Source: Pseudotamlana agarivorans
Lineage (GTDB): Bacteria; Bacteroidota; Bacteroidia; Flavobacteriales; Flavobacteriaceae
DNA length: 64,000 nt
Reading direction: 5' to 3'
Assembly: GCF_001642835.1 (NCBI RefSeq)
Contig: NZ_LXEI01000012.1
Coordinates: 1-64,000, forward strand
The translations under genes were made by a program, and so were the position numbers. This document shows positions 1 to 64,000 of the stretch, one piece after another. The first letter of the stretch is position 1. The number at the start of each line of letters is the position of its first letter. Under the pieces are notes generated by a model. The model ran no database searches and was not told the origin of the DNA. It was given only the letters and a program-made list of their open reading frames with translations.

Positions 1-1
1 G

Positions 2-406
2 CTAGCGGATATTAAAAATACCACAGGCGAAGCGCCTATTAATTTTTATGATGTTGGTATACCTGGTTACACGGGGAAAGTAGCAACGCAGAGTGTACGC
101 CGGTTGTATGAAGCCCAAAGTGGCGTGCTAGGATTAATTGTTAATACGGTTAATGGTCGCATAAAGGAACTTAAAAAACATGTCGAAATTGAAAATGCAG
201 CAAATTTAGGTCATGATATTAAAGTGAAATTTTCAACCATGTTCTTTGAGTTACATCCATTAGATGAAGACAAGCAAAATGAATTTTTCCAATTTTGTGA
301 AGAAGATGATCGCTTTGTTCCTATATGTAGTACCAATAACGATTTTGAAATTTTACAATTCCTGGGAAAAAAGTATGAAAAGTATCTCGAAAACCTAAAT
401 AATTAG
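2..406 (+). CDS. Unrecognised protein, C-terminal part only
   Basis: The reading frame is open from the left edge of the window to a TAG at 404-406, giving about 134 C-terminal residues. An ATG/TTG-based start near position 104 would be artificial, because the frame continues upstream without a stop. The visible part looks soluble, with mixed charged helices, a VGIPGYTGKVATQS stretch early on, and an acidic segment with two nearby cysteines (FCEEDDRF and PICSTNND) late. I see no signal peptide or membrane segment, but the N-terminus is missing. It lies 77 nt upstream of the DUF6702-type gene on the same strand. I do not recognise the family and assign no function. Confidence 0.75.
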   Translation, partial: LADIKNTTGEAPINFYDVGIPGYTGKVATQSVRRLYEAQSGVLGLIVNTVNGRIKELKKHVEIENAANLGHDIKVKFSTMFFELHPLDEDKQNEFFQFCEEDDRFVPICSTNNDFEILQFLGKKYEKYLENLNN

Positions 407-483
407 GCGTTAGAGCTGTTTTCAGAGCTATAAAACCACTGTTTATACCTTTAAATCTTTAATTTAGCCGAAAAAATATTTCA

Positions 484-990
484 ATGACAGTCAATAGGTT
501 AATCCTAATTTTATTAATCATTCCATTTCTTGCATTTACTGCTGTACATAAATATTATGTGTCGGTAACCCAAATCGAATATGTAGAAGACAAACAAGCT
601 GTTCAAATTATTTCTAGAATTTTTATCGATGATATAGAACGTTTGTTACGCGAACGCTACGATGAGTCCATTACGCTTGCTGGTAAAAATGAACCTGAAG
701 AAGTCGACACCTATATTGCAAGATATTTAAGCGACAAGATGAAAATTAAAATTAATGGTCAGCCTACAACGCTTAAGTTTTTAGGTAAAGTTTATGACGC
801 CGATGTCATGAAATGCTATTTGGAAATAGAAAATATAAAAACCGTAAAAACATTCGAAATAAGTAATAAAGTACTGTTTGATATTTTTGAAGATCAGCAG
901 AATGTTATTAAAACAAAGATCAATTCAAAGCAGAAAAGTTTTATTTTATTCCCTCAAAAGGATGAATACCTGTTAAAATTTGATAATTAA
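484..990 (+). CDS. DUF6702 family protein
   Basis: This 168-residue protein starts with a hydrophobic segment (about residues 5-21, LILILLIIPFLAFTAV) that could be an uncleaved anchor or a signal peptide. The rest resembles the DUF6702 family of Bacteroidota: an HKYYVS motif just after the leader, repeated beta-strand patterns, and an IFIDDIERLLRE segment. The family has no known biochemical role. It sits 105 nt upstream of the M1 metallopeptidase gene on the same strand, a pairing I recall as common in Flavobacteriaceae. That suggests envelope co-function, but this is inference. The ATG at 484 is preceded by the A-rich leader usual for this group and by no Shine-Dalgarno motif. Confidence 0.75.
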   Translation: MTVNRLILILLIIPFLAFTAVHKYYVSVTQIEYVEDKQAVQIISRIFIDDIERLLRERYDESITLAGKNEPEEVDTYIARYLSDKMKIKINGQPTTLKFLGKVYDADVMKCYLEIENIKTVKTFEISNKVLFDIFEDQQNVIKTKINSKQKSFILFPQKDEYLLKFDN

Positions 991-1095
991 TAAGGATTTA
1001 GTTCTGAATTTCAGTAATTTCGTTGACTTTTAGTGATAAAATTTAGTAAACCTAACCGAAATCAATAATAATTATTTTTTTAAAGTAAAATTCAT

Positions 1096-3402
1096 ATGAG
1101 AAAAATCGTTTATCTCTGTCTTTCATTAGTCCTTGCAACCTCTGGGATTAACGCCCAAGACCAAGCCAAAGAAAAGGAAGCACCAAAAACAGGTCACACC
1201 AATACTAATAAGTTTAAGCAGTTATACGACGAGTTTTCTACACCAAATATGTACAGGGCAGCTTCAGGAGCTCCTGGGGCAGCTTACTACCAACAGCAAG
1301 CCGATTATAAAATGGACATCGTTTTAGACGATAAATTAGCAAAAATTACAGGTGCAGAAACGATAACATACACGAATAATTCTCCAGATAATCTTAAATA
1401 TTTGTGGGTGCAATTAGATCAAAACCAACGCGCCAAAGACTCAAAATCACCTTTGATTGAATCAACAGGTTTAGATCCTGTTTTTCAGCCTAGTAAGTTT
1501 TCTGAGACGTATTTAGTAGATGGTAAAGATCGTGGCTTTCATATTTTAGAGGTTACTCAAACCAATGGCGATGCGCTACAGTACATGATTAATCGAACCA
1601 TGATGCGTGTAGAGCTGCCTAAAGTTTTAAAAAGCGGCGAGAAATTTTCTTTTGCTATCAAATGGTGGTACAATATAAATAACCATGTTGATGAAGGTGG
1701 TCGTTCGGGTTACGAGTATTTCCCAGAAAACGGAAACCGTTCTTATGTTATAGCGCAATTTTACCCTAGAATGGCTGTATATAGCGATGTTGAAGGGTGG
1801 CAAAACTCTCAGTTTTGGGGGCGCGATGAATTCGCTTTACCATTCGGAGACTACGAAGTTAATATTACCGTACCTGCCGATCATATTTTAGACGGAACCG
1901 GTGTACTTACCAATAGAAAAGATGTATATACTAAAGATATGATGAAGCGTTACGAAGACGCTAAAAAATCATTTACTACACCTGTAATTATTGCAACACA
2001 GGCTGAGGCTGAAGTTCGTGAAAAATCATTCTCTGAAGACACAAAAACTTGGAAGCTTAAGGCTGAAAATGTACGTGATTTTGGTTTTGCAACTTCTAGA
2101 AAGTATATTTTAGATATGATGGCTGTTAAAATTGGCGGTAAAGACGTTATGGCGGTTTCTATGTATTCTAAGGAAGGAAATCCACTTTGGGAACAATGGT
2201 CTACTAAAGCTGTTGCAAGTACCTTAGAATCTTACTCTCGAATGACTTTCGATTATCCTTATCACAAAGCTATTTCGGTTCACGCCAAGCGTCAAGGTAT
2301 GGAATACCCTATGATTTGTTGGAATTACGGTCGCCCAGATAAAGATGGTACTTATAGCGATCGCGTAAAATACGGTATGATGGGGGTTATCATTCACGAA
2401 GTAGGACATAACTTTTTTCCTATGATTGTGAATAGTGACGAGCGTCAATGGACATGGATGGACGAAGGTTTAAATACATTCGTACAGTACGTAGCCGAGC
2501 AAGATTTTGGTGAAAAATACCCTGCAGCTCTATCTCCAGAACACAAAGCATTCCCTTCCGATCGTGGACCTGCAAAAATGATTGTGCCTTACATGAGTGG
2601 TAACCAAGATCATATTGCGCCTATTATGACTAAAGGTTTAAATACCTACCAATTTGGAAATAATGCCTACGGTAAACCTGCTACAGCGCTTAATATTTTA
2701 AGAGAAACGGTAATGGGTAGAGATTTGTTCGATTACGCGTTTAAAGAGTATGCTAACCGTTGGAAATTTAAACACCCAACCCCAGAAGATTTCTTTAGAA
2801 CGATGGAAGATGCTTCGGCTTTCGATTTAGATTGGTATTGGAGAGGTTGGTTTTATACCACCGATTGGGTAGATATGGGAATTAAAGAAGTTAAAAAATT
2901 CTATGTCTCTTCAGAGCCTAATGCTTATATTAGAAAAATGGCTAAAGAACAAGGCTTCAAGCTAGAAAATTTACGTCCATTAGTATATATGGTAGAAGAA
3001 GGTAGTGAAGACTATAAAGAAGAATTATCTCAAGGTTCACTTTTAGAAAACAGCACGCCATTAAAAGAATATATCATGGATAATTTTACCCCAGAGGAGC
3101 GTAGAAATTTAAAAAATCCTAAGTATTTCTATAATGTGACCTTTAATAAGCCAGGAGGTTTAGTTATGCCTATTATTGTTGAGTATACCTATGCCGATGG
3201 TTCGACTAAAACTGAAACATACCCTGCTCAAATATGGAGACTTAACGATAAAGAAGTCTCAAAAGCCATTGCTTCCGATAAAGAAATTGTTGGTATTAAA
3301 TTAGATCCAAAGGAGGAAACTGCCGATGTGGATACCTCTAATAACATCTGGCCAGCACAAGAGCAAAAAAGTGAATTCGATCAGTTTAAAGAAAATATGT
3401 AA
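1096..3402 (+). CDS. M1 family zinc metallopeptidase
   Basis: This 768-residue enzyme has a Sec signal peptide (residues 1-20, ending GINAQ), so it is exported. It carries the gluzincin signature of M1 aminopeptidases: HEVGH with the first His at about residue 434, followed after exactly 18 residues by the third zinc ligand Glu (WTWMDEG). An RQGMEYPMICW stretch about 30 residues earlier occupies the place of the GAMEN exopeptidase motif but is diverged. The family removes N-terminal amino acids from peptides. Location suggests periplasmic or surface peptide scavenging. A hairpin terminator follows at 3435-3464. Product confidence is high, substrate unknown. Confidence 0.93.
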   Translation: MRKIVYLCLSLVLATSGINAQDQAKEKEAPKTGHTNTNKFKQLYDEFSTPNMYRAASGAPGAAYYQQQADYKMDIVLDDKLAKITGAETITYTNNSPDNLKYLWVQLDQNQRAKDSKSPLIESTGLDPVFQPSKFSETYLVDGKDRGFHILEVTQTNGDALQYMINRTMMRVELPKVLKSGEKFSFAIKWWYNINNHVDEGGRSGYEYFPENGNRSYVIAQFYPRMAVYSDVEGWQNSQFWGRDEFALPFGDYEVNITVPADHILDGTGVLTNRKDVYTKDMMKRYEDAKKSFTTPVIIATQAEAEVREKSFSEDTKTWKLKAENVRDFGFATSRKYILDMMAVKIGGKDVMAVSMYSKEGNPLWEQWSTKAVASTLESYSRMTFDYPYHKAISVHAKRQGMEYPMICWNYGRPDKDGTYSDRVKYGMMGVIIHEVGHNFFPMIVNSDERQWTWMDEGLNTFVQYVAEQDFGEKYPAALSPEHKAFPSDRGPAKMIVPYMSGNQDHIAPIMTKGLNTYQFGNNAYGKPATALNILRETVMGRDLFDYAFKEYANRWKFKHPTPEDFFRTMEDASAFDLDWYWRGWFYTTDWVDMGIKEVKKFYVSSEPNAYIRKMAKEQGFKLENLRPLVYMVEEGSEDYKEELSQGSLLENSTPLKEYIMDNFTPEERRNLKNPKYFYNVTFNKPGGLVMPIIVEYTYADGSTKTETYPAQIWRLNDKEVSKAIASDKEIVGIKLDPKEETADVDTSNNIWPAQEQKSEFDQFKENM

Positions 3403-3434
3403 GTCGTTTAATAACGGTAAAACAGAAATACAAG

Positions 3435-3464
3435 AAAGTCGATTTTTAAAATCGGCTTTTTTTT
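3435..3464 (+). terminator. Rho-independent terminator after M1 peptidase
   Basis: The arms 3435-3445 and 3448-3458 pair over 11 bp, with one G-U pair and a 2-nt loop, and run into an uninterrupted stretch of T. It lies between the M1 peptidase stop and the tatA promoter. Confidence 0.8.
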
Positions 3465-3484
3465 ATTCTAAACAAACAACTTAG

Positions 3485-3492
3485 TATATTTG
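3485..3492 (+). promoter_or_regulatory. -7 promoter box of tatA
   Basis: TATATTTG matches the Bacteroidota -7 consensus TAnnTTTG. Only four bases (CATT) separate it from the GTG start of tatA at 3497. Transcripts in this phylum normally begin a few bases after this box, so the message is probably leaderless or nearly so. The -33 element is weak (TTTT at about 3461-3464). Confidence 0.6.
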
Positions 3493-3496
3493 CATT

Positions 3497-3784
3497 GTGA
3501 TACAGCAAGCAACATTCTTATTTATTAGCGGTGCAGAAATAGCCTTCATACTATTTATTGCTATCATGGTGTTTGGTGCCGATAAATTACCGGAAATAGC
3601 AAGAGGTCTGGGTAAAGGCATGCGTACGCTCAAAGATGCTTCAAACGATATTAAGCACGAAATCACTAAAACGGCCGAAAAAAGTGGTCTCGATACCAGT
3701 ATTACCGGCGATGTAAAAAAGGAACTCGATAAAGTTAAAGAAGACCTTGAAGAGTTTACAGGTTCTGTAAGACGAAAATTCTAA
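3497..3784 (+). CDS. tatA: Sec-independent protein translocase subunit TatA
   Basis: This 95-residue protein has the TatA/Hcf106 architecture: one N-terminal transmembrane helix (about residues 7-25, ending MVFGADKLPEIAR with the conserved FG hinge), an amphipathic helix (about 28-45), and a charged C-terminal tail. TatA oligomers form the pore for folded proteins carrying twin-arginine signals. The start is GTG at 3497. The next in-frame Met (MVFGADK) would delete the membrane helix, so it cannot be the start. No tatC is nearby in this window, so the Tat system is split. The transcript appears almost leaderless (see the -7 box at 3485). Confidence 0.92.
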   Translation: MIQQATFLFISGAEIAFILFIAIMVFGADKLPEIARGLGKGMRTLKDASNDIKHEITKTAEKSGLDTSITGDVKKELDKVKEDLEEFTGSVRRKF

Positions 3785-3797
3785 ATTTTTATGTTCT

Positions 3798-3880
3798 GGG
3801 CGTTACCCCGCTCTGGCGGCGTCAGGCTGTCGGCAGTCGCTCTTTGCAAGGAGCTCCAACAGTGCCTCCATCCTTAACGC
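3798..3880. repeat. Interspersed repeat, copy 1 (GGGCGTTACCC...TAACGC)
   Basis: This 83-nt GC-rich block stands out from AT-rich surroundings and lies directly after tatA. It begins GGGCGTTACCC and ends CCATCCTTAACGC, so the outer bases (GGCGTTA / TAACGC) form inverted ends. A second member with the same ends and a longer middle is at 46646-46790, directly after the SulP gene. I recall a repeat of this type being dispersed in many Flavobacteriaceae genomes. Confidence 0.7.
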
Positions 3881-4041
3881 GAATATCCGCTAATAAAGTT
3901 TAAGCCTAAAAGTCAGTGTGTACCTGCCAAGGAATAACCTATTTGCACAAAGGATAGTGGTAAGTTTAATTAAAAATTATAATGAGTTAGTAAAAGTGAT
4001 TATATCCCTAAACTAACAATGAAAACCTATAAAGTCATTCC

Positions 4042-4692
4042 ATGAAAACATTAAAAGAACTCACCGATGCTAAAATAGAATCAGGACGACAAGCTAATCC
4101 TAAGTTTATGAGTGGTGTTGATGACATCATTAAAAAAGCAAAAGCCTTTGAGCAAGGGAAGGATGCCATTAAAGTTGGACAAAAATCACCTAGTTTTAAT
4201 CTGCCTAACGCCGAAGGAAAATCCATTTCGTTAGATGCTTTATTAGAACAAGGTCCTGTTGTCGTTACTTTTTATAGAGGCAGTTGGTGTCCATATTGTA
4301 ACCTACAACTTAGAGCGCTGCAAGCTAAATTAGACGAAATTCATGCATTAGGGGCAACACTTGTTGCTATAAGTCCGCAAGTTCCAGATGGATCATTATC
4401 AAAAGATGAGATTAGTAACATGGACTTTACTGTATTATCCGATCAAGATGCAAAAGTTGCTCAGCAATACGGCGTAGCATGGGAGGTACCAGAGTTTTTA
4501 GCAGAACACATGCGCGTAGATCGTAAACTTGATTTAGAAAAAATTAATAATGGCAATGGAAATATCTTGCCAATCCCTGCCACATTTATAATAGGCAAGG
4601 AAGGCGTTGTAACATGGAGCTATGTTAACGTTGATTACAGAACCCGATCTGAACCCGATGAGATTATCGAAGCTTTGAAAAGTCTATCCTAA
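4042..4692 (+). CDS. Peroxiredoxin-like AhpC/TSA family protein
   Basis: This 216-residue protein has a thioredoxin-fold AhpC/TSA domain from about residue 45. The active-site stretch is FYRGSWCPYCNLQL with Cys83 and Cys86, a CxxC arrangement typical of the peroxiredoxin-like group rather than classical 2-Cys peroxiredoxins. Residues 1-40 are a helical extension. There is no signal peptide, so it should act in the cytoplasm in peroxide or disulfide reduction. It stands alone, facing the O-methyltransferase gene, with a terminator between them at 4728-4773. The exact reductant and substrate cannot be read from sequence. Confidence 0.88.
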   Translation: MKTLKELTDAKIESGRQANPKFMSGVDDIIKKAKAFEQGKDAIKVGQKSPSFNLPNAEGKSISLDALLEQGPVVVTFYRGSWCPYCNLQLRALQAKLDEIHALGATLVAISPQVPDGSLSKDEISNMDFTVLSDQDAKVAQQYGVAWEVPEFLAEHMRVDRKLDLEKINNGNGNILPIPATFIIGKEGVVTWSYVNVDYRTRSEPDEIIEALKSLS

Positions 4693-4727
4693 AGTATCTG
4701 TACTTATAAAGATCACCATAATAATTT

Positions 4728-4773
4728 AGAGCTCATTAATTTCTGTAAAATCGAATGTAATGAGCTCTTTTTT
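4728..4773 (+). terminator. Terminator after peroxiredoxin-like gene
   Basis: AGAGCTCATTA (4728-4738) pairs perfectly with TAATGAGCTCT (4758-4768) around a 19-nt loop, and five T follow. It lies between convergent genes and mainly serves the + strand. Confidence 0.75.
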
Positions 4774-4782
4774 GTTTTAGTA

Positions 4783-5424
4783 TTACAGTTTTCTACTAAT
4801 CGTTAAACCATCACGAATGGGTAATAAAACGGTTTCTACTCTGGGGTCCTTTTTTAAAAGGGCGTTATATTCTAAAAGGGCCTTAGTTGAGGTGTCATCT
4901 TTCTTTAAGGTTTCAAGCACCTTACCACTCCATAATACGTTATCCGATAAAATGATGCCACCAACATTAAGCTTGTCTATAATGACATTAAAATAGTTGG
5001 GGTAATTGTCTTTATCGGCATCAATAAAAATTAAATCGAAGGTTTTGTCAAGCTTGGGGATGATATCCATGGCATCTCCTAAATGTTGAAAAATCTGTGC
5101 ACCATATACCGATTTATCAAAATATTTTCTCTGAAAATCAAACAACTCTTCATTGATATCTAAGGTGTGTAATTCACCATCTTTTTGCATGCCTTCAGCT
5201 AAACAAAGCGCTGAATACCCTGTGTATGTTCCAATTTCTAAAATGTTTTTAGGATTAACAAGTTTTGAAATCATACTTAAAACACGCCCTTGATAATGCC
5301 CACTAAGCATACGTGGCTGTAATATTTTTTGATAGGTTTCGCGAGTTAATTGTTGTAATAATTCAGGTTCATTTTCAGAATGTTTTACAACGTATTCGTC
5401 TAAGGCTTCAGGAATAAAATGCAT
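4783..5424 (-). CDS. Class I SAM-dependent O-methyltransferase
   Basis: This 213-residue protein belongs to the caffeoyl-CoA/catechol O-methyltransferase family. The SAM-binding motif LEIGTYTGYSALCLAEG is at about residues 62-78. The metal and substrate motif FIDADKDNYPNYF is at about 132-144, with NVLWSG downstream. It methylates a vicinal hydroxyl, probably with a divalent cation. It is the last gene in the transcription direction of the kynurenine operon, only 29 nt after the ACMS decarboxylase. That raises the possibility of a hydroxylated aromatic amine substrate, but similar genes are common in unrelated flavobacterial contexts. The next gene is convergent. Confidence 0.85.
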   Translation of the reverse strand: MHFIPEALDEYVVKHSENEPELLQQLTRETYQKILQPRMLSGHYQGRVLSMISKLVNPKNILEIGTYTGYSALCLAEGMQKDGELHTLDINEELFDFQRKYFDKSVYGAQIFQHLGDAMDIIPKLDKTFDLIFIDADKDNYPNYFNVIIDKLNVGGIILSDNVLWSGKVLETLKKDDTSTKALLEYNALLKKDPRVETVLLPIRDGLTISRKL

Positions 5425-5453
5425 GCTTGTTATCTTTTAGTGCAGCTTCAAAA

Positions 5454-6539
5454 TTAATTTAAAATTCGTTTAATAAGCTTTTCTTTAGCCAATTTATCTT
5501 CACCACATAACCACTGTATTACATTATCTTCCCAAATGGCTTCGTACTCTGTTTGATTGATAATCTTTCTTTCTTTAGCTAAATCTAAAATCTTACCAGG
5601 GTAAGAGGATTGTTTTTCGTTTTCCATTTCTCCCAACGGATAAGGGTCATCAAGACCCATAATCACTTGTTTCGAACTGTGATTGTTTATAAGGAGCTCT
5701 AAACTTCCTGTATCATGTACTAGGGTATCAAAAAATATGTTTTTATGGCCAACCGCTTTTCTTGGATGGTGTTTGCCTTCAAATAAATCGGGTCTGCCAT
5801 CAAATCCCTGAATGCGACGTCCTAAATTAATTTGAGCTAATTGGCCACCATGAGCAAAACAAGTTCGCATATTTGGATATTTTTCTTGATAACCATTAAG
5901 GGTTAAAAAGTGGTAAGCATCAGCACATTGGGCAAGCATCCAAATGAGGTGAAAACGCCAAGACGTATTTTCTAATTTTATAAACTTTTCACCATCATAA
6001 GGGTGAATTTCAACCGCTAAGTTGTATTTGTTAGCGAGTTCAAAAATGGGATCGTTGGCTTCATCAAAAATACAACGCCAGGTGCCTATGGTGTCCATGT
6101 AATGCGTTGGTAAGCAAAGTAACTGTAGGCCTAAGGTTTCTACACAACGTTCAATTTCCCAACAGGCACTACTTACAAACCCAGGGTGTACTACAAACCC
6201 ACAAGTAAATTTACTTGGGTGTTGGTGTTGAATGCCCGCATTAAAATCATTTTGGAAACGCAAGGCTTTTTTCATTTCTTCAACACGTAAGCCATTTCCG
6301 TAAAGTTGCGAAAGATTTAAAACCACCGCGTGATCAAGTTTGTTGCGAGCCATCCACTCTAATTTTTCATCTAGAAAAAAACTGGAATGTGTTACTGGGC
6401 GGCTCCAATCTTTTTGAAGCATGAATTTACGGTCTTTATCAACCCAAAAGATTTCTTTTTCTCTCATGAAATCTGGAATGTCTTCCGGGTAAGGTAAGAG
6501 GTGCGAGTGGCCGTTTATACGAAGTTTACGTTTTTCCAT
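5454..6539 (-). CDS. 2-amino-3-carboxymuconate-6-semialdehyde decarboxylase (ACMSD)
   Basis: This 361-residue amidohydrolase-superfamily protein carries the N-terminal metal-binding HSH (His11, His13) of ACMSD. Further probable zinc ligands or catalytic residues are His in EIHPYDG, His in CFAHGGQ, and Asp in MGLDDPYPLG near the C-terminus. ACMSD decarboxylates 2-amino-3-carboxymuconate semialdehyde to 2-aminomuconate semialdehyde and so diverts it from quinolinate. The neighbouring dioxygenase makes its substrate and the aldehyde dehydrogenase uses its product, which supports the specific call over a generic amidohydrolase. The 88-nt gap to the dioxygenase gene contains no obvious terminator. 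Confidence 0.92.
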   Translation of the reverse strand: MEKRKLRINGHSHLLPYPEDIPDFMREKEIFWVDKDRKFMLQKDWSRPVTHSSFFLDEKLEWMARNKLDHAVVLNLSQLYGNGLRVEEMKKALRFQNDFNAGIQHQHPSKFTCGFVVHPGFVSSACWEIERCVETLGLQLLCLPTHYMDTIGTWRCIFDEANDPIFELANKYNLAVEIHPYDGEKFIKLENTSWRFHLIWMLAQCADAYHFLTLNGYQEKYPNMRTCFAHGGQLAQINLGRRIQGFDGRPDLFEGKHHPRKAVGHKNIFFDTLVHDTGSLELLINNHSSKQVIMGLDDPYPLGEMENEKQSSYPGKILDLAKERKIINQTEYEAIWEDNVIQWLCGEDKLAKEKLIKRILN

Positions 6540-6627
6540 GTTATTCTTTCTACTTGGGTAGCGGTCTGTTTTAATTTTTGATTACAATGAATATCATGAG
6601 TTACTAGATGGTACTATACAAAATTGT

Positions 6628-7161
6628 TTACTCGATTTTAACTTGCTTTGGGGGCTGCATAACGTTTCCGCAGTTAGGGCAATGCCGTTTGGTTTCATCG
6701 CTGTAGAATTTATCGAATATTTTAGGCATATCGGTTTCGATGTTTTCTAAAGTGAAATCTTCTTCGTAGAGCTTGGTAACACAATTTTCACAAAACCATA
6801 AAAGTGCATCTCGCATGCCTTCCGGACGCTTGTATTCAATTACTAATCCAACGGTATTGGCACCGCGTTGGGGCGAATGAGGTACTTTTGGTGGTAATAA
6901 GTAAATGTCCCCTTCTTTGATGTGTACATCCTTTGGGGTGCCTTTATCAATAATCTTTAAAATAATATCGCCTTCAACCTGATAGAAAAACTCTGGTGTT
7001 TCATTATAATGGTAATCTTTTCGGTTGTTAGGACCGCCAACCACCATCACGATAAAATCGCCATCCTTCCAAACCACTTTATTTCCTACAGGTGGTTTTA
7101 GGAGATGTCTGTTTTCTTCAATCCAAGCTTTAAAGTTTATAGGAGATGTTAAATGACTCAT
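6628..7161 (-). CDS. nbaC: 3-hydroxyanthranilate 3,4-dioxygenase
   Basis: This 177-residue cupin opens the ring of 3-hydroxyanthranilate to 2-amino-3-carboxymuconate semialdehyde with O2. The Fe(II) ligands expected for the bacterial family are all present: His51, Glu57 (HYNETPEFFYQ) and His95 (LPPKVPHSPQRG). A C-terminal rubredoxin-like site is also present as two CxxC pairs (FCENC and HCPNCG), typical of the bacterial dimeric enzyme. The length is normal. Its position between the SDR and ACMSD genes completes the ring-cleavage step of the pathway. Confidence 0.95.
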   Translation of the reverse strand: MSHLTSPINFKAWIEENRHLLKPPVGNKVVWKDGDFIVMVVGGPNNRKDYHYNETPEFFYQVEGDIILKIIDKGTPKDVHIKEGDIYLLPPKVPHSPQRGANTVGLVIEYKRPEGMRDALLWFCENCVTKLYEEDFTLENIETDMPKIFDKFYSDETKRHCPNCGNVMQPPKQVKIE

Positions 7162-7315
7162 GTTGAATATGCCCTTTTAAACTTCCTTTTTATTCTAGCC
7201 ATTAGAATCAGGCTCTTAAGGAAGAAACTCAAATTGGGTGTTTGAGTTAATTGTCAAACGAAATATGTAGTTAAAGATAAAAAATAATAAGCTTTAAACA
7301 TCGTATGAATCTTGT

Positions 7316-8098
7316 TTAAAGCGACTTCGTTCTACCTCCATCAACAGGAATGTTAACTCCAGTAACATAACTCGCTGCTTCACTCGCTAAAAAGGTGATG
7401 ACGTTGGCTGTTTCTTCAGGTTGTGCAAAACGTTTTGCTGGTGCATAGTTTTTCATGGTTTCTGTCATGTTTTCTATACTGGTGTTTTCGGTGTTGGCTT
7501 TAATTTTTATAATTTCAGCCAAGCGTTCGGTATCTGTAAATCCTGGAAGCACATTGTTCACCGTGATTCCAAAAGGCGCCACCTCGTTGGAAAGCGTTTT
7601 ACTCCAATTACCAACAGCCCCTCTAATAGTATTACTAACGCCCAAGCCAGGAATAGGTTCTTTAACAGATGTAGAAATGACGTTGACGATACGGCCAAAA
7701 CCTTCCGTTTTCATAAAAGGTATTGTGGCCTGAGCTAAAACATGATTGCATTTGATGTGCATGGTAAAAGCATTTTCAAACTCTTCAAGGCTTGCCGTAA
7801 CAATAGCACCACTTCTTGGTCCGCCTGTATTGTTAATAACGATATGAAACCCGTGATTTCTTTCAATAAATTTTATAACCTGCTCCTGTAAATCTCTGGG
7901 GTTGGCAAAATCGGCAACAATATAACTATGTTGCTCTGGGTTTGGTAATTCGGCTAAAACCGCTTTTAATTTGTCTCTATTTCTAGCTACTAAGGTTACA
8001 TTTACACCTTCTTGAGCTAGTGCTATGGCTGTTGCTTTACCTATACCTTGTGTGCTTCCGCAAACTAAGGCATTTTTATTTTTTATTTTTAAATCCAT
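7316..8098 (-). CDS. SDR-family oxidoreductase with atypical active site
   Basis: This 260-residue protein has the Rossmann start ALVCGSTQGIGKATA (glycine motif about residues 14-20), the NNTGG structural motif near 89-93, and the C-terminal VTGVNIPVDGG of FabG-like SDRs. The usual YxxxK pair is not there: in PGLGVSNTIRGAV the aligned positions are Ser155 and Arg159. A subgroup of beta-ketoacyl-ACP-reductase-like SDRs is known to lack the standard tetrad, and this protein fits it. It lies 15 nt downstream of the aldehyde dehydrogenase in the kynurenine operon. No pathway step clearly needs it, so its reaction is unassigned. Confidence 0.88.
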   Translation of the reverse strand: MDLKIKNKNALVCGSTQGIGKATAIALAQEGVNVTLVARNRDKLKAVLAELPNPEQHSYIVADFANPRDLQEQVIKFIERNHGFHIVINNTGGPRSGAIVTASLEEFENAFTMHIKCNHVLAQATIPFMKTEGFGRIVNVISTSVKEPIPGLGVSNTIRGAVGNWSKTLSNEVAPFGITVNNVLPGFTDTERLAEIIKIKANTENTSIENMTETMKNYAPAKRFAQPEETANVITFLASEAASYVTGVNIPVDGGRTKSL

Positions 8099-8113
8099 AA
8101 GATGTCTAATTAC

Positions 8114-9550
8114 TTAATATTTAATACATACATTTTTTGTTTCTGTGAAAAACCGCAAAGATTCCAAGCCGCCTTCACGTCCAAGTCCAGAAGCTTTCAT
8201 ACCTCCAAAAGGGGTTCTTAAATCACGGAGTAACCAAGTGTTTACCCAAACAATACCAACGTTTAATTGACGCGTTATTCGCATACAGCGTTTTAAATCA
8301 TTGGTCCAAATAGTAGCTGATAATCCGTAATTCGAGTCGTTGGCCATATTAACAACCTCTGCAGCAGTTTCAAAAGGCATGATGGTTACTACAGGGCCAA
8401 AAATTTCTTCTTGGTTTACACGACAACGGTTTGTTTTTACTTCAATTACCGTAGGTTCTAAATAATAACCGTTTTCAAAACTTGGAACATTAACTAGGTT
8501 GCCACCATAAAGTATTTCACCTTCATTTTTAGCAATTTCTATATAATCTAATATTTTATTTAAGTGATTTTTGGATACGATGGCACCAACATCTGTAGTA
8601 CTTTGTGATGGATGACCGACTTTAAGTTGTTTTACTTTTTCAATAAAATCGGTTTTAAATTTATCATAAATCGAAGCTTCAACAAAAATACGGCTCCCAC
8701 ATAAACATATTTGTCCTTGATTAGCGAATGATGATCGTAACGTGGTGTTAAGCATATCTTCATAATCGCAATCAGCAAAAATGATATTGGGGTTTTTTCC
8801 TCCTAATTCTAAAGATGTTTTTTTGAATAGAGGCGCTGCGGTTTTAGCAATTTCAGCACCAGTTTTAGTACCGCCAGTAAAGGATATGGCTTTTATTTTT
8901 GGGTGCTCTACAATAGCTTGTCCTGTACTGTAACCTTCGCCGTGAACAATGTTTAAAACGCCTGGAGATAAGCCAGCTTCATTGCAAATGTCTCCTAACA
9001 AATAAGCCGTCATAGGTGTAATTTCACTGGGTTTGGCTACAACACAATTTCCTGCTGCTAGTGCAGGTGCTATTTTCCAGGTGAATAAATAAAGTGGAAG
9101 ATTCCATGGCGAAATACAGCCTACCACACCAATGGGTTGGCGCAAAGTAAAATTTATAGCATCTAATCCTACACTGTCATGACTTTCACTTGAAAACTGC
9201 GTAATCGCCTGTCCAAAAAAACGAAAATTAAGTGCTGCCCGCGGAATATCCATAGACTTGGCTAAATGTAAGGGTTTGCCATTATCCTTGCTTTCAGCTA
9301 AGGCAAACTGCTCTAGCTGACTTTCTATGAGTTCCGAAATTTTTATTAAAATTCGGCTGCGGACTTCATAAGTGGTTTGCGACCATGCAGGAAATGCTTT
9401 TTCGGCTGCCTGATAGGCCAATTCAATATCTTCTTTTGACGAATTAGGGATTTGGCAGTATACTTTTCCGATGGCTGGATTATAATTGTCTAACCATGAA
9501 TCCGACGTAGGATTAGTAAAGATTCCGTTTATGAAGTTTTTAATTTTCAT
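8114..9550 (-). CDS. Aldehyde dehydrogenase, probable 2-aminomuconate semialdehyde dehydrogenase
   Basis: This 478-residue NAD(P)-dependent aldehyde dehydrogenase has the normal family length. The catalytic Glu lies in LELGGKNPNI and the catalytic Cys in NQGQICLCGSRIFV. Other signatures (PWNLPLYLFTWKIAPALAAG, SFTGGTKTG, EEIFGPVV) are intact. In this operon the logical reaction is oxidation of 2-aminomuconate semialdehyde to 2-aminomuconate. Related enzymes act on 2-hydroxymuconate semialdehyde, so the exact substrate rests on context. Its start overlaps the end of the membrane-protein gene by 11 nt, which suggests translational coupling. Confidence 0.9.
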   Translation of the reverse strand: MKIKNFINGIFTNPTSDSWLDNYNPAIGKVYCQIPNSSKEDIELAYQAAEKAFPAWSQTTYEVRSRILIKISELIESQLEQFALAESKDNGKPLHLAKSMDIPRAALNFRFFGQAITQFSSESHDSVGLDAINFTLRQPIGVVGCISPWNLPLYLFTWKIAPALAAGNCVVAKPSEITPMTAYLLGDICNEAGLSPGVLNIVHGEGYSTGQAIVEHPKIKAISFTGGTKTGAEIAKTAAPLFKKTSLELGGKNPNIIFADCDYEDMLNTTLRSSFANQGQICLCGSRIFVEASIYDKFKTDFIEKVKQLKVGHPSQSTTDVGAIVSKNHLNKILDYIEIAKNEGEILYGGNLVNVPSFENGYYLEPTVIEVKTNRCRVNQEEIFGPVVTIMPFETAAEVVNMANDSNYGLSATIWTNDLKRCMRITRQLNVGIVWVNTWLLRDLRTPFGGMKASGLGREGGLESLRFFTETKNVCIKY

Positions 9551-10985
9551 GATTTCTTTTGTAAAGCGTCATATAAATACGATTTCTTTCAAATGTTTTA
9601 ACTGGACTCCATGTGTTTTGATCTTGTAAGGTGTCTATAATCTCATCAGATACATTGAAGGCATTAGAAAATAAAATATAATCATCTTTTTCGATTTCAG
9701 CATGTTTAAATCCGATATCTTCCGAACTCAAATCTATGAGCTTAAATGATTTGGCGTTAGGAAAAAAACTTCCCGTGGTTTGTGGATTGAATTGGTTGAG
9801 CTGTATGAAATCTATCATCTCGGACCTCACAGTATAGTAATTCCAGTGTAAGGTTGTAGCGTCCCATCCTTGGCTGATTTTGGGTGGGTATAACCAAAAA
9901 TGACCACTAATCAAACAGATATATGACAATGTTAACACGGTTCGTTTCCATTTTTTGAAATGGAGTACCCATAATACCGTTAGAATAATTACAGGAATTA
10001 TAACAGGAAGTAAATAGCGGTGCCCAAATGGATTTTTGTAAATGACGATTATTGGGAAAAAGACAATAAATTGAGATAGAATTAAAAGTAATAGGGGTTG
10101 GGCAGACTTTGGGAAAATGTGTTTTGATTTTACTATAGACAACAAAAAGAATCCGAAAACTATAAAAATGAATACCCTTCCGAAGTCAATTAAACGCCAA
10201 ATAAATAGTCCAGTGTTTCTTAGTATTTCAGTAAAAGAGGCATATTCAGCAGATTCTTTCCAGGTGTTAGATACAGTATTATGCACAATCCATCCTTTGT
10301 TCAAATAGAAAAACAACAAGAAAAGAACAATTGCCGTAATTCCGAAAATGTAGGGTAAAAAAGGTTTAATCGCTATTTTTTTTGTTTTGGAATAGTGGTA
10401 TAAAAAGTGAAAGAGCATGACGCCACCGCCACATATTGTAGCTCTTAAACTCACTAAAACCAAACAGGTAAAAGCTATGGCAAGTGTGGTTTTATTGTCT
10501 TTTAAAATACTATTAATACACAAGAGATAGAAAAATAAATGAATAACCTCAAAAGTGATTAATGACATTTGAGAAAGTAGCGTAGCATCAGATAAAATGA
10601 AACACGTAATAATAACACCATGTTGTTTGGTGATTTTTAGGTTTGTACACAACTTATAAATTTGACATGCCAGACCAAATACAAAAGGCAACATAGCAAG
10701 GTGACTTACCACTAGTGATTTGCCAAATATTTTCCAGAGTGCGGCAAAATACATACCTATAAAGGTTGGGTGACCAGTAGCCATATGGTCGGGGACATAA
10801 AAATGTGTAAAATTTGTATCATAGTACCAGTTTGCAGGAACGGATAACTGTGCTACATTATCCCAATAAAAAGGGTAGTTTAGACTTGTTACTGTAAGGA
10901 TTATACTTAAAATAAAAAGTGTAATTTCAAAAGCATAAGTATGTAGGAAGGATGTTCCAGTGGTCGGGGTCGTGCTTATTTTCAT
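9540..10985 (-). CDS. Polytopic membrane protein, GT-C glycosyltransferase-like
   Basis: This 481-residue protein has roughly ten hydrophobic segments and a C-terminal soluble part of about 90 residues (from around residue 390). The first extracytoplasmic loop begins [10 protein letters not shown]. An acidic residue at this place is typical of GT-C enzymes such as the ArnT/PMT-like (GT39) group, which transfer sugars from polyprenyl-phosphate donors. That is a fold-level suggestion only. It overlaps the ridA-like gene by 4 nt and the aldehyde dehydrogenase by 11 nt, so it is locked into the kynurenine operon. No role in tryptophan breakdown is known for such a protein. A transporter is a less likely alternative. 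Confidence 0.75.
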
Positions 10986-11386
10986 TTTACTTTTTTATAC
11001 GCCATCACTTTTATTTCAATAATCAAATCGGGGTGAGGTAATTGGTGTACGGCAACTGTGGTACGTGTTGGACCAGTTTCCGTATTGAAAAATTCGGCGT
11101 AAGCCTTATTGTATCCTGCAAAATCATTCATATTAACTAAAAAGGTTGTTACATCCACGACATCATCTAAAGTGGCGTTTTCCTGTTCTAAAAGGTGTTC
11201 TATATTTTTTAAAACTTCATGGGTTTGAATCTCAATATTTAAGTGTTTGGTGCCTAGATTGTCAATAATATCAACCCCAGCAATACTGTTGTCAGGACGT
11301 CTAGAGCTCGTGCCTGAAACAAAAATAAAATCGCCTACGCGTTTAGTGAGCGGATAGGCACCTCGTGGTGTTACAGCTTTTTTCAT
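10982..11386 (-). CDS. RidA-family protein, probable 2-aminomuconate deaminase
   Basis: This 134-residue protein belongs to the RidA/YjgF family, with the [15 protein letters not shown] start and the [23 protein letters not shown] core whose Arg is the conserved substrate-binding position. Several bacterial 3-hydroxyanthranilate pathways use a RidA-like 2-aminomuconate deaminase that releases ammonia to give 4-oxalocrotonate. The neighbouring dioxygenase, ACMSD and aldehyde dehydrogenase make that the best assignment here. A generic enamine deaminase is the alternative. It starts 5 nt after kmo and overlaps the next gene by 4 nt. Confidence 0.85.
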
Positions 11387-11391
11387 AGTAG

Positions 11392-12810
11392 TTAGTATCT
11401 TAAATCAGCATTTCTATGGTCTTCTAGAATTTTGTTCGTATCGTGGTTTATTTTATCTAATGCCTCTTGTAATTCGTCCAAGGTTGCTTTGGAGTTTACA
11501 GAAATCTCGCCGTTTGCTAATAAGTTCAAAATCGCACGATCCTGTGCACGACCTCTAAGCATCGCTACTTCATAGCCTATGTTCTCATTAAAGGTCACCA
11601 TAGCGTATTTGGAGTTGTACTGAAGCGGGAACTTTTTTTCAAGTAGCATTTCTAATTTTCTTTTTTCCTGAAAAATAGGGTCTGCAACATGTTCTTTCAT
11701 TTCATGAAAATTGTCAATGGCCAAATCGGCAATAGCATCGGTGTCTTTTCTACGATGTTTTTCATAGGTTTTAAAAGTGGCCTCCCAGTTTTCTAAATTC
11801 AAATTTAAAACCGAATCCAGTACTACAACATCTTCAAAAGCAGCATTCATACCCTGACCGTAAAACGGAACAATAGCATGGGCCGCATCACCCATTAAAA
11901 GGGTATTGCCTTTATAATGCCAAGGCGAACATTTAATCGTGCCTAGTGGTGAAGTAGGGTTTTTGAAAAATTCGGTTGCCAAATTTGGCATGACTAGTAG
12001 GGCATCGGGGAACTCTTCTTTGAAAAAATCGAGAACTTTTTGCTCGGTATCCAGATTATTAAAATTATAAGTGCCTTCAGTGTAACTTAAAAATAGGGTT
12101 ACCGTAAAGCTGCCATCAAGATTTGGTAATGCAATAAGCATAAAACTTTGCCTAGGCCAAATATGAAGGGCATTTTTGTGAGCGAGATATTCACCGTTTT
12201 CATTAGGTAAAATACTCAGTTCTTTATAACCATAGCTGAGGTAGTCCTGAGAAAAACTAAACAGAAAATCACGATCCTGAAAATAACTTTTCCTAAGAGC
12301 AGAGCCAGCCCCATCGGCGGAAATAATAACGTCGGCATCTTCTATGAAATCTTTTTGTGTTTCGCCATCTGTAAACAAAGCTGTAGTTTTTTCTAAATCA
12401 ACAGACTGACACGTTTTATCAAAATAAAAATTGACATTTTCATGTTTTTCAGCTTCATCTAAAAGAAGGGCATTTAAATCGTTTCTTGATACAGAATTGA
12501 TGTATTCATGTTTTCTTCCGCTATAATTTGATTGTACCGTATCACCATTTTTATCGTGGAGCATGCGGCCATGCATGGGAATACAAAGCTTCTTTACTTT
12601 TTCTTCTAAACCCACTAGTTTCATGGCTTTATTACCACGATCTGAAAAGGCTAAGTTTATTGAACGGCCAGAGCTTAATTTGGTTGTTCTTAGGTCTGGA
12701 CGCTTTTCGTAAACTGCAACATTAAAACCGCGCTGCCCCAAACGCAAAGCGAGTAGTGCGCCACAAAGTCCAGCGCCAATAATAAGTATGTTTTGTTGTT
12801 TGTTATCCAT
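11392..12810 (-). CDS. kmo: Kynurenine 3-monooxygenase
   Basis: This 472-residue FAD-dependent monooxygenase hydroxylates L-kynurenine to 3-hydroxykynurenine with NADPH and O2. The dinucleotide-binding motif is [12 protein letters not shown] at about residues 10-21. The KMO-typical [11 protein letters not shown] stretch follows near residue 50. The second FAD motif is [21 protein letters not shown] at about 305-325. The C-terminal region is hydrophilic and lacks the strong membrane anchor of the mitochondrial enzyme. It lies 35 nt downstream of kynU. All expected motifs are present and the length is normal. Confidence 0.95.
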
Positions 12811-12845
12811 GTTGTTTCACTTTTTGTGCGGTGACCGGGTTTAAA

Positions 12846-14120
12846 TTATGGCGTACTTAAAATAGTTTTCAACTGCTCAACCAAAAGATATACATCATGA
12901 AAGCTGTTATAGAAAGGCGTTGGAGCGCATCGAATAACATCGGGTTTGCGCCAATCACTTATAATACCTGCTTCTGTTAATTGGTCATGTAGTGTTTTAT
13001 TGGCGTTTTTTACCTGAATAGATAGTTGGGCACCTCGCGAATTAGGGTTCGTAGGTGTGATAATGCGGATGGTATCTTCACCTAATTGTTTCAGTAAAAA
13101 CTCAAAATAACTGGTTAGTTTTTGTGATTTCTCCACAAGCCTTTCAATACCGACTTCTTCGAACAGGTCTAACGAGGCTTTTATGGCGGCCATAGATAGG
13201 ATAGGCGGGTTGCTAAGTTGCCAACCTTCTGCTCCCGGAAGCTGATCAAAGTCATCACGCATGTTAAACCTAGTAGCTTTATTGTGGCTCCACCAGCCTG
13301 TAAAGCGATTTAGGTTTTTGTTATGTGCATGACGTTCGTGAATAAAACAACCTGCAAGACTTCCAGGTCCTGAGTTTAGATATTTATAGGTACACCAAAC
13401 AGCAAAATCGGCTCCAGAGTCATGCAGATTTAATACCACATTCCCTGCGGCATGAGCACAATCAAATCCTACTTTGCATCCGTATTGATGACCAAGTTTG
13501 GTTATGCGTTTTAAGTCGAAATATTGTCCTGTATAGTAATTAATACCGCCAATTAAGATGAGTTCAATTTGATCGCCTTCATTTTGGAGAATCGATTCTA
13601 AATCTTCGTAACGTAGTAACTCTTCATGCTCTCTAGGTTTCCATTGGATAACGCCTTCTTGGTCGTCAAACCCATGATGCCTGAGCTGCGATTCAACAGC
13701 ATATTTGTCTGAAGGAAACGCATCGCTTTCAATTAAAATTTTATAGCGAGATTTTGTGGGCTTGTAAAAGGAAACCATCATCAAATGAAGGTTGGTGGTA
13801 AGCGTATTCATAACAATAACTTCAATCGGTTTTGCACCGACTACATCAGCCATGTTTTGCGTTAAAAATTCATGATAGGGTAACCATGGTGTATCGCCTG
13901 TAGTATGACCTTCAACGCCTAGTTTTGCCCAATCCTCAAGCTCTTTATGTACATATGCACTGGTTTGTTTAGGTTGCAGGCCTAAGGAATTACCCGTCAT
14001 GTAGATGAGATTGTTTCCGTGCTTATCCTTAGGAAGATGAAATTGATTTCTATAAGATTTTAATTCGTCGCTTTCATCTTGTTCTAAAGCATATTCAAGA
14101 CCTAGTTTATGAGTGAACAC
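12846..14120 (-). CDS. kynU: Kynureninase
   Basis: This 424-residue PLP enzyme cleaves 3-hydroxykynurenine (or kynurenine) to 3-hydroxyanthranilate (or anthranilate) and alanine. The PLP Lys is in AVWCTYKYLNSGPGSLAG. The upstream GFDCAHAAGN holds the cofactor-binding Asp, and MTGNSLGLQP is a typical N-terminal stretch. The start codon is GTG: no in-frame ATG lies near the N-terminus, and a -7 box sits 24 nt upstream. It is the first gene of the operon. Following it by kmo, instead of kmo then kynU, is a common bacterial order and does not change the pathway. Confidence 0.95.
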   Translation of the reverse strand: MFTHKLGLEYALEQDESDELKSYRNQFHLPKDKHGNNLIYMTGNSLGLQPKQTSAYVHKELEDWAKLGVEGHTTGDTPWLPYHEFLTQNMADVVGAKPIEVIVMNTLTTNLHLMMVSFYKPTKSRYKILIESDAFPSDKYAVESQLRHHGFDDQEGVIQWKPREHEELLRYEDLESILQNEGDQIELILIGGINYYTGQYFDLKRITKLGHQYGCKVGFDCAHAAGNVVLNLHDSGADFAVWCTYKYLNSGPGSLAGCFIHERHAHNKNLNRFTGWWSHNKATRFNMRDDFDQLPGAEGWQLSNPPILSMAAIKASLDLFEEVGIERLVEKSQKLTSYFEFLLKQLGEDTIRIITPTNPNSRGAQLSIQVKNANKTLHDQLTEAGIISDWRKPDVIRCAPTPFYNSFHDVYLLVEQLKTILSTP

Positions 14121-14144
14121 AGTGGAAATGTTTAGGGTTTATAA

Positions 14145-14152
14145 CAAAAATA
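14145..14152 (-). promoter_or_regulatory. -7 promoter box of the kynurenine operon
   Basis: On the minus strand this reads TATTTTTG, matching TAnnTTTG, and lies 24 nt before the GTG start of kynU. The -33 region is only T-rich. No regulator gene or clear operator accompanies the operon in this window. Confidence 0.55.
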
Positions 14153-14225
14153 CGGATTATAATGTTAGAAAAGAAGCTACTTTAAAGCACTTGTCAGTTT
14201 AGAAACGAGACTGTTTTAAAAAGGA

Positions 14226-14256
14226 AAAGCGCTTAAACCATTGATTTAAGCGCTTT
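14226..14256 (-). terminator. Terminator downstream of the 14346-14996 lipoprotein gene
   Basis: AAAGCGCTTAAA (14226-14237) pairs perfectly with TTTAAGCGCTTT (14245-14256) around a 7-nt loop. On the minus strand the stem is followed by a T-rich tract, so it ends transcription coming from the lipoprotein and msrA genes and insulates kynU. Confidence 0.8.
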
Positions 14257-14345
14257 AATATATATAGACGCATGACGCGGAATATTTAAAACTATACCTT
14301 ATATACGTATATATAACACGTTTTAGACGTCGAGTAACTGATTAT

Positions 14346-14996
14346 TTATTTGGTTACCACGTTGACATCCGAAAAGTAAAGACGCCAAGAGTCTTCAGGC
14401 TTTTTGTGTTCTAAGGCCAATTTAAGCCCATTAAAATCTTGATAATTTTCAAATGTGGTTATCATAGATGGTTCTTCTTGATTGGCTTTTCTGAAAATCC
14501 ACTCGCGAATTAAATAATCATCATCATAAAAAATATCATAAGCATCGCCAGGGGTATAGCCACCTTTGTTAGGGTAGGTGATGGTTAATTTGTTAAGTTG
14601 CTTTTTGCTTATTGGTGCTTCCGTTTTTGTCACTTCTGAAAAAGTTATATCGGAATCCCATACCAGTTGAAAAGGGATAAGCAACCAGAATTTATCGTTT
14701 ATAAAACCGCGATCTGTTTGTGCTAATGTCGAATCTATTTTAGATTTGTTGTATTGTATAGAATCTCTTCTTTTATAATGTGTTATTTCATTCGTTTTCG
14801 GGTTCCATTTCCAAGCTCTTTCAAAATGCATGCTGTCTTTATCAACATTGAAAGTGAATTGAATTTCTGACACTTGGCTCCAGTTTTCGAAACCATGGGC
14901 ATCTGCTATGTTTTGTGCGATGTCTTGAGATGTTAATTCTTTTTTACATGCAAAGCACAACAAGGCTAAACATGAGATTATAAAAATATTTTTCAT
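14346..14996 (-). CDS. Lipoprotein of unknown function
   Basis: This 216-residue protein has a lipoprotein signal with lipobox LCFAC (Cys17) followed by KKE, so it should be lipid-anchored in the envelope. After a short helical segment containing AHGFENWSQ, the rest is predicted beta-rich with many Tyr, Trp and charged residues. This resembles LolA/outer-membrane-lipoprotein-type domains found in Bacteroidota hypothetical proteins. It lies 55 nt downstream of msrA on the same strand and a strong terminator follows it. I cannot assign a specific function. Confidence 0.78.
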   Translation of the reverse strand: MKNIFIISCLALLCFACKKELTSQDIAQNIADAHGFENWSQVSEIQFTFNVDKDSMHFERAWKWNPKTNEITHYKRRDSIQYNKSKIDSTLAQTDRGFINDKFWLLIPFQLVWDSDITFSEVTKTEAPISKKQLNKLTITYPNKGGYTPGDAYDIFYDDDYLIREWIFRKANQEEPSMITTFENYQDFNGLKLALEHKKPEDSWRLYFSDVNVVTK

Positions 14997-15051
14997 GGTT
15001 ATTTTTTTTCAAAGTTAAAAGAATTTTAGTGTCTTGAAACCATGAAAAAGA

Positions 15052-15714
15052 TTAATGGCTGTCTTTTAATAGTTCTTTAGGAAACTTAGCTTTAAATCTA
15101 TTAAGACGGGGAATCGATACATTTTTAATATAAGGGTTGTTAGGGTGGTTTTTTTCATAATCTTGATGGTAATCTTCTGCTACCCAAAATTTTTGAAAAG
15201 GGTAAACCTCTGCAGCAATTTTTACACCAAGTTGTTTTGCTAACGCCGATTTCTTTTCTAAGATAATTTGTTTTTGTGCTTCGTTCTGATAAAAAATGAT
15301 AGATCGATATTGGGAGCCTTTGTCGTTTCCTTGTCCGTTTACCTGAGTGACATCTTGTGAAGCGAAATACACATCAACCAGTGTTTCAAAAGACACAATT
15401 TTAGGGTTATATATAATTTCAACGGCCTCGGCATGGCCTGTGCTTCCAGTGTTGCTTGCTGCGTAAGTCGGGTTTTTGGTGTGTCCACCAGAATAGCCTG
15501 AAATAGACTCTTCCACGCCTTTTACACTTTCGTAAATGGCTTCAACACACCAGAAGCAACCGCTAGCAAAGTAGGCTTTTGCTTTGCCGTTTTCTATGGG
15601 TATTTCTACGGGGTTGGAGTTTATAACTTCTTGTTGTGCTGTGTTGCTTTGAGCGGAATTTTGACAACTAAAAAATAGGATAAAAGTTAAAAGTGGTAAT
15701 ATCTGTTTCATCAT
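15052..15714 (-). CDS. msrA: Peptide-methionine (S)-S-oxide reductase MsrA, lipoprotein form
   Basis: This 220-residue protein reduces methionine S-sulfoxide in proteins. The catalytic motif SGCFWCVEA contains Cys53, and Cys56 gives a second nearby thiol. GYSGGHTKNPTY, STGHAEAVEI and AEDYHQDY are standard MsrA signatures. The first 17 residues form a lipoprotein signal with lipobox ILFFSC (Cys17), so this copy works in the envelope rather than the cytoplasm. Electrons would have to come from a periplasmic thiol system; the DsbD-like protein at 54821-56809 is a candidate, by inference only. Confidence 0.93.
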   Translation of the reverse strand: MMKQILPLLTFILFFSCQNSAQSNTAQQEVINSNPVEIPIENGKAKAYFASGCFWCVEAIYESVKGVEESISGYSGGHTKNPTYAASNTGSTGHAEAVEIIYNPKIVSFETLVDVYFASQDVTQVNGQGNDKGSQYRSIIFYQNEAQKQIILEKKSALAKQLGVKIAAEVYPFQKFWVAEDYHQDYEKNHPNNPYIKNVSIPRLNRFKAKFPKELLKDSH

Positions 15715-15835
15715 AAATAAGTTTCTTAAAGTATAGACGAAAAAATATAGGAAACCTTATTCTGATTTTAGTTTTATAGTTAAGTGATATGATGAGAAAG
15801 CTGTCATCTATAGCGCCTTTTAATGGCGTGTTCGT

Positions 15836-15905
15836 TAGGTTGAGCCTGTCAAAACCCTTATTCGTTATGGATTAAGAGATATTTCGACAGACCCAATATG
15901 ACATA
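15836..15905. repeat. Inverted interspersed repeat of the TTCGACAG type
   Basis: The left part reads, on the minus strand, TTTTGACAGGCTCAACC. The right part (about 15886-15903) reads TTTCGACAGACCCAATATGA on the plus strand. They form an imperfect inverted repeat around a roughly 30-nt centre. A related sequence, CCTTCGACAAGTTCAGTGTG, is at 53042-53064. Confidence 0.5.
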
Positions 15906-15949
15906 TAATAGAATATTTATTTAAGCCTCAATTTAGGTTCTAATTGATG

Positions 15950-16408
15950 CTATTTAGTTTCAACCAAAGGAACATCTAGTGCTAGTTCTGCATTAATTAA
16001 GTCGTCAATTTTATTGATGGCTTGAAGAAATTTTGCTGCTTCTGTCGCGGGAATAATCTTTTTCATTTTCTTATAATATTTCTTCTTAAGTTTGAGGTCT
16101 TCTGCCTTAAATGCAAGAAGGTCATTTACTAATTCATCTGCTTTTTCGTTAGAAATACTTTCGTAATTTTTAGCATAATCTTTTATTAAAGCTATTCTTT
16201 TGTTTTTAACAGAATGATTTTCAGTTTCGTATTGGTTGTATACTTCCCAAAAGGGTGCGCTTTGCGTTTCGTTTAAAGTCATGACTTCAGCAATAGCCTC
16301 TTTTGTTTCAACGTCTAAGATAGAACGCGTCAATTCAACATAATCATTAGTTTGGGCATAGTTTATATAACTACTTAAAATGGCGGTAAGAATGAATAGT
16401 TTTTTCAT
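15950..16408 (-). CDS. Small exported helical protein, possibly Spy/CpxP-like
   Basis: This 152-residue protein has an N-terminal signal peptide (about residues 1-18, ending NYAQ). The mature part is nearly all helical and very rich in Lys and Glu. It contains LNETQSAPFWEVYNQYE, similar to the L-x-x-x-Q-x-x-x-F-W-x-x-Y pattern in small flavobacterial periplasmic proteins sometimes compared with Spy/CpxP chaperones. That similarity is weak and from memory. It stands alone, with about 235 nt upstream of the next gene and 97 nt before the zinc-ribbon-type gene. The function is not assigned. Confidence 0.7.
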   Translation of the reverse strand: MKKLFILTAILSSYINYAQTNDYVELTRSILDVETKEAIAEVMTLNETQSAPFWEVYNQYETENHSVKNKRIALIKDYAKNYESISNEKADELVNDLLAFKAEDLKLKKKYYKKMKKIIPATEAAKFLQAINKIDDLINAELALDVPLVETK

Positions 16409-16451
16409 TTAAAATGGATTTATTAATTAGTTTAGTAAATATAAGGGAAAT

Positions 16452-16480
16452 AAAAAAAGCCTCCACAAAGTGAAGGCTTT
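16452..16480 (-). terminator. Terminator between coiled-coil protein and small exported protein genes
   Basis: AAAGCCT with CAC (from 16456) pairs with GTG and AGGCTTT (16470-16480), with one mismatch and a 3-nt loop. The minus-strand product ends in seven T, so it terminates transcription of the 16506-18383 pair. Confidence 0.75.
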
Positions 16481-16505
16481 AATATTTACAGGTGAAAACG
16501 GATTA

Positions 16506-17285
16506 TTACAGTTTAGAAAACAGTTTTTCCATTTTTTCTCTTTGTTCTTCAGCTAAAATAGCGTCAACTAAAATACGACCACTATGCTCGTCGGTAATTA
16601 CTTTTTTACGTGAAGCAATTTCAACTTGTACTTGTGGTGGAATCGTAAAGAATGATCCTCCAGAAGCACCTCTTTCAATTGGCACTACAGCTAAACCATT
16701 TTTTACATTAGTTCTAATTCTAATATAAGCGGCAACTAATCTATCATCAATTTGCTCTTTATATTCTTCAGATTTTTGAATTAAAGCCTGCTCTTCTTTC
16801 TCTGTTTCAGATAAAATAGCATCTAATTCACCTTTTTTGTGCTTAAGGTGGTTTTCACGCTCTTTTAAACGCTCTTTAGTTTCAGCGATAACTTCTTTCT
16901 TTTGCTCGATTTGAGCTTTGAATTCTTTAATATGCTTTTCAGCCAATTCAATTTCTAATTCTTGAAATTCAACTTCTTTAGTTAAAGAATTAAATTCTCT
17001 GTTATTTCTAACATTTTTTTGTTGCTCGGTATATTTCTTAATTAAAGATTTAGATTCTTCAATTAAGTTTTTCTTTCCTGCGATATCGTTGTCAATTACT
17101 TCTAAATTAGAAATAAGTTTATCTAATCTAATGTTTAATCCAGCAACTTCATCTTCTAAATCACGAACTTCTAAAGGAAGTTCACCACGAACATTTCTTA
17201 TTTCGTCTACACGAGAATCTATGAGTTGTAAATCGTATAAAGCTCTTAAGCGCTCTTCAACAGTTACTTCTTTCTTTTTGGCCAT
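16506..17285 (-). CDS. Coiled-coil protein of the C4 zinc-ribbon (CdsZ/DUF164) family, cysteines lost
   Basis: This 259-residue protein has a long coiled coil (about residues 10-185) followed by the segment where this family normally has a four-Cys zinc ribbon (CxxC...CxxCGRIL). Here the positions read GASGGSFFTIPPQVQ (206-220) and TDEHSGRILVD (231-241). There is no cysteine anywhere in the protein, so it cannot form the usual zinc ribbon. The fold context (IPPQVQ, SGRILVDA) is otherwise conserved. It lies 3 nt downstream of the Nif3-like gene and is surely co-transcribed with it. Family members are implicated in RNA or regulatory roles; none is proven here. Confidence 0.88.
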   Translation of the reverse strand: MAKKKEVTVEERLRALYDLQLIDSRVDEIRNVRGELPLEVRDLEDEVAGLNIRLDKLISNLEVIDNDIAGKKNLIEESKSLIKKYTEQQKNVRNNREFNSLTKEVEFQELEIELAEKHIKEFKAQIEQKKEVIAETKERLKERENHLKHKKGELDAILSETEKEEQALIQKSEEYKEQIDDRLVAAYIRIRTNVKNGLAVVPIERGASGGSFFTIPPQVQVEIASRKKVITDEHSGRILVDAILAEEQREKMEKLFSKL

Positions 17286-17288
17286 ACT

Positions 17289-18383
17289 TTAAAAATACTT
17301 AACAGGATTGGTATTTGTCTTTGATAAAATGATTGCAAAATTAGTAATTTTTTTCTTAAGATATGCTACTAAAAGGTTTTTTGTGTACTGTTCACTTTCA
17401 TAATGTCCGATATCTGTGAGAAGAATGTTATTTTCAGCAGTAAAAAAATCATGATATTTTAAATCGGCTGTTATAAAGGCATCAGCACCAGCCGCTTTAG
17501 CCGCAGAAATAGCAAAACTACCCGAGCCGCCTAAAACCGCTACTTTTTTAATGCTTTTATTGAGAAAGGCAGAGTGTCGAATACATTCTGTATTCATTTT
17601 ATCCTTAACATATGCTAGAAATTTTTCTTCTTCCATAGCGGTTTCTAGTTCGCCAATCATACCAATACCTATGTCCTGATTTTTGTTTTCTAAAGTGGTA
17701 ATTTCGTAAGCCACTTCTTCATACGAATGGGTGTCGAAAAGGGTGTCTAGTATTTTCGACTCCAAATGCTTGGCGAATGTTACCGATATTTTTGTTTCTT
17801 CTTCGGTATGTATTAGGCCTTTTTCTCCTAAGGTTGGGTTGGAATCTTCGTTACCATTATAGGTTCCGTAACCATCGACGTTGAAACTGCATTCGCTGTA
17901 ATTACCAATATTTCCTGCGCCGGCTTCAAATAAAGCACTGCGTAATAAATGTGCTTCGTATTTTGGGACGTAAGTTACTAATTTTTTAATAGTGGCGTTT
18001 TGCGGAATTAAAACTTGTTTACTTTTTAATTTTAATTGGTTGCAAATCATGTCGTTCACCCCTAACAAAGTATTATCCAATGCGGTATGTAAGGTGTAAA
18101 TAGCAATATCGTGCTTAATGGCTTTTAAAACCACGCGCTCCACATAGGTTTTTCCGGTAATCTTTTTGAGACCTTTAAAAATAATGGGATGAAAACTAAC
18201 AATGAGGTTACAGTTCTCTTGTATGGCTTCATCAACAACAGCTTCAAGCGTGTCTAAAGCGACTAAAATCCCTGTAATTTCCGACTGTTTATCGCCTACT
18301 AAGAGGCCTACGTTGTCAAAATCTTCAGCGTAAGCTAAAGGGGCTAACGCTTCTAAATGATTGATGACGTCTTGAACGATCAT
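17289..18383 (-). CDS. Nif3-like dinuclear metal-center protein
   Basis: This 364-residue protein is a Nif3/YqfO-family member. N-terminal metal-binding signatures include DNVGLLVGD (about 23-31) and SFHPIIFKGLKKIT with its His. The C-terminal half has KVAVLGGSGSF and FITADLKYHDF, followed by DIGHYESEQY, which supply the remaining ligands. The roughly 110-residue insert in the middle matches the longer YqfO-type form. The family forms hexameric rings with two metals per subunit, and the reaction is still uncertain. It is the first gene of a two-gene operon with the coiled-coil protein. The ATG start follows an A/T-rich leader. Confidence 0.9.
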   Translation of the reverse strand: MIVQDVINHLEALAPLAYAEDFDNVGLLVGDKQSEITGILVALDTLEAVVDEAIQENCNLIVSFHPIIFKGLKKITGKTYVERVVLKAIKHDIAIYTLHTALDNTLLGVNDMICNQLKLKSKQVLIPQNATIKKLVTYVPKYEAHLLRSALFEAGAGNIGNYSECSFNVDGYGTYNGNEDSNPTLGEKGLIHTEEETKISVTFAKHLESKILDTLFDTHSYEEVAYEITTLENKNQDIGIGMIGELETAMEEEKFLAYVKDKMNTECIRHSAFLNKSIKKVAVLGGSGSFAISAAKAAGADAFITADLKYHDFFTAENNILLTDIGHYESEQYTKNLLVAYLKKKITNFAIILSKTNTNPVKYF

Positions 18384-18598
18384 ATAATTTAATGGTATTG
18401 GTGTTAATTACCATTTTACCATAAAAATAACATTTTAAAATTTGTTCTTTTTCGCTTATACTTCAAAATAAAACTTAACCGTAGTTATGGCTATGCTTGC
18501 GTTTTCTTTTTAGTCTAAACAAAAAATACCTGCTTTTTATTAAAGTCATTTTACAGTGAAAATGGTATAACAAATATAAATATTATATTTTCGTTGTC

Positions 18599-19606
18599 AT
18601 GAAAATTTTAAGATACCTATTGCTTCCTGTGGTTCCCATTTATTTTATGGTGACATGGCTGCGGAATAAATTATACGATTTGGAGATTAAAAAGTCTAAA
18701 TTTTATAATTTTCCTGTGATATGTGTTGGGAATTTAAGTGCTGGCGGCACCGGAAAAACCCCCATGATTGAGTACTTGGTAAGGTTTTTGAAAAGCGATT
18801 ATAAGGTGGCTACCTTAAGCCGTGGTTATAAACGTAAAACAGAAGGTTTCGTGTTGGCCGATGCCCATGCTTCGGCTGAAGCCATAGGTGATGAGCCGTT
18901 TCAGTTTTACAATAAATTTAAAGCAGACATTCAGGTTGCTGTAGATTCTAACCGGCAACATGGTATTTCTAAACTGCAAGAATTGCCATCTAAACCAGAC
19001 ATTGTTTTGTTGGATGATGCCTATCAGCACAGAGAAGTGAAAGCAGGGTTTAATGTGCTTTTAACCACTTTTTCTAATCCTTATTTTAACGATATCGTTT
19101 TACCAACGGGCGACTTAAGAGAGCCGAGATCAGGAGCAAATCGTGCCAATATTATTGTAGTAACTAAATGTCCTTCGGATTTAAATGCGACCCAAAAGGA
19201 AACGTTTATAAAACGAATTAATCCTGAAAAACATCAGCACGTTTTTTTTAGTACCATTGCCTATTCTGAAACTTTATATTCTCAAACGAATACCATAACT
19301 CTTGATGATTTAAAAACCTTTACTCTGGTTACAGGTATAGCAAACGCAACGCCTTTAGTTCAATTCTTAAATAAACAAGGTGTAAACTTTGAACATTTAA
19401 ATTTTAGTGATCATCACGATTTTACAGCTCAAGAAATTGAGCGACTTCGCGAAAAGCAACACATTGTAACTACTGAAAAGGATTTTATGCGATTAAAGCA
19501 GTATGATGTTTTAAAGGATAAACTGTATTATCTGCCTATTCAGGTTAAGATAGATAACGATGAGAAATTTGATGCCATAATTAACGAATTTATTAAGCGT
19601 TATTAG
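18599..19606 (+). CDS. lpxK: Tetraacyldisaccharide 4'-kinase
   Basis: This 335-residue inner-membrane-associated enzyme phosphorylates the 4' position of the lipid A precursor disaccharide. An N-terminal hydrophobic segment (about residues 5-20) precedes the Walker A motif GNLSAGGTGKTPMIEYL (about 44-60). The VLLDDAYQHREV motif, typical of LpxK, is near residue 140, and LPTGDLREPRSG follows. The length is normal. Its 3' end overlaps the convergent histidine kinase gene by 14 nt. The presence of lpxK supports a lipid A-containing outer membrane. Confidence 0.95.
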   Translation: MKILRYLLLPVVPIYFMVTWLRNKLYDLEIKKSKFYNFPVICVGNLSAGGTGKTPMIEYLVRFLKSDYKVATLSRGYKRKTEGFVLADAHASAEAIGDEPFQFYNKFKADIQVAVDSNRQHGISKLQELPSKPDIVLLDDAYQHREVKAGFNVLLTTFSNPYFNDIVLPTGDLREPRSGANRANIIVVTKCPSDLNATQKETFIKRINPEKHQHVFFSTIAYSETLYSQTNTITLDDLKTFTLVTGIANATPLVQFLNKQGVNFEHLNFSDHHDFTAQEIERLREKQHIVTTEKDFMRLKQYDVLKDKLYYLPIQVKIDNDEKFDAIINEFIKRY

Positions 19607-21830
19607 ACGTCTTTTTTTTTGAAGCTAAAGCATTATATAGTTTTTTCTCAAACTCATCTTGCTTAAATGGTTTCGGGATAATATCGGTAAATCCAGCGTC
19701 TTCAAATTCTTGCATTTTATCTTCTATCGTCACGGCAGTAAGGGCAAAAATGGTTAAGTCTTTATCAAATTCTCGAATACGCTTGGTCGCTTCAATACCA
19801 CTTATGCCAGGCATATGAATATCCATAAGGATGATATTATAGTCATTCTGACGTATCATTTCAACAGCTTCTTCACCATTATCGATAACATCACAAGATA
19901 ATTCCATTTTAGAAAGGATTTTTCTTGTAATCATTTGATTAATTTTATTGTCTTCTACCACAAGTATCTTAACCGTAGAGAGGTCTAGTTGCGATTTATC
20001 TATTTCAGGGTAGTTTGATTTGCCTTCTAAAGCTTCTTCAACCGTTGTGTGTTCTAAAGGTATTTCAAAAAAGAAAGTGGTGCCCTTATTCAGCTCACTT
20101 TTTACGTAAATTTTACCTTTTAAAATATCTATTAAACCTTTAACTATAGAAAGTCCTAAACCGGTACCACCATATTTTCTGTTGATTTGAATGGAACCTT
20201 GAGAAAAACTTTCAAACATATGATCTTGTTTTTCCTGACTGATACCTATACCGTTATCTTCGATTTCAAAGCGTAAGGTGTATATTTTATCATTTTGGGC
20301 TATTTTATTTACACGAATCCAAATGTCACCACCTTTCGTAAATTTTATAGAGTTACCGATAAGGTTAATTAGAATTTGTGAAATTTTTAGCTGATCGGCA
20401 ATGAAATTTTCAGCGAGATCGGTTGGGTATTCAAAATGAATTTTAATATCGTTGTCTTCAGCTGAATTATTTAAAGCCAAAATAATATTGGTAATTTTCT
20501 TTTTTAAATTGAATGGTTCGGGCTCAATATCGACCTTATTGGCTTCAATTTTGTTAATTTGAAGGATGTCGTTTATAAAGGTGAGTAAATAATCTCCCGA
20601 AAACTTTAAGGATTTTAAATGAGGTATTTGTTCTGGCTTGGGGTCTTCCTCGAGCAACATGTTGCTAAGTCCCGTTACAGCATATAATGGTGTTCGGAGT
20701 TCGTGGGTTACTGTAGAAAGGAAATTTGCTTTAGTTTTTGAAGCTAGTTCCGCTTTTTCTTTAGCTATTATTAATTCTCCATTTTTTTTATGGAGCATCG
20801 TGTTGGTTTTTAACCTAATGTTGTTGTTTTTATATAGAGATAAGGTTAAAAGGGAAAGGATGGTAATTAATGCCACACTCAAAATAGAAATCAGTGTTCC
20901 TAAGTTTTTGTCTTCTTCGGCTTTTTCTAACTTTTCAACAATCTCGTTATTTTTTTCAATTTCCTCATTCAGAAGGTATTGTGTTTCTTGACTATTCGAA
21001 GAGTAGGTTCTGCTTAAACTACGAATGGAATCCGAGAGTTTTAGGTGGTCTTTCAAGTATTTTCTAGAAAGCTTATAATTGCCAATACTGTTGTATAAGT
21101 CACTAATTATTAGGTAGCTATCGTTGGTAACATCCATATATTTATGATTGTTCGCAATATTTAAACCTTCTAAAGCCGAAACAATGGCTTTTTCTGTGTT
21201 GCCAAGCTTGCTATAAATAATCGCATGGTTGTTTAAAGCTTCACTTTGAGTTTTATAAAAATCGTAGTTTTTAGAAATCGCTAAGGCTTGTTCTGTAACG
21301 TCTCGAGATTTTTTGTAATTTCTTAATTGAAAATATACTTTACCTTCGTGTAAGAGGGTTTCGGCAAGTTCTCGATATAAATTTTCTTCTTGGAATTTAG
21401 ATTTTGCTGCGGTATAAGAATCTAAAGCTGCGTAATAATCTTGTTTGGAAAAATATACATCACCGTAAATTTTATACGATGTACCCAAGTTTTTATTATC
21501 GTTAATAATGCGTTGGATTTCAATTGCTTTGTTTAAGGATTTTAAGGCTTTGTCTTCTTGTTGTATGATAAGTTGTAACCGGCCTTTTAGTGCATATATG
21601 ACACCTACACTTTTTTTATTGCCTACTTTTTCTGCAAGTTCTAGGGCTTCGTCAAGGTTTTTTTGGGCGTTGTAATAGTGGTAGTTTTCTAGTTCGGTTT
21701 GAGACTGACTAATGCGGTAATTGATGTTATTTTGAACAATTTCAGGGTCTTGTTCAATAGGTATTTGCGCCGAGACTCTCGCGTTCAAGAGCAATACGAT
21801 GATGTAAAGGTAGGTCTTAAATTTTGTCAT
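19593..21830 (-). CDS. TPR-containing hybrid histidine kinase/response regulator
   Basis: This 745-residue sensor has a signal peptide (residues 1-21), about five or six TPR-like repeats in the periplasmic part (roughly 50-260), a short coiled coil, and one transmembrane helix (about 311-333). The HisKA domain follows with phospho-acceptor His376 (TVTHELRTP). The HATPase domain has Asn493, DNGIGIS (525-531) and GTGLGLSIVKG. A C-terminal receiver domain has the acidic pair at 626-627, phospho-acceptor Asp670 (ILMDIHMPG) and IPKPF Lys near 716. Phosphate can therefore pass within one protein. No output DNA-binding protein is adjacent. The ligand is unknown. Confidence 0.92.
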   Translation of the reverse strand: MTKFKTYLYIIVLLLNARVSAQIPIEQDPEIVQNNINYRISQSQTELENYHYYNAQKNLDEALELAEKVGNKKSVGVIYALKGRLQLIIQQEDKALKSLNKAIEIQRIINDNKNLGTSYKIYGDVYFSKQDYYAALDSYTAAKSKFQEENLYRELAETLLHEGKVYFQLRNYKKSRDVTEQALAISKNYDFYKTQSEALNNHAIIYSKLGNTEKAIVSALEGLNIANNHKYMDVTNDSYLIISDLYNSIGNYKLSRKYLKDHLKLSDSIRSLSRTYSSNSQETQYLLNEEIEKNNEIVEKLEKAEEDKNLGTLISILSVALITILSLLTLSLYKNNNIRLKTNTMLHKKNGELIIAKEKAELASKTKANFLSTVTHELRTPLYAVTGLSNMLLEEDPKPEQIPHLKSLKFSGDYLLTFINDILQINKIEANKVDIEPEPFNLKKKITNIILALNNSAEDNDIKIHFEYPTDLAENFIADQLKISQILINLIGNSIKFTKGGDIWIRVNKIAQNDKIYTLRFEIEDNGIGISQEKQDHMFESFSQGSIQINRKYGGTGLGLSIVKGLIDILKGKIYVKSELNKGTTFFFEIPLEHTTVEEALEGKSNYPEIDKSQLDLSTVKILVVEDNKINQMITRKILSKMELSCDVIDNGEEAVEMIRQNDYNIILMDIHMPGISGIEATKRIREFDKDLTIFALTAVTIEDKMQEFEDAGFTDIIPKPFKQDEFEKKLYNALASKKKTSNNA

Positions 21831-21862
21831 GACGGTTGGTATTCAAAACAAATATAAACTTT

Positions 21863-22873
21863 TTACCGAGTAGGAGTTTCTTTTTCCGACAAATAACAAA
21901 TTAAATCAATTATTCGTTTAGAATAGCCAGTTTCATTGTCATACCAACCAATTATTTTAACCATATTTCCTATTACAGAAGTCATTTGAGCATCAAAAAC
22001 ACACGAATGGGTATTGCCAACAACATCTATAGAAACAATGGAATCTTCGGTGTATTCTAAAATGTTTTTATATTGATTTTGTGAAGCTTCTTTAAAAGCA
22101 CGATTAATGTCTTCTGGAGAAACTGTTTTTTTTACATTAAAAGTAATATCTGTTAACGAGCCATTAATAACAGGAACACGAATACCACAGCCCCCAATAA
22201 CATTTGAAATTTCAGGAAATATTTTAGTAAGTGCTTTAGCTGCCCCAGTTGTGGTAGGCACAATAGATTGTGCTGCCGCTCGCGACCTACGTAAATCACG
22301 GTGTGGAACATCATGTAAACTTTGATCGGTAGTGTAGGAGTGAACCGTGGTTATATAGGCCTGATCGATACCACAAAGTTTGTTGATGATATCAATCATG
22401 GGCGCCGCGTTATTGGTCGTACATGAGGCATTTGAAATGATGGTTTCACTGCCATCAAGTTCATCGGTGTTTACGCCTAATACAATGGTTTTTATGTCGT
22501 CATCTATAGGCGGAACACTTAATATAACACGTTTTGCACCATTTTTTATATGTTCGTTTAATTCTGATTTGGTTTTGAACTTCCCTGTGGATTCAATAAC
22601 AAAATCGATGGCAAAGGGTTGCCAATTGATATCTTTTGGGTGAGCGGCACTTGTTAAAGGTATTTTTTTATCGTTATAAATAATGTGAGCTTCGTCTGAA
22701 GCAAATTCACCTTTTAAAATACCATGTACGCTATCGTATTTTAATAAATGTGCTAAAGTTTTTGAATCTGATAAGTCGTTTATTGCAACAACTTTAATGT
22801 TTTCTTGCTCTTGAAGGAGTCGAAAAACACGTCTTCCAATTCTACCAAAACCATTGATAGCAACCCGTATCAT
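21863..22873 (-). CDS. gap: Glyceraldehyde-3-phosphate dehydrogenase, type I
   Basis: This 336-residue protein has the NAD-binding start INGFGRIGRRVFRL (about 6-19). The active-site motif SNASCTTNNAAP places the catalytic Cys at residue 151. The conserved HSYTTDQ, RRSRAAAQS and YDNETGYS stretches are present. It oxidises glyceraldehyde 3-phosphate to 1,3-bisphosphoglycerate, or the reverse. AINDLSDS at the cofactor pocket suggests NAD preference, since the family position after the second strand is Asp. It starts 2 nt after lipA ends, so the two are probably co-transcribed. Flavobacteria often have more than one gap gene. Confidence 0.94.
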   Translation of the reverse strand: MIRVAINGFGRIGRRVFRLLQEQENIKVVAINDLSDSKTLAHLLKYDSVHGILKGEFASDEAHIIYNDKKIPLTSAAHPKDINWQPFAIDFVIESTGKFKTKSELNEHIKNGAKRVILSVPPIDDDIKTIVLGVNTDELDGSETIISNASCTTNNAAPMIDIINKLCGIDQAYITTVHSYTTDQSLHDVPHRDLRRSRAAAQSIVPTTTGAAKALTKIFPEISNVIGGCGIRVPVINGSLTDITFNVKKTVSPEDINRAFKEASQNQYKNILEYTEDSIVSIDVVGNTHSCVFDAQMTSVIGNMVKIIGWYDNETGYSKRIIDLICYLSEKETPTR

Positions 22874-22875
22874 GA

Positions 22876-23757
22876 TTAGTTAATGTGTTTTTGTGCTTTG
22901 TAAGAAGATCTCACCAAAGCACTACTTTCAACATGTCGGAATCCTAATTCTAAACCAATTTCTTCAAACTCTTTAAATTCATCTGGGTTGATGAATTTTT
23001 TAACAGGAAGGTGTTTTTTTGAAGGTTGTAGGTATTGACCAATAGTTACCACATCAACATCTTGCTCTTTTAAATCGTGAAGGGTCTGGATCACTTCTTC
23101 TCGAGTTTCCCCCAAGCCAAGCATAATGCCTGATTTTGTTCTACGCTGACCTTGTTGTTTTAAGTATTTTAAAACACCCATACTACGATCGTACTGTGCT
23201 TGAATACGTACATCACGAGTTAAACGACGCACGGTTTCAATGTTGTGAGACACCACTTCTGGCGCGACGTCTATAATACGGTCAATGTGTTTTTCTATAC
23301 CTTGAAAATCAGGAATTAGAGTCTCTAAGGTGGTTTCTGGGTTCATGCGTCGTACAGCTTTTACTGTTTCAGACCACATGATGCTACCCATGTCTTTTAA
23401 ATCATCACGATCTACGCTGGTTAAAACGGCGTGTTTGATGTTCATGATTTTAATAGAACGTCCTACTTTTTCAGGCTCATCCCAGTCTACCGTTTCTGGT
23501 CGTCCTGTTTTTACACCACAAAATCCGCAAGAACGGGTACAAACGTTACCTAAAATCATAAAGGTTGCAGTACCTTCACCCCAGCATTCTCCCATATTTG
23601 GACAGCTTCCAGAGGTACAAATCGTATTTAATTTATACTTGTCCACTAAGCCTCTTAATTCAGTGTATTTTTTTCCTGTTGGAAGTTTAACACGAAGCCA
23701 TTTTGGTTTTGGTGTACGTTCTGCTGGTAATATATTCGAGGTGATTTCGTTATTCAT
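22876..23757 (-). CDS. lipA: Lipoyl synthase
   Basis: This radical SAM enzyme inserts two sulfurs into protein-bound octanoyl chains. Both iron-sulfur cluster motifs are visible: the auxiliary set CTSGSCPNMGEC and the radical SAM CTRSCGFC. The start is placed at ATG 23757 (MNNEITSN), giving 293 residues. An open frame extends to 23787, but a -7 promoter box (23777-23784, minus strand) lies inside that extension and the extra residues are not family-like. It precedes gap by 2 nt. The product maintains pyruvate and 2-oxoglutarate dehydrogenases. Confidence 0.93.
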   Translation of the reverse strand: MNNEITSNILPAERTPKPKWLRVKLPTGKKYTELRGLVDKYKLNTICTSGSCPNMGECWGEGTATFMILGNVCTRSCGFCGVKTGRPETVDWDEPEKVGRSIKIMNIKHAVLTSVDRDDLKDMGSIMWSETVKAVRRMNPETTLETLIPDFQGIEKHIDRIIDVAPEVVSHNIETVRRLTRDVRIQAQYDRSMGVLKYLKQQGQRRTKSGIMLGLGETREEVIQTLHDLKEQDVDVVTIGQYLQPSKKHLPVKKFINPDEFKEFEEIGLELGFRHVESSALVRSSYKAQKHIN

Positions 23758-23776
23758 AATCTGAAAAAATAGAATG

Positions 23777-23784
23777 CAAAGATA
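23777..23784 (-). promoter_or_regulatory. -7 promoter box of lipA
   Basis: The minus strand reads TATCTTTG, a match to TAnnTTTG, 19 nt before the ATG at 23757. It argues against the longer open frame as the translated form. Confidence 0.6.
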
Positions 23785-24052
23785 CAAAGTATTCTATAAA
23801 AATACGCTTATATGGTAGCGAGATACCAAACACTAAAAAAGATTAGAAATAATACGCCAATCGAACTAAGAACCTGAAGTTTTATTGAAGTATAACCTAA
23901 TTTTTGGAGTATACTTATTACAAATTAATGTATGATTTATGAAGGGGGAAAAGATGCCGTTATAAAGGAACGTTAGATGTATTTTATAAAGAAGCAAGCA
24001 GGAGTTTTAGTAAATAATAGTCCCGGTCCTAGGTTTTTAAACTTAAAAGGCT

Positions 24053-24598
24053 TTATTTTTTAAGAATGATTTCGGCTAGAAGTTTTTTGGCTCGCAGTAA
24101 TTTTACTTTAACGTTATTGATAGGATCATTAAGTTCATCCGAAATTTCTTTGTAACTCAATTCTTGAAAATAACGCAAGTTTATAATTTCTTGATAATGC
24201 GGTTTCAGCTTTTTAATATCCCTTAATAATTTGGCCAAATGTTGCTCGGTGATGAGTTTGTCTTCTGGAGATGGCGATTCGTCTAGAATATCAAAAACTT
24301 CGCGGTTGTATTTCAATCCCACTTGCGAAATAGAATTCTTTTCTTTTCGAAGTAAATCAATATGGATGTTTTTGGAAATGGTAATGAGCCAAGTTTTAAA
24401 TGTATAAGCTTCATTAAACGTTTCAATGCGGTCAAAGGCTCTAGAGAAAGTTTGAATGGTAATATCTTCAGCGTCATTTTCATTCTGTGTACGCTTAAGT
24501 TGAAACCCGTAAACATCATCCCAAAACATATCTAACAAATGATTAAAGGCTTTTTGGTCCTTTTGTTTGGCACTTTTGATAATGAGATCTATTTCCAA
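24053..24598 (-). CDS. ECF RNA polymerase sigma factor
   Basis: This 181-residue protein has sigma-70 regions 2 and 4. Region 2 includes MFWDDVYGFQ and DAEDITIQTFSRAF. Region 4 includes LPHYQEII-like spacing and the helix-turn-helix FQELSYKEISDELNDPINNVKVKLLRAK. There is no region 3, as expected for the ECF class. Its start overlaps the end of the glycosyltransferase gene by 10 nt, so the two are translationally coupled. I see no anti-sigma gene beside it in this window, unlike the second ECF factor at 27628-28158. The target regulon is unknown. Confidence 0.93.
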   Translation of the reverse strand: MEIDLIIKSAKQKDQKAFNHLLDMFWDDVYGFQLKRTQNENDAEDITIQTFSRAFDRIETFNEAYTFKTWLITISKNIHIDLLRKEKNSISQVGLKYNREVFDILDESPSPEDKLITEQHLAKLLRDIKKLKPHYQEIINLRYFQELSYKEISDELNDPINNVKVKLLRAKKLLAEIILKK

Positions 24599-25701
24599 TG
24601 CTTGGGTTTTGAAATGATATTATTTATAAAGATAGTTAATTGTGTAATGACTAGGAAAAATTCTAATAAAGGAAATAAAAGAATTAAATCGGTCTCTTTT
24701 AGCTTTTTTGAAGCCAGACCTAATATCAAATACTGTAAACTTAATCGAAATGCAAAGGCTCCTAGAATAATTTGCCACTTTATTTGGGCGATAAATAAAA
24801 CAAGTGCTAAAACCCAAAACAGAAAATTTGATATGTATAATAAGGCTAGAAGAACCTTATGTGAAGACTTGTAATGCTGTGCAGTCGAAACATGACGACG
24901 TTTTTGAAGATACCAGGCTTTATAGCTTTTTTTTGGAACTGAAAGCGTAAAGCTATTTTCTGAAAAAGCACAGGCTGTATTTTTTGGAGTAGCGACTTGG
25001 TTAACAAATAAATCATCATCGCCAGAGCGTACCTTAATGTGATTAATAAATCCGTTAGCATTAAAGAACTCCTCTTTGGTATAAGCTAAGTTTCTACCAA
25101 CTCCCATGTATGGAATCCCAGATAATGCAAACGAAAAATAATTTACTGCAGTGATAAGGGTTTCGTAGCGGATAAGTTTGTTTAAAAATGAATTCTTAAT
25201 TTTCAAATAGCCACCATAACCTAGTACAATACTTTTTTCTTTTGAAAAATGGTTGCTCATTTCTGAAATCCAATGCGTAGAAACAGGCTTGCAGTCAGCA
25301 TCAGAAAATAATAAGCATTCGTTTTTTGCGGCTTTAATACCTAGAGTTAAAGCATATTTTTTATTGCCCCAGAATGCTTCAATGCTCTTTACGTTAACTA
25401 TTTTAATGTTGCTGTATTGACTTGCTAATGCTTCGATAACGTCTAAAGTATCATCCGTTGAATCGTCGTTTATAAGAACAATCTCAAAGTTTGGATAATC
25501 TTGTTCACAAATTGAAGGTAAAAATGTTTTTAAGTTTTCAGCCTCGTTTTTGGCACAAATAATAACCGAAACAGGAAGGCTTGAATTATCATTCTGTTCT
25601 TCTTTTGAAAACACAAATTTTGTGTAAACGCCTAAGAAAAATATGGCTTGAATAGCTACTACCACTAAAAAAATGTAGAGCAGTACAACAAGTAGGGGCA
25701 T
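24589..25701 (-). CDS. Membrane glycosyltransferase family 2
   Basis: This 370-residue protein has an N-terminal hydrophobic helix (about 5-27), a GT-A domain with PVSVIICAKNEAENL and VLINDDSTDDTL, a LFSDADCKP DxD motif, and SGDDDLFVNQV as the acceptor acidic site. QKRRHVSTAQHY is at the place of the QxxRW motif of processive GT2 enzymes but is diverged. Two to three C-terminal membrane helices follow. It probably uses a nucleotide sugar at the inner membrane to build a lipid-linked or surface glycan. It lies 7 nt after the small cysteine protein gene and overlaps the sigma gene. Confidence 0.9.
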   Translation of the reverse strand: MPLLVVLLYIFLVVVAIQAIFFLGVYTKFVFSKEEQNDNSSLPVSVIICAKNEAENLKTFLPSICEQDYPNFEIVLINDDSTDDTLDVIEALASQYSNIKIVNVKSIEAFWGNKKYALTLGIKAAKNECLLFSDADCKPVSTHWISEMSNHFSKEKSIVLGYGGYLKIKNSFLNKLIRYETLITAVNYFSFALSGIPYMGVGRNLAYTKEEFFNANGFINHIKVRSGDDDLFVNQVATPKNTACAFSENSFTLSVPKKSYKAWYLQKRRHVSTAQHYKSSHKVLLALLYISNFLFWVLALVLFIAQIKWQIILGAFAFRLSLQYLILGLASKKLKETDLILLFPLLEFFLVITQLTIFINNIISKPKHWK

Positions 25702-25708
25702 AGACTAG

Positions 25709-25912
25709 TTACGAATGTGAAGTTTCATTACAATCGGCAAACTGATCTGGTGTTTTTCCACAAAAACCACAAGACTCACCTTCTTTATTAAGCATAGGGT
25801 TTTGACTTGCACAAGTACCAGCAAATTTGCCATCTTTTTTGGCCCAAATTTTAATCGCAATACCTGCAACTCCTAATCCTAACAGAACAATAGTAATTAA
25901 TAAAAGTTTCAT
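25709..25912 (-). CDS. Small membrane-anchored four-cysteine protein
   Basis: This 67-residue protein has an N-terminal hydrophobic segment (about 3-21) followed by KIWAKKDGKFAGTCASQNP and a C-terminal tail containing SCGFCGKTPDQFADC. The four cysteines (34, 48, 51, 61) could bind a metal or form disulfides. Very similar short proteins, annotated only as membrane or secreted protein, occur in many Flavobacteriaceae. It lies 7 nt upstream of the glycosyltransferase gene and probably heads a three-gene unit with it and the sigma factor. The function is unknown. Confidence 0.75.
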   Translation of the reverse strand: MKLLLITIVLLGLGVAGIAIKIWAKKDGKFAGTCASQNPMLNKEGESCGFCGKTPDQFADCNETSHS

Positions 25913-26066
25913 TTTAATCTTGTAATTGTTTGTGCAAAGATACGATTTTTAGATCATGATTATTGAAAGATAGTCTCCAAAAAAATGTTAAGACACTATT
26001 AAAAAAGTAAGTATTTGTTTATTAATTATTTGTACATTTAAAACACTAATCGAATAAAACATTATT

Positions 26067-26753
26067 ATGAAAAAATTATTTGCAGAGTTTTTTGGAACAT
26101 TTTGGCTTGTTTTTGGAGGCTGTGGTAGTGCTGTGTTTGCAGCTGGATTTCCCGAGCTTGGTATTGGGTTTGCAGGCGTAGCCCTAGCCTTCGGATTAAC
26201 AGTTTTAACAATGGCTTACGCTGTAGGGCATATTTCTGGTGGACATTTTAATCCAGCCGTATCCTTTGGCTTATGGGCTGGAGGGAAATTTGAAACAAAA
26301 GACTTGTTTGGCTATATTATAGCGCAATTACTAGGAGGTATTGCGGCAGCAGGAGCTTTGTATGTTATTGTTACAGGGAAATCTGATTTTGAAACTATTG
26401 GAGGTTTTGCTTCAAATGGCTATGGGAATCTGTCGCCTGGAGGGTATTCTATGATGTCTGGATTTATAGCTGAATTTCTTTTAACCATGTTTTTCCTTCT
26501 TATTATTTTAGGAAGTACAAATGAACGAGCGCCTAAAGGTTTTGCGCCAATAGCTATTGGTTTAGGACTCACTTTAATACATTTAATAAGTATCCCTATA
26601 ACAAATACGTCTGTTAACCCTGCGAGGTCTACAAGTCAGGCTTTATTTGCAGGCGGTGCGTATATCACACAATTATGGTTGTTTTGGTTGGCGCCAATAG
26701 CGGGAGCGCTTGTGGCAGGCTTTGTGCATAAAGCTTTATTTGATAAAGAATAA
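26067..26753 (+). CDS. aqpZ: Aquaporin Z
   Basis: This 228-residue channel has six hydrophobic helices and both NPA half-helices: [12 protein letters not shown] and [13 protein letters not shown]. The second NPA is followed by Arg, which forms the selectivity filter. A His in [11 protein letters not shown] sits where water-selective AqpZ has its filter His. This fits a water channel rather than a glycerol facilitator. It is a single-gene unit that ends at a strong bidirectional terminator (26774-26810). The ATG at 26067 follows an AT-rich leader. Confidence 0.95.
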
Positions 26754-26773
26754 AATTGTGATATTTCTATAAT

Positions 26774-26810
26774 GAAAAAGCCTCGTTCTGTATAGAGCGA
26801 GGCTTTTTTT
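26774..26810. terminator. Bidirectional terminator between aqpZ and anti-sigma gene
   Basis: AAAAGCCTCG with TCT pairs with AGA and CGAGGCTTTT, with one G-T pair and a 4-nt loop. Runs of A on the left and T on the right let it act on both strands. It separates convergent genes. Confidence 0.85.
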
Positions 26811-26826
26811 GAGAGTTATCAATGGA

Positions 26827-27615
26827 TTAATGTAAACTAATTTCTGCAACTGAGTTTTCTTTAGAGGCTACATTGTTGCCTCCTTTAGGTTCAATAGTAA
26901 TACTTAAACCTTGAACATCTTCCATGTAAGGGATGTTTCTTAATTTTCTGTCAGCTTTATCTAAAATACCTAGATTTACCATTTTACCTTGTAATTCTGC
27001 CCAAATTTGGTAACATTGTTCTTCCGGTAACTGTGGTAGAGAAACCACATCAATCATGGATGTTTTTTCTTTAGCATTAATGTATGCTACCGTTTTTAAA
27101 TCTTTAGCACGCTCATTTCCTGAAATAATGTACTTTTCTGTTTCTGGATTATTGAGCTTTAAAAGCTGTCTCATCATACTGTCAAGCATCTCATTGTGCT
27201 TATCAATATCACTACGTAAATCAAAAATTTCTTCAACAACCACTTGGTTCTCTTGTGAAAGCTTTTGATTTTGATTGTAAAAGATAAACGATGTTCCAGC
27301 AAAAATTAACGCTGCAATACTAGCTGCAACACTAAATTTGTACCATTTCTTGTATTTTTTCTGAGGCTTTAATTCAATAACAGGCTTCTCGTCTAATTCA
27401 TCTAAAATAGAATCTAAGATGTGCTTAGGCGCTTCAATAGCCTGACTTTTTGCAACAACCTCAAGATTAAACTGCAAGGTGTTGTAGGCATTCTGTACTT
27501 CTGGATATCTTGAAATATAGGATTCTACTTGTTTCGTTTCTTCAGAAGAAGTATCCCCTAATAGATATTTGTCTAGTAGGCCAGAATTTAAAAAAGCTTG
27601 TACTTTCTCATTCAT
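26827..27615 (-). CDS. Anti-sigma-K factor (RskA family)
   Basis: This 262-residue protein has a cytoplasmic N-terminal part (about 1-88) with LDKYLLGDTSSEE and a zinc-free anti-sigma domain. One transmembrane helix (about 93-113) and a short periplasmic coiled coil follow. The C-terminal domain contains PQLPEEQCYQIWAELQGKMVNLG, the RskA-type signature. It should hold the adjacent ECF sigma factor inactive at the membrane and release it on an envelope signal. It starts 12 nt after the sigma gene, consistent with a sigma/anti-sigma operon. Confidence 0.9.
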   Translation of the reverse strand: MNEKVQAFLNSGLLDKYLLGDTSSEETKQVESYISRYPEVQNAYNTLQFNLEVVAKSQAIEAPKHILDSILDELDEKPVIELKPQKKYKKWYKFSVAASIAALIFAGTSFIFYNQNQKLSQENQVVVEEIFDLRSDIDKHNEMLDSMMRQLLKLNNPETEKYIISGNERAKDLKTVAYINAKEKTSMIDVVSLPQLPEEQCYQIWAELQGKMVNLGILDKADRKLRNIPYMEDVQGLSITIEPKGGNNVASKENSVAEISLH

Positions 27616-27627
27616 GACTTAAATGTA

Positions 27628-28158
27628 TTAAGGATTGTAAATTTTTTTCAATTCACGCAATCCAATTTTTAATCTTGATTTTATTGTTCCTAACGGAATA
27701 TCTAATTCTTCGCTAGCTTCTTGCTGCGTCATACCTTCAAAAAAGAGGGCGTTAATCACTATTTGATACTTTTCATCTAAAGTGTTTAGATGTTTTTTGA
27801 TATCTAAAACATCCTGATTTAGTTCATTGGATGTTACCTTATATACGGTTGAAGTCTCCATCTGGACTTCATTATTTGTTTTATTTTTTAGAGATCTAAC
27901 TTTATCAATAGCAGTGTTATACGCTATTCTGTAAAGCCAAGTGAACAACTTTGCTTTAGTAGCATCGTATTTTTTGGCATAGCGCCATACTTTAACAAAG
28001 GTTTCTTGAAGTACATCTTGGGCCATGTCATCGTCGGTAATCACCTTTCGGATAACTCCCAATAGGGCATCGGCATAGTTTTCATAAAGTAAACTTATGG
28101 CCCTTTTGTCTTCTTTTTTTAAAAGACTGATTATTTCTTTTTCTATTGCTGAAATCAA
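27628..28158 (-). CDS. ECF sigma factor, SigK-like
   Basis: This 176-residue ECF sigma factor has region 2 (ALLYENYADALLGV-like and MAQDVLQETFVKVWRYA) and region 4 (FEGMTQQEASEELDIPLGTIKSRLKIGLREL). The start appears to be TTG at 28158, since no in-frame ATG lies between it and an upstream in-frame stop. A -7 box is at 28200-28207. It is followed by its anti-sigma factor. The pair probably responds to an envelope stress. The signal is not evident from the sequence. Confidence 0.92.
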   Translation of the reverse strand: MISAIEKEIISLLKKEDKRAISLLYENYADALLGVIRKVITDDDMAQDVLQETFVKVWRYAKKYDATKAKLFTWLYRIAYNTAIDKVRSLKNKTNNEVQMETSTVYKVTSNELNQDVLDIKKHLNTLDEKYQIVINALFFEGMTQQEASEELDIPLGTIKSRLKIGLRELKKIYNP

Positions 28159-28199
28159 TTTATAATGACATTATGTAATACTTGCCAAAGCCAAGCGAA

Positions 28200-28207
28200 C
28201 AAAGTTA
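28200..28207 (-). promoter_or_regulatory. -7 promoter box of sigma/anti-sigma pair
   Basis: The minus strand reads TAACTTTG, matching TAnnTTTG, about 41 nt before the TTG start. The match to the housekeeping consensus suggests expression not wholly dependent on the sigma factor itself. Confidence 0.5.
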
Positions 28208-28222
28208 GAAATTTCTTTTTGA

Positions 28223-29236
28223 TTATAGGATATTAACTTCGGCCTCAATAATGATGTTAAAAATACGTTTAACCGTTTTTTGAATTAGTTTAGACAGATT
28301 TAAGACTTCTTCTCCTTTAGCACCTCCGTAATTTACTAGGACTAAGGCTTGATTTTTGTGAATGCCATAATTTCCAAATGTTTTGCCTTTAAAACCAGCT
28401 TTTTCAATGAGCCAACCAGCAGGAACTTTAACTTCATCATCTGAAACAGGATAGGATGGCATGTCTTCAAAATTCTTTAAAAGCAATTGGTATTGGGCAG
28501 TAGAGATGACAGGGTTTTTGAAAAAACTACCGCAATTTCCTATAATTTTCGGATTGGGGAGTTTGCTTTCCCGAATAGTAATGACAGCTTTTGAAATAGC
28601 TTGAATGCTCGGTGTTTTGATACCTTCTTTTTCGAGCTCTGAAGTAATGGCTCCATAATGCACATGAAGTTTGTGATTTCGTTTTGTTAATTTGAAATTA
28701 ACGCTTGTAATGATAAATTTACCTTTAGCTTCTTGTTTAAAGATAGAATTTCTATATCCAAAATGGCAATCTTCCTTGGTGAAGGTATGTAGCTCTTGTG
28801 TTTCTACAGAAATGGCTTTGCAAGACTCAAAGCTGTCTTTAAGCTCAACACCATAGGCTCCAATATTTTGAATGGGTGCTGTACCAACATTTCCTGGGAT
28901 CAAAGATAAATTTTCTAATCCGCCATAGTCGTTTTTAATAGTCCAAAGGACTAAGTCGTGCCAAACTTCACCAGCCTGAACCTTTAATGTTACAAAGTCT
29001 GAATCTTCTGAAAGAACTTCAATACCCTTTAATTCGACCTTGATCACTAGTCCGTTAAAATCTTGGGTAAGAAGCATATTACTTCCGCCTCCTAAAATGA
29101 GTTTGTTGGGGTGATTTTCAAGTGATAACACCTCTTTAAGGTCTTCAATTGAATGTACAACTACAAACTGTTTAGCTTTTACATCAATGCCAAAAGTATT
29201 GTAGGGCTTTAAGGAAGTATTTTGTTCAATTTGCAC
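28223..29236 (-). CDS. murB: UDP-N-acetylmuramate dehydrogenase
   Basis: This 337-residue FAD enzyme reduces UDP-GlcNAc-enolpyruvate to UDP-MurNAc in peptidoglycan synthesis. The FAD-binding part contains LILGGGSNMLLT and SLIPGNVGTAPIQNIGAYG. The catalytic Ser/Glu region is present as GNCGSFFKNPV and a C-terminal EAEVNIL. YRNSIFK supplies the Tyr/Arg of the type I active site. It lies 5 nt after the aminotransferase gene. The length is typical of type I MurB. Confidence 0.95.
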   Translation of the reverse strand: MQIEQNTSLKPYNTFGIDVKAKQFVVVHSIEDLKEVLSLENHPNKLILGGGSNMLLTQDFNGLVIKVELKGIEVLSEDSDFVTLKVQAGEVWHDLVLWTIKNDYGGLENLSLIPGNVGTAPIQNIGAYGVELKDSFESCKAISVETQELHTFTKEDCHFGYRNSIFKQEAKGKFIITSVNFKLTKRNHKLHVHYGAITSELEKEGIKTPSIQAISKAVITIRESKLPNPKIIGNCGSFFKNPVISTAQYQLLLKNFEDMPSYPVSDDEVKVPAGWLIEKAGFKGKTFGNYGIHKNQALVLVNYGGAKGEEVLNLSKLIQKTVKRIFNIIIEAEVNIL

Positions 29237-29241
29237 AGGAT

Positions 29242-30432
29242 TTAGTCTTTATAGATTTTCAGGGCTTCTTTTAATATATGTACGGCTTTTATCAAGCTGT
29301 CTTTGTTAAGTACGTATGCAATTCTAATTTGGTTTAAACCTACATGTGGTGTTGAGTAAAATCCGTTTGCAGGAGCAACCATAATAGTTTCACCATTAAT
29401 ATCGAATTTTTCTAATAACCATTGTGCAAAATGATCAGAATTTTTAATTGGCAATTCAACAATGCAATAAAAAGCACCTTTAGGTTTCGCCACTTTTATT
29501 CCTTCAATTTTCTGTAGTTCAGAAATTAAAGTATTTCTGCGGTCTACATATTCGTGTATCACTTCATCAAAATAGCTCTGTGGAGTATCTAATGCTGCTT
29601 CACTAGCAATTTGTGCATAGGTTGGCGGACTTAATCTTGCCTGCGCAAATTTAAGTACCGTTTGCATCACCAGTTTGTTTTTTGAAACTAGGCAGCCAAT
29701 TCGAGCACCACACATACTGTAGCGTTTGGAAACAGAATCGATCATTACGGCATGTTCCTTCAAATTCTCAACTTGCATGATGGAGTAGTGAGTTTCTCCA
29801 TCATAAATAAACTCCCTGTAAACTTCATCAGCAACTAAAAATAAATCGTGTTTAATGGCTAAGTTGGCAAGTTGTTGTATTTCCTCCTTTGAGTATAAAG
29901 AACCCGTAGGGTTTCCTGGGTTACAAATTAGGATCGCTTTTGTTTTTGGCGAAATTAATTTTTCAAACGTTTCTACAGATGGTAATGCAAAATTATCATC
30001 AATATTACAAATGGCAGGCACTACTTTAACACCACTCGCTGTTGAAAAGGCTATGTAATTTGCGTAAAAGGGTTCCGAGATGATAACTTCATCATCAGGA
30101 TCCATAATACTACTAAACAAAAAAAGTAAGGCTTCACTAGCTCCAGTGGTTACAATGATATCTTCATGAGATATTGGAATATCATGGTTTTTATAATAAT
30201 TTGCTAGTTTAACACGGTATTCTTCAGAACCTTCAGATCTGGAATACGATAATATATCTATATCATTTTGCTTTACTGCATTAAGGGCGACTTCAGGCGT
30301 TTTTATGTCTGGTTGTCCTATGTTTAAGTAGTAAATATGCTTTCCGTTTTTAATAGCTTGTTCAGCATAAGGAACAAGTTTTCTAATAGGAGAAGCAGGC
30401 ATTTGGTGGCCTTTTCTAGATATGGTTGGCAT
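29242..30432 (-). CDS. PLP-dependent class I/II aminotransferase
   Basis: This 396-residue fold-type I aminotransferase has the PLP Lys in DSVSKRYSMCGARIGC, the cofactor-binding CNPGNPTGSLYS, and the C-terminal substrate Arg in QIRIAYVL. It resembles the aspartate/aromatic aminotransferase group common in Bacteroidota. The amino donor cannot be fixed from sequence. It is 5 nt upstream of murB. That pairing may be only transcriptional convenience. The ATG start is consistent with the family N-terminus (KGHQMPASPIRKL). Confidence 0.92.
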   Translation of the reverse strand: MPTISRKGHQMPASPIRKLVPYAEQAIKNGKHIYYLNIGQPDIKTPEVALNAVKQNDIDILSYSRSEGSEEYRVKLANYYKNHDIPISHEDIIVTTGASEALLFLFSSIMDPDDEVIISEPFYANYIAFSTASGVKVVPAICNIDDNFALPSVETFEKLISPKTKAILICNPGNPTGSLYSKEEIQQLANLAIKHDLFLVADEVYREFIYDGETHYSIMQVENLKEHAVMIDSVSKRYSMCGARIGCLVSKNKLVMQTVLKFAQARLSPPTYAQIASEAALDTPQSYFDEVIHEYVDRRNTLISELQKIEGIKVAKPKGAFYCIVELPIKNSDHFAQWLLEKFDINGETIMVAPANGFYSTPHVGLNQIRIAYVLNKDSLIKAVHILKEALKIYKD

Positions 30433-30583
30433 TTAAAAAAATTTAGAGTGTAAAGTTGAGAAAATAATATGAAGTTTTTCAATAAACTATCCGAAAATAG
30501 CGTGTATGCTTAAGGAATTGAATACTTTTTTAAGAAAAGGCCTAATCTTTTGTTAATTTGTTTTAAACAAAGGGATTAAATGA

Positions 30584-30613
30584 AAAAGGCTTAAACATGT
30601 GTTTAAGCCTTTT
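30584..30613. terminator. Palindromic terminator between DUF1573 and aminotransferase genes
   Basis: AAAAGGCTTAAACA (30584-30597) pairs perfectly over 14 bp with TGTTTAAGCCTTTT (30600-30613) around a 2-nt loop. It lies just downstream of the DUF1573 gene on the minus strand. Confidence 0.8.
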
Positions 30614-30636
30614 AAAAGTTTTTAATAGAATTGCTT

Positions 30637-31044
30637 CTATTGCATCACGCTTTTACTTTTTTTTTCCATAACACTAGATTTTTCAACAACTAAGCCTTTT
30701 ATTTTAAGGGCTACTGTTGGAGTCTCCGCGTTGGAAATAACGGTAATCGTTTTTCTAATTGGATTCACACGATTAGTGTCATATTTTACTTCAATTTCTC
30801 CAGTTTTTCCTGGTAAAATAGGATCTTTTGGTTTTTTAGGAATGGTACAACCACAACTAGAAGAAACTTTAGAGATGATTAGAGGTTCATTACCTGTATT
30901 TGTGAACTTGAAAACACGTACGCCATCAGAACCTTTTTCAATGGTTCCATAATCTATGGTGTCTGATTCAAAGTTAATTTTAGCTTGAGCCTGAACTGAC
31001 AAACTTATTAATCCGATAAATAAAATTGTAAATAAAGATTTCAT
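30637..31044 (-). CDS. DUF1573 domain-containing exported protein
   Basis: This 135-residue protein has a signal peptide (about 1-19, ending VQAQA) and one DUF1573 domain. That domain is an immunoglobulin-like fold marked by FKFTNTGNEPLIIS, the VSSSCGCTIPKKP cysteine motif and the KYDTNRVNP segment. The family is abundant in Bacteroidota and is located in the periplasm or on the surface, with unknown function. The CGC motif could form a disulfide or bind a metal. It is a single-gene unit with a terminator behind it and is divergent from valS. Confidence 0.88.
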   Translation of the reverse strand: MKSLFTILFIGLISLSVQAQAKINFESDTIDYGTIEKGSDGVRVFKFTNTGNEPLIISKVSSSCGCTIPKKPKDPILPGKTGEIEVKYDTNRVNPIRKTITVISNAETPTVALKIKGLVVEKSSVMEKKSKSVMQ

Positions 31045-31302
31045 TTTTTAAAGTTTTAATGTTTCGTTTTGTATCCTTTTTTTGATTTTGCTTTCTGTCT
31101 TTACTTGGTAGAAGTTCTTCAAACATACTTACTTTTCCGATAATCTGCAAAAATAAAAGATGAAATGCTGTTTTATGGCATCTCATTAGTCATGTCAAAT
31201 GTACGGATCACTTCTAAATGAAACCTTATAATAATGTTAAAATATCGCATGAACTTAAGGTTAACTAAGTCTTTAAAAGTTTCACAGAAAAAGAAATATA
31301 AG

Positions 31303-31310
31303 TACTTTTG
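31303..31310 (+). promoter_or_regulatory. -7 promoter box of valS
   Basis: TACTTTTG matches TAnnTTTG and is followed after 40 nt by the ATG at 31351. Its position inside the longest open frame shows that the upstream 39 codons are not translated from this promoter. Confidence 0.6.
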
Positions 31311-31350
31311 CGCTTTATTATTTAAAATTTTACAAAAACCATTCCGAAGC

Positions 31351-33987
31351 ATGCAAATTCCATCAAAATATGATGCCCATAAGGTAGAAGACAAGTGGTA
31401 CAACTATTGGATGAAACATAATTATTTTCATTCAGAACCCGATGAAAGAGAACCTTACACGATAGTCATTCCGCCACCAAATGTTACTGGTGTTTTACAC
31501 ATGGGGCACATGCTTAATAATACGATTCAAGATGTATTAATACGTCGTGCAAGACTATTGGGTAAAAATGCCTGTTGGGTACCAGGAACAGATCATGCTT
31601 CCATTGCTACTGAAGCCAAAGTGGTTGCTAAATTAAAAGAACAGGGTATCGATAAAAATGACTTATCTCGAGAAGAGTTTTTAAGTCATGCATGGGACTG
31701 GACTCATGAATACGGTGGTGTGATTTTAGAACAACTTAAAAAATTAGGTTGTTCTTGTGATTGGGATCGTACGAAGTTTACCATGGATGATGAGATGAGT
31801 GAAGCTGTAATCAAGGTTTTCGTTGATTTATATCAAAAAGGGCTCATTTACAGAGGTTATCGTATGGTAAATTGGGATCCTGAGGCCAAAACAACGCTTT
31901 CTGATGAGGAAGTGGTACATGAAGAGCGTCAAGGAAATCTATACTATTTAGAATATAAAGTTGAAGGTAGTGATGAAAAGCTTACTATAGCTACCACCCG
32001 TCCTGAAACGATTTTTGGGGATACAGCTATTTGTATCAATCCTAATGATGAACGTTTTAATCATTTAAAAGGTAAAAAAGCCATTGTGCCTATTTGTAAC
32101 CGTATCATCCCAATTATTGAAGATGAATATGTGGACATGGAGTTTGGAACAGGTTGTTTAAAAGTGACTCCAGCTCACGATGAGAACGATAAAAATCTAG
32201 GTGATAAACACAAACTAGAAGTTATTGATATTTTTCATGATGATGCCTCTTTAAATAGTTTCGGATTACATTATGAAGGTAAAGATCGTTTTGTTGTTAG
32301 AAAAGAGATTACTAAAGAGTTAGAAGATAAAGGCATTTTAGTAAAAACAGAAAGTCATATTAATAAAGTTGGTACTTCTGAAAGAACCAAAGCAGTAATC
32401 GAGCCTCGTTTGAGTGATCAGTGGTTTTTAAAGATGGAGGAATTGGTGAAGCCAGCTATTGAAGCTGTTTTAGGTGAAGATGCCGACATCAACTTATTTC
32501 CAAAAAAGTTTGAAAACACTTATCGACACTGGATGGAGAATATTCGGGATTGGAATATTTCTCGTCAGTTAATGTGGGGGCAACAAATTCCAGCATATTA
32601 TTACGGTGATGGTAAAAATGATTTTGTAGTGGCTGAAACTGCTGAAAAAGCCCTAGAACTTGCCAAAGAAGCTACTAAAAATCAAGAATTAAAAATTGAA
32701 GATTTACAACAAGATAAAGATGCCTTAGATACTTGGTTTTCTTCATGGTTGTGGCCAATGAGTGTGTTTGATGGTATTCGAAATCCTGAAAATGAAGAAA
32801 TAAAATATTACTATCCTACTAACGATCTAGTTACAGGTCCAGATATTTTATTCTTTTGGGTAGCACGTATGATTATTGCTGGTTACGAGTATAAAGGAGA
32901 AAAACCGTTTAACAATGTATACCTAACAGGGTTAGTTCGTGATAAGCAGCGTCGAAAAATGAGTAAATCCTTAGGAAACTCGCCAGATGCTTTAAAACTT
33001 ATTGAAGAATATGGGGCAGATGGTGTTCGTGTAGGCTTGCTTTTAAGTTCGGCAGCTGGAAACGATTTGATGTTTGATGAAGCCCTATGTCAGCAAGGGA
33101 AAGGTTTCGGAAACAAGATTTGGAATGCTTTCCGTTTAATTCAAGGCTGGGAAATCGATGAAAATATACCGCAGCCAGAAACCTCAAAAATCGGATTGGA
33201 ATGGTATGAAGCTAAATTCCAAAGTGCTTTAGTGGAAATTGAAGACCATTTTAGTAAGTACAGATTGAGCGATGCTTTGATGGCGATTTATAAATTAATC
33301 ATGGACGATTTTTCATCATGGTTGCTAGAAATTATAAAACCTGCTTATCAAAAACCAATTGATGTACATACTTATAAAGCGGTGATAGAAGCTTTTGAAA
33401 ATAACTTAAAAGTGTTGCATCCGTTTATGCCGTTTTTATCAGAAGAAATCTGGCAATATATCTCGGAAAGAACACCAGAAGAAGCTTTAATAGTAGCAAA
33501 ATGGCCTGTTTTCAAGGATATTAATGAAGAATTAATCTCTGAGTTTGAATTTGCTTCAGAGGTTATTTCGGGAATTAGAAACATTAGAAAACAAAAGAAT
33601 ATTCCTTTTAAAGATGCGATTAGTTTTTCTGTTATTAATAATGGAAATACTAGTAAAACCTTTGATGGCGTTATTGCAAAAATTGGCAACTTAGAAAACA
33701 TTGAATATACCGAGGAAACGGTAGAGGGGGCTTTAACCTTTAGAGTAAAATCTAATGAGTATTTTATTCCCATGGTAGGCGCTATTGATATTGAAGCTGA
33801 GGTTGTAAAACTTAGCGAAGAGTTAAAATACACCGAAGGGTTCTTGAAATCGGTTCAAAAGAAGTTATCTAACGAACGCTTTGTTGCTGGTGCTCCAGAA
33901 CAGGTGGTTGCAGCTGAACAGAAAAAGGAAGCTGATGCTTTAGCAAAAATTGAAACGTTAAAAGCGAGTTTAGCAAGTTTGAATTAG
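31351..33987 (+). CDS. valS: Valyl-tRNA synthetase
   Basis: This 878-residue class I synthetase charges tRNA-Val. The HIGH-type motif is [14 protein letters not shown] and the KMSKS motif is [11 protein letters not shown]. The CP1 editing domain contains [13 protein letters not shown]. The C-terminal coiled-coil arm is present ([19 protein letters not shown]). The start is placed at ATG 31351 ([11 protein letters not shown]), not at the first ATG of the open frame at 31234, because a promoter box lies between them and the extra residues are basic and not family-like. A terminator follows at 34021-34062. Confidence 0.95.
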
Positions 33988-34020
33988 GAATTCATTTTTG
34001 TAACAGATCTAATAGTTTTA

Positions 34021-34062
34021 AAGTTCTTCAATGTGGCTAGTGTCTGCATTGAAGAACTTTTT
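34021..34062 (+). terminator. Terminator after valS
   Basis: AAGTTCTTCAATG (34021-34033) pairs perfectly with CATTGAAGAACTT (34047-34059) around a 13-nt loop, and five T follow. Confidence 0.85.
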
Positions 34063-34359
34063 GTTTTCTGTCTCCAAAATCAAAAGTCTTTTTGCTATTG
34101 TGATTATACATTTAATCCTTGTTTAGTGATTATTTATTAAAATGAAGGCAAAAATATCGATTTGTAAATTTGTCTTTGTGTAAATTGCACATTTAGTAAA
34201 TGTTTCGGTTTTAGGTCTTTATTTTTTAATTTATTAAAGATTTTTAAGAATTTGCTGGGAATAATCTTACCAGTTTTCTATATTTGATACTCAAATCAAG
34301 TAACAACGGCACAATAGACTCACTGTTGATAGTCAGTTATTTACATTAATTAATTCATT
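34063..34359. other. Intergenic stretch with OmpA-family promoter
   Basis: This part of the 372-nt gap between valS and the OmpA-family gene is AT-rich and shows no gene. A -7 box lies at 34279-34286, leaving a leader of roughly 70 nt before the ATG at 34360. I see no riboswitch-like structure, but the leader is unusually long for the neighbourhood. Confidence 0.5.
34279..34286 (+). promoter_or_regulatory. -7 promoter box of OmpA-family gene
   Basis: TATATTTG is a good match to TAnnTTTG. A TTTG at 34251-34254 is a possible -33 element, though the 24-nt spacing is longer than usual. Confidence 0.55.
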
Positions 34360-35454
34360 ATGAAAAAAATTTACTTATTTAGTTTACTCATGCTTATCAT
34401 GGGGTCCCTTTCGACTATCACTGCTCAATCGAGTGGAGAAAGTAAAGAAAGCGGTTGGTTTTTTGGCTTAGGATATAACTTTATTGATGATTCAGGGTCA
34501 GCAGGAAAAGATGCTTTTAAATTTGACAATTGGCATACAACAGCTTATCCGAATAGATTAAACATTGGCTATGAATTGGGTGCCGGTTTTACTATTCAAG
34601 CTATTGGAACCATTAACAAATTAAAAGAGGGAAAGCCTGCTCAAGGAATGATCTTAACACAAGACGAAGACTATTGGGCTGTTGATGGTATGCTTACTTA
34701 CCAATTAAATAAGTTCTTTGCAAAGCAAGGATGGTTTGATCCATACTTACAAGTAGGTATGGGAGGTTCTTCTCTTATCAATAACCGAGTTTTAACTTTT
34801 AATGCTGGAGCAGGATCTAATTTTTGGTTAAGTAAAAATTTCGCTATTAACCTAAATACCATGGGTAAATGGGGAATAAACAAAAATGATAAAGGTAATA
34901 ATCATATCCAACATTCAGCGGGTATTGTATTTAAACCAGGTCTTTTTGCTAAGAAAAAACCAGCACCAGTACCACCTCCAGTTGAAGAAGAGCCAACTCC
35001 AGAGCCAGAACCAGTTGTTGAGCCAACTCCAGTAGTAGAGCCAACTCCTGAGCCTGAAGTAGATCAAGAAGCTATTTTACGTGAAAATATGGAATCAGAT
35101 CTTAGTGAATTACGTCGTGTGTACTACCACTTCGATTCTTCAACGTTAACATCTGATGATAAAGATATCGTTGATGAATTAGTAGAGTACATGAATAAGT
35201 ATCCTACGGCTGTTCTAGATATTAAATCTCACGCAGATAGTAGAGGAGCTAAAGATTACAACCTTAACTTATCTCAAAAAAGATCGAAAAGTATCTTAGA
35301 GTATGCTGTAAGTAAAGGTATTGATCGTTCAAGATTCCAAGCTGAAGGATTCGGTGAAACTCAATTAAACAACGGATGTTCAGATGGTGTTAAGTGTACC
35401 TCTGCAGAACACAGAGAAAACCGTAGAACAGATTATGAATTAATCTGGAAGTAA
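34360..35454 (+). CDS. OmpA-family outer membrane protein
   Basis: This 364-residue protein has a signal peptide (about 1-22, ending ITAQ), a predicted eight-strand outer-membrane beta-barrel (about 25-205), and a Pro/Glu-rich linker (PEPEPVVEPTPVVEPTPEPE, roughly 210-235). The C-terminal OmpA/MotB domain (about 250-364) has the LDIKSHADSRGAKDYNLNLS peptidoglycan-binding core and a final RRTDYEL. It anchors the outer membrane to the cell wall. A strong terminator follows immediately. It is probably abundantly expressed, judging from a good promoter box and a strong terminator. Confidence 0.93.
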   Translation: MKKIYLFSLLMLIMGSLSTITAQSSGESKESGWFFGLGYNFIDDSGSAGKDAFKFDNWHTTAYPNRLNIGYELGAGFTIQAIGTINKLKEGKPAQGMILTQDEDYWAVDGMLTYQLNKFFAKQGWFDPYLQVGMGGSSLINNRVLTFNAGAGSNFWLSKNFAINLNTMGKWGINKNDKGNNHIQHSAGIVFKPGLFAKKKPAPVPPPVEEEPTPEPEPVVEPTPVVEPTPEPEVDQEAILRENMESDLSELRRVYYHFDSSTLTSDDKDIVDELVEYMNKYPTAVLDIKSHADSRGAKDYNLNLSQKRSKSILEYAVSKGIDRSRFQAEGFGETQLNNGCSDGVKCTSAEHRENRRTDYELIWK

Positions 35455-35478
35455 TAAACAAGAATAAATTTTAAGTAG

Positions 35479-35513
35479 AAAAAGGCTTTCTGGTTCACCA
35501 GAAAGCCTTTTTT
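35479..35513 (+). terminator. Strong terminator after OmpA-family gene
   Basis: The 15-bp perfect stem 35479-35493 / 35498-35512 (arm AAAAAGGCTTTCTGG) has a TTCA tetraloop and runs into T. Confidence 0.9.
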
Positions 35514-35952
35514 ATTTGGAACTTATGTGCCTTCAAAATTTTTATTGTCAAAGTCTTGAACTAAATGTTTTTATAATAGAGGGGCCTTCTGAATAATATA
35601 AGTGAATGGAAATTATTTTTTATATATATGTATCTGAAGGTGGTTGTCTAGTTTTGAATAAAGCGTAATTGTGATAGATTTCGATTTCAATATTAGTAGC
35701 AAAGTATGCTAAATTTCAAAAGGAATTTAAAAGAGTTTTTATTGGATGCTTGTTATTACATATAAAAAACGATACCACAAGGAGTAGGCTCTTGATATGG
35801 ATATAAATCTGCTATACGGTTAGATTGAAGAAGTGTAATGATACGATGTTGTTTACTCCTGAAAATCTAGATCGAGCATAATTTTAACCAAACCCAATGA
35901 TTTCGCATAGTGAGCGTTCTAGATAAAGGAATTTTAAATAGCGTGTGCCGAA
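35514..35952. other. Intergenic region without recognised features
   Basis: About 440 nt of AT-rich DNA lie between the OmpA terminator and the end of the acyl-CoA-binding protein gene. I see no convincing ORF, tRNA or repeat. A small CCGAA/TTCGG hairpin at 35948-35962 overlaps the stop codon of the next gene. Confidence 0.5.
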
Positions 35953-36219
35953 CTATTTTCGGTATAAAAAATAGCTGTTAACTAAGTCGATATAGCGTTG
36001 TTTGGCTTCGTCTTCAGTCAGACCTTTCGCTTGAAACAATGCATTCGTTTTAAAAGCATTTATGATTGGTTTCTTACTTTTAGGGCGGCCATAATCGTTT
36101 GTAGCTTTCTTGTAGTAAGCATATAGTTTCAGTAGCGTATCGGCTGGAAATGGTTCTGTATAGGCATTTACCCGATCAACGGCCTGATTAAACTCTATAT
36201 CTAAATCACTTTTACTCAT
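35953..36219 (-). CDS. Acyl-CoA-binding protein
   Basis: This 88-residue four-helix protein has the ACBP signature: LDIEFNQAVDRVNAY, LLKLYAYYKKATNDYGRPK and the C-terminal YIDLVNSYF. The Tyr and Lys residues that contact acyl-CoA (YAYYKKA) are present. It binds long-chain acyl-CoA in the cytoplasm. It overlaps the psd gene by one base (TAATG), so it is translationally coupled and sits last in a phospholipid-related operon, which fits a role in acyl-CoA supply. ACBPs are more typical of eukaryotes but common in this bacterial group. Confidence 0.93.
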   Translation of the reverse strand: MSKSDLDIEFNQAVDRVNAYTEPFPADTLLKLYAYYKKATNDYGRPKSKKPIINAFKTNALFQAKGLTEDEAKQRYIDLVNSYFLYRK

Positions 36220-36872
36220 TATTTTAATTCGGCAATAACACTTTCGCCTCCTCTTACTTTTTGGTTCAATGTCACGTTAATTTTTGTGTCTAAAGGTAAA
36301 AATAAGTCGACACGAGAACCAAATTTGATAAAGCCAGAATCGGTACCTTGGGTAACCTTATCATTTAACTGTGCATAATTTACGATACGTTTTGCTAATG
36401 CTCCAGCAATTTGTCTGAATAAAACCTTTCCATAGGTTTCGTTTTCCACAACCACAGTAGTACGTTCGTTTTCTTCACTTGCTTTTGGATGCCATGCTAC
36501 TAAGTATTTTCCAGGGTGGTATTTGCTAAAAATAACATTTCCACCAATAGGATAACGGGTAACATGCACATTTATTGGAGACATAAATACACTGACTTGT
36601 AATCGTTTTTCTTTGAAGTATTCTTTTTCAAAAACTTCTTCAATAACGACAACTTTTCCATCTACAGGAGATAAAACCTGAGCATTATTTAAGACAGTAT
36701 GTCTTTTTGGGTTTCTAAAAAACTGAAGAATCAGGATTAAGAATATGATTAGAGCAACGAGTATGCTCGTTTTAAGCCAGTTTATATCAATAAATCGATC
36801 AACAAGTAAAGCTGTGCCTACAACAATAACAAACGTTACTAAAATGATTTTATACCCTTCTTTATGAAACAT
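36219..36872 (-). CDS. psd: Phosphatidylserine decarboxylase
   Basis: This 217-residue proenzyme makes phosphatidylethanolamine. Two N-terminal hydrophobic helices (about 8-24 and 33-50) anchor it. The self-cleavage site that creates the pyruvoyl group is in KFGSRVDLFLP near residue 185. SPVDGKVV and VHVTRYPIGG are family motifs, and the length is that of the short type II class. Its start overlaps cdsA by 11 nt and its stop overlaps the ACBP start. It is coupled to its pathway partner. Confidence 0.93.
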   Translation of the reverse strand: MFHKEGYKIILVTFVIVVGTALLVDRFIDINWLKTSILVALIIFLILILQFFRNPKRHTVLNNAQVLSPVDGKVVVIEEVFEKEYFKEKRLQVSVFMSPINVHVTRYPIGGNVIFSKYHPGKYLVAWHPKASEENERTTVVVENETYGKVLFRQIAGALAKRIVNYAQLNDKVTQGTDSGFIKFGSRVDLFLPLDTKINVTLNQKVRGGESVIAELK

Positions 36873-37683
36873 AATGTAAAATTCTTAAAAATAAATATAT
36901 AAAAGGAGCAGCAAAAATAATACTATCCAATCGGTCTAACAAGCCTCCATGCCCAGGCATAATGACGCCACTATCTTTTACATTTGCTTGCCTTTTAAAC
37001 TTAGATTCGATTAAGTCACCCAACGTTCCAAAAACACTAACAATGATGCTTAAAACTAGCCAGCTAGCCGAGTTTAAAGATTGTGTAAAGGTAGCAATAA
37101 AATAACTTGCTACGCAGGAAAAAAATAGGCCACCAAGAAAACCTTCTACTGTTTTTTTGGGTGAAATAGATTCAAAAAGTTTTTGTTTTCCAAAATTTTT
37201 ACCCACCAAATAAGCAAAAGTATCATTAACCCAAATTAGAATAAATGCTCCTAATAATATTTTAGGATTGTATTCTTGATGGTTGGTGGTGATTAGTATT
37301 AGAAAGACGAAGGCACTTGATAGATAGAATGTTGTCAGTAAAAATCTTTTAGTACTAAAAAGAGGGATGGTTTTTTCTGAAAACAAATCTTTTATTAAAA
37401 AGAGGTTGACAAATATGGAAAGCACCAGGAGTATTTGTGTTGCCTCAGTTAAGCCCTCGTTAGTATTTAAAACAGTTTGCCAATATCCAAAGAAAATATA
37501 AAGTATAATAAATATAATATAAGGGATATTACTTTTTAACTGAATGAGCTTTTGAAATTCGGCCAAACACAGTAAGCCAAATATGGCAAATAAAGCAATT
37601 AATAAATGCTCAAAATATAATGAAACAAGTAAAATGGATATATAAAGTAATCCAGAAAGTGATCGAATAACTATTTCTTTCAT
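36862..37683 (-). CDS. cdsA: Phosphatidate cytidylyltransferase
   Basis: This 273-residue polytopic membrane enzyme forms CDP-diacylglycerol. It has about seven or eight hydrophobic helices. The C-terminal signature VIMPGHGGLLDRLDSIIFAAPF (residues about 243-264) holds the catalytic Asp residues, preceded by GDLIESKFKRQ. It starts 1 nt after the LUD gene and overlaps psd by 11 nt, so phospholipid synthesis genes are co-ordinated. Confidence 0.93.
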   Translation of the reverse strand: MKEIVIRSLSGLLYISILLVSLYFEHLLIALFAIFGLLCLAEFQKLIQLKSNIPYIIFIILYIFFGYWQTVLNTNEGLTEATQILLVLSIFVNLFLIKDLFSEKTIPLFSTKRFLLTTFYLSSAFVFLILITTNHQEYNPKILLGAFILIWVNDTFAYLVGKNFGKQKLFESISPKKTVEGFLGGLFFSCVASYFIATFTQSLNSASWLVLSIIVSVFGTLGDLIESKFKRQANVKDSGVIMPGHGGLLDRLDSIIFAAPFIYLFLRILHYVS

Positions 37684-37684
37684 T

Positions 37685-38293
37685 CTATAAATCTTCTAAG
37701 AGTAGGAGGTATAGGTTTTTAGCGCTACTGCCATAACTTAGGAAGTTATTATCTTCGCCAGATTTAAAGTGTTTTATAGTTGTGATATTTGTAGGTATTT
37801 GTTTGCTATTTTTAGATTTGATTCCTTTTAAACCTTCGCCTATAGTTTCCACTAATTGACTTGTTGTGGCAAAAACGATAAAGCTGAATGGTAATTCAAG
37901 AAGTTTTTTCTCAAAAATCTGTTTTGATGAAATTAAAATAGAACCATCGTTAGCAATAAGATTTTCGCATGTTGTTAAGAAAAATGGTGCTTGATTGAGT
38001 TTTTTAGTTGCTTTAAGTTTTAAGCTTTTAAACTTGTTTTCTAATTCAGAATCCAATAATAGCACGTCTTCTTCTTGCCACTCATTCTCGTTAATAATCA
38101 GTTTGAGGTTTTGGTAAACTTCATTGATGTCTTCACAGTAAAGAAATTTACCTCCATTACCTTTAAAATTTATAGTAAACCTCTCGTCTATAGGAAGCTT
38201 AAGCTCTGGCATGTATTTGCCTCTATCATCTGATGTAATCTCCTCGTCAGGTTTCTTAGATTTTGAACCAAAAATTTTTTTAAAAAGACTCAT
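37685..38293 (-). CDS. LUD-domain protein
   Basis: This 202-residue protein matches the LUD (LutC/YkgG-like) domain family. Recognisable parts are APFFLTTCENLIANDGSILISS and ELPFSFIVFATTSQLVETIGEGL. The N-terminal 30 residues are basic and low in order (FKKIFGSKSKKPDE). LUD proteins include parts of lactate-oxidation complexes, but single LUD proteins between ftsH and cdsA are a conserved arrangement I recall in Flavobacteriaceae and have no known function. There is no iron-sulfur motif. It starts about 116 nt after ftsH. Confidence 0.8.
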   Translation of the reverse strand: MSLFKKIFGSKSKKPDEEITSDDRGKYMPELKLPIDERFTINFKGNGGKFLYCEDINEVYQNLKLIINENEWQEEDVLLLDSELENKFKSLKLKATKKLNQAPFFLTTCENLIANDGSILISSKQIFEKKLLELPFSFIVFATTSQLVETIGEGLKGIKSKNSKQIPTNITTIKHFKSGEDNNFLSYGSSAKNLYLLLLEDL

Positions 38294-38343
38294 TAAATAC
38301 CGCTATTATAAAGAATTTGTGTTGAGAAGGAACACCAAATATA

Positions 38344-38383
38344 AAAAATCTTAAATTAATCATATGATTAATTTAAGATTTTT
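38344..38383. terminator. Long perfect palindrome after ftsH
   Basis: A 40-nt palindrome centred on CATATG has two 20-nt arms that match with no mismatch (outer ends AAAAATCTTAAATT and AATTTAAGATTTTT). It can form a terminator on the minus strand between ftsH and the LUD gene. If so, it attenuates the downstream envelope genes. Confidence 0.75.
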
Positions 38384-38409
38384 GTTTTGTACTTAATTTT
38401 TAAAAGCTA

Positions 38410-40383
38410 TTACGCCTCTTCTTCAGTGTTATTGATGGCTGATTTAGAAGTGATAGCTTCCTCTTTTAGGAAGGCACGTTTACCAAATATTTTTTCAAGG
38501 TTGTCTTTGAAAATTACCTCTTTTTCTAGAAGTACTTCAGCAAGTTCGGTAAGCTTGTCTTTGTTCTCTTCTAATAATTTGATAGCACGTTGGTATTGTT
38601 CTTCAATAATTTTAGAAATTTCTTTATCAATCAGAACCGCCGTTTCTTCACTGTATGGCTTAGTAAAACCGTGATCACTTTGGCCCGAATCGTAATAGGT
38701 TAAATTACCTATTTGATCACTTAATCCATAAATGGTTACCATGGCTCTAGCTTGTTTTGTAACTTTTTCTAAATCACTTAAAGCACCAGTAGAAATCTTG
38801 TTGAAGATTACTTTTTCAGCAGCACGACCACCTAGGGCAGCACACATTTCATCAAGCATTTGTTCAGGACGCACAATAAGTCTTTCCTCTGGTAAGTACC
38901 AAGCAGCTCCTAAAGATCGTCCACGAGGAACAATGGTTACTTTTACTAAAGGAGCAGCATGCTCTAGCATCCAACTTACTGTGGCATGACCCGCTTCGTG
39001 ATAAGCTACAGCTTTTTTCTCGCTAGGAGTAATGATTTTATTTTTCTTCTCAAGACCACCTATAATACGGTCTACAGCATCTAAAAAGTCTTGTTTATCC
39101 ACCGCTTTTTTGTTGTTTCTTGCAGCAATTAAAGCCGCTTCGTTACAAACGTTAGCGATATCGGCACCTGAAAAACCAGGAGTTTGTTTAGACAGGAAGT
39201 CTAAATCTAAGTTCTCTGCTTTTTTTAACGGTCTTAGGTGAACTTCAAAAATTTCTTCACGTTCTCTTACATCCGGTAAATCAACAAAAATTTGTCTATC
39301 AAAACGTCCAGCACGCATAAGAGCTTTGTCTAAAATGTCAGCTCTATTGGTTGCAGCGATTACAATCACATTGGTATTGGTTCCAAAACCATCCATTTCA
39401 GTTAATAGCTGATTTAGCGTGTTTTCACGTTCATCGTTACTTCCCGACATGGCATTCTTTCCTCTCGCACGACCTATGGCGTCAATCTCGTCAATAAAGA
39501 TGATTGACGGCGATTTTTCTTTGGCCTGCTTAAATAAATCTCTAACTCGAGATGCTCCAACACCAACAAACATTTCAACAAAATCTGAACCTGATAACGA
39601 GAAGAAAGGCACTTTAGCTTCACCCGCAACGGCTTTTGCTAATAAAGTTTTTCCTGTTCCTGGAGGTCCTACAAGTAAGGCCCCTTTTGGAATTTTACCA
39701 CCTAAGGTTGTATATTTCTCAGGGAATTTAAGGAAATCTACAATTTCTTGTACTTCTTCTTTAGCACCTTCAAGTCCTGCTACATCTTTGAATGTTGTTT
39801 TAACTTCAGTTTTTTCATCAAAAAGCTTGGCTTTCGATTTCCCGATGTTAAAAATTTGTCCGCCAGCACCTCCGCCAGCACCACCAGACATACGTCTCAT
39901 GATAAAAATCCAAACTCCAATAAGTAAGATAAAAGGAAGAATTCCCATTAATAAGTTGCCTAATTCATTGGTTTCTGTATCGAAAGTTACCTTCGGTTTG
40001 GGTTTGCTAGGTAAATCTTTAATGATAAGATTAACTTCATTTTCAAAGTTTTGAAGATCACCGAATTCAAATTTATAGTTAGGTAATTCTGTTGCCGAAG
40101 GAATTATAGATTGCGGCTTTGAACCTTTATGAATTTCTTTAGTTTGAGCTTCAGGGGTTAAATATACTTTGGCAACACGAGTGTTTTTTACAATATTAAC
40201 ACGAGCAACATCACCTTCTTTTAAATAGTTGAAAAAATCTTGTGGTGTTATGGTGTTACCACCCTCGTAACTATCGCCACTAAATAGTTGAAATCCTAAA
40301 AATAAAGCTATTAATGCTCCGTAAACCCAGTACGGACTAAATTTTGGTTTTTTGTCTTTTGGTTTTTTATTGTCTTTTGCCAT
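38410..40383 (-). CDS. ftsH: ATP-dependent zinc metalloprotease FtsH
   Basis: This 657-residue membrane protease has two N-terminal helices (about 17-34 and 143-161) around a periplasmic domain. An AAA+ domain follows, with Walker [19 protein letters not shown], Walker [12 protein letters not shown] and the pore motif [13 protein letters not shown]. The M41 domain has zinc motif HEAGH near residue 465 and the third ligand Asp in LSDLEKVT. It degrades damaged membrane proteins and regulatory substrates. It lies 9 nt downstream of rsfS. Confidence 0.96.
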
Positions 40384-40392
40384 TTGATTTTT

Positions 40393-40764
40393 TTAGTAAT
40401 TGGTTTCTATTACGGTAGTTTTTGCATCACCCCAAAGACTTTCGATGTCGTAAAACTCTCTAATGTGTTTTTGGAATACATGAACAACTACATTGACGTA
40501 ATCAATTAAAACCCACTCGGCGTTATCCATACCTTCAGTATGCCATGGGTTATCCTTAAGTTCTTTGCTTACTTTTTTCTGAATGGAGTTAACAATAGCG
40601 CTTACTTGTGTATTTGACGTTCCTTCGCAAATAATAAAGTAATCACAAACCGTATTTTCAATCTCTCTTAAATCTAGAATATTTATTTCTTTTCCCTTAA
40701 CATCCTCAATTCCACTAATTATAACGGATATTAACTGGTCTGCGCTTATTTCTTCTTTCGCCAT
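40393..40764 (-). CDS. rsfS: Ribosome silencing factor
   Basis: This 123-residue protein belongs to the RsfS (DUF143/Iojap) family: KGKEINILDLREIENTVCDYFIICEGTSN and the Trp-His motif of NPWHTEGMDNAEWVLIDYVNVVVHVF. It binds L14 on the 50S subunit and stops subunit joining in starvation. It is the first gene of the operon with ftsH, with a -7 box 19 nt upstream. Confidence 0.94.
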   Translation of the reverse strand: MAKEEISADQLISVIISGIEDVKGKEINILDLREIENTVCDYFIICEGTSNTQVSAIVNSIQKKVSKELKDNPWHTEGMDNAEWVLIDYVNVVVHVFQKHIREFYDIESLWGDAKTTVIETNY

Positions 40765-40783
40765 TAAATTTATTTAATTTGTG

Positions 40784-40791
40784 CAAAGTTA
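40784..40791 (-). promoter_or_regulatory. -7 promoter box of rsfS-ftsH operon
   Basis: The minus strand reads TAACTTTG, matching TAnnTTTG, 19 nt before the rsfS ATG. Confidence 0.6.
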
Positions 40792-40857
40792 TTATTTTTT
40801 TAGTTCTTTATACTTGAAAAATATGATAAGATTTCTTCATATCCTAATAACTTGTTT

Positions 40858-41589
40858 ATGACTATTATCAAACTTGGTGCCACCGATTCTACTAATAGCT
40901 ATTTGAAACGCCTTCAAGCGACTGAAAACGTTGAAGATTTTACGACAGTTATTGCTGAAAAGCAAACGCATGGCCGCGGACAAATGGGAGCAGAATGGGA
41001 GTCGCAAGCTTCAAAAAACCTTACGTTTAGTGTGTTTAAAGACCTAAGTGATTTTTCATTAGAAACTACCTTTGGTATCAGTTTAGCGGTGTCCTTAGCG
41101 ATAAGAAAGGCGCTTCAGTCGTTTTTAATTCCGCAATTAAGTGTGAAATGGCCAAACGACATTTTGTCAGTAGACAAGAAGATTTGTGGCGTATTGATAG
41201 AAAATGTCATAAAACAAAATACCATTACGGGATCAATTATTGGTATTGGGCTAAATGTGAATCAGGTTGACTTTGATAATTTACCAAGAGCGTCCTCATT
41301 AAAAGTGATAACGGGAACTCTTTTTGATTTGGATGAAGTTGCTCATGCGATCTTAAATCAATTACAAGTTCATTTTGATCTTTTAAAAAGAGGAGAGTTT
41401 ACAGCTCTAAAGGCGGATTATGAATCGTGTTTATTTCGAAAAAATAAGCCTTCAACATTTAAAGATGCTGAAGGCTCACTGTTTTCTGGTTTTATAAAAG
41501 GGGTTTCTAATTTTGGTCATCTTCAGGTTTTAGTTGAAGATAATATCATCAAAGAATTTGATTTAAAAGAAGTCACCTTAATGTATTAA
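40858..41589 (+). CDS. birA: Biotin--[acetyl-CoA-carboxylase] ligase
   Basis: This 243-residue enzyme attaches biotin to the carboxylase carrier protein. The catalytic core contains ATDSTNSYLKR, the biotinyl-adenylate loop KQTHGRGQMGAEWES, and VKWPNDILSVDKKICGVLIE. The loop reads GRGQMG rather than the usual GRGRxG, a modest change also seen in relatives. There is no N-terminal helix-turn-helix, so it is not a repressor. The start is placed at ATG 40858; an upstream TTG adds only two residues. The 3' end overlaps the convergent SRPBCC gene by 4 nt. Confidence 0.93.
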   Translation: MTIIKLGATDSTNSYLKRLQATENVEDFTTVIAEKQTHGRGQMGAEWESQASKNLTFSVFKDLSDFSLETTFGISLAVSLAIRKALQSFLIPQLSVKWPNDILSVDKKICGVLIENVIKQNTITGSIIGIGLNVNQVDFDNLPRASSLKVITGTLFDLDEVAHAILNQLQVHFDLLKRGEFTALKADYESCLFRKNKPSTFKDAEGSLFSGFIKGVSNFGHLQVLVEDNIIKEFDLKEVTLMY

Positions 41590-41981
41590 ACGTTTTGAGG
41601 GATATTCGTGGCTAACGTTTCAATGAATTTTGTAATCGGATTTTTAATCATCATGGCCATCATCGGATTGATATCTCCAGTAAAATGAAGTTGCACTTCG
41701 CTAGAGGCATCATCAATATTATCGATATTCACGGTTAAGGCAAAATCAATTTTCCCACCTGCAGCTCCTAGAACAATTTTATTTGGAGGAATAACCTCTT
41801 TCTTTTTAAGTACAATTTCTGGCATACCTTTTAGAGCAAAGAGAAATTTGTCATCTTCAAGAAGTTCAAATTTGCTAATATTTTCAGGCATTAACGATTC
41901 GAAGTTTTTAACATCAGAAAGCGCTTTAAAAACGGCTTCAGGTGATTTACTAACTTTAACTTTTGGGGATTGTAAATTCAT
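41586..41981 (-). CDS. SRPBCC (START-like) domain protein
   Basis: This 131-residue protein resembles the SRPBCC/polyketide cyclase-like fold. It starts with a strand (KVKVSKSPEAVFKALSDV), has a central SLMPENISKFELLEDDKF, and a final long helix (NPITKFIETLATNIPQ). Such domains bind hydrophobic ligands. The specific ligand is unknown. It lies between birA and pyrE, and its stop overlaps birA by 4 nt on the opposite strand. Confidence 0.8.
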   Translation of the reverse strand: MNLQSPKVKVSKSPEAVFKALSDVKNFESLMPENISKFELLEDDKFLFALKGMPEIVLKKKEVIPPNKIVLGAAGGKIDFALTVNIDNIDDASSEVQLHFTGDINPMMAMMIKNPITKFIETLATNIPQNV

Positions 41982-42066
41982 AATATCTTAATCTTTTATT
42001 CCTTATGTGATTTCTAATTAATATGTTTTAATGGTACTTTAAATTAAAGTGCCAATATAAAATGTA

Positions 42067-42711
42067 TCAATTAGCGTTCCATTCACTAGGATTAGTATTC
42101 CATTCTGATAAAGTTTTCACTTCTTTTTCAGAAATGTAATTGGTGTCTAAGGCTTGCTCTAGCAAGTTTTCGTAATTACTTAAAGTGTTTAAATCTACGT
42201 TTTCTTGCTTAAAGTTTTCTGCAGCGACATCAAACCCATAGGTAAAAATAGCCACCATGCCTTTTACATTAACTTGAGCTTCTTTAAGCGCTTTAACAGC
42301 ATTCAAGCTGCTTTTTCCAGTGCTTATCAAGTCTTCTACAACCACCACGTTTTGACCTTTTTCAATAAAACCTTCAATTTGGTTTTTTCTACCATGGCCT
42401 TTTGCATCTGGTCGAACATAAATAAAAGGGAGTCCCAAATATTCGGCAACTAGGATGCCGATACCGATAGCCCCAGTAGCTACACCTGCGATAACATCAG
42501 GTTTGCCATAGTGGTTTTCGATATATTTACCCATGGTTTCTCGAATATAGTTACGCACAGGAGGGAAAGATAAAATAATACGGTTATCGCAATAAATTGG
42601 CGATTTCCAGCCCGATGCCCACGTAAAAGGTTCTTGCGGACTCAGTTTTATAGCATTTATTTGCAATAGAACTTCGGCTGTTTTTTTAGCTGTGTCTTTG
42701 TTAAAAATCAT
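42067..42711 (-). CDS. pyrE: Orotate phosphoribosyltransferase
   Basis: This 214-residue enzyme forms orotidine 5'-phosphate from orotate and PRPP. The PRPP-binding motif VVVVEDLISTGKSSLNAV and the flexible loop region RPDAKGHGRKNQIEG (KxxGxxxxxxG) are intact. The N-terminal FTWASGWKSPIYCDNR is characteristic. The ATG at 42711 lies only 5 nt after the -7 box, suggesting a near-leaderless transcript. Confidence 0.95.
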   Translation of the reverse strand: MIFNKDTAKKTAEVLLQINAIKLSPQEPFTWASGWKSPIYCDNRIILSFPPVRNYIRETMGKYIENHYGKPDVIAGVATGAIGIGILVAEYLGLPFIYVRPDAKGHGRKNQIEGFIEKGQNVVVVEDLISTGKSSLNAVKALKEAQVNVKGMVAIFTYGFDVAAENFKQENVDLNTLSNYENLLEQALDTNYISEKEVKTLSEWNTNPSEWNAN

Positions 42712-42716
42712 GTTGG

Positions 42717-42724
42717 CAAAATTA
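42717..42724 (-). promoter_or_regulatory. -7 promoter box of pyrE
   Basis: The minus strand reads TAATTTTG, matching TAnnTTTG, and is followed by CCAAC and then the pyrE ATG. The short spacing implies little or no 5' leader. Confidence 0.6.
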
Positions 42725-42847
42725 CGGATAAATTTAATTTTAATTGAATCGAGTTTTATTTTTAATGAAAATATTTTTTGAACAACGCTGGCAATGTGAA
42801 CAAAATTAATATTTTTACCTTAAAGAAATTGTTAATTAAAATTGGCT

Positions 42848-43429
42848 ATGTATAAAGTTTTTGTTGGAGATAAACCTATGATTTTGACCTCTATTGTAGA
42901 GCAAGAAACCAATTTTAAAAACTATTTGCTTAACACCGTTAACCTTGTTAAAGTAATAAGAAAACTTAATTCTGGAGCTTTGCAAGAGGCACGCTTAATT
43001 CATAAAAACCCAGATAAGTTACTTAAAAAGTTTTTAAAGAAGCTTCCTAATGTCGTTGCTGGAGGTGGCAAAGTATATAATGCAGAAGGAGATATTCTAT
43101 TTATTTATAGAAATGATAAATGGGATTTGCCAAAAGGAAAGGCTGAACGCAACGAATCTATTGAAGAAACTGCTATTCGTGAAGTCACCGAAGAAACTGG
43201 GGTTGCGGGCCTTACGATCACCAAACCTTTAGATACGACTTACCATATATTTAAACGTAATGGACGTTATAAAATTAAAATAACACATTGGTTTGAAATG
43301 AAAACCAGCTTCACGGGAAATTTATATGCTCAGGAAGAAGAAGGCATCACCAAAGTTTCATGGCTAAATAATGAAGAAGCTCATGAAGCGCTTAATAATT
43401 CTTATGCGAATATTAAGTTGTTGGTTTAG
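42848..43429 (+). CDS. Nudix hydrolase
   Basis: This 193-residue protein has a complete Nudix box, GKAERNESIEETAIREVTEETGV, at about residues 98-120 (GX5EX7REVTEETG). The N-terminal 70 residues are an extension found in a flavobacterial NUDIX group. The family hydrolyses nucleoside diphosphates linked to another group. The substrate is not predictable. The start is taken at ATG 42848; a TTG two codons earlier is possible but less likely. It is divergent from pyrE. Confidence 0.92.
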   Translation: MYKVFVGDKPMILTSIVEQETNFKNYLLNTVNLVKVIRKLNSGALQEARLIHKNPDKLLKKFLKKLPNVVAGGGKVYNAEGDILFIYRNDKWDLPKGKAERNESIEETAIREVTEETGVAGLTITKPLDTTYHIFKRNGRYKIKITHWFEMKTSFTGNLYAQEEEGITKVSWLNNEEAHEALNNSYANIKLLV

Positions 43430-43488
43430 TTTGTTTTAGAAGAAGTAAAGCCGTAGATGAATTAAAAATTTAAAATCTTTGAACCTAA

Positions 43489-43992
43489 ATGGATTTAATA
43501 TTCGAACAAATACATATTAAGGACATTGAAGCGGTTTTAAAATTATTTAAAGAAGCAGCTGAAAAAATTTCAAAAAAGAAAATTGACCATTGGCAATATT
43601 GGACAAACCCGCCCATTGAGAAAATTAAATGGGTAGAAGCAGGTATTAAAAATGGAGAATTCTACTTTATTAAAAACAAAGATGCTGTAACTATTGGCAT
43701 GGTTAGAGTTTTAGATGAAGATGAATTGTATTGGGGTAAAAAGGACGATCTATCGAAATATATTCATTCTTTAGTGGTAATTGAAACGTTTGAAGGACAA
43801 GGTATTGGTAAACTGGTGCTTCAAAAAATTGAGAATGAGGCTAAAAATAACGGATTTGATTATTTAAGATTGGATGCTGATTCTAAAAACCCAAAGCTTT
43901 GTAAATATTATGAAAATCAAGGTTTTGAAAAGGTAGGTGTAAAAGAATTGCCACTTTCAATCTATAATTTATATCAAAAGGAAATACGTTAA
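43489..43992 (+). CDS. GNAT family N-acetyltransferase
   Basis: This 167-residue protein has the GNAT acetyl-CoA site: SLVVIETFEGQGIGKLVLQKIE at about residues 90-111 (Q/RxxGxG/A as GQGIGK). YLRLDADSKNPKLCKYYENQGF follows as the beta5-alpha4 region. The acceptor is unknown. It lies 59 nt after the Nudix gene and 35 nt before the SMR gene on the same strand, so the three could be co-transcribed. Confidence 0.9.
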   Translation: MDLIFEQIHIKDIEAVLKLFKEAAEKISKKKIDHWQYWTNPPIEKIKWVEAGIKNGEFYFIKNKDAVTIGMVRVLDEDELYWGKKDDLSKYIHSLVVIETFEGQGIGKLVLQKIENEAKNNGFDYLRLDADSKNPKLCKYYENQGFEKVGVKELPLSIYNLYQKEIR

Positions 43993-44027
43993 TGTTAATG
44001 CTCTAAACCTATTGCCGTTTTTTAAAA

Positions 44028-44354
44028 ATGAATTGGATTTTATTAATTATAGCAGGTTTATTTGAAGTGGCTTTTGCGGCCTGTCTTGGGAAAGCGAAAA
44101 CAGCCTCTGGAGCTGAAACCACCTATTGGTATTTGGGTTTTTTGCTCTGCTTATGCATCAGCATGTATCTTCTAGTAAAAGTAACTCAAGAATTACCTAT
44201 TGGAACAGCTTATGCCGTTTGGACGGGTATAGGCGCTGTGGGTACTGTGCTTGTAGGGATTTTTGTGTTTAAGGAACCCGCTACATTCTGGCGCTTGTTC
44301 TTTATTACCACCTTAATAGCTTCCATTGTAGGACTGAAATTTGTTTCTAATTAG
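44028..44354 (+). CDS. SMR-family transporter, SugE/Gdx-like
   Basis: This 108-residue protein has four hydrophobic helices and the SMR signature, with the essential Glu13 in IAGLFEVAFA and ELPIGTAYAVWTGIGAVGTVLVG in helices 2-3. The WI start and GTAYAVWTGIGAVG pattern are nearer to the SugE/Gdx (guanidinium exporter) subgroup than to EmrE. Function as a guanidinium or quaternary ammonium exporter is inferred. No guanidine riboswitch is visible upstream. Homodimer formation is likely. Confidence 0.88.
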   Translation: MNWILLIIAGLFEVAFAACLGKAKTASGAETTYWYLGFLLCLCISMYLLVKVTQELPIGTAYAVWTGIGAVGTVLVGIFVFKEPATFWRLFFITTLIASIVGLKFVSN

Positions 44355-44394
44355 AAGTGATTTTTCTTTATCCTAGCTTATAGTTTAGAGAAGA

Positions 44395-44730
44395 TGTCAT
44401 TCAAATGGGGGTACGACTGAAGAATCTTTTTGAGCATGTTTTGAACACTTAACCGAACACCCCTATGGTCCCCTTATTAGGGGACAAGGCTCTTTCCTAT
44501 TTTTGGAGCATTAATGGTTTAGTAATGTACTTTATCCTTTAGAAGGAGGTACGACTGAAGAATCTCTAGTCGAAAATTTACGGCATTTATCCAAAATTTT
44601 ATACAAAGTCCCAATTGAAAGGTTACGCTAGTATCCCCTAAAAAGGGATTACAGGGGTGTTTTTAGGAAAGGTTAATATTGAGAAATTGTGTAGCTGAAA
44701 AGAGATTCTTCACTGCGATCAGAATGATAG
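44395..44730. repeat. Composite repeat module A
   Basis: This non-coding block holds two plus-strand copies of the AAGGAGGTACGACTGAAG-type element (44395-44427, 44541-44565) and one minus-strand copy (44703-44729). Between them is a palindromic element, GTCCCCTTATTAGGGGAC, within 44455-44494 (starting GAACACCCCTATG), and its inverted counterpart at 44631-44664 (ending AGGGGTGTTTTT). A related block is at 57119-57430. No ORF runs through it. Confidence 0.75.
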
Positions 44731-44790
44731 TGGCGTTTAGCAACAGTATTTTTCCTAACCTTCAACCTTCAACTTTTAATTTTTAATTTT

Positions 44791-44873
44791 TCACTATTCA
44801 CTATTCACTATTCACTATTCACTATTCACTATTCACTATTCACTATTCACTATTCACTATTCACTATTCACTA
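44791..44873. repeat. Heptanucleotide tandem array (TCACTAT)n
   Basis: Eleven exact TCACTAT units and a twelfth partial one follow each other without interruption. They are preceded by degenerate heptamer-like AT-rich DNA (AACTTTT, TTTTAAT). The array ends 52 nt upstream of the -33 element of the SulP gene. It is non-coding. Confidence 0.95.
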
Positions 44874-44925
44874 ATGATAAATCAAACGTTATAGTTTCTA
44901 CTTCTTGTAAATTAAATAGGTATGT

Positions 44926-44956
44926 CTTGCTAAACAAGATTTTAAACTTATTTTTG
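44926..44956 (+). promoter_or_regulatory. Promoter of SulP transporter gene
   Basis: CTTG at 44926-44929 and TATTTTTG at 44949-44956 are separated by 19 nt, close to the Bacteroidota -33/-7 arrangement. The ATG is 19 nt downstream. Confidence 0.6.
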
Positions 44957-44975
44957 CAGCCTCAACAAACGAACC

Positions 44976-46637
44976 ATGACCGATTTTATTATTAAGCGTG
45001 CGGCCAACGCAAAAAACGATGTTTTAGCCGGAATTACGGTGTCTTTAGCAATGGTACCCGAAGTGGTAGCTTTTGCTTTTGTGGCACAAATAGATCCTTT
45101 AATGGCACTATCGGGTGCTTTTATAATAGGACTGGTAGCCGCTATTTTCGGAGGTCGACCAGGATTAATTTCTGGTGCAGCAGGAGCAGTAGCCGTTATT
45201 TTTGTTGGTATGATTGCCGAAGGGCATACCCGTGGCATGTTGTTCGATCAGCCTATAGAGAATATGGGCTTTTTCTATTTAATGGCCTGTGTGATCTTAA
45301 TGGGGATTATACAAATATTCGCAGGCGTCTTCAAGTTAGGACGTTTTGTTAGGTTAATTCCGCACCCCGTAATGATGGGCTTTGTTAACGGATTGGCCAT
45401 TGTTATCTTTTGGGCTCAGGTTAAAATGTTTTCTCATAAAAGCTTACATGTTTCAGCCGAAGGCGTTAAAGAATATGTTAATACGTTTATGCAGGGCGCC
45501 GAACTGTACACCATGATTGGCTTAGTAGCTTTAACCATGGGAATTATCTGGTTATTACCAAAAATTACTACTAAAATTCCAGCAGCTTTAACAGCCATAT
45601 TGGTTACCTCATTAGTCGTTGTTGGTTTCGGTATGGATGTTTCAACCGTAGGGTCGTATATTATAGAAGGTGGCGGAACGGGCCTAAAAGGTGAGTTGCC
45701 AATGCCTAATTTAGAATTGTGGGATAAGTTACCTTTCAATTTAGACACCTTAAGTTTTATTTTGCCATATGCCTTTTTAGCGGCCTGTGTGGGATTAATT
45801 GAGTCGTTAATGACCATGAATTTAGTTGATGAACTTATCGACAGTCGTGGTGATGGTAACAGAGAATGTATCGCTCAAGGTGCAGGAAATATCATGTCCG
45901 GACTCTTTGGTGGTACCGGAGGTTGTGGTATGATCGGGCAAACCGTAATTAATATTAAAGCAGGCGGACGTGGAAGACTGTCTGGAATCATGATGGCTCT
46001 AGCCTTACTTACCTTCATTTTATTTACTGATAAATTAATCGAGCAAGTGCCAATAGCCGCTTTAATTGGTGTCATGTTCATGATGGTTATCGAAACTTTT
46101 GCTTGGTCTAGTTTCCGTATTATGCGAAAAATTCCAAAATCAGATGCTGTGGTGCTTATTGTGGTTTCTGCTGTAACGGTAATTTTCGATTTGGCCATTG
46201 CGGTTTTCGTAGGGGTGATTATTTCTGCCTTAGCCTTTGCTTGGGAAAACGCCAAACGTATTCGTGCGCGTAAGCGTATGCGGGAAGATGGTACAAAGGT
46301 TTATGAAATTTGGGGACCTTTATTCTTCGGTTCAATTACCGCTTTCAACGAGAAATTTGATGTAAAAAATGATCCGGATAAGGTGGAAATCGATTTTGTA
46401 GAATCCCGTGTTAGTGATCATTCTGCCATGGAAGCCATTTTTAATTTGGTGAATAAATATGAAGAAGCAGGAAAACAAATCAAACTGAAACATCTTAGCG
46501 AAGATTGTAAATTACTGCTTTATAAATCGAATCCTAAATTTAGAGAAGTGGTTATTGAAGATATCGACGATCCAAGGTACCATTTGGCCGAAAACCCAGA
46601 AGCATTTACAAAAGGTTTATCGGAGTATAAATTTTAG
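44976..46637 (+). CDS. SulP-family inorganic anion transporter
   Basis: This 553-residue protein has about 12-14 hydrophobic helices typical of SulP/SLC26, starting with AGITVSLAMVPEVVAFAFVA. A central GRPGLISGAAGAVAV matches the family substrate-site region. A C-terminal cytoplasmic STAS domain (about 440-540) contains VYEIWGPLFFGSITAFNE and EIDFVESRVSDHSAMEA. Members carry sulfate, bicarbonate or other anions. The substrate is not deducible. The heptamer array and promoter are directly upstream, and the dispersed repeat element directly follows the stop. Confidence 0.92.
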   Translation: MTDFIIKRAANAKNDVLAGITVSLAMVPEVVAFAFVAQIDPLMALSGAFIIGLVAAIFGGRPGLISGAAGAVAVIFVGMIAEGHTRGMLFDQPIENMGFFYLMACVILMGIIQIFAGVFKLGRFVRLIPHPVMMGFVNGLAIVIFWAQVKMFSHKSLHVSAEGVKEYVNTFMQGAELYTMIGLVALTMGIIWLLPKITTKIPAALTAILVTSLVVVGFGMDVSTVGSYIIEGGGTGLKGELPMPNLELWDKLPFNLDTLSFILPYAFLAACVGLIESLMTMNLVDELIDSRGDGNRECIAQGAGNIMSGLFGGTGGCGMIGQTVINIKAGGRGRLSGIMMALALLTFILFTDKLIEQVPIAALIGVMFMMVIETFAWSSFRIMRKIPKSDAVVLIVVSAVTVIFDLAIAVFVGVIISALAFAWENAKRIRARKRMREDGTKVYEIWGPLFFGSITAFNEKFDVKNDPDKVEIDFVESRVSDHSAMEAIFNLVNKYEEAGKQIKLKHLSEDCKLLLYKSNPKFREVVIEDIDDPRYHLAENPEAFTKGLSEYKF

Positions 46638-46645
46638 ATTTTTGT

Positions 46646-46790
46646 GGGCGTTACCCAAGGGGCGGACTTTCCGCTATATCTTTTTTTATTAAGAGTCCTT
46701 GATTAATTTGTCGTTTTTTATACATGAAACGTATCCCAGTTCCATCAACTTTTTTGCTAAAAAAAGGATGCCGCTGCAATCCCTAACGCG
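46646..46790. repeat. Interspersed repeat, copy 2 (GGGCGTTACCC...TAACGC)
   Basis: This 145-nt element starts GGGCGTTACCC 9 nt after the SulP stop codon and ends CAATCCCTAACGC. It shares its ends with copy 1 at 3798-3880, but the interior is longer. The middle contains AT-rich DNA that may be a later insertion. The rest of the 366-nt gap to 47003 has no recognised feature. Confidence 0.7.
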
Positions 46791-47003
46791 GAGGATTCCA
46801 CTATTTAACTTTACTCTTTTATCGTATAATATTTTAAACAAGCGTAGTTATAAAAGTGTTGTTGCGTTTTAAAAATAAATTTCTACGGTTTTTTTAGGAA
46901 TGACTTTATATTTTTGAAACATGTAATTTGTTAGTTGGTTGATTTTGTGATGTTTAATTATTTTTTTTATTTTAGAGAAAACTAATCTTAAAACATTTAA
47001 TTA

Positions 47004-47831
47004 ATGAAAACAAAATTACATCAAAACCGTACTAACCATCATAGGTTACATTTTACTTATTTATTCATTTTATTTAGTCTTTTTGCCTTTTCTCAAACGC
47101 CAGTAGCTACAACTAACACTTTAATCTCAGGAGTAAGCGTCGCATCCGTTTGGCATGAGGAGATTACTGGCGGAAAAACAAACTATGCCATAAATGTTCT
47201 AGATGGTGATCCCGCAACAAACTGGGCAGGACAAAGTGCCGCAATGATGGCCGATCGTGGCGAACCGTTTATTTTTGATTTAGGTGGTACTTACGACTTG
47301 GCTGAGCTTCAGTATTTGACAGTTACAAGAACACCGCCTTACGAATTTCAAATTTGGGTTTCTACCAATACTGAAAGTACAGGAGATTTTGTAAATGTTT
47401 ATCCTGGTCAAGGAAACCACTTTAGTGCCACCGATAACACGTATAAGAGTTTTACGTTTACTCCGATTGCTGGTGCAAAATACGTGATGCTTAAGTGTTA
47501 TGGACGTTCAGACAGTTTTTGGAATACCATAAGCGAATTACTTTTTTATTCGGCGAGTACAGCTTCAGTTGAGGACAATGAATTAAGCGGATTTGCCCTA
47601 TATCCAAACCCAGCCAAGTATTCCTTTACATTAAGTAATTTAAGTGACAAAGTAGCCAAAGTTCAGGTTGTCGATTTACTAGGTAAATCAGTATTAACTA
47701 AAACCATCGACAGTTTTTCTAAGGAGCTAAGCATAAACACTTCCAATTTAGTAAATGGTATTTATTTAGTAAGATTGTCAGGTGCTTCTGGAGGTTTAAG
47801 TGCTTCTAGAAAAATGGTTGTACAGCACTAA
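47004..47831 (+). CDS. Secreted F5/8-type domain protein with T9SS sorting domain
   Basis: This 275-residue protein has a long signal region (basic residues 1-16, then hydrophobic 17-32 ending FAFSQ). One discoidin-like beta-sandwich domain (about 40-185) contains NVLDGDPATNWAGQS and FIFDLGGTYDLAELQYL, as in carbohydrate-binding F5/8 C domains. The last 80 residues are a type A type IX secretion sorting domain (LYPNPAKYSFTLSN and GIYLVRLS ... MVVQ). It is exported and attached to, or released from, the cell surface. No enzyme domain is present. Confidence 0.88.
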   Translation: MKTKLHQNRTNHHRLHFTYLFILFSLFAFSQTPVATTNTLISGVSVASVWHEEITGGKTNYAINVLDGDPATNWAGQSAAMMADRGEPFIFDLGGTYDLAELQYLTVTRTPPYEFQIWVSTNTESTGDFVNVYPGQGNHFSATDNTYKSFTFTPIAGAKYVMLKCYGRSDSFWNTISELLFYSASTASVEDNELSGFALYPNPAKYSFTLSNLSDKVAKVQVVDLLGKSVLTKTIDSFSKELSINTSNLVNGIYLVRLSGASGGLSASRKMVVQH

Positions 47832-47872
47832 ATTTACTTATTTTATTTTATGATAGACATATGCTGTCATTT

Positions 47873-47913
47873 AAAAAAGGGATACGATTTAAAATAAATC
47901 GCATCCCTTTTTT
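47873..47913 (+). terminator. Terminator after T9SS cargo gene
   Basis: AAAAAAGGGAT with CGATTT pairs with AATCG and ATCCCTTTTTT with one mismatch, and it ends in T. The arms are 47873-47890 and 47896-47913. Confidence 0.85.
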
Positions 47914-47952
47914 ATTAAATTATAATATTTTGAAGGTACCTACGAATTGGCG

Positions 47953-48108
47953 TTATTTCATACGGACACTTGTAGGAACCAATTTAGTGTAATCACCATG
48001 GTTTCTTATCACATCACGAACAATATTGGAAGCGATGTATGAGGTTTGGGCGGAGGTTAAAAGAAATATGGTTTCTATAGGCGCTAAATCTCTGTTGGTA
48101 TGCGCTAT
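47953..48108 (-). pseudogene. Truncated copy of the coaD 3' end
   Basis: About 158 nt (47951-48108) match the 3' end of coaD (49287-49444) in the same orientation. From 47974 rightward only two mismatches occur in about 135 nt. On the minus strand it still encodes the last 50 or so residues of CoaD, through RNHGDYTKLVP and a stop, but the final residues read TSVRMK instead of DSVRVK. There is no start and no upstream part. The two copies bracket the sulfotransferase gene. Confidence 0.9.
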
Positions 48109-48304
48109 GGTTTTTGTTTTGAATTTTAGTAATAGAAAACGATATATGAAAGGATTAAATTAACTTGACCTAGGGTTTTATTTTCATGTTGACATCATAA
48201 AATGCTGATTTATAAAATACTGGAAAAGTAGGATTGTGTATGATAATTTGGTTAGTAGAATTATCTTCAAATGAAATGTCATCAGTTTTCTTAAAATATA
48301 TTTG
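48109..48304. other. Intergenic region between coaD remnant and sulfotransferase
   Basis: About 196 nt of AT-rich DNA without a recognised gene or repeat follow the coaD remnant. No insertion-sequence ends or target-site duplications are evident. Confidence 0.4.
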
Positions 48305-49270
48305 TTACTGTATTAATCTATAAGTTAGCGATTTTAAGTTTGGTGTAGGAGAGTAAGCTGAGTATAATTTAAAATTGAAATAATCAAATATAATTTGAAT
48401 TTTGTCCTTTGTATTGGAGTCTAGTGAATCAATATTTTTGCTCAACTGTAATTGAGGAGATTTTTTTAGATTTTTACTAAAATCTGTAGAGCTTGGTTTT
48501 CTGAAGTCTATTTTTTCTAAAGGGCCACTTATTTTATGAAGATTAGTTTCTTTTAGAATCCTCTGAACCTCTTTTTTAGGGGTTGATATTAAATCAGAAT
48601 AAAAAACGACACATAATTTATTAGTATCCAAATTTTCAAGTGTGGTGCAATTATTTAAACACCAAAAAGCGATATACCACTCTAAATCCGATTCAAGCTG
48701 GTTTAAGAAGGTGGTATGTTCAATGAATCTTTTATTGTCTTTATGTTGAAATATTTTAGAATGTAATTCATTTTTAGATTGCTTAAAAGCTTTAATTTGT
48801 GAAACACACGTGTCTATAGGATGTCTGATTAGAAATATCGGTTTGAATTTAAAATTAAAGTTTTTTAATAAATAAGGTACAAGCATATTGGCTCGAACAT
48901 ATTTTGTAAGTACAAGTTCTGCGTTAAAAATTTGTGTTGGGGTTAGGTATTTTCTAGTCCAATCTGAATGAATTTTAAACTCATGTGTCTTTTTAAAGAA
49001 ATGATAGTAATCTGGATTTGTTTCTATTGCAGGAATGTAGGGTCTAAAACCAAATCCTTCCTTGTTTGGTAATTTGCCTTTATCTAAGTGGAGGGGTTCC
49101 CAGTTAATACATACCGGTAATAGCATGGTTAAAATCTCCATTAACCATGTGCTGCCTCCTCTAGGTTCGCTGAAAATAATTATACTTTCAGAAGGCTTAA
49201 ATCGCTTAGTTGTTAAAATGACTTTGAGGAAGGTGTCTTTTGCGGATTTTATAATTTTATTCTTGTTCAT
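48305..49270 (-). CDS. PAPS-dependent sulfotransferase-like protein
   Basis: This 321-residue protein has the 5'-phosphosulfate loop SEPRGGSTWLMEIL (about residues 34-47) and the 3'-phosphate-binding motif FLIRHPIDTCVSQIKAFK (about 159-176). It probably transfers sulfate from PAPS to a carbohydrate or lipid acceptor. There is no signal peptide. Family members in marine Bacteroidota often act with exopolysaccharide or glycolipid genes. Here the gene stands alone between a coaD fragment and coaD itself, and its local base composition is AT-rich. The arrangement suggests recent insertion. Confidence 0.85.
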   Translation of the reverse strand: MNKNKIIKSAKDTFLKVILTTKRFKPSESIIIFSEPRGGSTWLMEILTMLLPVCINWEPLHLDKGKLPNKEGFGFRPYIPAIETNPDYYHFFKKTHEFKIHSDWTRKYLTPTQIFNAELVLTKYVRANMLVPYLLKNFNFKFKPIFLIRHPIDTCVSQIKAFKQSKNELHSKIFQHKDNKRFIEHTTFLNQLESDLEWYIAFWCLNNCTTLENLDTNKLCVVFYSDLISTPKKEVQRILKETNLHKISGPLEKIDFRKPSSTDFSKNLKKSPQLQLSKNIDSLDSNTKDKIQIIFDYFNFKLYSAYSPTPNLKSLTYRLIQ

Positions 49271-49288
49271 ACTATGTTTTTGTAAACG

Positions 49289-49744
49289 TTATTTAACTCT
49301 AACACTATCAGGAACCAATTTAGTATAATCACCATGGTTTCTTATCACATCACGAACAATATTGGAAGCGATGTATGAGGTTTGGGCGGAGGTTAAAAGA
49401 AATATGGTTTCTATAGGAGCTAAATCTCTGTTGGTATGCGCTATAGCCTTTTCAAATTCGAAGTCTGCCGGATTTCTAAGCCCTCTTAAAATAAATTCTA
49501 CCCCAATTTCTTTACAAAAATCGACGGTTAAGCCTTGGTACGTAGCCACCTTGATTTTTGGATTGTGAGCAAAAGTCTCTTCAATAAACGTTTTACGTTG
49601 ATCTAATGAAAACATGTATTTTTTATCGGCATTGACACCAATAGCCACTATAATTTCATCAAATAAAGTGGACGCCCGTGTTATGATGTCTACATGACCT
49701 AATGTTAGTGGGTCAAACGAACCTGGAAATAATGCTTTTTTCAT
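49289..49744 (-). CDS. coaD: Phosphopantetheine adenylyltransferase
   Basis: This 151-residue enzyme catalyses the penultimate step of CoA synthesis. The nucleotidyltransferase motif GSFDPLTLGHVDII (T/HxGH) is at about residues 8-21. RGLRNPADFEFE and the ATP-binding TSYIASNIVRDVIRNHGD are intact. It is full-length even though its 3' part is duplicated at 47953-48108. It lies 18 nt upstream of the sulfotransferase gene in the same direction, and ddl is upstream. Confidence 0.95.
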   Translation of the reverse strand: MKKALFPGSFDPLTLGHVDIITRASTLFDEIIVAIGVNADKKYMFSLDQRKTFIEETFAHNPKIKVATYQGLTVDFCKEIGVEFILRGLRNPADFEFEKAIAHTNRDLAPIETIFLLTSAQTSYIASNIVRDVIRNHGDYTKLVPDSVRVK

Positions 49745-49757
49745 AGTTTAAACTTTT

Positions 49758-49779
49758 AATTCCCACGAAAGCGGGAATC
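49758..49779. repeat. Small hairpin repeat ATTCCCAC...GCGGGAAT
   Basis: ATTCCCAC (49759-49766) pairs with GCGGGAAT (49771-49778) with one mismatch around a GAAA loop. Hairpins of this type are dispersed in many bacterial genomes. It lies between ddl and coaD and could also weaken readthrough. Confidence 0.5.
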
Positions 49780-49841
49780 TTAATTTATTAAATATAGAGT
49801 TTTAATATTTATTTACCTGGAGGCTTCTCAGTCTATAGGAA

Positions 49842-50822
49842 TTAGGCACCCTTCAAAGCTTCCTCAATGGCATTCGAGAATAAATCAGCTAATGAAATAT
49901 TCGCAGCCGCAGCCTGTTGAGGCAAAATGCTCTCACGGGTTAAACCTGGAATGGTATTCATTTCTAACATATGAGGTTCACCATCTTTAAAAATAAACTC
50001 ACTGCGACTAAAGCCTTTCATTTTTAAAATCTCGTAAACTTTTTTGGCTTCGGTACTCACTTTTTCTTCTTGTTCTTTTGATAATCGCGCTGGCGTTATT
50101 TCTTGAGATTTGCCTTCATACTTGGCTTGGTAATCGAAAAAGTCATTTTCAGAAACAATTTCAGTAATAGGAAGCACTATAATTTCTCCTTTGTAGCTAA
50201 TCACTCCTACTGAAACTTCTGTACCTTCTAAAAAGGATTCAATAATAATTTCATCATCTTCTTTAAAAGCCACATCAATAGCATCTTGTAACTCGGTTTT
50301 TTTGTACACTTTACTCACACCAAAACTACTGCCTGCTTTATTAGCCTTTACAAAGCAAGGTAATCCTACTTTAGCAACAATGGCTTCTGTGTCCACAGCA
50401 TCACCAAGGTTTAGGTAGTAAGATTCGGCGGTTTTTATACCATAGGGTTTTAAAACACTTAGTAAATCACGTTTGTTATAGGTCAAGGCTGCTTGATACA
50501 TATTACAGCTGGTATGCGGTAAATTAAGCATTTGAAAATAGGCTTGCATAAAACCATCTTCTCCTGGAGATCCGTGAATGGCGTTAAAAACACAATCAAA
50601 GGTATATTTTTCGCCATGTGCAGTAGTCGAAAAATCATTTTTATCTATAGGGTGTTCAAGCCCTTCTTCATCAACGTAAACCCATCTGTCTTTAAAAATA
50701 TGAATACGGAAAGGCGTGTATTTCGATTTATCTAAAGTCTCGTAAACCACATTTCCGCTGGTTAGAGAGATCTTATATTCGCTGGAATAACCTCCCATAA
50801 TGATGGCAATGTTTTTTTTCAT
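49842..50822 (-). CDS. ddl: D-alanine--D-alanine ligase
   Basis: This 326-residue ATP-grasp ligase makes D-Ala-D-Ala for peptidoglycan. The N-terminus MKKNIAIIMGGYSSEYKISL and later HGSPGEDGFMQAYF are family motifs. ATP-grasp residues follow in CFVKANKAGSSFGV, and the metal site is in EMNTIPGLT near the C-terminus. The start is taken at ATG 50822; an ATG eight codons upstream (50846) is possible. It is divergent from the PASTA protein gene. Confidence 0.94.
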   Translation of the reverse strand: MKKNIAIIMGGYSSEYKISLTSGNVVYETLDKSKYTPFRIHIFKDRWVYVDEEGLEHPIDKNDFSTTAHGEKYTFDCVFNAIHGSPGEDGFMQAYFQMLNLPHTSCNMYQAALTYNKRDLLSVLKPYGIKTAESYYLNLGDAVDTEAIVAKVGLPCFVKANKAGSSFGVSKVYKKTELQDAIDVAFKEDDEIIIESFLEGTEVSVGVISYKGEIIVLPITEIVSENDFFDYQAKYEGKSQEITPARLSKEQEEKVSTEAKKVYEILKMKGFSRSEFIFKDGEPHMLEMNTIPGLTRESILPQQAAAANISLADLFSNAIEEALKGA

Positions 50823-50940
50823 TGTTACTTTTATTATAGTTTCCATTAGTTTACACCTTAATCTTGCAATAAATGGTGTTTATTATAAGTTAAGCTAAAA
50901 TATCATATAAATGGCAAAAGAAAAAACAGTTCTGTTTTTA

Positions 50941-50948
50941 TATATTTG
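50941..50948 (+). promoter_or_regulatory. -7 promoter box of PASTA-rluD unit
   Basis: TATATTTG matches TAnnTTTG and is followed after 20 nt by the ATG at 50969. Confidence 0.6.
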
Positions 50949-50968
50949 CCTAATCGAAATTTCTGTAA

Positions 50969-51526
50969 ATGAGCTTAGTTAAATTTATTACGAGTAAAAC
51001 ATTTTTAAAACAAATAGGCTTAGCATTAGTCGCTTTATTTGTATTGTGCTATGTTATTTTAAAATGGTTAAATATCACCACAAATCATGGTGAATTTGAA
51101 ACCGTTCCAGACTTAAAAGGCAAGTCTATTAACGTGGCTAAATTGGAATTAGAGGATAATAACTTGGTTATGAAAATTCAGGATTCAGCGAATTATAATC
51201 CTGAATATCCAAAGTTTTCGGTAATAGAACAAGAGCCTGCTTCGGGTACGAAAGTTAAAGAAGATAGAAAAATATACATCACACTAAATCCTTCAGGATA
51301 TCGTAAAATAACCATTCCTGATGGTTTGATTGACAAAACGTTCCGACAAGTAAAACCAACGCTAGAAGCCTTTGGGTTTAAAATTGGTAAAATCACTTAC
51401 GTTGATAATATCGGAAAAGACATGGTTTTAAAATTAACCCACAAAGGTACCACGCTTAATGCTGGCGATAAATTAGCAAAAACTTCGGTAATCGACTTAC
51501 AACTTGGTAACGGTAACCGCCCTTAA
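50969..51526 (+). CDS. PASTA-domain membrane protein
   Basis: This 185-residue protein has one transmembrane helix (about 13-32, IGLALVALFVLCYVILKWL) and about two PASTA domains outside the membrane (VPDLKGKSINVAKLELEDN; IPDGLIDKTFRQVKPTLEAFGF). It contains no kinase or transpeptidase part. PASTA domains bind muropeptides or cell-wall precursors. It ends 2 nt before the rluD-like gene and is divergent from ddl, which fits a cell-wall neighbourhood. Confidence 0.9.
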   Translation: MSLVKFITSKTFLKQIGLALVALFVLCYVILKWLNITTNHGEFETVPDLKGKSINVAKLELEDNNLVMKIQDSANYNPEYPKFSVIEQEPASGTKVKEDRKIYITLNPSGYRKITIPDGLIDKTFRQVKPTLEAFGFKIGKITYVDNIGKDMVLKLTHKGTTLNAGDKLAKTSVIDLQLGNGNRP

Positions 51527-51528
51527 TT

Positions 51529-52563
51529 ATGGATGACTATACGCCTCAACTTCCCGACGAAGACAACCTGTTCGAACATCATGCTTTTACAGTAGATAAA
51601 GGGCAGACCCCCCTTCGTATCGATAAATATTTAATGAATTTTGTTGAAAATGCCACCCGTAATAAAATTCAAGCTGCTGCAAAAAATGGCAGTATTCATG
51701 TGAATGGCGAACCTGTAAAATCGAATTACAAGGTGAAGCCCAACGATAATATTCGTGTGTTATTTGCACATCCGCCTCATGAAAATTTATTGGTAGGGGA
51801 AGACATTCCGCTTGATGTCGTTTATGAAGATGACGATCTACTAGTTGTGAATAAGCCTGCTGGCATGGTGGTTCATCCTGGTCATGGTAATTATTCTGGA
51901 ACGCTTATCAACGGATTAATTCACCGTTTTGAAAACTTACCCAACAATTCTAGTGAGCGCCCTGGTTTGGTACATCGTATCGATAAGGATACCAGTGGCT
52001 TGTTAGTCATTGCCAAAACAGAAGAAGCGATGGCGCATTTATCTATGCAGTTTGCCGAAAAAACCAGCGAGCGCGAATACGTAGCTTTGGTTTGGGGAAA
52101 TGTTGAAGAAGAAGAAGGAACCGTGGAAGGCAATATTGGCCGTCATCCTAAAAACAGACTTCAAAACACGGTTTTCACAGATGATGAAGCGGATAAAGGA
52201 AAGCCGGCCGTAACGCATTATAAAGTCATTGAACGCTTGGGCTATGTGACCTTAGTATCATGTAAGTTAGAGACGGGGCGAACCCATCAAATACGTGTAC
52301 ATATGAAACATATTGGTCATACGCTATTTAACGACGAACGCTACGGTGGTGAAAAAATACTAAAAGGCACCACATTTACCAAGTATAAACAATTTGTAGA
52401 TAATTGCTTTAAAGTCTTACCAAGACAAGCTCTGCATGCTAAAACCTTAGGTTTTGTACACCCTAGAACAGGAAAATTCATGAGTTTTGATAGTCCGATC
52501 CCAGAGGACATCGTTGCCTGCGTTGAAAAATGGCGCGGCTATGCGAAGCATGTAGGGGATTAA
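51529..52563 (+). CDS. RluA-family pseudouridine synthase, probably RluD
   Basis: This 344-residue protein has an N-terminal S4 RNA-binding domain (about 22-80, LRIDKYLMNFV ... VNGEPVKSNYKVKPND). The catalytic domain has the essential Asp in HRIDKDTSGLLVIAKT (Asp near residue 148). GRTHQIRVHMKHIGH is the usual C-terminal signature. It isomerises uridines in 23S rRNA. Length and the S4 domain favour RluD, but RluC-like specificity cannot be excluded. It is co-transcribed with the PASTA gene. Confidence 0.92.
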   Translation: MDDYTPQLPDEDNLFEHHAFTVDKGQTPLRIDKYLMNFVENATRNKIQAAAKNGSIHVNGEPVKSNYKVKPNDNIRVLFAHPPHENLLVGEDIPLDVVYEDDDLLVVNKPAGMVVHPGHGNYSGTLINGLIHRFENLPNNSSERPGLVHRIDKDTSGLLVIAKTEEAMAHLSMQFAEKTSEREYVALVWGNVEEEEGTVEGNIGRHPKNRLQNTVFTDDEADKGKPAVTHYKVIERLGYVTLVSCKLETGRTHQIRVHMKHIGHTLFNDERYGGEKILKGTTFTKYKQFVDNCFKVLPRQALHAKTLGFVHPRTGKFMSFDSPIPEDIVACVEKWRGYAKHVGD

Positions 52564-52593
52564 GGAGATTGTTGAAGGGGAGGTTGATTCGTT

Positions 52594-52634
52594 AAACTGT
52601 TGAAATGTGTAATTGTAGCTTCAACAGTTTGATT
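52594..52634 (+). terminator. Probable terminator after rluD-like gene
   Basis: AAACTGTTGAA (52594-52604) pairs perfectly with TTCAACAGTTT (52620-52630) around a 15-nt loop. The T tract after it is weak. Confidence 0.6.
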
Positions 52635-52636
52635 TG

Positions 52637-53064
52637 TTATTCAGAAGGAGGCATGACTGGAGAATCTGTTTGTATAGAGTTACAAAGTTTCAAAGCTACA
52701 AAGTTTCAGAGTTATAACACAGCGATTCACAGAGCTGGTGTTGAGGTCCGCGGAGGATGAAACCTACGGTCTTCGAGCGGAGTCGAGAAGTTTTGTATAA
52801 TCAAAGTTTTAATGTTCTCGACTCCGCCCGAACTCCGTATTTTGTGATGTTTTTGCTGTTGGGAGTAATTGGGTTTTTGGAGGAGATGCTTCACTGCGTT
52901 CTGCATGACAGGGCTGATTCTATGCGACAGGAGATTTGTCATTCTGAAGGAGGTACGGCTGAAGAATCTGTTTGTATAGAGTTACAAAGTCTCAAAGTTA
53001 CAAAGTTTTAAAGTCTGTGCTATCTGTTTAGTCTTCGACAACCCTTCGACAAGTTCAGTGTGAC
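52637..53064. repeat. Repeat cluster with direct and inverted elements
   Basis: Two 72-75-nt direct repeats (52637-52710 and 52936-53011) each hold the GAAGGAGG...GAATCTG element followed by TTTGTATAGAGTTACAAAGT. A minus-strand copy is at 52883-52910. An inverted repeat built on CGGAGTCGAGAA (52771-52789 / 52815-52832) sits between them, and a CCTTCGACAAGTTCAGTGTG element lies at 53042-53064. The whole 605-nt gap (52564-53168) is otherwise empty. Confidence 0.8.
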
Positions 53065-53124
53065 ATAGGAGAGCCATATGCCTTAAGCTATAGGCAAGGA
53101 CATCACGTTAATTATTAAACGCAA

Positions 53125-53172
53125 GCTGAACTTTAAACTTTAAACTTTCCACTTTTAACTTCTAATATCTAA
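53125..53172. repeat. Degenerate heptamer-like AT-rich tract
   Basis: Repeats of the form CTTTAAA, CTTTCCA, CTTTTAA and CTTCTAA run up to the end of the NifS-like gene. They resemble the flank of the heptamer array at 44791, possibly decayed tandem repeats. Confidence 0.5.
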
Positions 53173-54674
53173 TTAAACCACTTCTCAGTAATGGTTTTTT
53201 CAACATTCAAATGATTTTTATGGATGTATTCATTTTTGGAGGCGTGGTATTCGTAATCTTCACCCCAAGCTTTATGATTTTTAGAAACTTCAGCAATAGC
53301 ATCGCAGATGAAGGTTATTTCAGCATTGGTCATAGTTGGGTGAATAGACATTCTAATCCAACCTGGACGCTCTATTAAACAGCCCTCTAAAATTTTCTTT
53401 TCGATGGATTTTGAAGTGGATTCATCTACATTCAAAAGGTAATGGCCATAGGTTCCAGCACAAGAGCAGCCGCCACGTGTTTGTATACCGAATCTATCGT
53501 TTAATAGTTTTACTATTAAATTATAATGTACATTTTCAATATAGAAAGAGAAAACACCCAGCCTGTCGGTGTGGTTTGGTGCTAAAATGTTAAGGTTGGC
53601 TATTTTTGAAAGCTTCTTAAATACGATAGCGTTTAATTCGTGCTCTCTATCTAGGATATTTTTAGTACCCATCTCTTCTTTCAATTGAATAGCCAAGGCC
53701 ACTTTTATGGCTTGTAAAAAACCTGGTGTACCACCGTCTTCGCGAGTTTCAATATCATCAATATAATCGTGGTCTCCCCATGGGTTGGTATAGCTAACGG
53801 TACCTCCGCCTGGGTTATCTGGAACCAAGTTTTTATAAAGTTTTTTATTAAAAACTAAAACGCCTGATGTTCCCGGGCCACCAAGAAATTTATGAGGCGA
53901 AAAGGTAATAGCATCTAAATAGGCGTCGTCATTTTTTGGATGCATATCGATATCGACGTAAGGGGCAGAACAGGCAAAATCGACAAAACATAAACCGTTA
54001 TTTTGGTGCATGATTTCAGCAATTTCATGATAGTTGGTTCTAATACCAGTCACGTTAGAACAGCCAGTTACCGCGGCTATTTTTAGAGGTGTTTCACTAT
54101 ATTCTTCAAGTAATTTTTTTAAGCCTTTTGTACATGGAATCCCTTCTTTATTGGAAGGAATAACCTTTACACGCGCAATGGTCTCTAACCAAGAGGTTTG
54201 ATTCGAGTGGTGCTCCATGTGAGACACAAAAATAATAGGGCGTTTCTCTTCAGGGATATTGGTGTGCTCTTTTAGGTTTTCACTTAGTTTAAGCCCTAGA
54301 ATACGCTGAAACTTGTTTATAGCACCAGTCATTCCTGTTCCTACGGTGATTAAAACATCGTCCTTAGAAGCATTGACATGATTTTTAATAATCTGTCTTG
54401 CATCATGATAAGCCAGGGTCATCGCTGAACCCGTTATAGATGTTTCCGTATGGGTGTTGGCCACAAAAGGTCCAATATCGTTGACTAGCTTGTCTTCAAT
54501 AGGTCTATATAAGCGTCCGCTTGCGGTCCAATCGGCATAAATGATTTTTTGTTTGCCATAAGGTGAATCAAAATACGTGTCATTACCCACTATTTGTTCT
54601 CTAAACGGCGTAAAATAGGTTTCTAATTTACTTGGTTTTATGTTTTTATTTATAAGGTTGGATAGGAAACTCAT
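53169..54674 (-). CDS. NifS-like PLP-dependent aminotransferase class V protein
   Basis: This 501-residue enzyme belongs to the cysteine desulfurase/selenocysteine lyase class. The PLP Lys is in DAITFSPHKFLGGPGTSGVL, and the cofactor His/Asp are in VSHMEHHSNQTSW and CFVDFACSAPYVDID. A C-terminal RGGCSCAGTYGHYLL contains the Cys expected for desulfuration. It is about 90 residues longer than typical SufS, owing to N-terminal and C-terminal extensions. There are no suf genes nearby. Its exact substrate is unknown. Confidence 0.87.
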   Translation of the reverse strand: MSFLSNLINKNIKPSKLETYFTPFREQIVGNDTYFDSPYGKQKIIYADWTASGRLYRPIEDKLVNDIGPFVANTHTETSITGSAMTLAYHDARQIIKNHVNASKDDVLITVGTGMTGAINKFQRILGLKLSENLKEHTNIPEEKRPIIFVSHMEHHSNQTSWLETIARVKVIPSNKEGIPCTKGLKKLLEEYSETPLKIAAVTGCSNVTGIRTNYHEIAEIMHQNNGLCFVDFACSAPYVDIDMHPKNDDAYLDAITFSPHKFLGGPGTSGVLVFNKKLYKNLVPDNPGGGTVSYTNPWGDHDYIDDIETREDGGTPGFLQAIKVALAIQLKEEMGTKNILDREHELNAIVFKKLSKIANLNILAPNHTDRLGVFSFYIENVHYNLIVKLLNDRFGIQTRGGCSCAGTYGHYLLNVDESTSKSIEKKILEGCLIERPGWIRMSIHPTMTNAEITFICDAIAEVSKNHKAWGEDYEYHASKNEYIHKNHLNVEKTITEKWFN

Positions 54675-54766
54675 GTTGATAGTTGTTAGGTACTTGGTTG
54701 ATAAATAAATGTGTTGTGTTAGGTCGGTTCGCTTGCAGTTAAGGGGTGATTTTTGATGGTGTTAAG

Positions 54767-54811
54767 TTCTCGACTCCGCCTGTCTGCCGACAGGCAGGCT
54801 CGAACACCGCG
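54767..54811. repeat. TTCTCGACTCCGC repeat with inserted hairpin
   Basis: TTCTCGACTCCGCC is followed by the hairpin GCCTGTC-TGCC-GACAGGC (54778-54795) and GGCTCGAAC. It is a third copy of the element paired at 52771-52832, here with an insertion. It lies between dsbD and the NifS-like gene. Confidence 0.6.
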
Positions 54812-54820
54812 TTGTGTGAC

Positions 54821-56809
54821 CTACTTTTTAAACGATGAAATGCCAGCCTTCAACCAATTGTAATATTCATCGGCATCGGGAGTATACGCAACAGGCTCTA
54901 TTAAGTTTTCTTCATCATGCCCCATCAGCACATAAAAAGGTTGCGAATTGGTTTTGTATTTAATGGTTTGTAATTCACTCCATTTCTGACCGATGTACTT
55001 TAACTGTTTTCCAGGTTTTAGCTTGGAATCAACAATCTCATCATCTTCCAGTTTGCGTTTGTCATCAACATACAATGAAATTAAAATCACATCATTTTTT
55101 AAAATACTCAGTATGTTTGGTTTTACCCATACATTTTGTTCCATTTTTCTGCAGTTTACACATGCGTGTCCTGTAAAATCTAGCATCACTGGTTTTCCAA
55201 CTTTTTTGGCATAAGCAAGGCCTTTATCGTAATCGACGAAAGCTAAAATATTGTGTGGAGGCATTAAGTGTGCACCTTCAGGAACTTCTTCATGATGTCC
55301 TCCAGGCACATTTGAAGAACCTAATTGCGTATAGCCAACACCATAAGGCGATTCACTATAATGTTGTGGTGGAGGGAAGGCACTAATTAAATTTAGTGGT
55401 GCGCCCCAAAGTCCAGGAATCATATAAATGGTAAACGATAAGGTTATAAGTGCTAAAGACAAACGACCTACAGATATGTGTGTTATTGGTGAATCGTGAG
55501 GCAGCTGTATTTTTCCAAATAAATAGAAGGCTAATGCTCCAAAAACAGCAATCCAAATGGCAATAAACACTTCACGCTCTAACCAATGTAATTGTAGTAC
55601 TAAATCGGCATTTGATAAAAATTTAAACGCTAAAGCCAATTCTAAGAATCCTAAAACCACTTTCACGGTGTTTAACCAGCCGCCCGATTTTGGTAAAGAA
55701 TTTAACCAACCAGGAAAGGCTGCAAAAAGTGCAAATGGTAAAGCAATGGCGAATGAAAATCCTAACATCCCTACAATAGGTCCAATCTGACTTCCACCAG
55801 CAGCGGCTTGAACAAGTAAGGTTCCTACAATAGGACCCGTACAAGAAAAAGAAACAATAGCTAAAGCTAATGCCATAAAAAAGATACCAATTAATCCGCC
55901 TCTATCTGCTTGACTATCTACTTTATTCGCCCAAGAGTTAGGAAGCATAATTTCGAAAGCACCTAAAAAAGAAGCTGCAAAAACGAGTAATAGTAAGAAG
56001 AAAATAATATTAAACCATACGTTTGTTGATAAGGCATTTAGGGCATCGGCACCAAAAATCAGGCTCACTAGAATCCCTAAAAGCACGTAAATAACAATAA
56101 TAGACAACCCGTAAATTACAGCATTTTTAATACCTGCGGCTTTGTTTTTACTTTGTTTAGTAAAGAAACTTACCGTCATAGGGATCATCGGGAATACACA
56201 AGGTGTTAATAAGGCTGCAAATCCAGAAAAGAAGGCGATAAAAAAGATACCCCATAAGGTTTTTTCTGATTTTTTAGCAGGCACCTTAGCGGTGTTACCT
56301 TCTGAAGTATTGTTATCAGTTTTTGTGATTTCAGAAGTCGAAGCGGTTGCAGTAGCACTGCTTTCCTCAAGATTAAAGATTAGATCCACTTCGGTAGGAG
56401 GTAAGCAACGGGTATCGTCGCAAACCATATATTCTACAAAGCCATTGATAGTTTTTTCATCTCCAGAAACGGCTATTTTTTGTTCAAAAACTGCGGAACC
56501 TTCAAAAAAGGTGATTTCCATTTCAAAAACAGGATCGTTAATGGTATGACCTTTTTCTTCTGTAGTATTTCCTATAATTTTAAACTGCCCATTAGCATCA
56601 TCATATATAAAGCTTGTAGGAACCGGACCGTTTTCAGGGACGTTTTGCGAATATAAGTGCCAGCCTTTTTCTATGGTTGCTTTTGAAATTAACTTGTATT
56701 CGGTGTCCGATAGTTTCTCAACTGATGTGCTCCATTTTACCGGGTTGAAAATTTGAGCGTGCCCTAGTATGGTAATTAAGAAAGCACAGAGTAGAAATAT
56801 TTTTTTCAT
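54821..56809 (-). CDS. dsbD: Protein-disulfide reductase DsbD family
   Basis: This 662-residue inner-membrane protein has a signal peptide (1-18) and a periplasmic N-terminal domain (about 20-150) with CDDTRC, the DsbD-alpha disulfide. Eight or so membrane helices (about 185-470) include [20 protein letters not shown] and [15 protein letters not shown], whose Cys residues carry electrons across the membrane. The C-terminal thioredoxin-like domain has [18 protein letters not shown]. It moves reducing power from cytoplasmic thioredoxin to the periplasm. The envelope MsrA could use it, by inference. Confidence 0.93.
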
Positions 56810-57118
56810 AGTTAATGGGTATGTTAAAAAATGGTTGTTAGCGTATATTAAGCAGCTGTGTTAAAAATGTGTATTTCTGTTTTTTACAAAGCTACCAATT
56901 GTCATTTAATTTTTAGGGCTGACTATTTTGACCTAGCAAGCCTGATTTTAATATATAATATTTTAATGAAGCCTTCAGTTATTGAAACAATTATGAGGGG
57001 ATTTGTTTCACTCTATGCTTAAGGCTACATATAAGAGATGACAAAAATCGTGTTTACCCTTATTAATGAAATGTTAAATATTGGGTTTTGATGTTAAAGT
57101 TGTGGTTTTGTGGTGGTA
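56810..57118. other. Intergenic region upstream of dsbD
   Basis: About 310 nt of AT-rich DNA. No ORF, RNA gene or clear repeat is visible here. The repeat block begins at 57119. Confidence 0.5.
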
Positions 57119-57430
57119 TTGTCACCCAGAAGGAGGCACGACTGAAGGATCTTTTTTGTTGAGTTTTACGGTAACTGTTAAATTTTACAACTGTAGCCTT
57201 CCCTAAAAATGGGATAGGCTACACCCTGAGGTCCCCTTTTTAGGGGACAAGGCTCCGTTCTATTTTTTAGCGATTAGGTTAAAATGGAAGTATTTTGGGA
57301 TTGTCATCCAGAGGGAGGAACGACGGAAGGATCTTTATGTTGAGTTTTACGGTAACTGTTAAATTTTACAACGGAATTGAATTGAAGTCGAAACGCAATA
57401 TCCCCTAGAGGGGATTATAGGGGTGTTCCC
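57119..57430. repeat. Composite repeat module B
   Basis: Two 72-73-nt direct repeats (57119-57191 and 57301-57372) each begin TTGTC and contain GGAGG...CGAC.GAAGGATCTTT followed by GTTGAGTTTTACGGTAACTG. Between them are a hairpin (57193-57222, GTAGCCT...AGGCTAC) and the palindrome at 57231-57248. An inverted ATCCCCTAGAGGGGAT element that ends in AGGGGTGTTCC closes it (57400-57430). It is a relative of module A at 44395-44730. Confidence 0.8.
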
Positions 57431-57468
57431 TAAGAATAGCTAAACAAAACCTAATTTTATTTAAAAAC

Positions 57469-57512
57469 AACACACCCTCTGAAGGCAATTAAAAGTCTTC
57501 AGAGGGTGTGTT
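57469..57512 (-). terminator. Terminator of exopolysaccharide cluster
   Basis: A 16-bp perfect stem, AACACACCCTCTGAAG (57469-57484) with its complement at 57497-57512, has a 12-nt loop and is followed on the minus strand by a T-rich tract. It ends the cluster that starts beyond the right edge. Confidence 0.88.
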
Positions 57513-57539
57513 ATTAAGAAGGGGAACTAATATAAAAAA

Positions 57540-59903
57540 CTAGCTTCTAAATTTCCACCACGGTTTTTTGGTTTCTTCTACTTCTCCATAGCCGTAGCCG
57601 CCATATCCGTAGCCATAACCTTTTTTAGGATCTGTGCCATTCATGACTAAGGCCATGTTTTGAACGCGTTTTTCATTATATAAATGTTTTGGAATATCTA
57701 GTAGACGCTTATCAAGGTAATTAGCTCTAACCACATATAAAAACAAGTCGGCTTTAGAGGCAATTTGCATAGTGTCGGTTACGGCATTAACAGGTGCCGT
57801 ATCTACGATAATAAAGTCGTAGTTTGCTTTACCGTAGGCCAGCAATTCATCTAATCGGCCATTCATTAGTAATTCGGCTGGGTTAGGAGGGATGGCTCCT
57901 GATTGAATCATATCAAAGCCCCATTGTTGAGGTGAAATAATGTCTAGGGGGTCTATGGTTTTATCAGCTAAGTACTCGGTAAGTCCCATTTTGGCTGTTT
58001 CAACGTTTAGGTACTCTATAAATTTAGGTTTACGAATATCAGCTCCAATAAGCAATATCTTTTTATTGGTCATGGCAAAAACGGTCGACAAATTAATGGA
58101 AACAAACGTTTTTCCTTCTCCAGGAATGGTAGAGGTGACAAAAATAGTTTGGCCAGTGTTTTCGGTATTGCCTAAAAGAAAATTAACATTAGTCCTAAGC
58201 ATTCTAAAGGCTTCAGCTAGACTACCTCTATCGTCCTTGCTTACCATACGATCTTGTTTGACGGTTGTTGGCACATCGCCAACAAAAGGCGCTTTTACAA
58301 GGGCTTCCAGTTCCTTAGGTGTATGTATTTTGTTGTCTAAAATTTGGATTAAAAATATAATGCTAAAAGGCACTAAAACTCCTAAAATGATAGCTCCCAA
58401 ATATACGACCTGACGCTTCGGACTTACGGGCCCACCAGTACTTTGTGCTTTATCAATTAATTTGGCATTTGGAGCGGTTACGGCTAAAGAAATCGCATTT
58501 TCTTCACGCTTTTGCAATAAGAAAAGGTAAAGGGTTTCAATGATCTGTTGTTGCCTTTGGATGTCGCGGTATTCACGTTCTTGTTTAGGAGCTGAGGTAA
58601 TACGGGAGGCAATTTGTTGCTCTTGACGTTTAGCTTCGTTTAAAGAGACCTTTAAACTCGATTTTAAGTTTACTAGTCCTTGAGTAATACTTTCTTTAAT
58701 TTGCTCGAGCTGGGTATCTAAATTGATTAAAACCGGATTGTTTTTACCTGAACTTTTAGCAATTCTAGTACGCTCTAGTAAAATTTCATTATAGCGACTA
58801 CTATTAGAATTGATGTCAGATTCAGATAAGCCAATGCTTTCAGGAATTAATTCATTTGAGTTTTCGGAGATATGACTCATAACCAGATCTACTAACTTTA
58901 ACTGGGTACTTAGTTCAATGATCTCTTGTTCTATTGCTGAGTTTTTTTCAAGTACAATACCGGTTTCTGTTGAAATGTCGGTAAGTTTGTTTGAGGTTTT
59001 AAAAGTTTCAGCAGACTTATCAACTTTCACCAGTTCCTTTTCGATCAATGCTAAACGCTCTTTGATAAAAGCATCGGTGTTTTTTCCAATAAGACTTTTG
59101 TATTCAATAGCATTTTTATTGTACTGTCGCACCCACTCATCCAGTATGACCTGCGATTTTTTAATGGAACGACTTTGAAGTTTCAATTCTACAACACTCG
59201 CATTGGCATTTAATAAATTGACCTGGATACGATTTCTTAAGTTTTGTACGACATTTTTAAGTGGTGTAATGGCCACCAAGTAACTGTGAGAAACAGAAGA
59301 GTTCGTTTTTTTGTTTGGCGTTAAAATCATATCAATGCCATGAAAGGAGACTTTTTCTCCAAAAGTATATTGGTTTTCAACATCGTCATTTGGATTTATC
59401 AAATTATATGTTGTAGGTGAAGTCACTTTTATGTTGAAAGAAGCGCCCAAATGAATGAAATTATTTTCATCATTTAAAAAATTTATTTTAAAAGGAACGT
59501 CTGATTTAAATATTTCCGTATGACGAATTTGACCTTCCTTAAAATAAGATACATTCAAGTTTAAGTTCTTGGCAACTTGTTCCGTTAAGCTTCTTGATTT
59601 CAGAATGGTAATTTCGTTCTGAAGATTTTTCTTGTTTTCACCCATGCCGAGTTCTTCAAAAACAGCGAGTTCGGGAGCCATGCCACCTTTAGAGCCATCA
59701 TCTATAAGAATGGTAGTTGAAACTTCATAGGCATTCGGAGTATAGCGTAAGTATAAGTAGGCTCCAATAAGAGCCAAGACTAAGCTTAAAATAAACCACT
59801 TCCAGTAGTATAGATATTTTTCAAGCTCCTGTCTAATATTGGTTGTTTCTTCCTCCATGAACATGATGTTTGAAGGTTGGTCTTGATTTTGCATGCTTGT
59901 CAT
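57540..59903 (-). CDS. Polysaccharide biosynthesis tyrosine autokinase (Wzc-like)
   Basis: This 787-residue protein controls exopolysaccharide chain export. It has a Wzz domain, with two membrane helices (about 35-52 and 500-520) around a long periplasmic coiled-coil part. The C-terminal BY-kinase domain has Walker A STIPGEGKTFVSINL, Walker A' LLIGADIRKPKF and Walker B DFIIVDTAPV. The tail is Tyr/Gly-rich (GYGYGYGGYGYGE), the expected autophosphorylation cluster. It lies 1 nt downstream of the Wza-like gene. Kinase function is well supported. Confidence 0.92.
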   Translation of the reverse strand: MTSMQNQDQPSNIMFMEEETTNIRQELEKYLYYWKWFILSLVLALIGAYLYLRYTPNAYEVSTTILIDDGSKGGMAPELAVFEELGMGENKKNLQNEITILKSRSLTEQVAKNLNLNVSYFKEGQIRHTEIFKSDVPFKINFLNDENNFIHLGASFNIKVTSPTTYNLINPNDDVENQYTFGEKVSFHGIDMILTPNKKTNSSVSHSYLVAITPLKNVVQNLRNRIQVNLLNANASVVELKLQSRSIKKSQVILDEWVRQYNKNAIEYKSLIGKNTDAFIKERLALIEKELVKVDKSAETFKTSNKLTDISTETGIVLEKNSAIEQEIIELSTQLKLVDLVMSHISENSNELIPESIGLSESDINSNSSRYNEILLERTRIAKSSGKNNPVLINLDTQLEQIKESITQGLVNLKSSLKVSLNEAKRQEQQIASRITSAPKQEREYRDIQRQQQIIETLYLFLLQKREENAISLAVTAPNAKLIDKAQSTGGPVSPKRQVVYLGAIILGVLVPFSIIFLIQILDNKIHTPKELEALVKAPFVGDVPTTVKQDRMVSKDDRGSLAEAFRMLRTNVNFLLGNTENTGQTIFVTSTIPGEGKTFVSINLSTVFAMTNKKILLIGADIRKPKFIEYLNVETAKMGLTEYLADKTIDPLDIISPQQWGFDMIQSGAIPPNPAELLMNGRLDELLAYGKANYDFIIVDTAPVNAVTDTMQIASKADLFLYVVRANYLDKRLLDIPKHLYNEKRVQNMALVMNGTDPKKGYGYGYGGYGYGEVEETKKPWWKFRS

Positions 59904-59904
59904 T

Positions 59905-60663
59905 TTATAAGAGGATCGCTATAACAGCGAATAAAACAGATATTGTTGAAAAGATCACACTAGTGTTAGGTCCCACACGAGTTGAATTAACTTTCGTTTT
60001 ATTAGGTGCTACGTAAATAATGTCGTTTTGTCTTAGGTAAAAATAAGGGGAATTTAAAATATCTTCTTTTGTTAAATCGAGATTTACCTGTGTTTTTTCA
60101 CCATTGACCGTACGAATTAATAAAATGGATTCACGTTTGCCATAAGTGGTCAAGTCACCTGCCAAACTAATAGCTTCAATAATGGACATGTGTTCATTTA
60201 GGATGGGATAGGCCCCAGGGTTATTCACTTCACCAAGTACTGAAATCCTAAAATTAGCAAAGCGGATGTTGATTACAGGATCGCTAATATACCCTACCAA
60301 AAGGTCTTCTAGTTTTTTAGTAAGCGCTTTTGTTGTTAGGCCTACAATTTCCAGTTTGCCAAGTATAGGGAAGTTTATTTGTCCATCGGTATCTACAAGG
60401 TATGGTAAAGGTTCGCCTCTCGAATTTTCTCCTACAAGTGGTGTTGTATACAAGTTAAAAGGTATAGCGGCCTCGTTATTGGCAGCTGTGATGGTGATGT
60501 TGATTAAATCGCCAATTTGAATTTGTGGATCTTCAAGCGTAACTTCTTTTTGTTGTTCCTGTGTGTCGTTATGTTGAAAATATTCAATTTTTTTTGAGGA
60601 AACACAGGCGCTTAATAAAAGAATACAAGAGAGAGAGAATAAATGGATTAATCGTTTTTTCAT
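59905..60663 (-). CDS. Polysaccharide export lipoprotein (Wza-like)
   Basis: This 252-residue outer-membrane lipoprotein has lipobox LLLSAC with Cys20. The Poly_export domain (about 45-130) begins IQIGDLINITITAA, and an SLBB-like domain follows (ISVLGEVNNPGAYPIL). A C-terminal hydrophobic helix (about 235-252) may span the outer membrane, as in Wza. It forms the export channel that the Wzc-like kinase controls. It is 31 nt downstream of the WecA-like gene. Confidence 0.92.
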   Translation of the reverse strand: MKKRLIHLFSLSCILLLSACVSSKKIEYFQHNDTQEQQKEVTLEDPQIQIGDLINITITAANNEAAIPFNLYTTPLVGENSRGEPLPYLVDTDGQINFPILGKLEIVGLTTKALTKKLEDLLVGYISDPVINIRFANFRISVLGEVNNPGAYPILNEHMSIIEAISLAGDLTTYGKRESILLIRTVNGEKTQVNLDLTKEDILNSPYFYLRQNDIIYVAPNKTKVNSTRVGPNTSVIFSTISVLFAVIAILL

Positions 60664-60694
60664 TTTATAAGTGGCTCTAAATAATAAAGATGGT

Positions 60695-61774
60695 TTATGT
60701 TGGGATGGTTGTTTTTAGTTTATAAAAAAAGCCTAGAAGTACCGTGAATATTAGAATCAATACCGTAAGCATGTACCAGCTGTTTAACCAAGTTGACAAA
60801 TATATGATTAAAATGGCTAAGGCATAATTTAAGCCGCCTAATACAATGGCAATTTTATAGTGAGGCCAACCTAAACTTAGTAAAACATGATGGATATGAT
60901 TTTTATCGGCTATGAAAGGGCTTTTTTTCTGCATGAGGCGTATGCCTATAACACGAACAAGATCAAATAGCGGTACCGCCAAAATGGCAATTAATATAAA
61001 AAGTTTGTTTTCAGGTTTAAAAGCAAAGGTTTCAAAATGGATGCTGTCTAAGGTTAAAAATCTAATGAATAAAAAGGCTATGCAGAACCCAATAACTAAA
61101 GAGCCGGTATCACCCATGAATATTTTCTTTTGATGTGAAAAGTTATATTTTAAAAAAGCCATGAGCATGCTTATCAGGCTAACACATAGCAGAAAGTAAA
61201 ACATCAGGTTTAACCTGAAGAAAATAAGTCCTAAAATTGAAAAAATACTTATGCCAATGCAAGAGGCTAATCCATCAATGCCGTCGATAAGATTAAAAGC
61301 ATTGATGATGGTTAAAGCAATAAAGATGTGTAAAATCTCTAATATGAGCTGTGGGGCATCATAAAAACCTAAAAAACCTTCAAAAGATTCGATGTGGAAA
61401 TTGATATTAAATAAAATGATTAGAATAGCAATAATTTCCATCAGGATACGCGCTCTTGGTGTAGAAACCGATAAATCATCCTTGAAACCAATTATAAAAA
61501 TAAGGGTTAAAGCGGCACTAAGGTTTAAACCTATAGCATCGTTATCCACATGTTTGAATAAAAATAAATTTAAAATAAGCGCTACAAAAAAAGCCAAGCC
61601 CCCCATGGTAGGTGTGGCTCTTAAGTGAGAACTTCGTGCCCCAGGTGCTTCACTAAGGTTATGATGATTCACCATAAAGATGATTTTTGGAATCATATAA
61701 TGCACGAGACCAAACGACCCTAGGCAGCTTATTAAGGCTAATATGTACGTGTTAGAAAGGAAGTTTGTTAACAT
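60695..61774 (-). CDS. WecA/MraY-family glycosyl-1-phosphate transferase
   Basis: This 359-residue protein has about ten or eleven membrane helices. Family motifs are present: HLRATPTMGG, IIGFKDDLSVS (Asp-Asp), NAFNLIDGIDGLA, MGDTGSLVIGF and DKNHIHHVLLSLG (HxHH). It transfers a sugar-1-phosphate, probably HexNAc-1-P, to undecaprenyl phosphate to start the repeat unit. The donor cannot be fixed. It is 1 nt downstream of the GT2 gene and belongs to the exopolysaccharide operon. Confidence 0.92.
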   Translation of the reverse strand: MLTNFLSNTYILALISCLGSFGLVHYMIPKIIFMVNHHNLSEAPGARSSHLRATPTMGGLAFFVALILNLFLFKHVDNDAIGLNLSAALTLIFIIGFKDDLSVSTPRARILMEIIAILIILFNINFHIESFEGFLGFYDAPQLILEILHIFIALTIINAFNLIDGIDGLASCIGISIFSILGLIFFRLNLMFYFLLCVSLISMLMAFLKYNFSHQKKIFMGDTGSLVIGFCIAFLFIRFLTLDSIHFETFAFKPENKLFILIAILAVPLFDLVRVIGIRLMQKKSPFIADKNHIHHVLLSLGWPHYKIAIVLGGLNYALAILIIYLSTWLNSWYMLTVLILIFTVLLGFFYKLKTTIPT

Positions 61775-61775
61775 A

Positions 61776-62528
61776 CTATTTTTTATAAAACTGACTTAAT
61801 TTAGACGTGTTTTTAATTATTAAGGTTTGCCATGAACCAACTTCATTATTACGAATGGCCTTATAATCTTCTTTAGATTTTAATATGATATTCTTTAAAC
61901 TTCTATTGCTCGCACCACCTACACGCATTTTCGTAATCACTAAGGGTAAATATGTAAAGTCTAGCGCTCTGTCTTTGAAAATACGCAATATGAAATCATA
62001 ATCGGCTGCTATTTTAAAATTCAAATCAAATATACCATGTTTTTTGTAAACATCTTTTCTCAAAAATAGGGTAGGATGAGCTGGCATCCAACCTTTTTTT
62101 AACATGTCTTGTGAAAAATCGGCACTTTTCCAATAACGAATGACTTTGTTGGTGCTTTGTTTATCAACATATTCCAAATCACCATAGACCCCGTCACACT
62201 TGTCTTTTTTAAATTGTGTAGCTATTTGACTTACCACATCTTCTGAAGCTAAAAAGTCATCGGAGTGCACAAAACCAATCACATTACCAGTTGCTTTAGA
62301 AATGCCTTTGTTTAAAGCATCATAAATCCCTTGATCAGGCTCGGAAATTAAGGTAATATGGTCATGCTTTTTTTGTAGGTCCTTTACAATATTGAGGGTG
62401 TTATCACTTGAAGCACCATCAATAATAAGGTGCTCCAAGTTTGGGTAATCTTGATTTAACACGGACTGGATACAGGACGCTATAACTTGTTCACTGTTAT
62501 AAGTGGCTGTAATAAGGGTTATTTTCAT
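61776..62528 (-). CDS. Glycosyltransferase family 2
   Basis: This 250-residue cytoplasmic GT-A enzyme starts ITLITATYNSEQVIASCIQS, with the LIIDGASSDNTL and GFVHSDDFLASED motifs (DxD region). PAHPTLFLRKDVY is a typical acceptor-side stretch. It has no membrane helix. It probably adds one sugar to the undecaprenyl-linked repeat unit of the adjacent pathway. The sugar and linkage are unknown. It lies 16 nt downstream of the UDP-xylose synthase gene. Confidence 0.9.
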   Translation of the reverse strand: MKITLITATYNSEQVIASCIQSVLNQDYPNLEHLIIDGASSDNTLNIVKDLQKKHDHITLISEPDQGIYDALNKGISKATGNVIGFVHSDDFLASEDVVSQIATQFKKDKCDGVYGDLEYVDKQSTNKVIRYWKSADFSQDMLKKGWMPAHPTLFLRKDVYKKHGIFDLNFKIAADYDFILRIFKDRALDFTYLPLVITKMRVGGASNRSLKNIILKSKEDYKAIRNNEVGSWQTLIIKNTSKLSQFYKK

Positions 62529-62544
62529 TGGTGATACTCCAAAA

Positions 62545-63480
62545 TTACAATTTGGTTTCGAAATATTTAATGGTTTTAGTCAGGCCTTCTTCCAATTCAA
62601 TTTGAGGTTTCCATCCTTCTAATTTTTCTTTGGCTAAATTAATGTCTGGTTGGCGTTGCTTGGGGTCGTCCTGTGGTAGCGGCATAAAGATGAGTTTCGA
62701 TTTAGAATGGGTTAATCGAATCACGGCTTCAGCCAATTCTAACATGGTAAACTCATTAGGGTTACCTAAGTTTACAGGACCTAAGAACTTAGGGTCGGAA
62801 TTCATCATTCTAATGGTGCCTTCTACCAAATCATCCACATATTGAAAACTCCTAGTTTGTTTACCATCTCCAAAAATGGTGATGTCTTCGCCTTGTAAAG
62901 CCTGCATGATAAAATTAGATACCACACGACCATCGTTAGGGTTCATTCTAGGGCCGTAGGTGTTAAAGATTCTAATAATTTTTATGGCCACATCGTTCTG
63001 ACTGTGGTAATCCATAAATAAAGTTTCTGCACAACGCTTGCCTTCATCATAGCAAGAGCGGATACCAATCGGGTTAACATTACCCCAATAGCTTTCAGGT
63101 TGCGGGTGCACCGTAGGATCGCCATACACTTCGGAAGTAGAAGCTTGTAAAACTTTAGCCTTAACACGCTTAGCTAAACCTAAAGTGTTTATGGCTCCCA
63201 TCACCGAGGTTTTTATGGTTTTAATGGGGTTGTATTGGTAGTGCACTGGTGAGGCAGGACAGGCCATGTTGTAAATTTCATCCACTTCAGCAAAATAAGG
63301 CTCGGTAATGTCGTGACGTACCAATTCAAAAAATGGATTATCTAGTAAGTGAACTACATTTTCTTTACTTCCTGTAAAATAATTGTCTAAACAAATGACA
63401 TCGTTGCCTTCATTTAATAAGCGTTCGCATAAATGAGAGCCAACAAAACCGGCGCCTCCAGTTACTAAAATTCGTTTCAT
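62545..63480 (-). CDS. UDP-glucuronate decarboxylase (UDP-xylose synthase)
   Basis: This 311-residue extended SDR has the NAD motif [12 protein letters not shown] (6-17) and the catalytic YDEGK (Tyr and Lys of YxxxK) in [12 protein letters not shown]. The family-specific [24 protein letters not shown] and [15 protein letters not shown] closely match UXS rather than epimerases. It makes UDP-xylose from UDP-glucuronate, suggesting xylose in the exopolysaccharide. It is 15 nt downstream of the acetyltransferase gene. Confidence 0.92.
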
Positions 63481-63495
63481 ATTTTTTATGTTAGA

Positions 63496-64000
63496 TTAAT
63501 TTCTTGATCGTATTTTTATGGCAGGATTGCCTTGGTAAATCATATTAGCGTCTAAATCCTTGGTCGCCACCGATCCAACGGTTAATACAGCATGCGAATT
63601 TAAGGTAACTCCAGGACAAACGACTGCTTTAGCGCCTACCCAAGCGCCTTTTTTTAAAGTGATTTTTCCCAGAATTAAATTAAATTCGGGACACTTATAG
63701 TTGTGATTGCCACATAACAATAGGGCATTTTGTGAAATACAGACATGATCTTCAATCGTGACTTGTGTTAAATTATCTATCCATACGTTCTCGCCAATCC
63801 AGCAATGATTTCCAACAGACAAGAACCACGGGTATTTAATATTCACCCCTGGTTTTATAACCACACCATCGCCTAGTTTAGCACCAAAGCATTTTAGTAG
63901 GATAACTTTTATTTTTGATGATGGGTTCAAAGGATTTATAAAGAAAAGGACATTGGTGAAATACCACAGTAATAGTTTTAGTCTATTACCAGGCTTATAC
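63496..64000 (-). CDS. WcaF-like acetyltransferase, 5' end outside window
   Basis: This left-handed beta-helix (hexapeptide repeat) acetyltransferase is cut by the window edge. The frame is open upstream to position 64000 (KPGNRLKLLLWYFTNVLFF), so the true start lies beyond it. A TTG-based start at 63930 is artificial. Hexapeptide turns run from about GVVIKPGVNIKYP to VVCPGVTLNSHAV, and the active-site His lies in CGNHNYKCP. It probably acetylates a sugar of the repeat unit. The resemblance to colanic-acid WcaF is good, but the substrate is inferred. Confidence 0.88.
   Translation of the reverse strand, partial: YKPGNRLKLLLWYFTNVLFFINPLNPSSKIKVILLKCFGAKLGDGVVIKPGVNIKYPWFLSVGNHCWIGENVWIDNLTQVTIEDHVCISQNALLLCGNHNYKCPEFNLILGKITLKKGAWVGAKAVVCPGVTLNSHAVLTVGSVATKDLDANMIYQGNPAIKIRSRN

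Follow-up and report, generated by a model that had tools for sequence, protein, structure and literature searches.

The insertion of prophage e14 at icd duplicates a gene end, and this end is similar in length to the repeat of the coaD 3' end that is the subject of the present study. Prophage e14 has its own integrase and a constant core, however, in which it differs from the coaD case.

Duplicated gene ends also occur next to inserts that arrived by other means. PCR indicated a partial lacZ duplication in 56 of 60 clones from a conjugation test with E. coli; 14 of these duplications were sequenced, ranged from 109 to 950 bp and were explained by a single crossover with a trimmed and recircularized molecule (PMC3240628; this and the other papers cited here are drawn upon in excerpt). 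As presented in these excerpts, the E. coli duplications are like the coaD case in that a gene end is duplicated over a variable length, beside an insert and with no dedicated recombinase; they were obtained with a plasmid in conjugation, however, whereas the coaD case is inferred from natural genomes and involves copies that look like diverged alleles (PMC3240628). Homology-facilitated illegitimate recombination (HFIR) resembles our proposal for coaD in that one homologous and one illegitimate joint together bring in foreign DNA. According to the excerpted text, HFIR joints show 3–10 bp of microhomology in most classical cases, but none in three of four E. coli joints (PMC3240628). Classical HFIR, as far as described there, deletes resident DNA of similar size, whereas the coaD locus keeps the gene end as a duplicate; the sister species differs behind coaD.

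Insertion with long target duplication, found in Helicobacter pylori (Nobusato et al. 2000, as related in parts of PMC1643837 and PMC4978471), likewise produces cargo flanked by long direct target repeats. In these accounts the cargo frequently consists of restriction-modification genes, whereas at the coaD locus it is a sulfotransferase gene, the copies are 6% different and the tail is mosaic. In Vibrio T6SS immunity arrays, upstream-anchored exchange is described in the excerpts as displacing old genes and gene ends downstream; these arrays are effector loci, whereas in the coaD case a housekeeping gene would be the anchor (PMC5361080). Related ideas, again as excerpted, are homology-assisted illegitimate recombination in small variable segments (PMC2884548) and the formation of merodiploids by transformation (PMC3784515). 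Within our partial coverage of the literature, we recognized no report on coaD as an insertion place and found none on a gene-end scarring process in Flavobacteriaceae or Tamlana.

A duplicated coaD end beside a sulfotransferase gene

The locus is part of a window of 64,000 nucleotides, i.e. the whole stretch of DNA analysed, from the genome of Pseudotamlana agarivorans (GCF_001642835.1, contig NZ_LXEI01000012.1, positions 1 to 64,000; here G000). Its sister species G004 is the nearest of five congeners compared. A direct repeat of 165 nt and 92% identity links positions 47951–48115 with 49287–49451, and its best stretch (47951–48108 versus 49287–49444; 158 nt) is 93.7% identical (table 1). 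With an E value of about 4e-66, the match of the coaD fragment to the gene's own DNA is not due to chance. A preliminary description of this DNA had already placed a 158-nt repeat of the coaD 3' end with an intact stop codon to the left of the sulfotransferase gene and full-length coaD to its right, which our analysis confirms; the span that it gave, 47951–49444, is right for the repeat ends, but position 49444 lies inside coaD, which extends to 49744. In the 3.83 Mb of the genome (50 contigs), these two copies were found and no third one.

Table 1. Features of the coaD locus in the window.
Feature	Position	Strand	Remarks
SulP-type sulfate permease	44976..46637	+	frequent coaD neighbour; 93.7% nt identity to G004
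Return of similarity to G004 behind coaD	46601..46791	no strand	proposed right edge of exchanged block
F5/8 type C protein with secretion-system sorting domain	47004..47831	+	Pfam Por_Secre_tail
Repeat copy D, coaD 3' fragment	47951..48108	-	in-frame stop intact; tail TSVRMK
AACAAAA at cargo/fragment joint	48112..48118	-	
Cargo right flank	48119..48304	-	186 nt, about 24% GC
Sulfotransferase, cargo	48305..49270	-	321 aa, complete; PF00685 (E 1.5e-9), PF13469 (E 3.4e-9)
Repeat copy P, coaD 3' end and 2 nt past the stop	49287..49444	-	
coaD, full length, proximal copy P	49289..49744	-	151 aa; Pfam CTP_transf_like
ddl	49842..50846	-	92.0% nt identity to G004; left flank of proposed exchanged block

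The ORFs of at least 50 aa between the two copies are the sulfotransferase gene and one antisense ORF of 88 aa, and no recombinase was found there. The cargo is indeed, as proposed previously, a single sulfotransferase gene, intact and supported by Pfam. Its ATG lies 18 nt past the coaD stop codon, and its GC content is 29.9% versus 36.2% for coaD. Both the cargo and its right flank are without a match in seven loci of relatives.

Sulfotransferases related to the cargo are sparsely distributed: five of 60 relatives (the own genome counted) have one, the other four being 28–40% identical, and the same count, again with the own genome, was obtained for 397 genomes of the family at E 1e-25, where G125 has the best relative (46%); at E 1e-20, 2 of 395 genomes of the order (own genome counted) gave a match. 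Against the PDB, only weak matches to SULT1A1 (E 5e-4) appeared. None of them was seen beside coaD: G002, G022, G033 and G036 carry it on a contig other than that of coaD, and there is no coaD within roughly 1.5 kb on either side of the G125 gene. To judge by eye, the relatives in G002, G033, G036 and G125 have glycosyltransferase or sugar genes as neighbours, so that the predicted substrate is probably a surface polysaccharide. That the sulfotransferase gene lies near a sulfate permease in G000 is likely to be chance, because SulP is a usual neighbour of coaD in Flavobacteriaceae.

Parallel cases in other genomes

When the last 60 residues of the coaD product were searched in 397 genomes of the family, 391 gave a match and three, i.e. 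G000, G026 and G284, a second one. A weak second match in G056 (26%, on another contig), obtained earlier with a set of 60 genomes, had been taken as unrelated. G026 and G284 share the order coaD–cargo–coaD 3' fragment, with unrelated cargo and no recombinase recognized in the inserts. The G284 repeat has a length of 502 nt (96.6% identity) and encloses a Phd/YefM–YoeB-like pair, and G036 from the same genus has an empty site behind coaD. In G026, a repeat of 312 nt (98.1%), made up of 129 nt of coaD and 183 nt beyond it, encloses the gene for a 608-aa protein with beta-helix domains. Repeats of target DNA thus flank the cargo, and empty homologues have a single coaD end; for G000, where a look at relatives without the sulfotransferase had been suggested, the sister species G004 indeed shows a single coaD end without cargo.

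G277, which belongs to the same genus as G026, has the same cargo gene in the same place without the repeat, so that cargo and repeat are separable. Between these two genomes, identity of the cargo (80.2%) is comparable with that of ddl (77.2%) and coaD (78.1%), which makes the G026 cargo look as old as the G026/G277 split and the repeat younger or independent. The link between sulfotransferase and repeat drawn in the preliminary description thus finds a counterexample in this parallel case, with its other cargo, whereas no relative with the sulfotransferase beside coaD was found.

At 631 aa, SulP of G026 (locus L038, 4446–6341) contains an additional internal stretch, and its similarity to G277 is uneven, so that it may be a mosaic. 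Three genomes of the genus to which G284 belongs (loci L137, L144 and L145) share a 72-aa ORF behind coaD; that of L144 is without Pfam match and adjoins a ParE-like toxin gene.

Differences between the two copies

The fragment ends in PTSVRMK-stop, the full-length gene in PDSVRVK-stop, and the difference in the last residues pointed out previously therefore stands. Eight of the 10 mismatches in 158 nt fall into the last 21 coding nucleotides (stop included) and two before, a clustering with a Fisher p of 1e-6 when 133 nt are counted for the part before the tail. With the core of the two copies identical at 131 of 133 positions and the tail at 11 of 19, at least two exchanges, or else gene conversion, must have taken place. 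At its end, the full gene agrees with G004 coaD in 16 of 18 nt, whereas the end of the fragment agrees with G004 in 9 of 18; among 11 genes compared, those of G013 and G024 come nearest to the fragment end (13/19 nt), and TSVRMK is found in none of 114 tails listed (some redundant), with DSVRVK and near forms being common. Which C terminus is ancestral had been raised as a question before, and it would appear to be the full gene's end, rather than the fragment's, that resembles the sister species, contrary to an element model; this is only suggestive, since the coaD genes of G000 and G004 are themselves discordant. The fragment core is identical to G004 at 116 of 133 positions, which is not significantly below ddl (p = 0.07), and the fragment may be a remnant of the resident allele.

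A fragment that was copied at the time of insertion and then drifted should show mostly non-synonymous coding differences. Yet synonymous differences between copies account for 4/4 in G026, 5/7 in G284 and 2/2 in the G000 core, i.e. 11/13 in a pool that leaves out the eight G000 tail mismatches and three at the homology edge, and for 15/24 if all G000 coding mismatches are counted; random changes in these copies would be 22–24% synonymous. Against an expectation of 40%, which is our own estimate for a drifting fragment and a gene under constraint, the excess has p values of 0.001 (11/13) and 0.02 (15/24), but it loses significance against 60% (p = 0.06 and 0.49); the bias is significant also against 25%. 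Synonymous bias and clustered tail are best read as indicating that the copies derive from different alleles, with differences as between two working alleles.

This bears directly on the alternative of an insertion with long target duplication, in which a target stretch would be copied and two repeats, identical at first, would diverge later. It would produce the same anatomy, i.e. cargo within long direct target repeats and an empty site in relatives, but we regard it as rather unlikely: core differences are mainly synonymous on either count, the tail differences of G000 are clustered, unlike those of a decaying copy, and the G026 cargo looks as if it dates to the split from G277, which is without a repeat.

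coaD is discordant with its neighbourhood

Between G000 and G004, nucleotide identity is 92.0% for ddl, 93.7% for SulP, 92.1% for pyrE, 91.5% for ftsH, 98.1% for rsfS and 89.5% for birA, but only 80.2% over 434 nt for coaD, with the drop occurring at or near the start codon. The two genomes differ at 86 of 434 positions in coaD versus 80 of 1003 in ddl (p = 8e-10), and their tree distance is 0.417 for coaD and 0.121 for ddl. Measured against six neighbours at 89.5–98%, this low identity means that coaD has been exchanged in one of the two genomes, and together with the clustered tail it bears out the earlier suggestion that the locus derives in part from another lineage. In the coaD tree the two genomes still group as sisters (support 0.89), so the donor was a congener or close to one.

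The coaD sequences and tree would fit a swap in either G000 or G004. The divergence of the F5/8 gene, however, points to G000 as the genome that may have received DNA: its protein is 58–61% identical to those of G001 and G005, whereas these two share 83.8% and SulP is 93–95% identical among the three. The F5/8 gene is missing behind coaD of G004, and similarity to G004 behind coaD returns at about position 46791. We infer the import of some 2.95 kb, from about 46791 to 49744, from an unsampled congener; the scar would already have been inside this block or have been made about when it arrived. Exactly where similarity to G004 restarts (46759–46791), a stretch of 31–33 nt is identical in G001, G002 and G005, perhaps a dispersed repeat that aids exchange.

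The space behind coaD

Of 104 loci examined, 74 could be anchored by the next neighbour, i.e. SulP, a conserved 583-aa gene (which we take to be M14) or a 762-aa gene; the remaining 30, where none of these came first, were left out. Among the anchored loci, 32 are empty (30 of them with less than 190 nt) and 42 contain at least one ORF of at least 60 aa. The ORFs of these 42 loci form 36 clusters, 26 of them singletons, although not all of these ORFs are convincing and the G284 fragment is itself among them. By comparison, 17 of 102 loci have such an ORF on the opposite side of coaD (p = 5e-8), in samples that are not independent, the loci having been chosen by similarity to G000 coaD and by genus and including the three scarred ones. 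The space 3' of coaD in Flavobacteriaceae thus looks like a place where genes may be swapped. Between ddl and coaD, G003 has two short ORFs of 116 and 106 aa (L041, 718–1360 in coaD orientation).

As a control, the pyrE C terminus in 397 genomes gave two matches in 1 of 378, the second at a contig end. Counting real scars, pyrE has none in 378 and coaD three in 391 (p = 0.25), or two in 390 without G000, the genome that prompted the question (p = 0.50), neither being significant. Variability of the space behind coaD is shown by these data, whereas a preference of such scars for coaD over the control gene is not proven.

No gene-end scar was recognized in 400 kb of G026, where repeats were found within one long gene, in a paralogue pair and as a 135-nt intergenic pair (87%) around a 158-aa ORF. 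The window and other long sequences, 96 in all with some redundancy (1.35 Mb), gave, outside coaD, intraprotein tandem repeats (L045, L057), a short-repeat family (L134) and repeats in L051, L063 and L130. In L130, a 179-nt repeat (1–179 and 1020–1198; 94%) has its second copy over the end of a 319-aa ORF; it may be a gene-end repeat, with the first copy at the edge of the available DNA. In L051 (258–1790), two 359-nt repeats (93%) surround two small ORFs that by eye resemble a toxin-antitoxin pair. In 123 loci, some of them redundant and G284 not among them, the coaD DNA of each locus was compared with the DNA on either side; clear coaD remnants came up only in G000 and G026, the other matches being numerous, short and of a kind expected by chance, apart from a weak one in L084 (59 nt, 78%).

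Discussion

We lean towards reading the coaD locus as a recombination scar of imported DNA rather than as an attachment site, formed by homologous exchange and one illegitimate joint. A cargo-bearing allele (coaD–sulfotransferase) would have been joined to a cargo-free one (coaD–F5/8 gene), with the conserved 3' part of coaD serving as the homology for RecA-type exchange with the imported DNA, and the other end being closed by a single illegitimate joint of the cargo right flank to the inside of coaD. The 158-nt repeat would then be the overlap of two coaD ends, and coaD would be kept whole because the homologous side supplies a complete end. Two routes could lead to this same product: either an imported fragment is end-joined to a circle that integrates by a single crossover, i.e. 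the Campbell-type exchange put forward in the preliminary description, or HFIR joins one end directly, so that the earlier proposal holds as one of two fitting mechanisms. The DSVRVK end most likely came in with the sulfotransferase gene; the sequence of steps, like the use of a RecA route, is what we infer from these genomes. Such an event would be of an ordinary kind and the locus a further example of a known process, in an explanation that draws on three cases only.

The preliminary description had also offered an element that inserts at the coaD 3' end and makes the gene whole again. The locus would then be the remnant of a site-specific integrative element, with a recombinase acting at the gene end and a replacement end being supplied, that was reduced to one gene. 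A whole coaD end, a fragment on the far side, a single cargo and the AACAAAA found at the joint in three cases would all agree with this. No recombinase was found between the copies, however, and repeat lengths of 158, 312 and 502 nt with differing ends argue against a fixed attachment core; moreover, the distal fragment would be expected to keep the resident end, yet it is the proximal end that resembles the sister species. We therefore consider this origin improbable.

The heptamer itself counts against a scar of imported DNA, since a random joint would not predict a shared motif. AACAAAA directly precedes the fragment in G026 (L038, 4120–4126) and G284 (L133 reversed, 6710–6716), and in G000 it is at most two bases from the joint, which is fuzzy and lies in an A run. 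Random position triples shared a 7-mer in 0 of 200,000 trials and AT-rich stretches in 2 of 200,000, for a motif that was picked post hoc. The 74 anchored gaps (60 kb) contain it 40 times, with 33 ± 6 expected, which indicates no general enrichment, and the motif is not present at the joints of the L051, L130, L063 and L134 repeats. Microhomology at the joint amounts to a short A run in G000 and is absent from G026 and G284. We regard AACAAAA at the three joints as unexplained and as a lead.

A tandem duplication of the coaD end plus cargo within one genome, followed by loss of the second cargo, would give the same order of parts and make import at the time of duplication unnecessary; it requires two events, however, and leaves the clustered tail difference and the synonymous bias unaccounted for, and thus has little probability in our view. 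That the coaD 3' end might be a docking place for recombinase-less one-gene units with a defined right end (AACAAAA), joined at varying points inside coaD and moved in trans by a host or phage function, we find very hard to credit.

If the locus is a scar of imported DNA, single genes can enter bacterial chromosomes without a mobile element, the end of a conserved housekeeping gene being used as a homology anchor behind which DNA is exchanged, and the gene-end fragments left behind are easily mistaken for attachment sites. With empty, filled and scarred forms all occurring in related species, coaD of Flavobacteriaceae could serve as a compact test place for this process.
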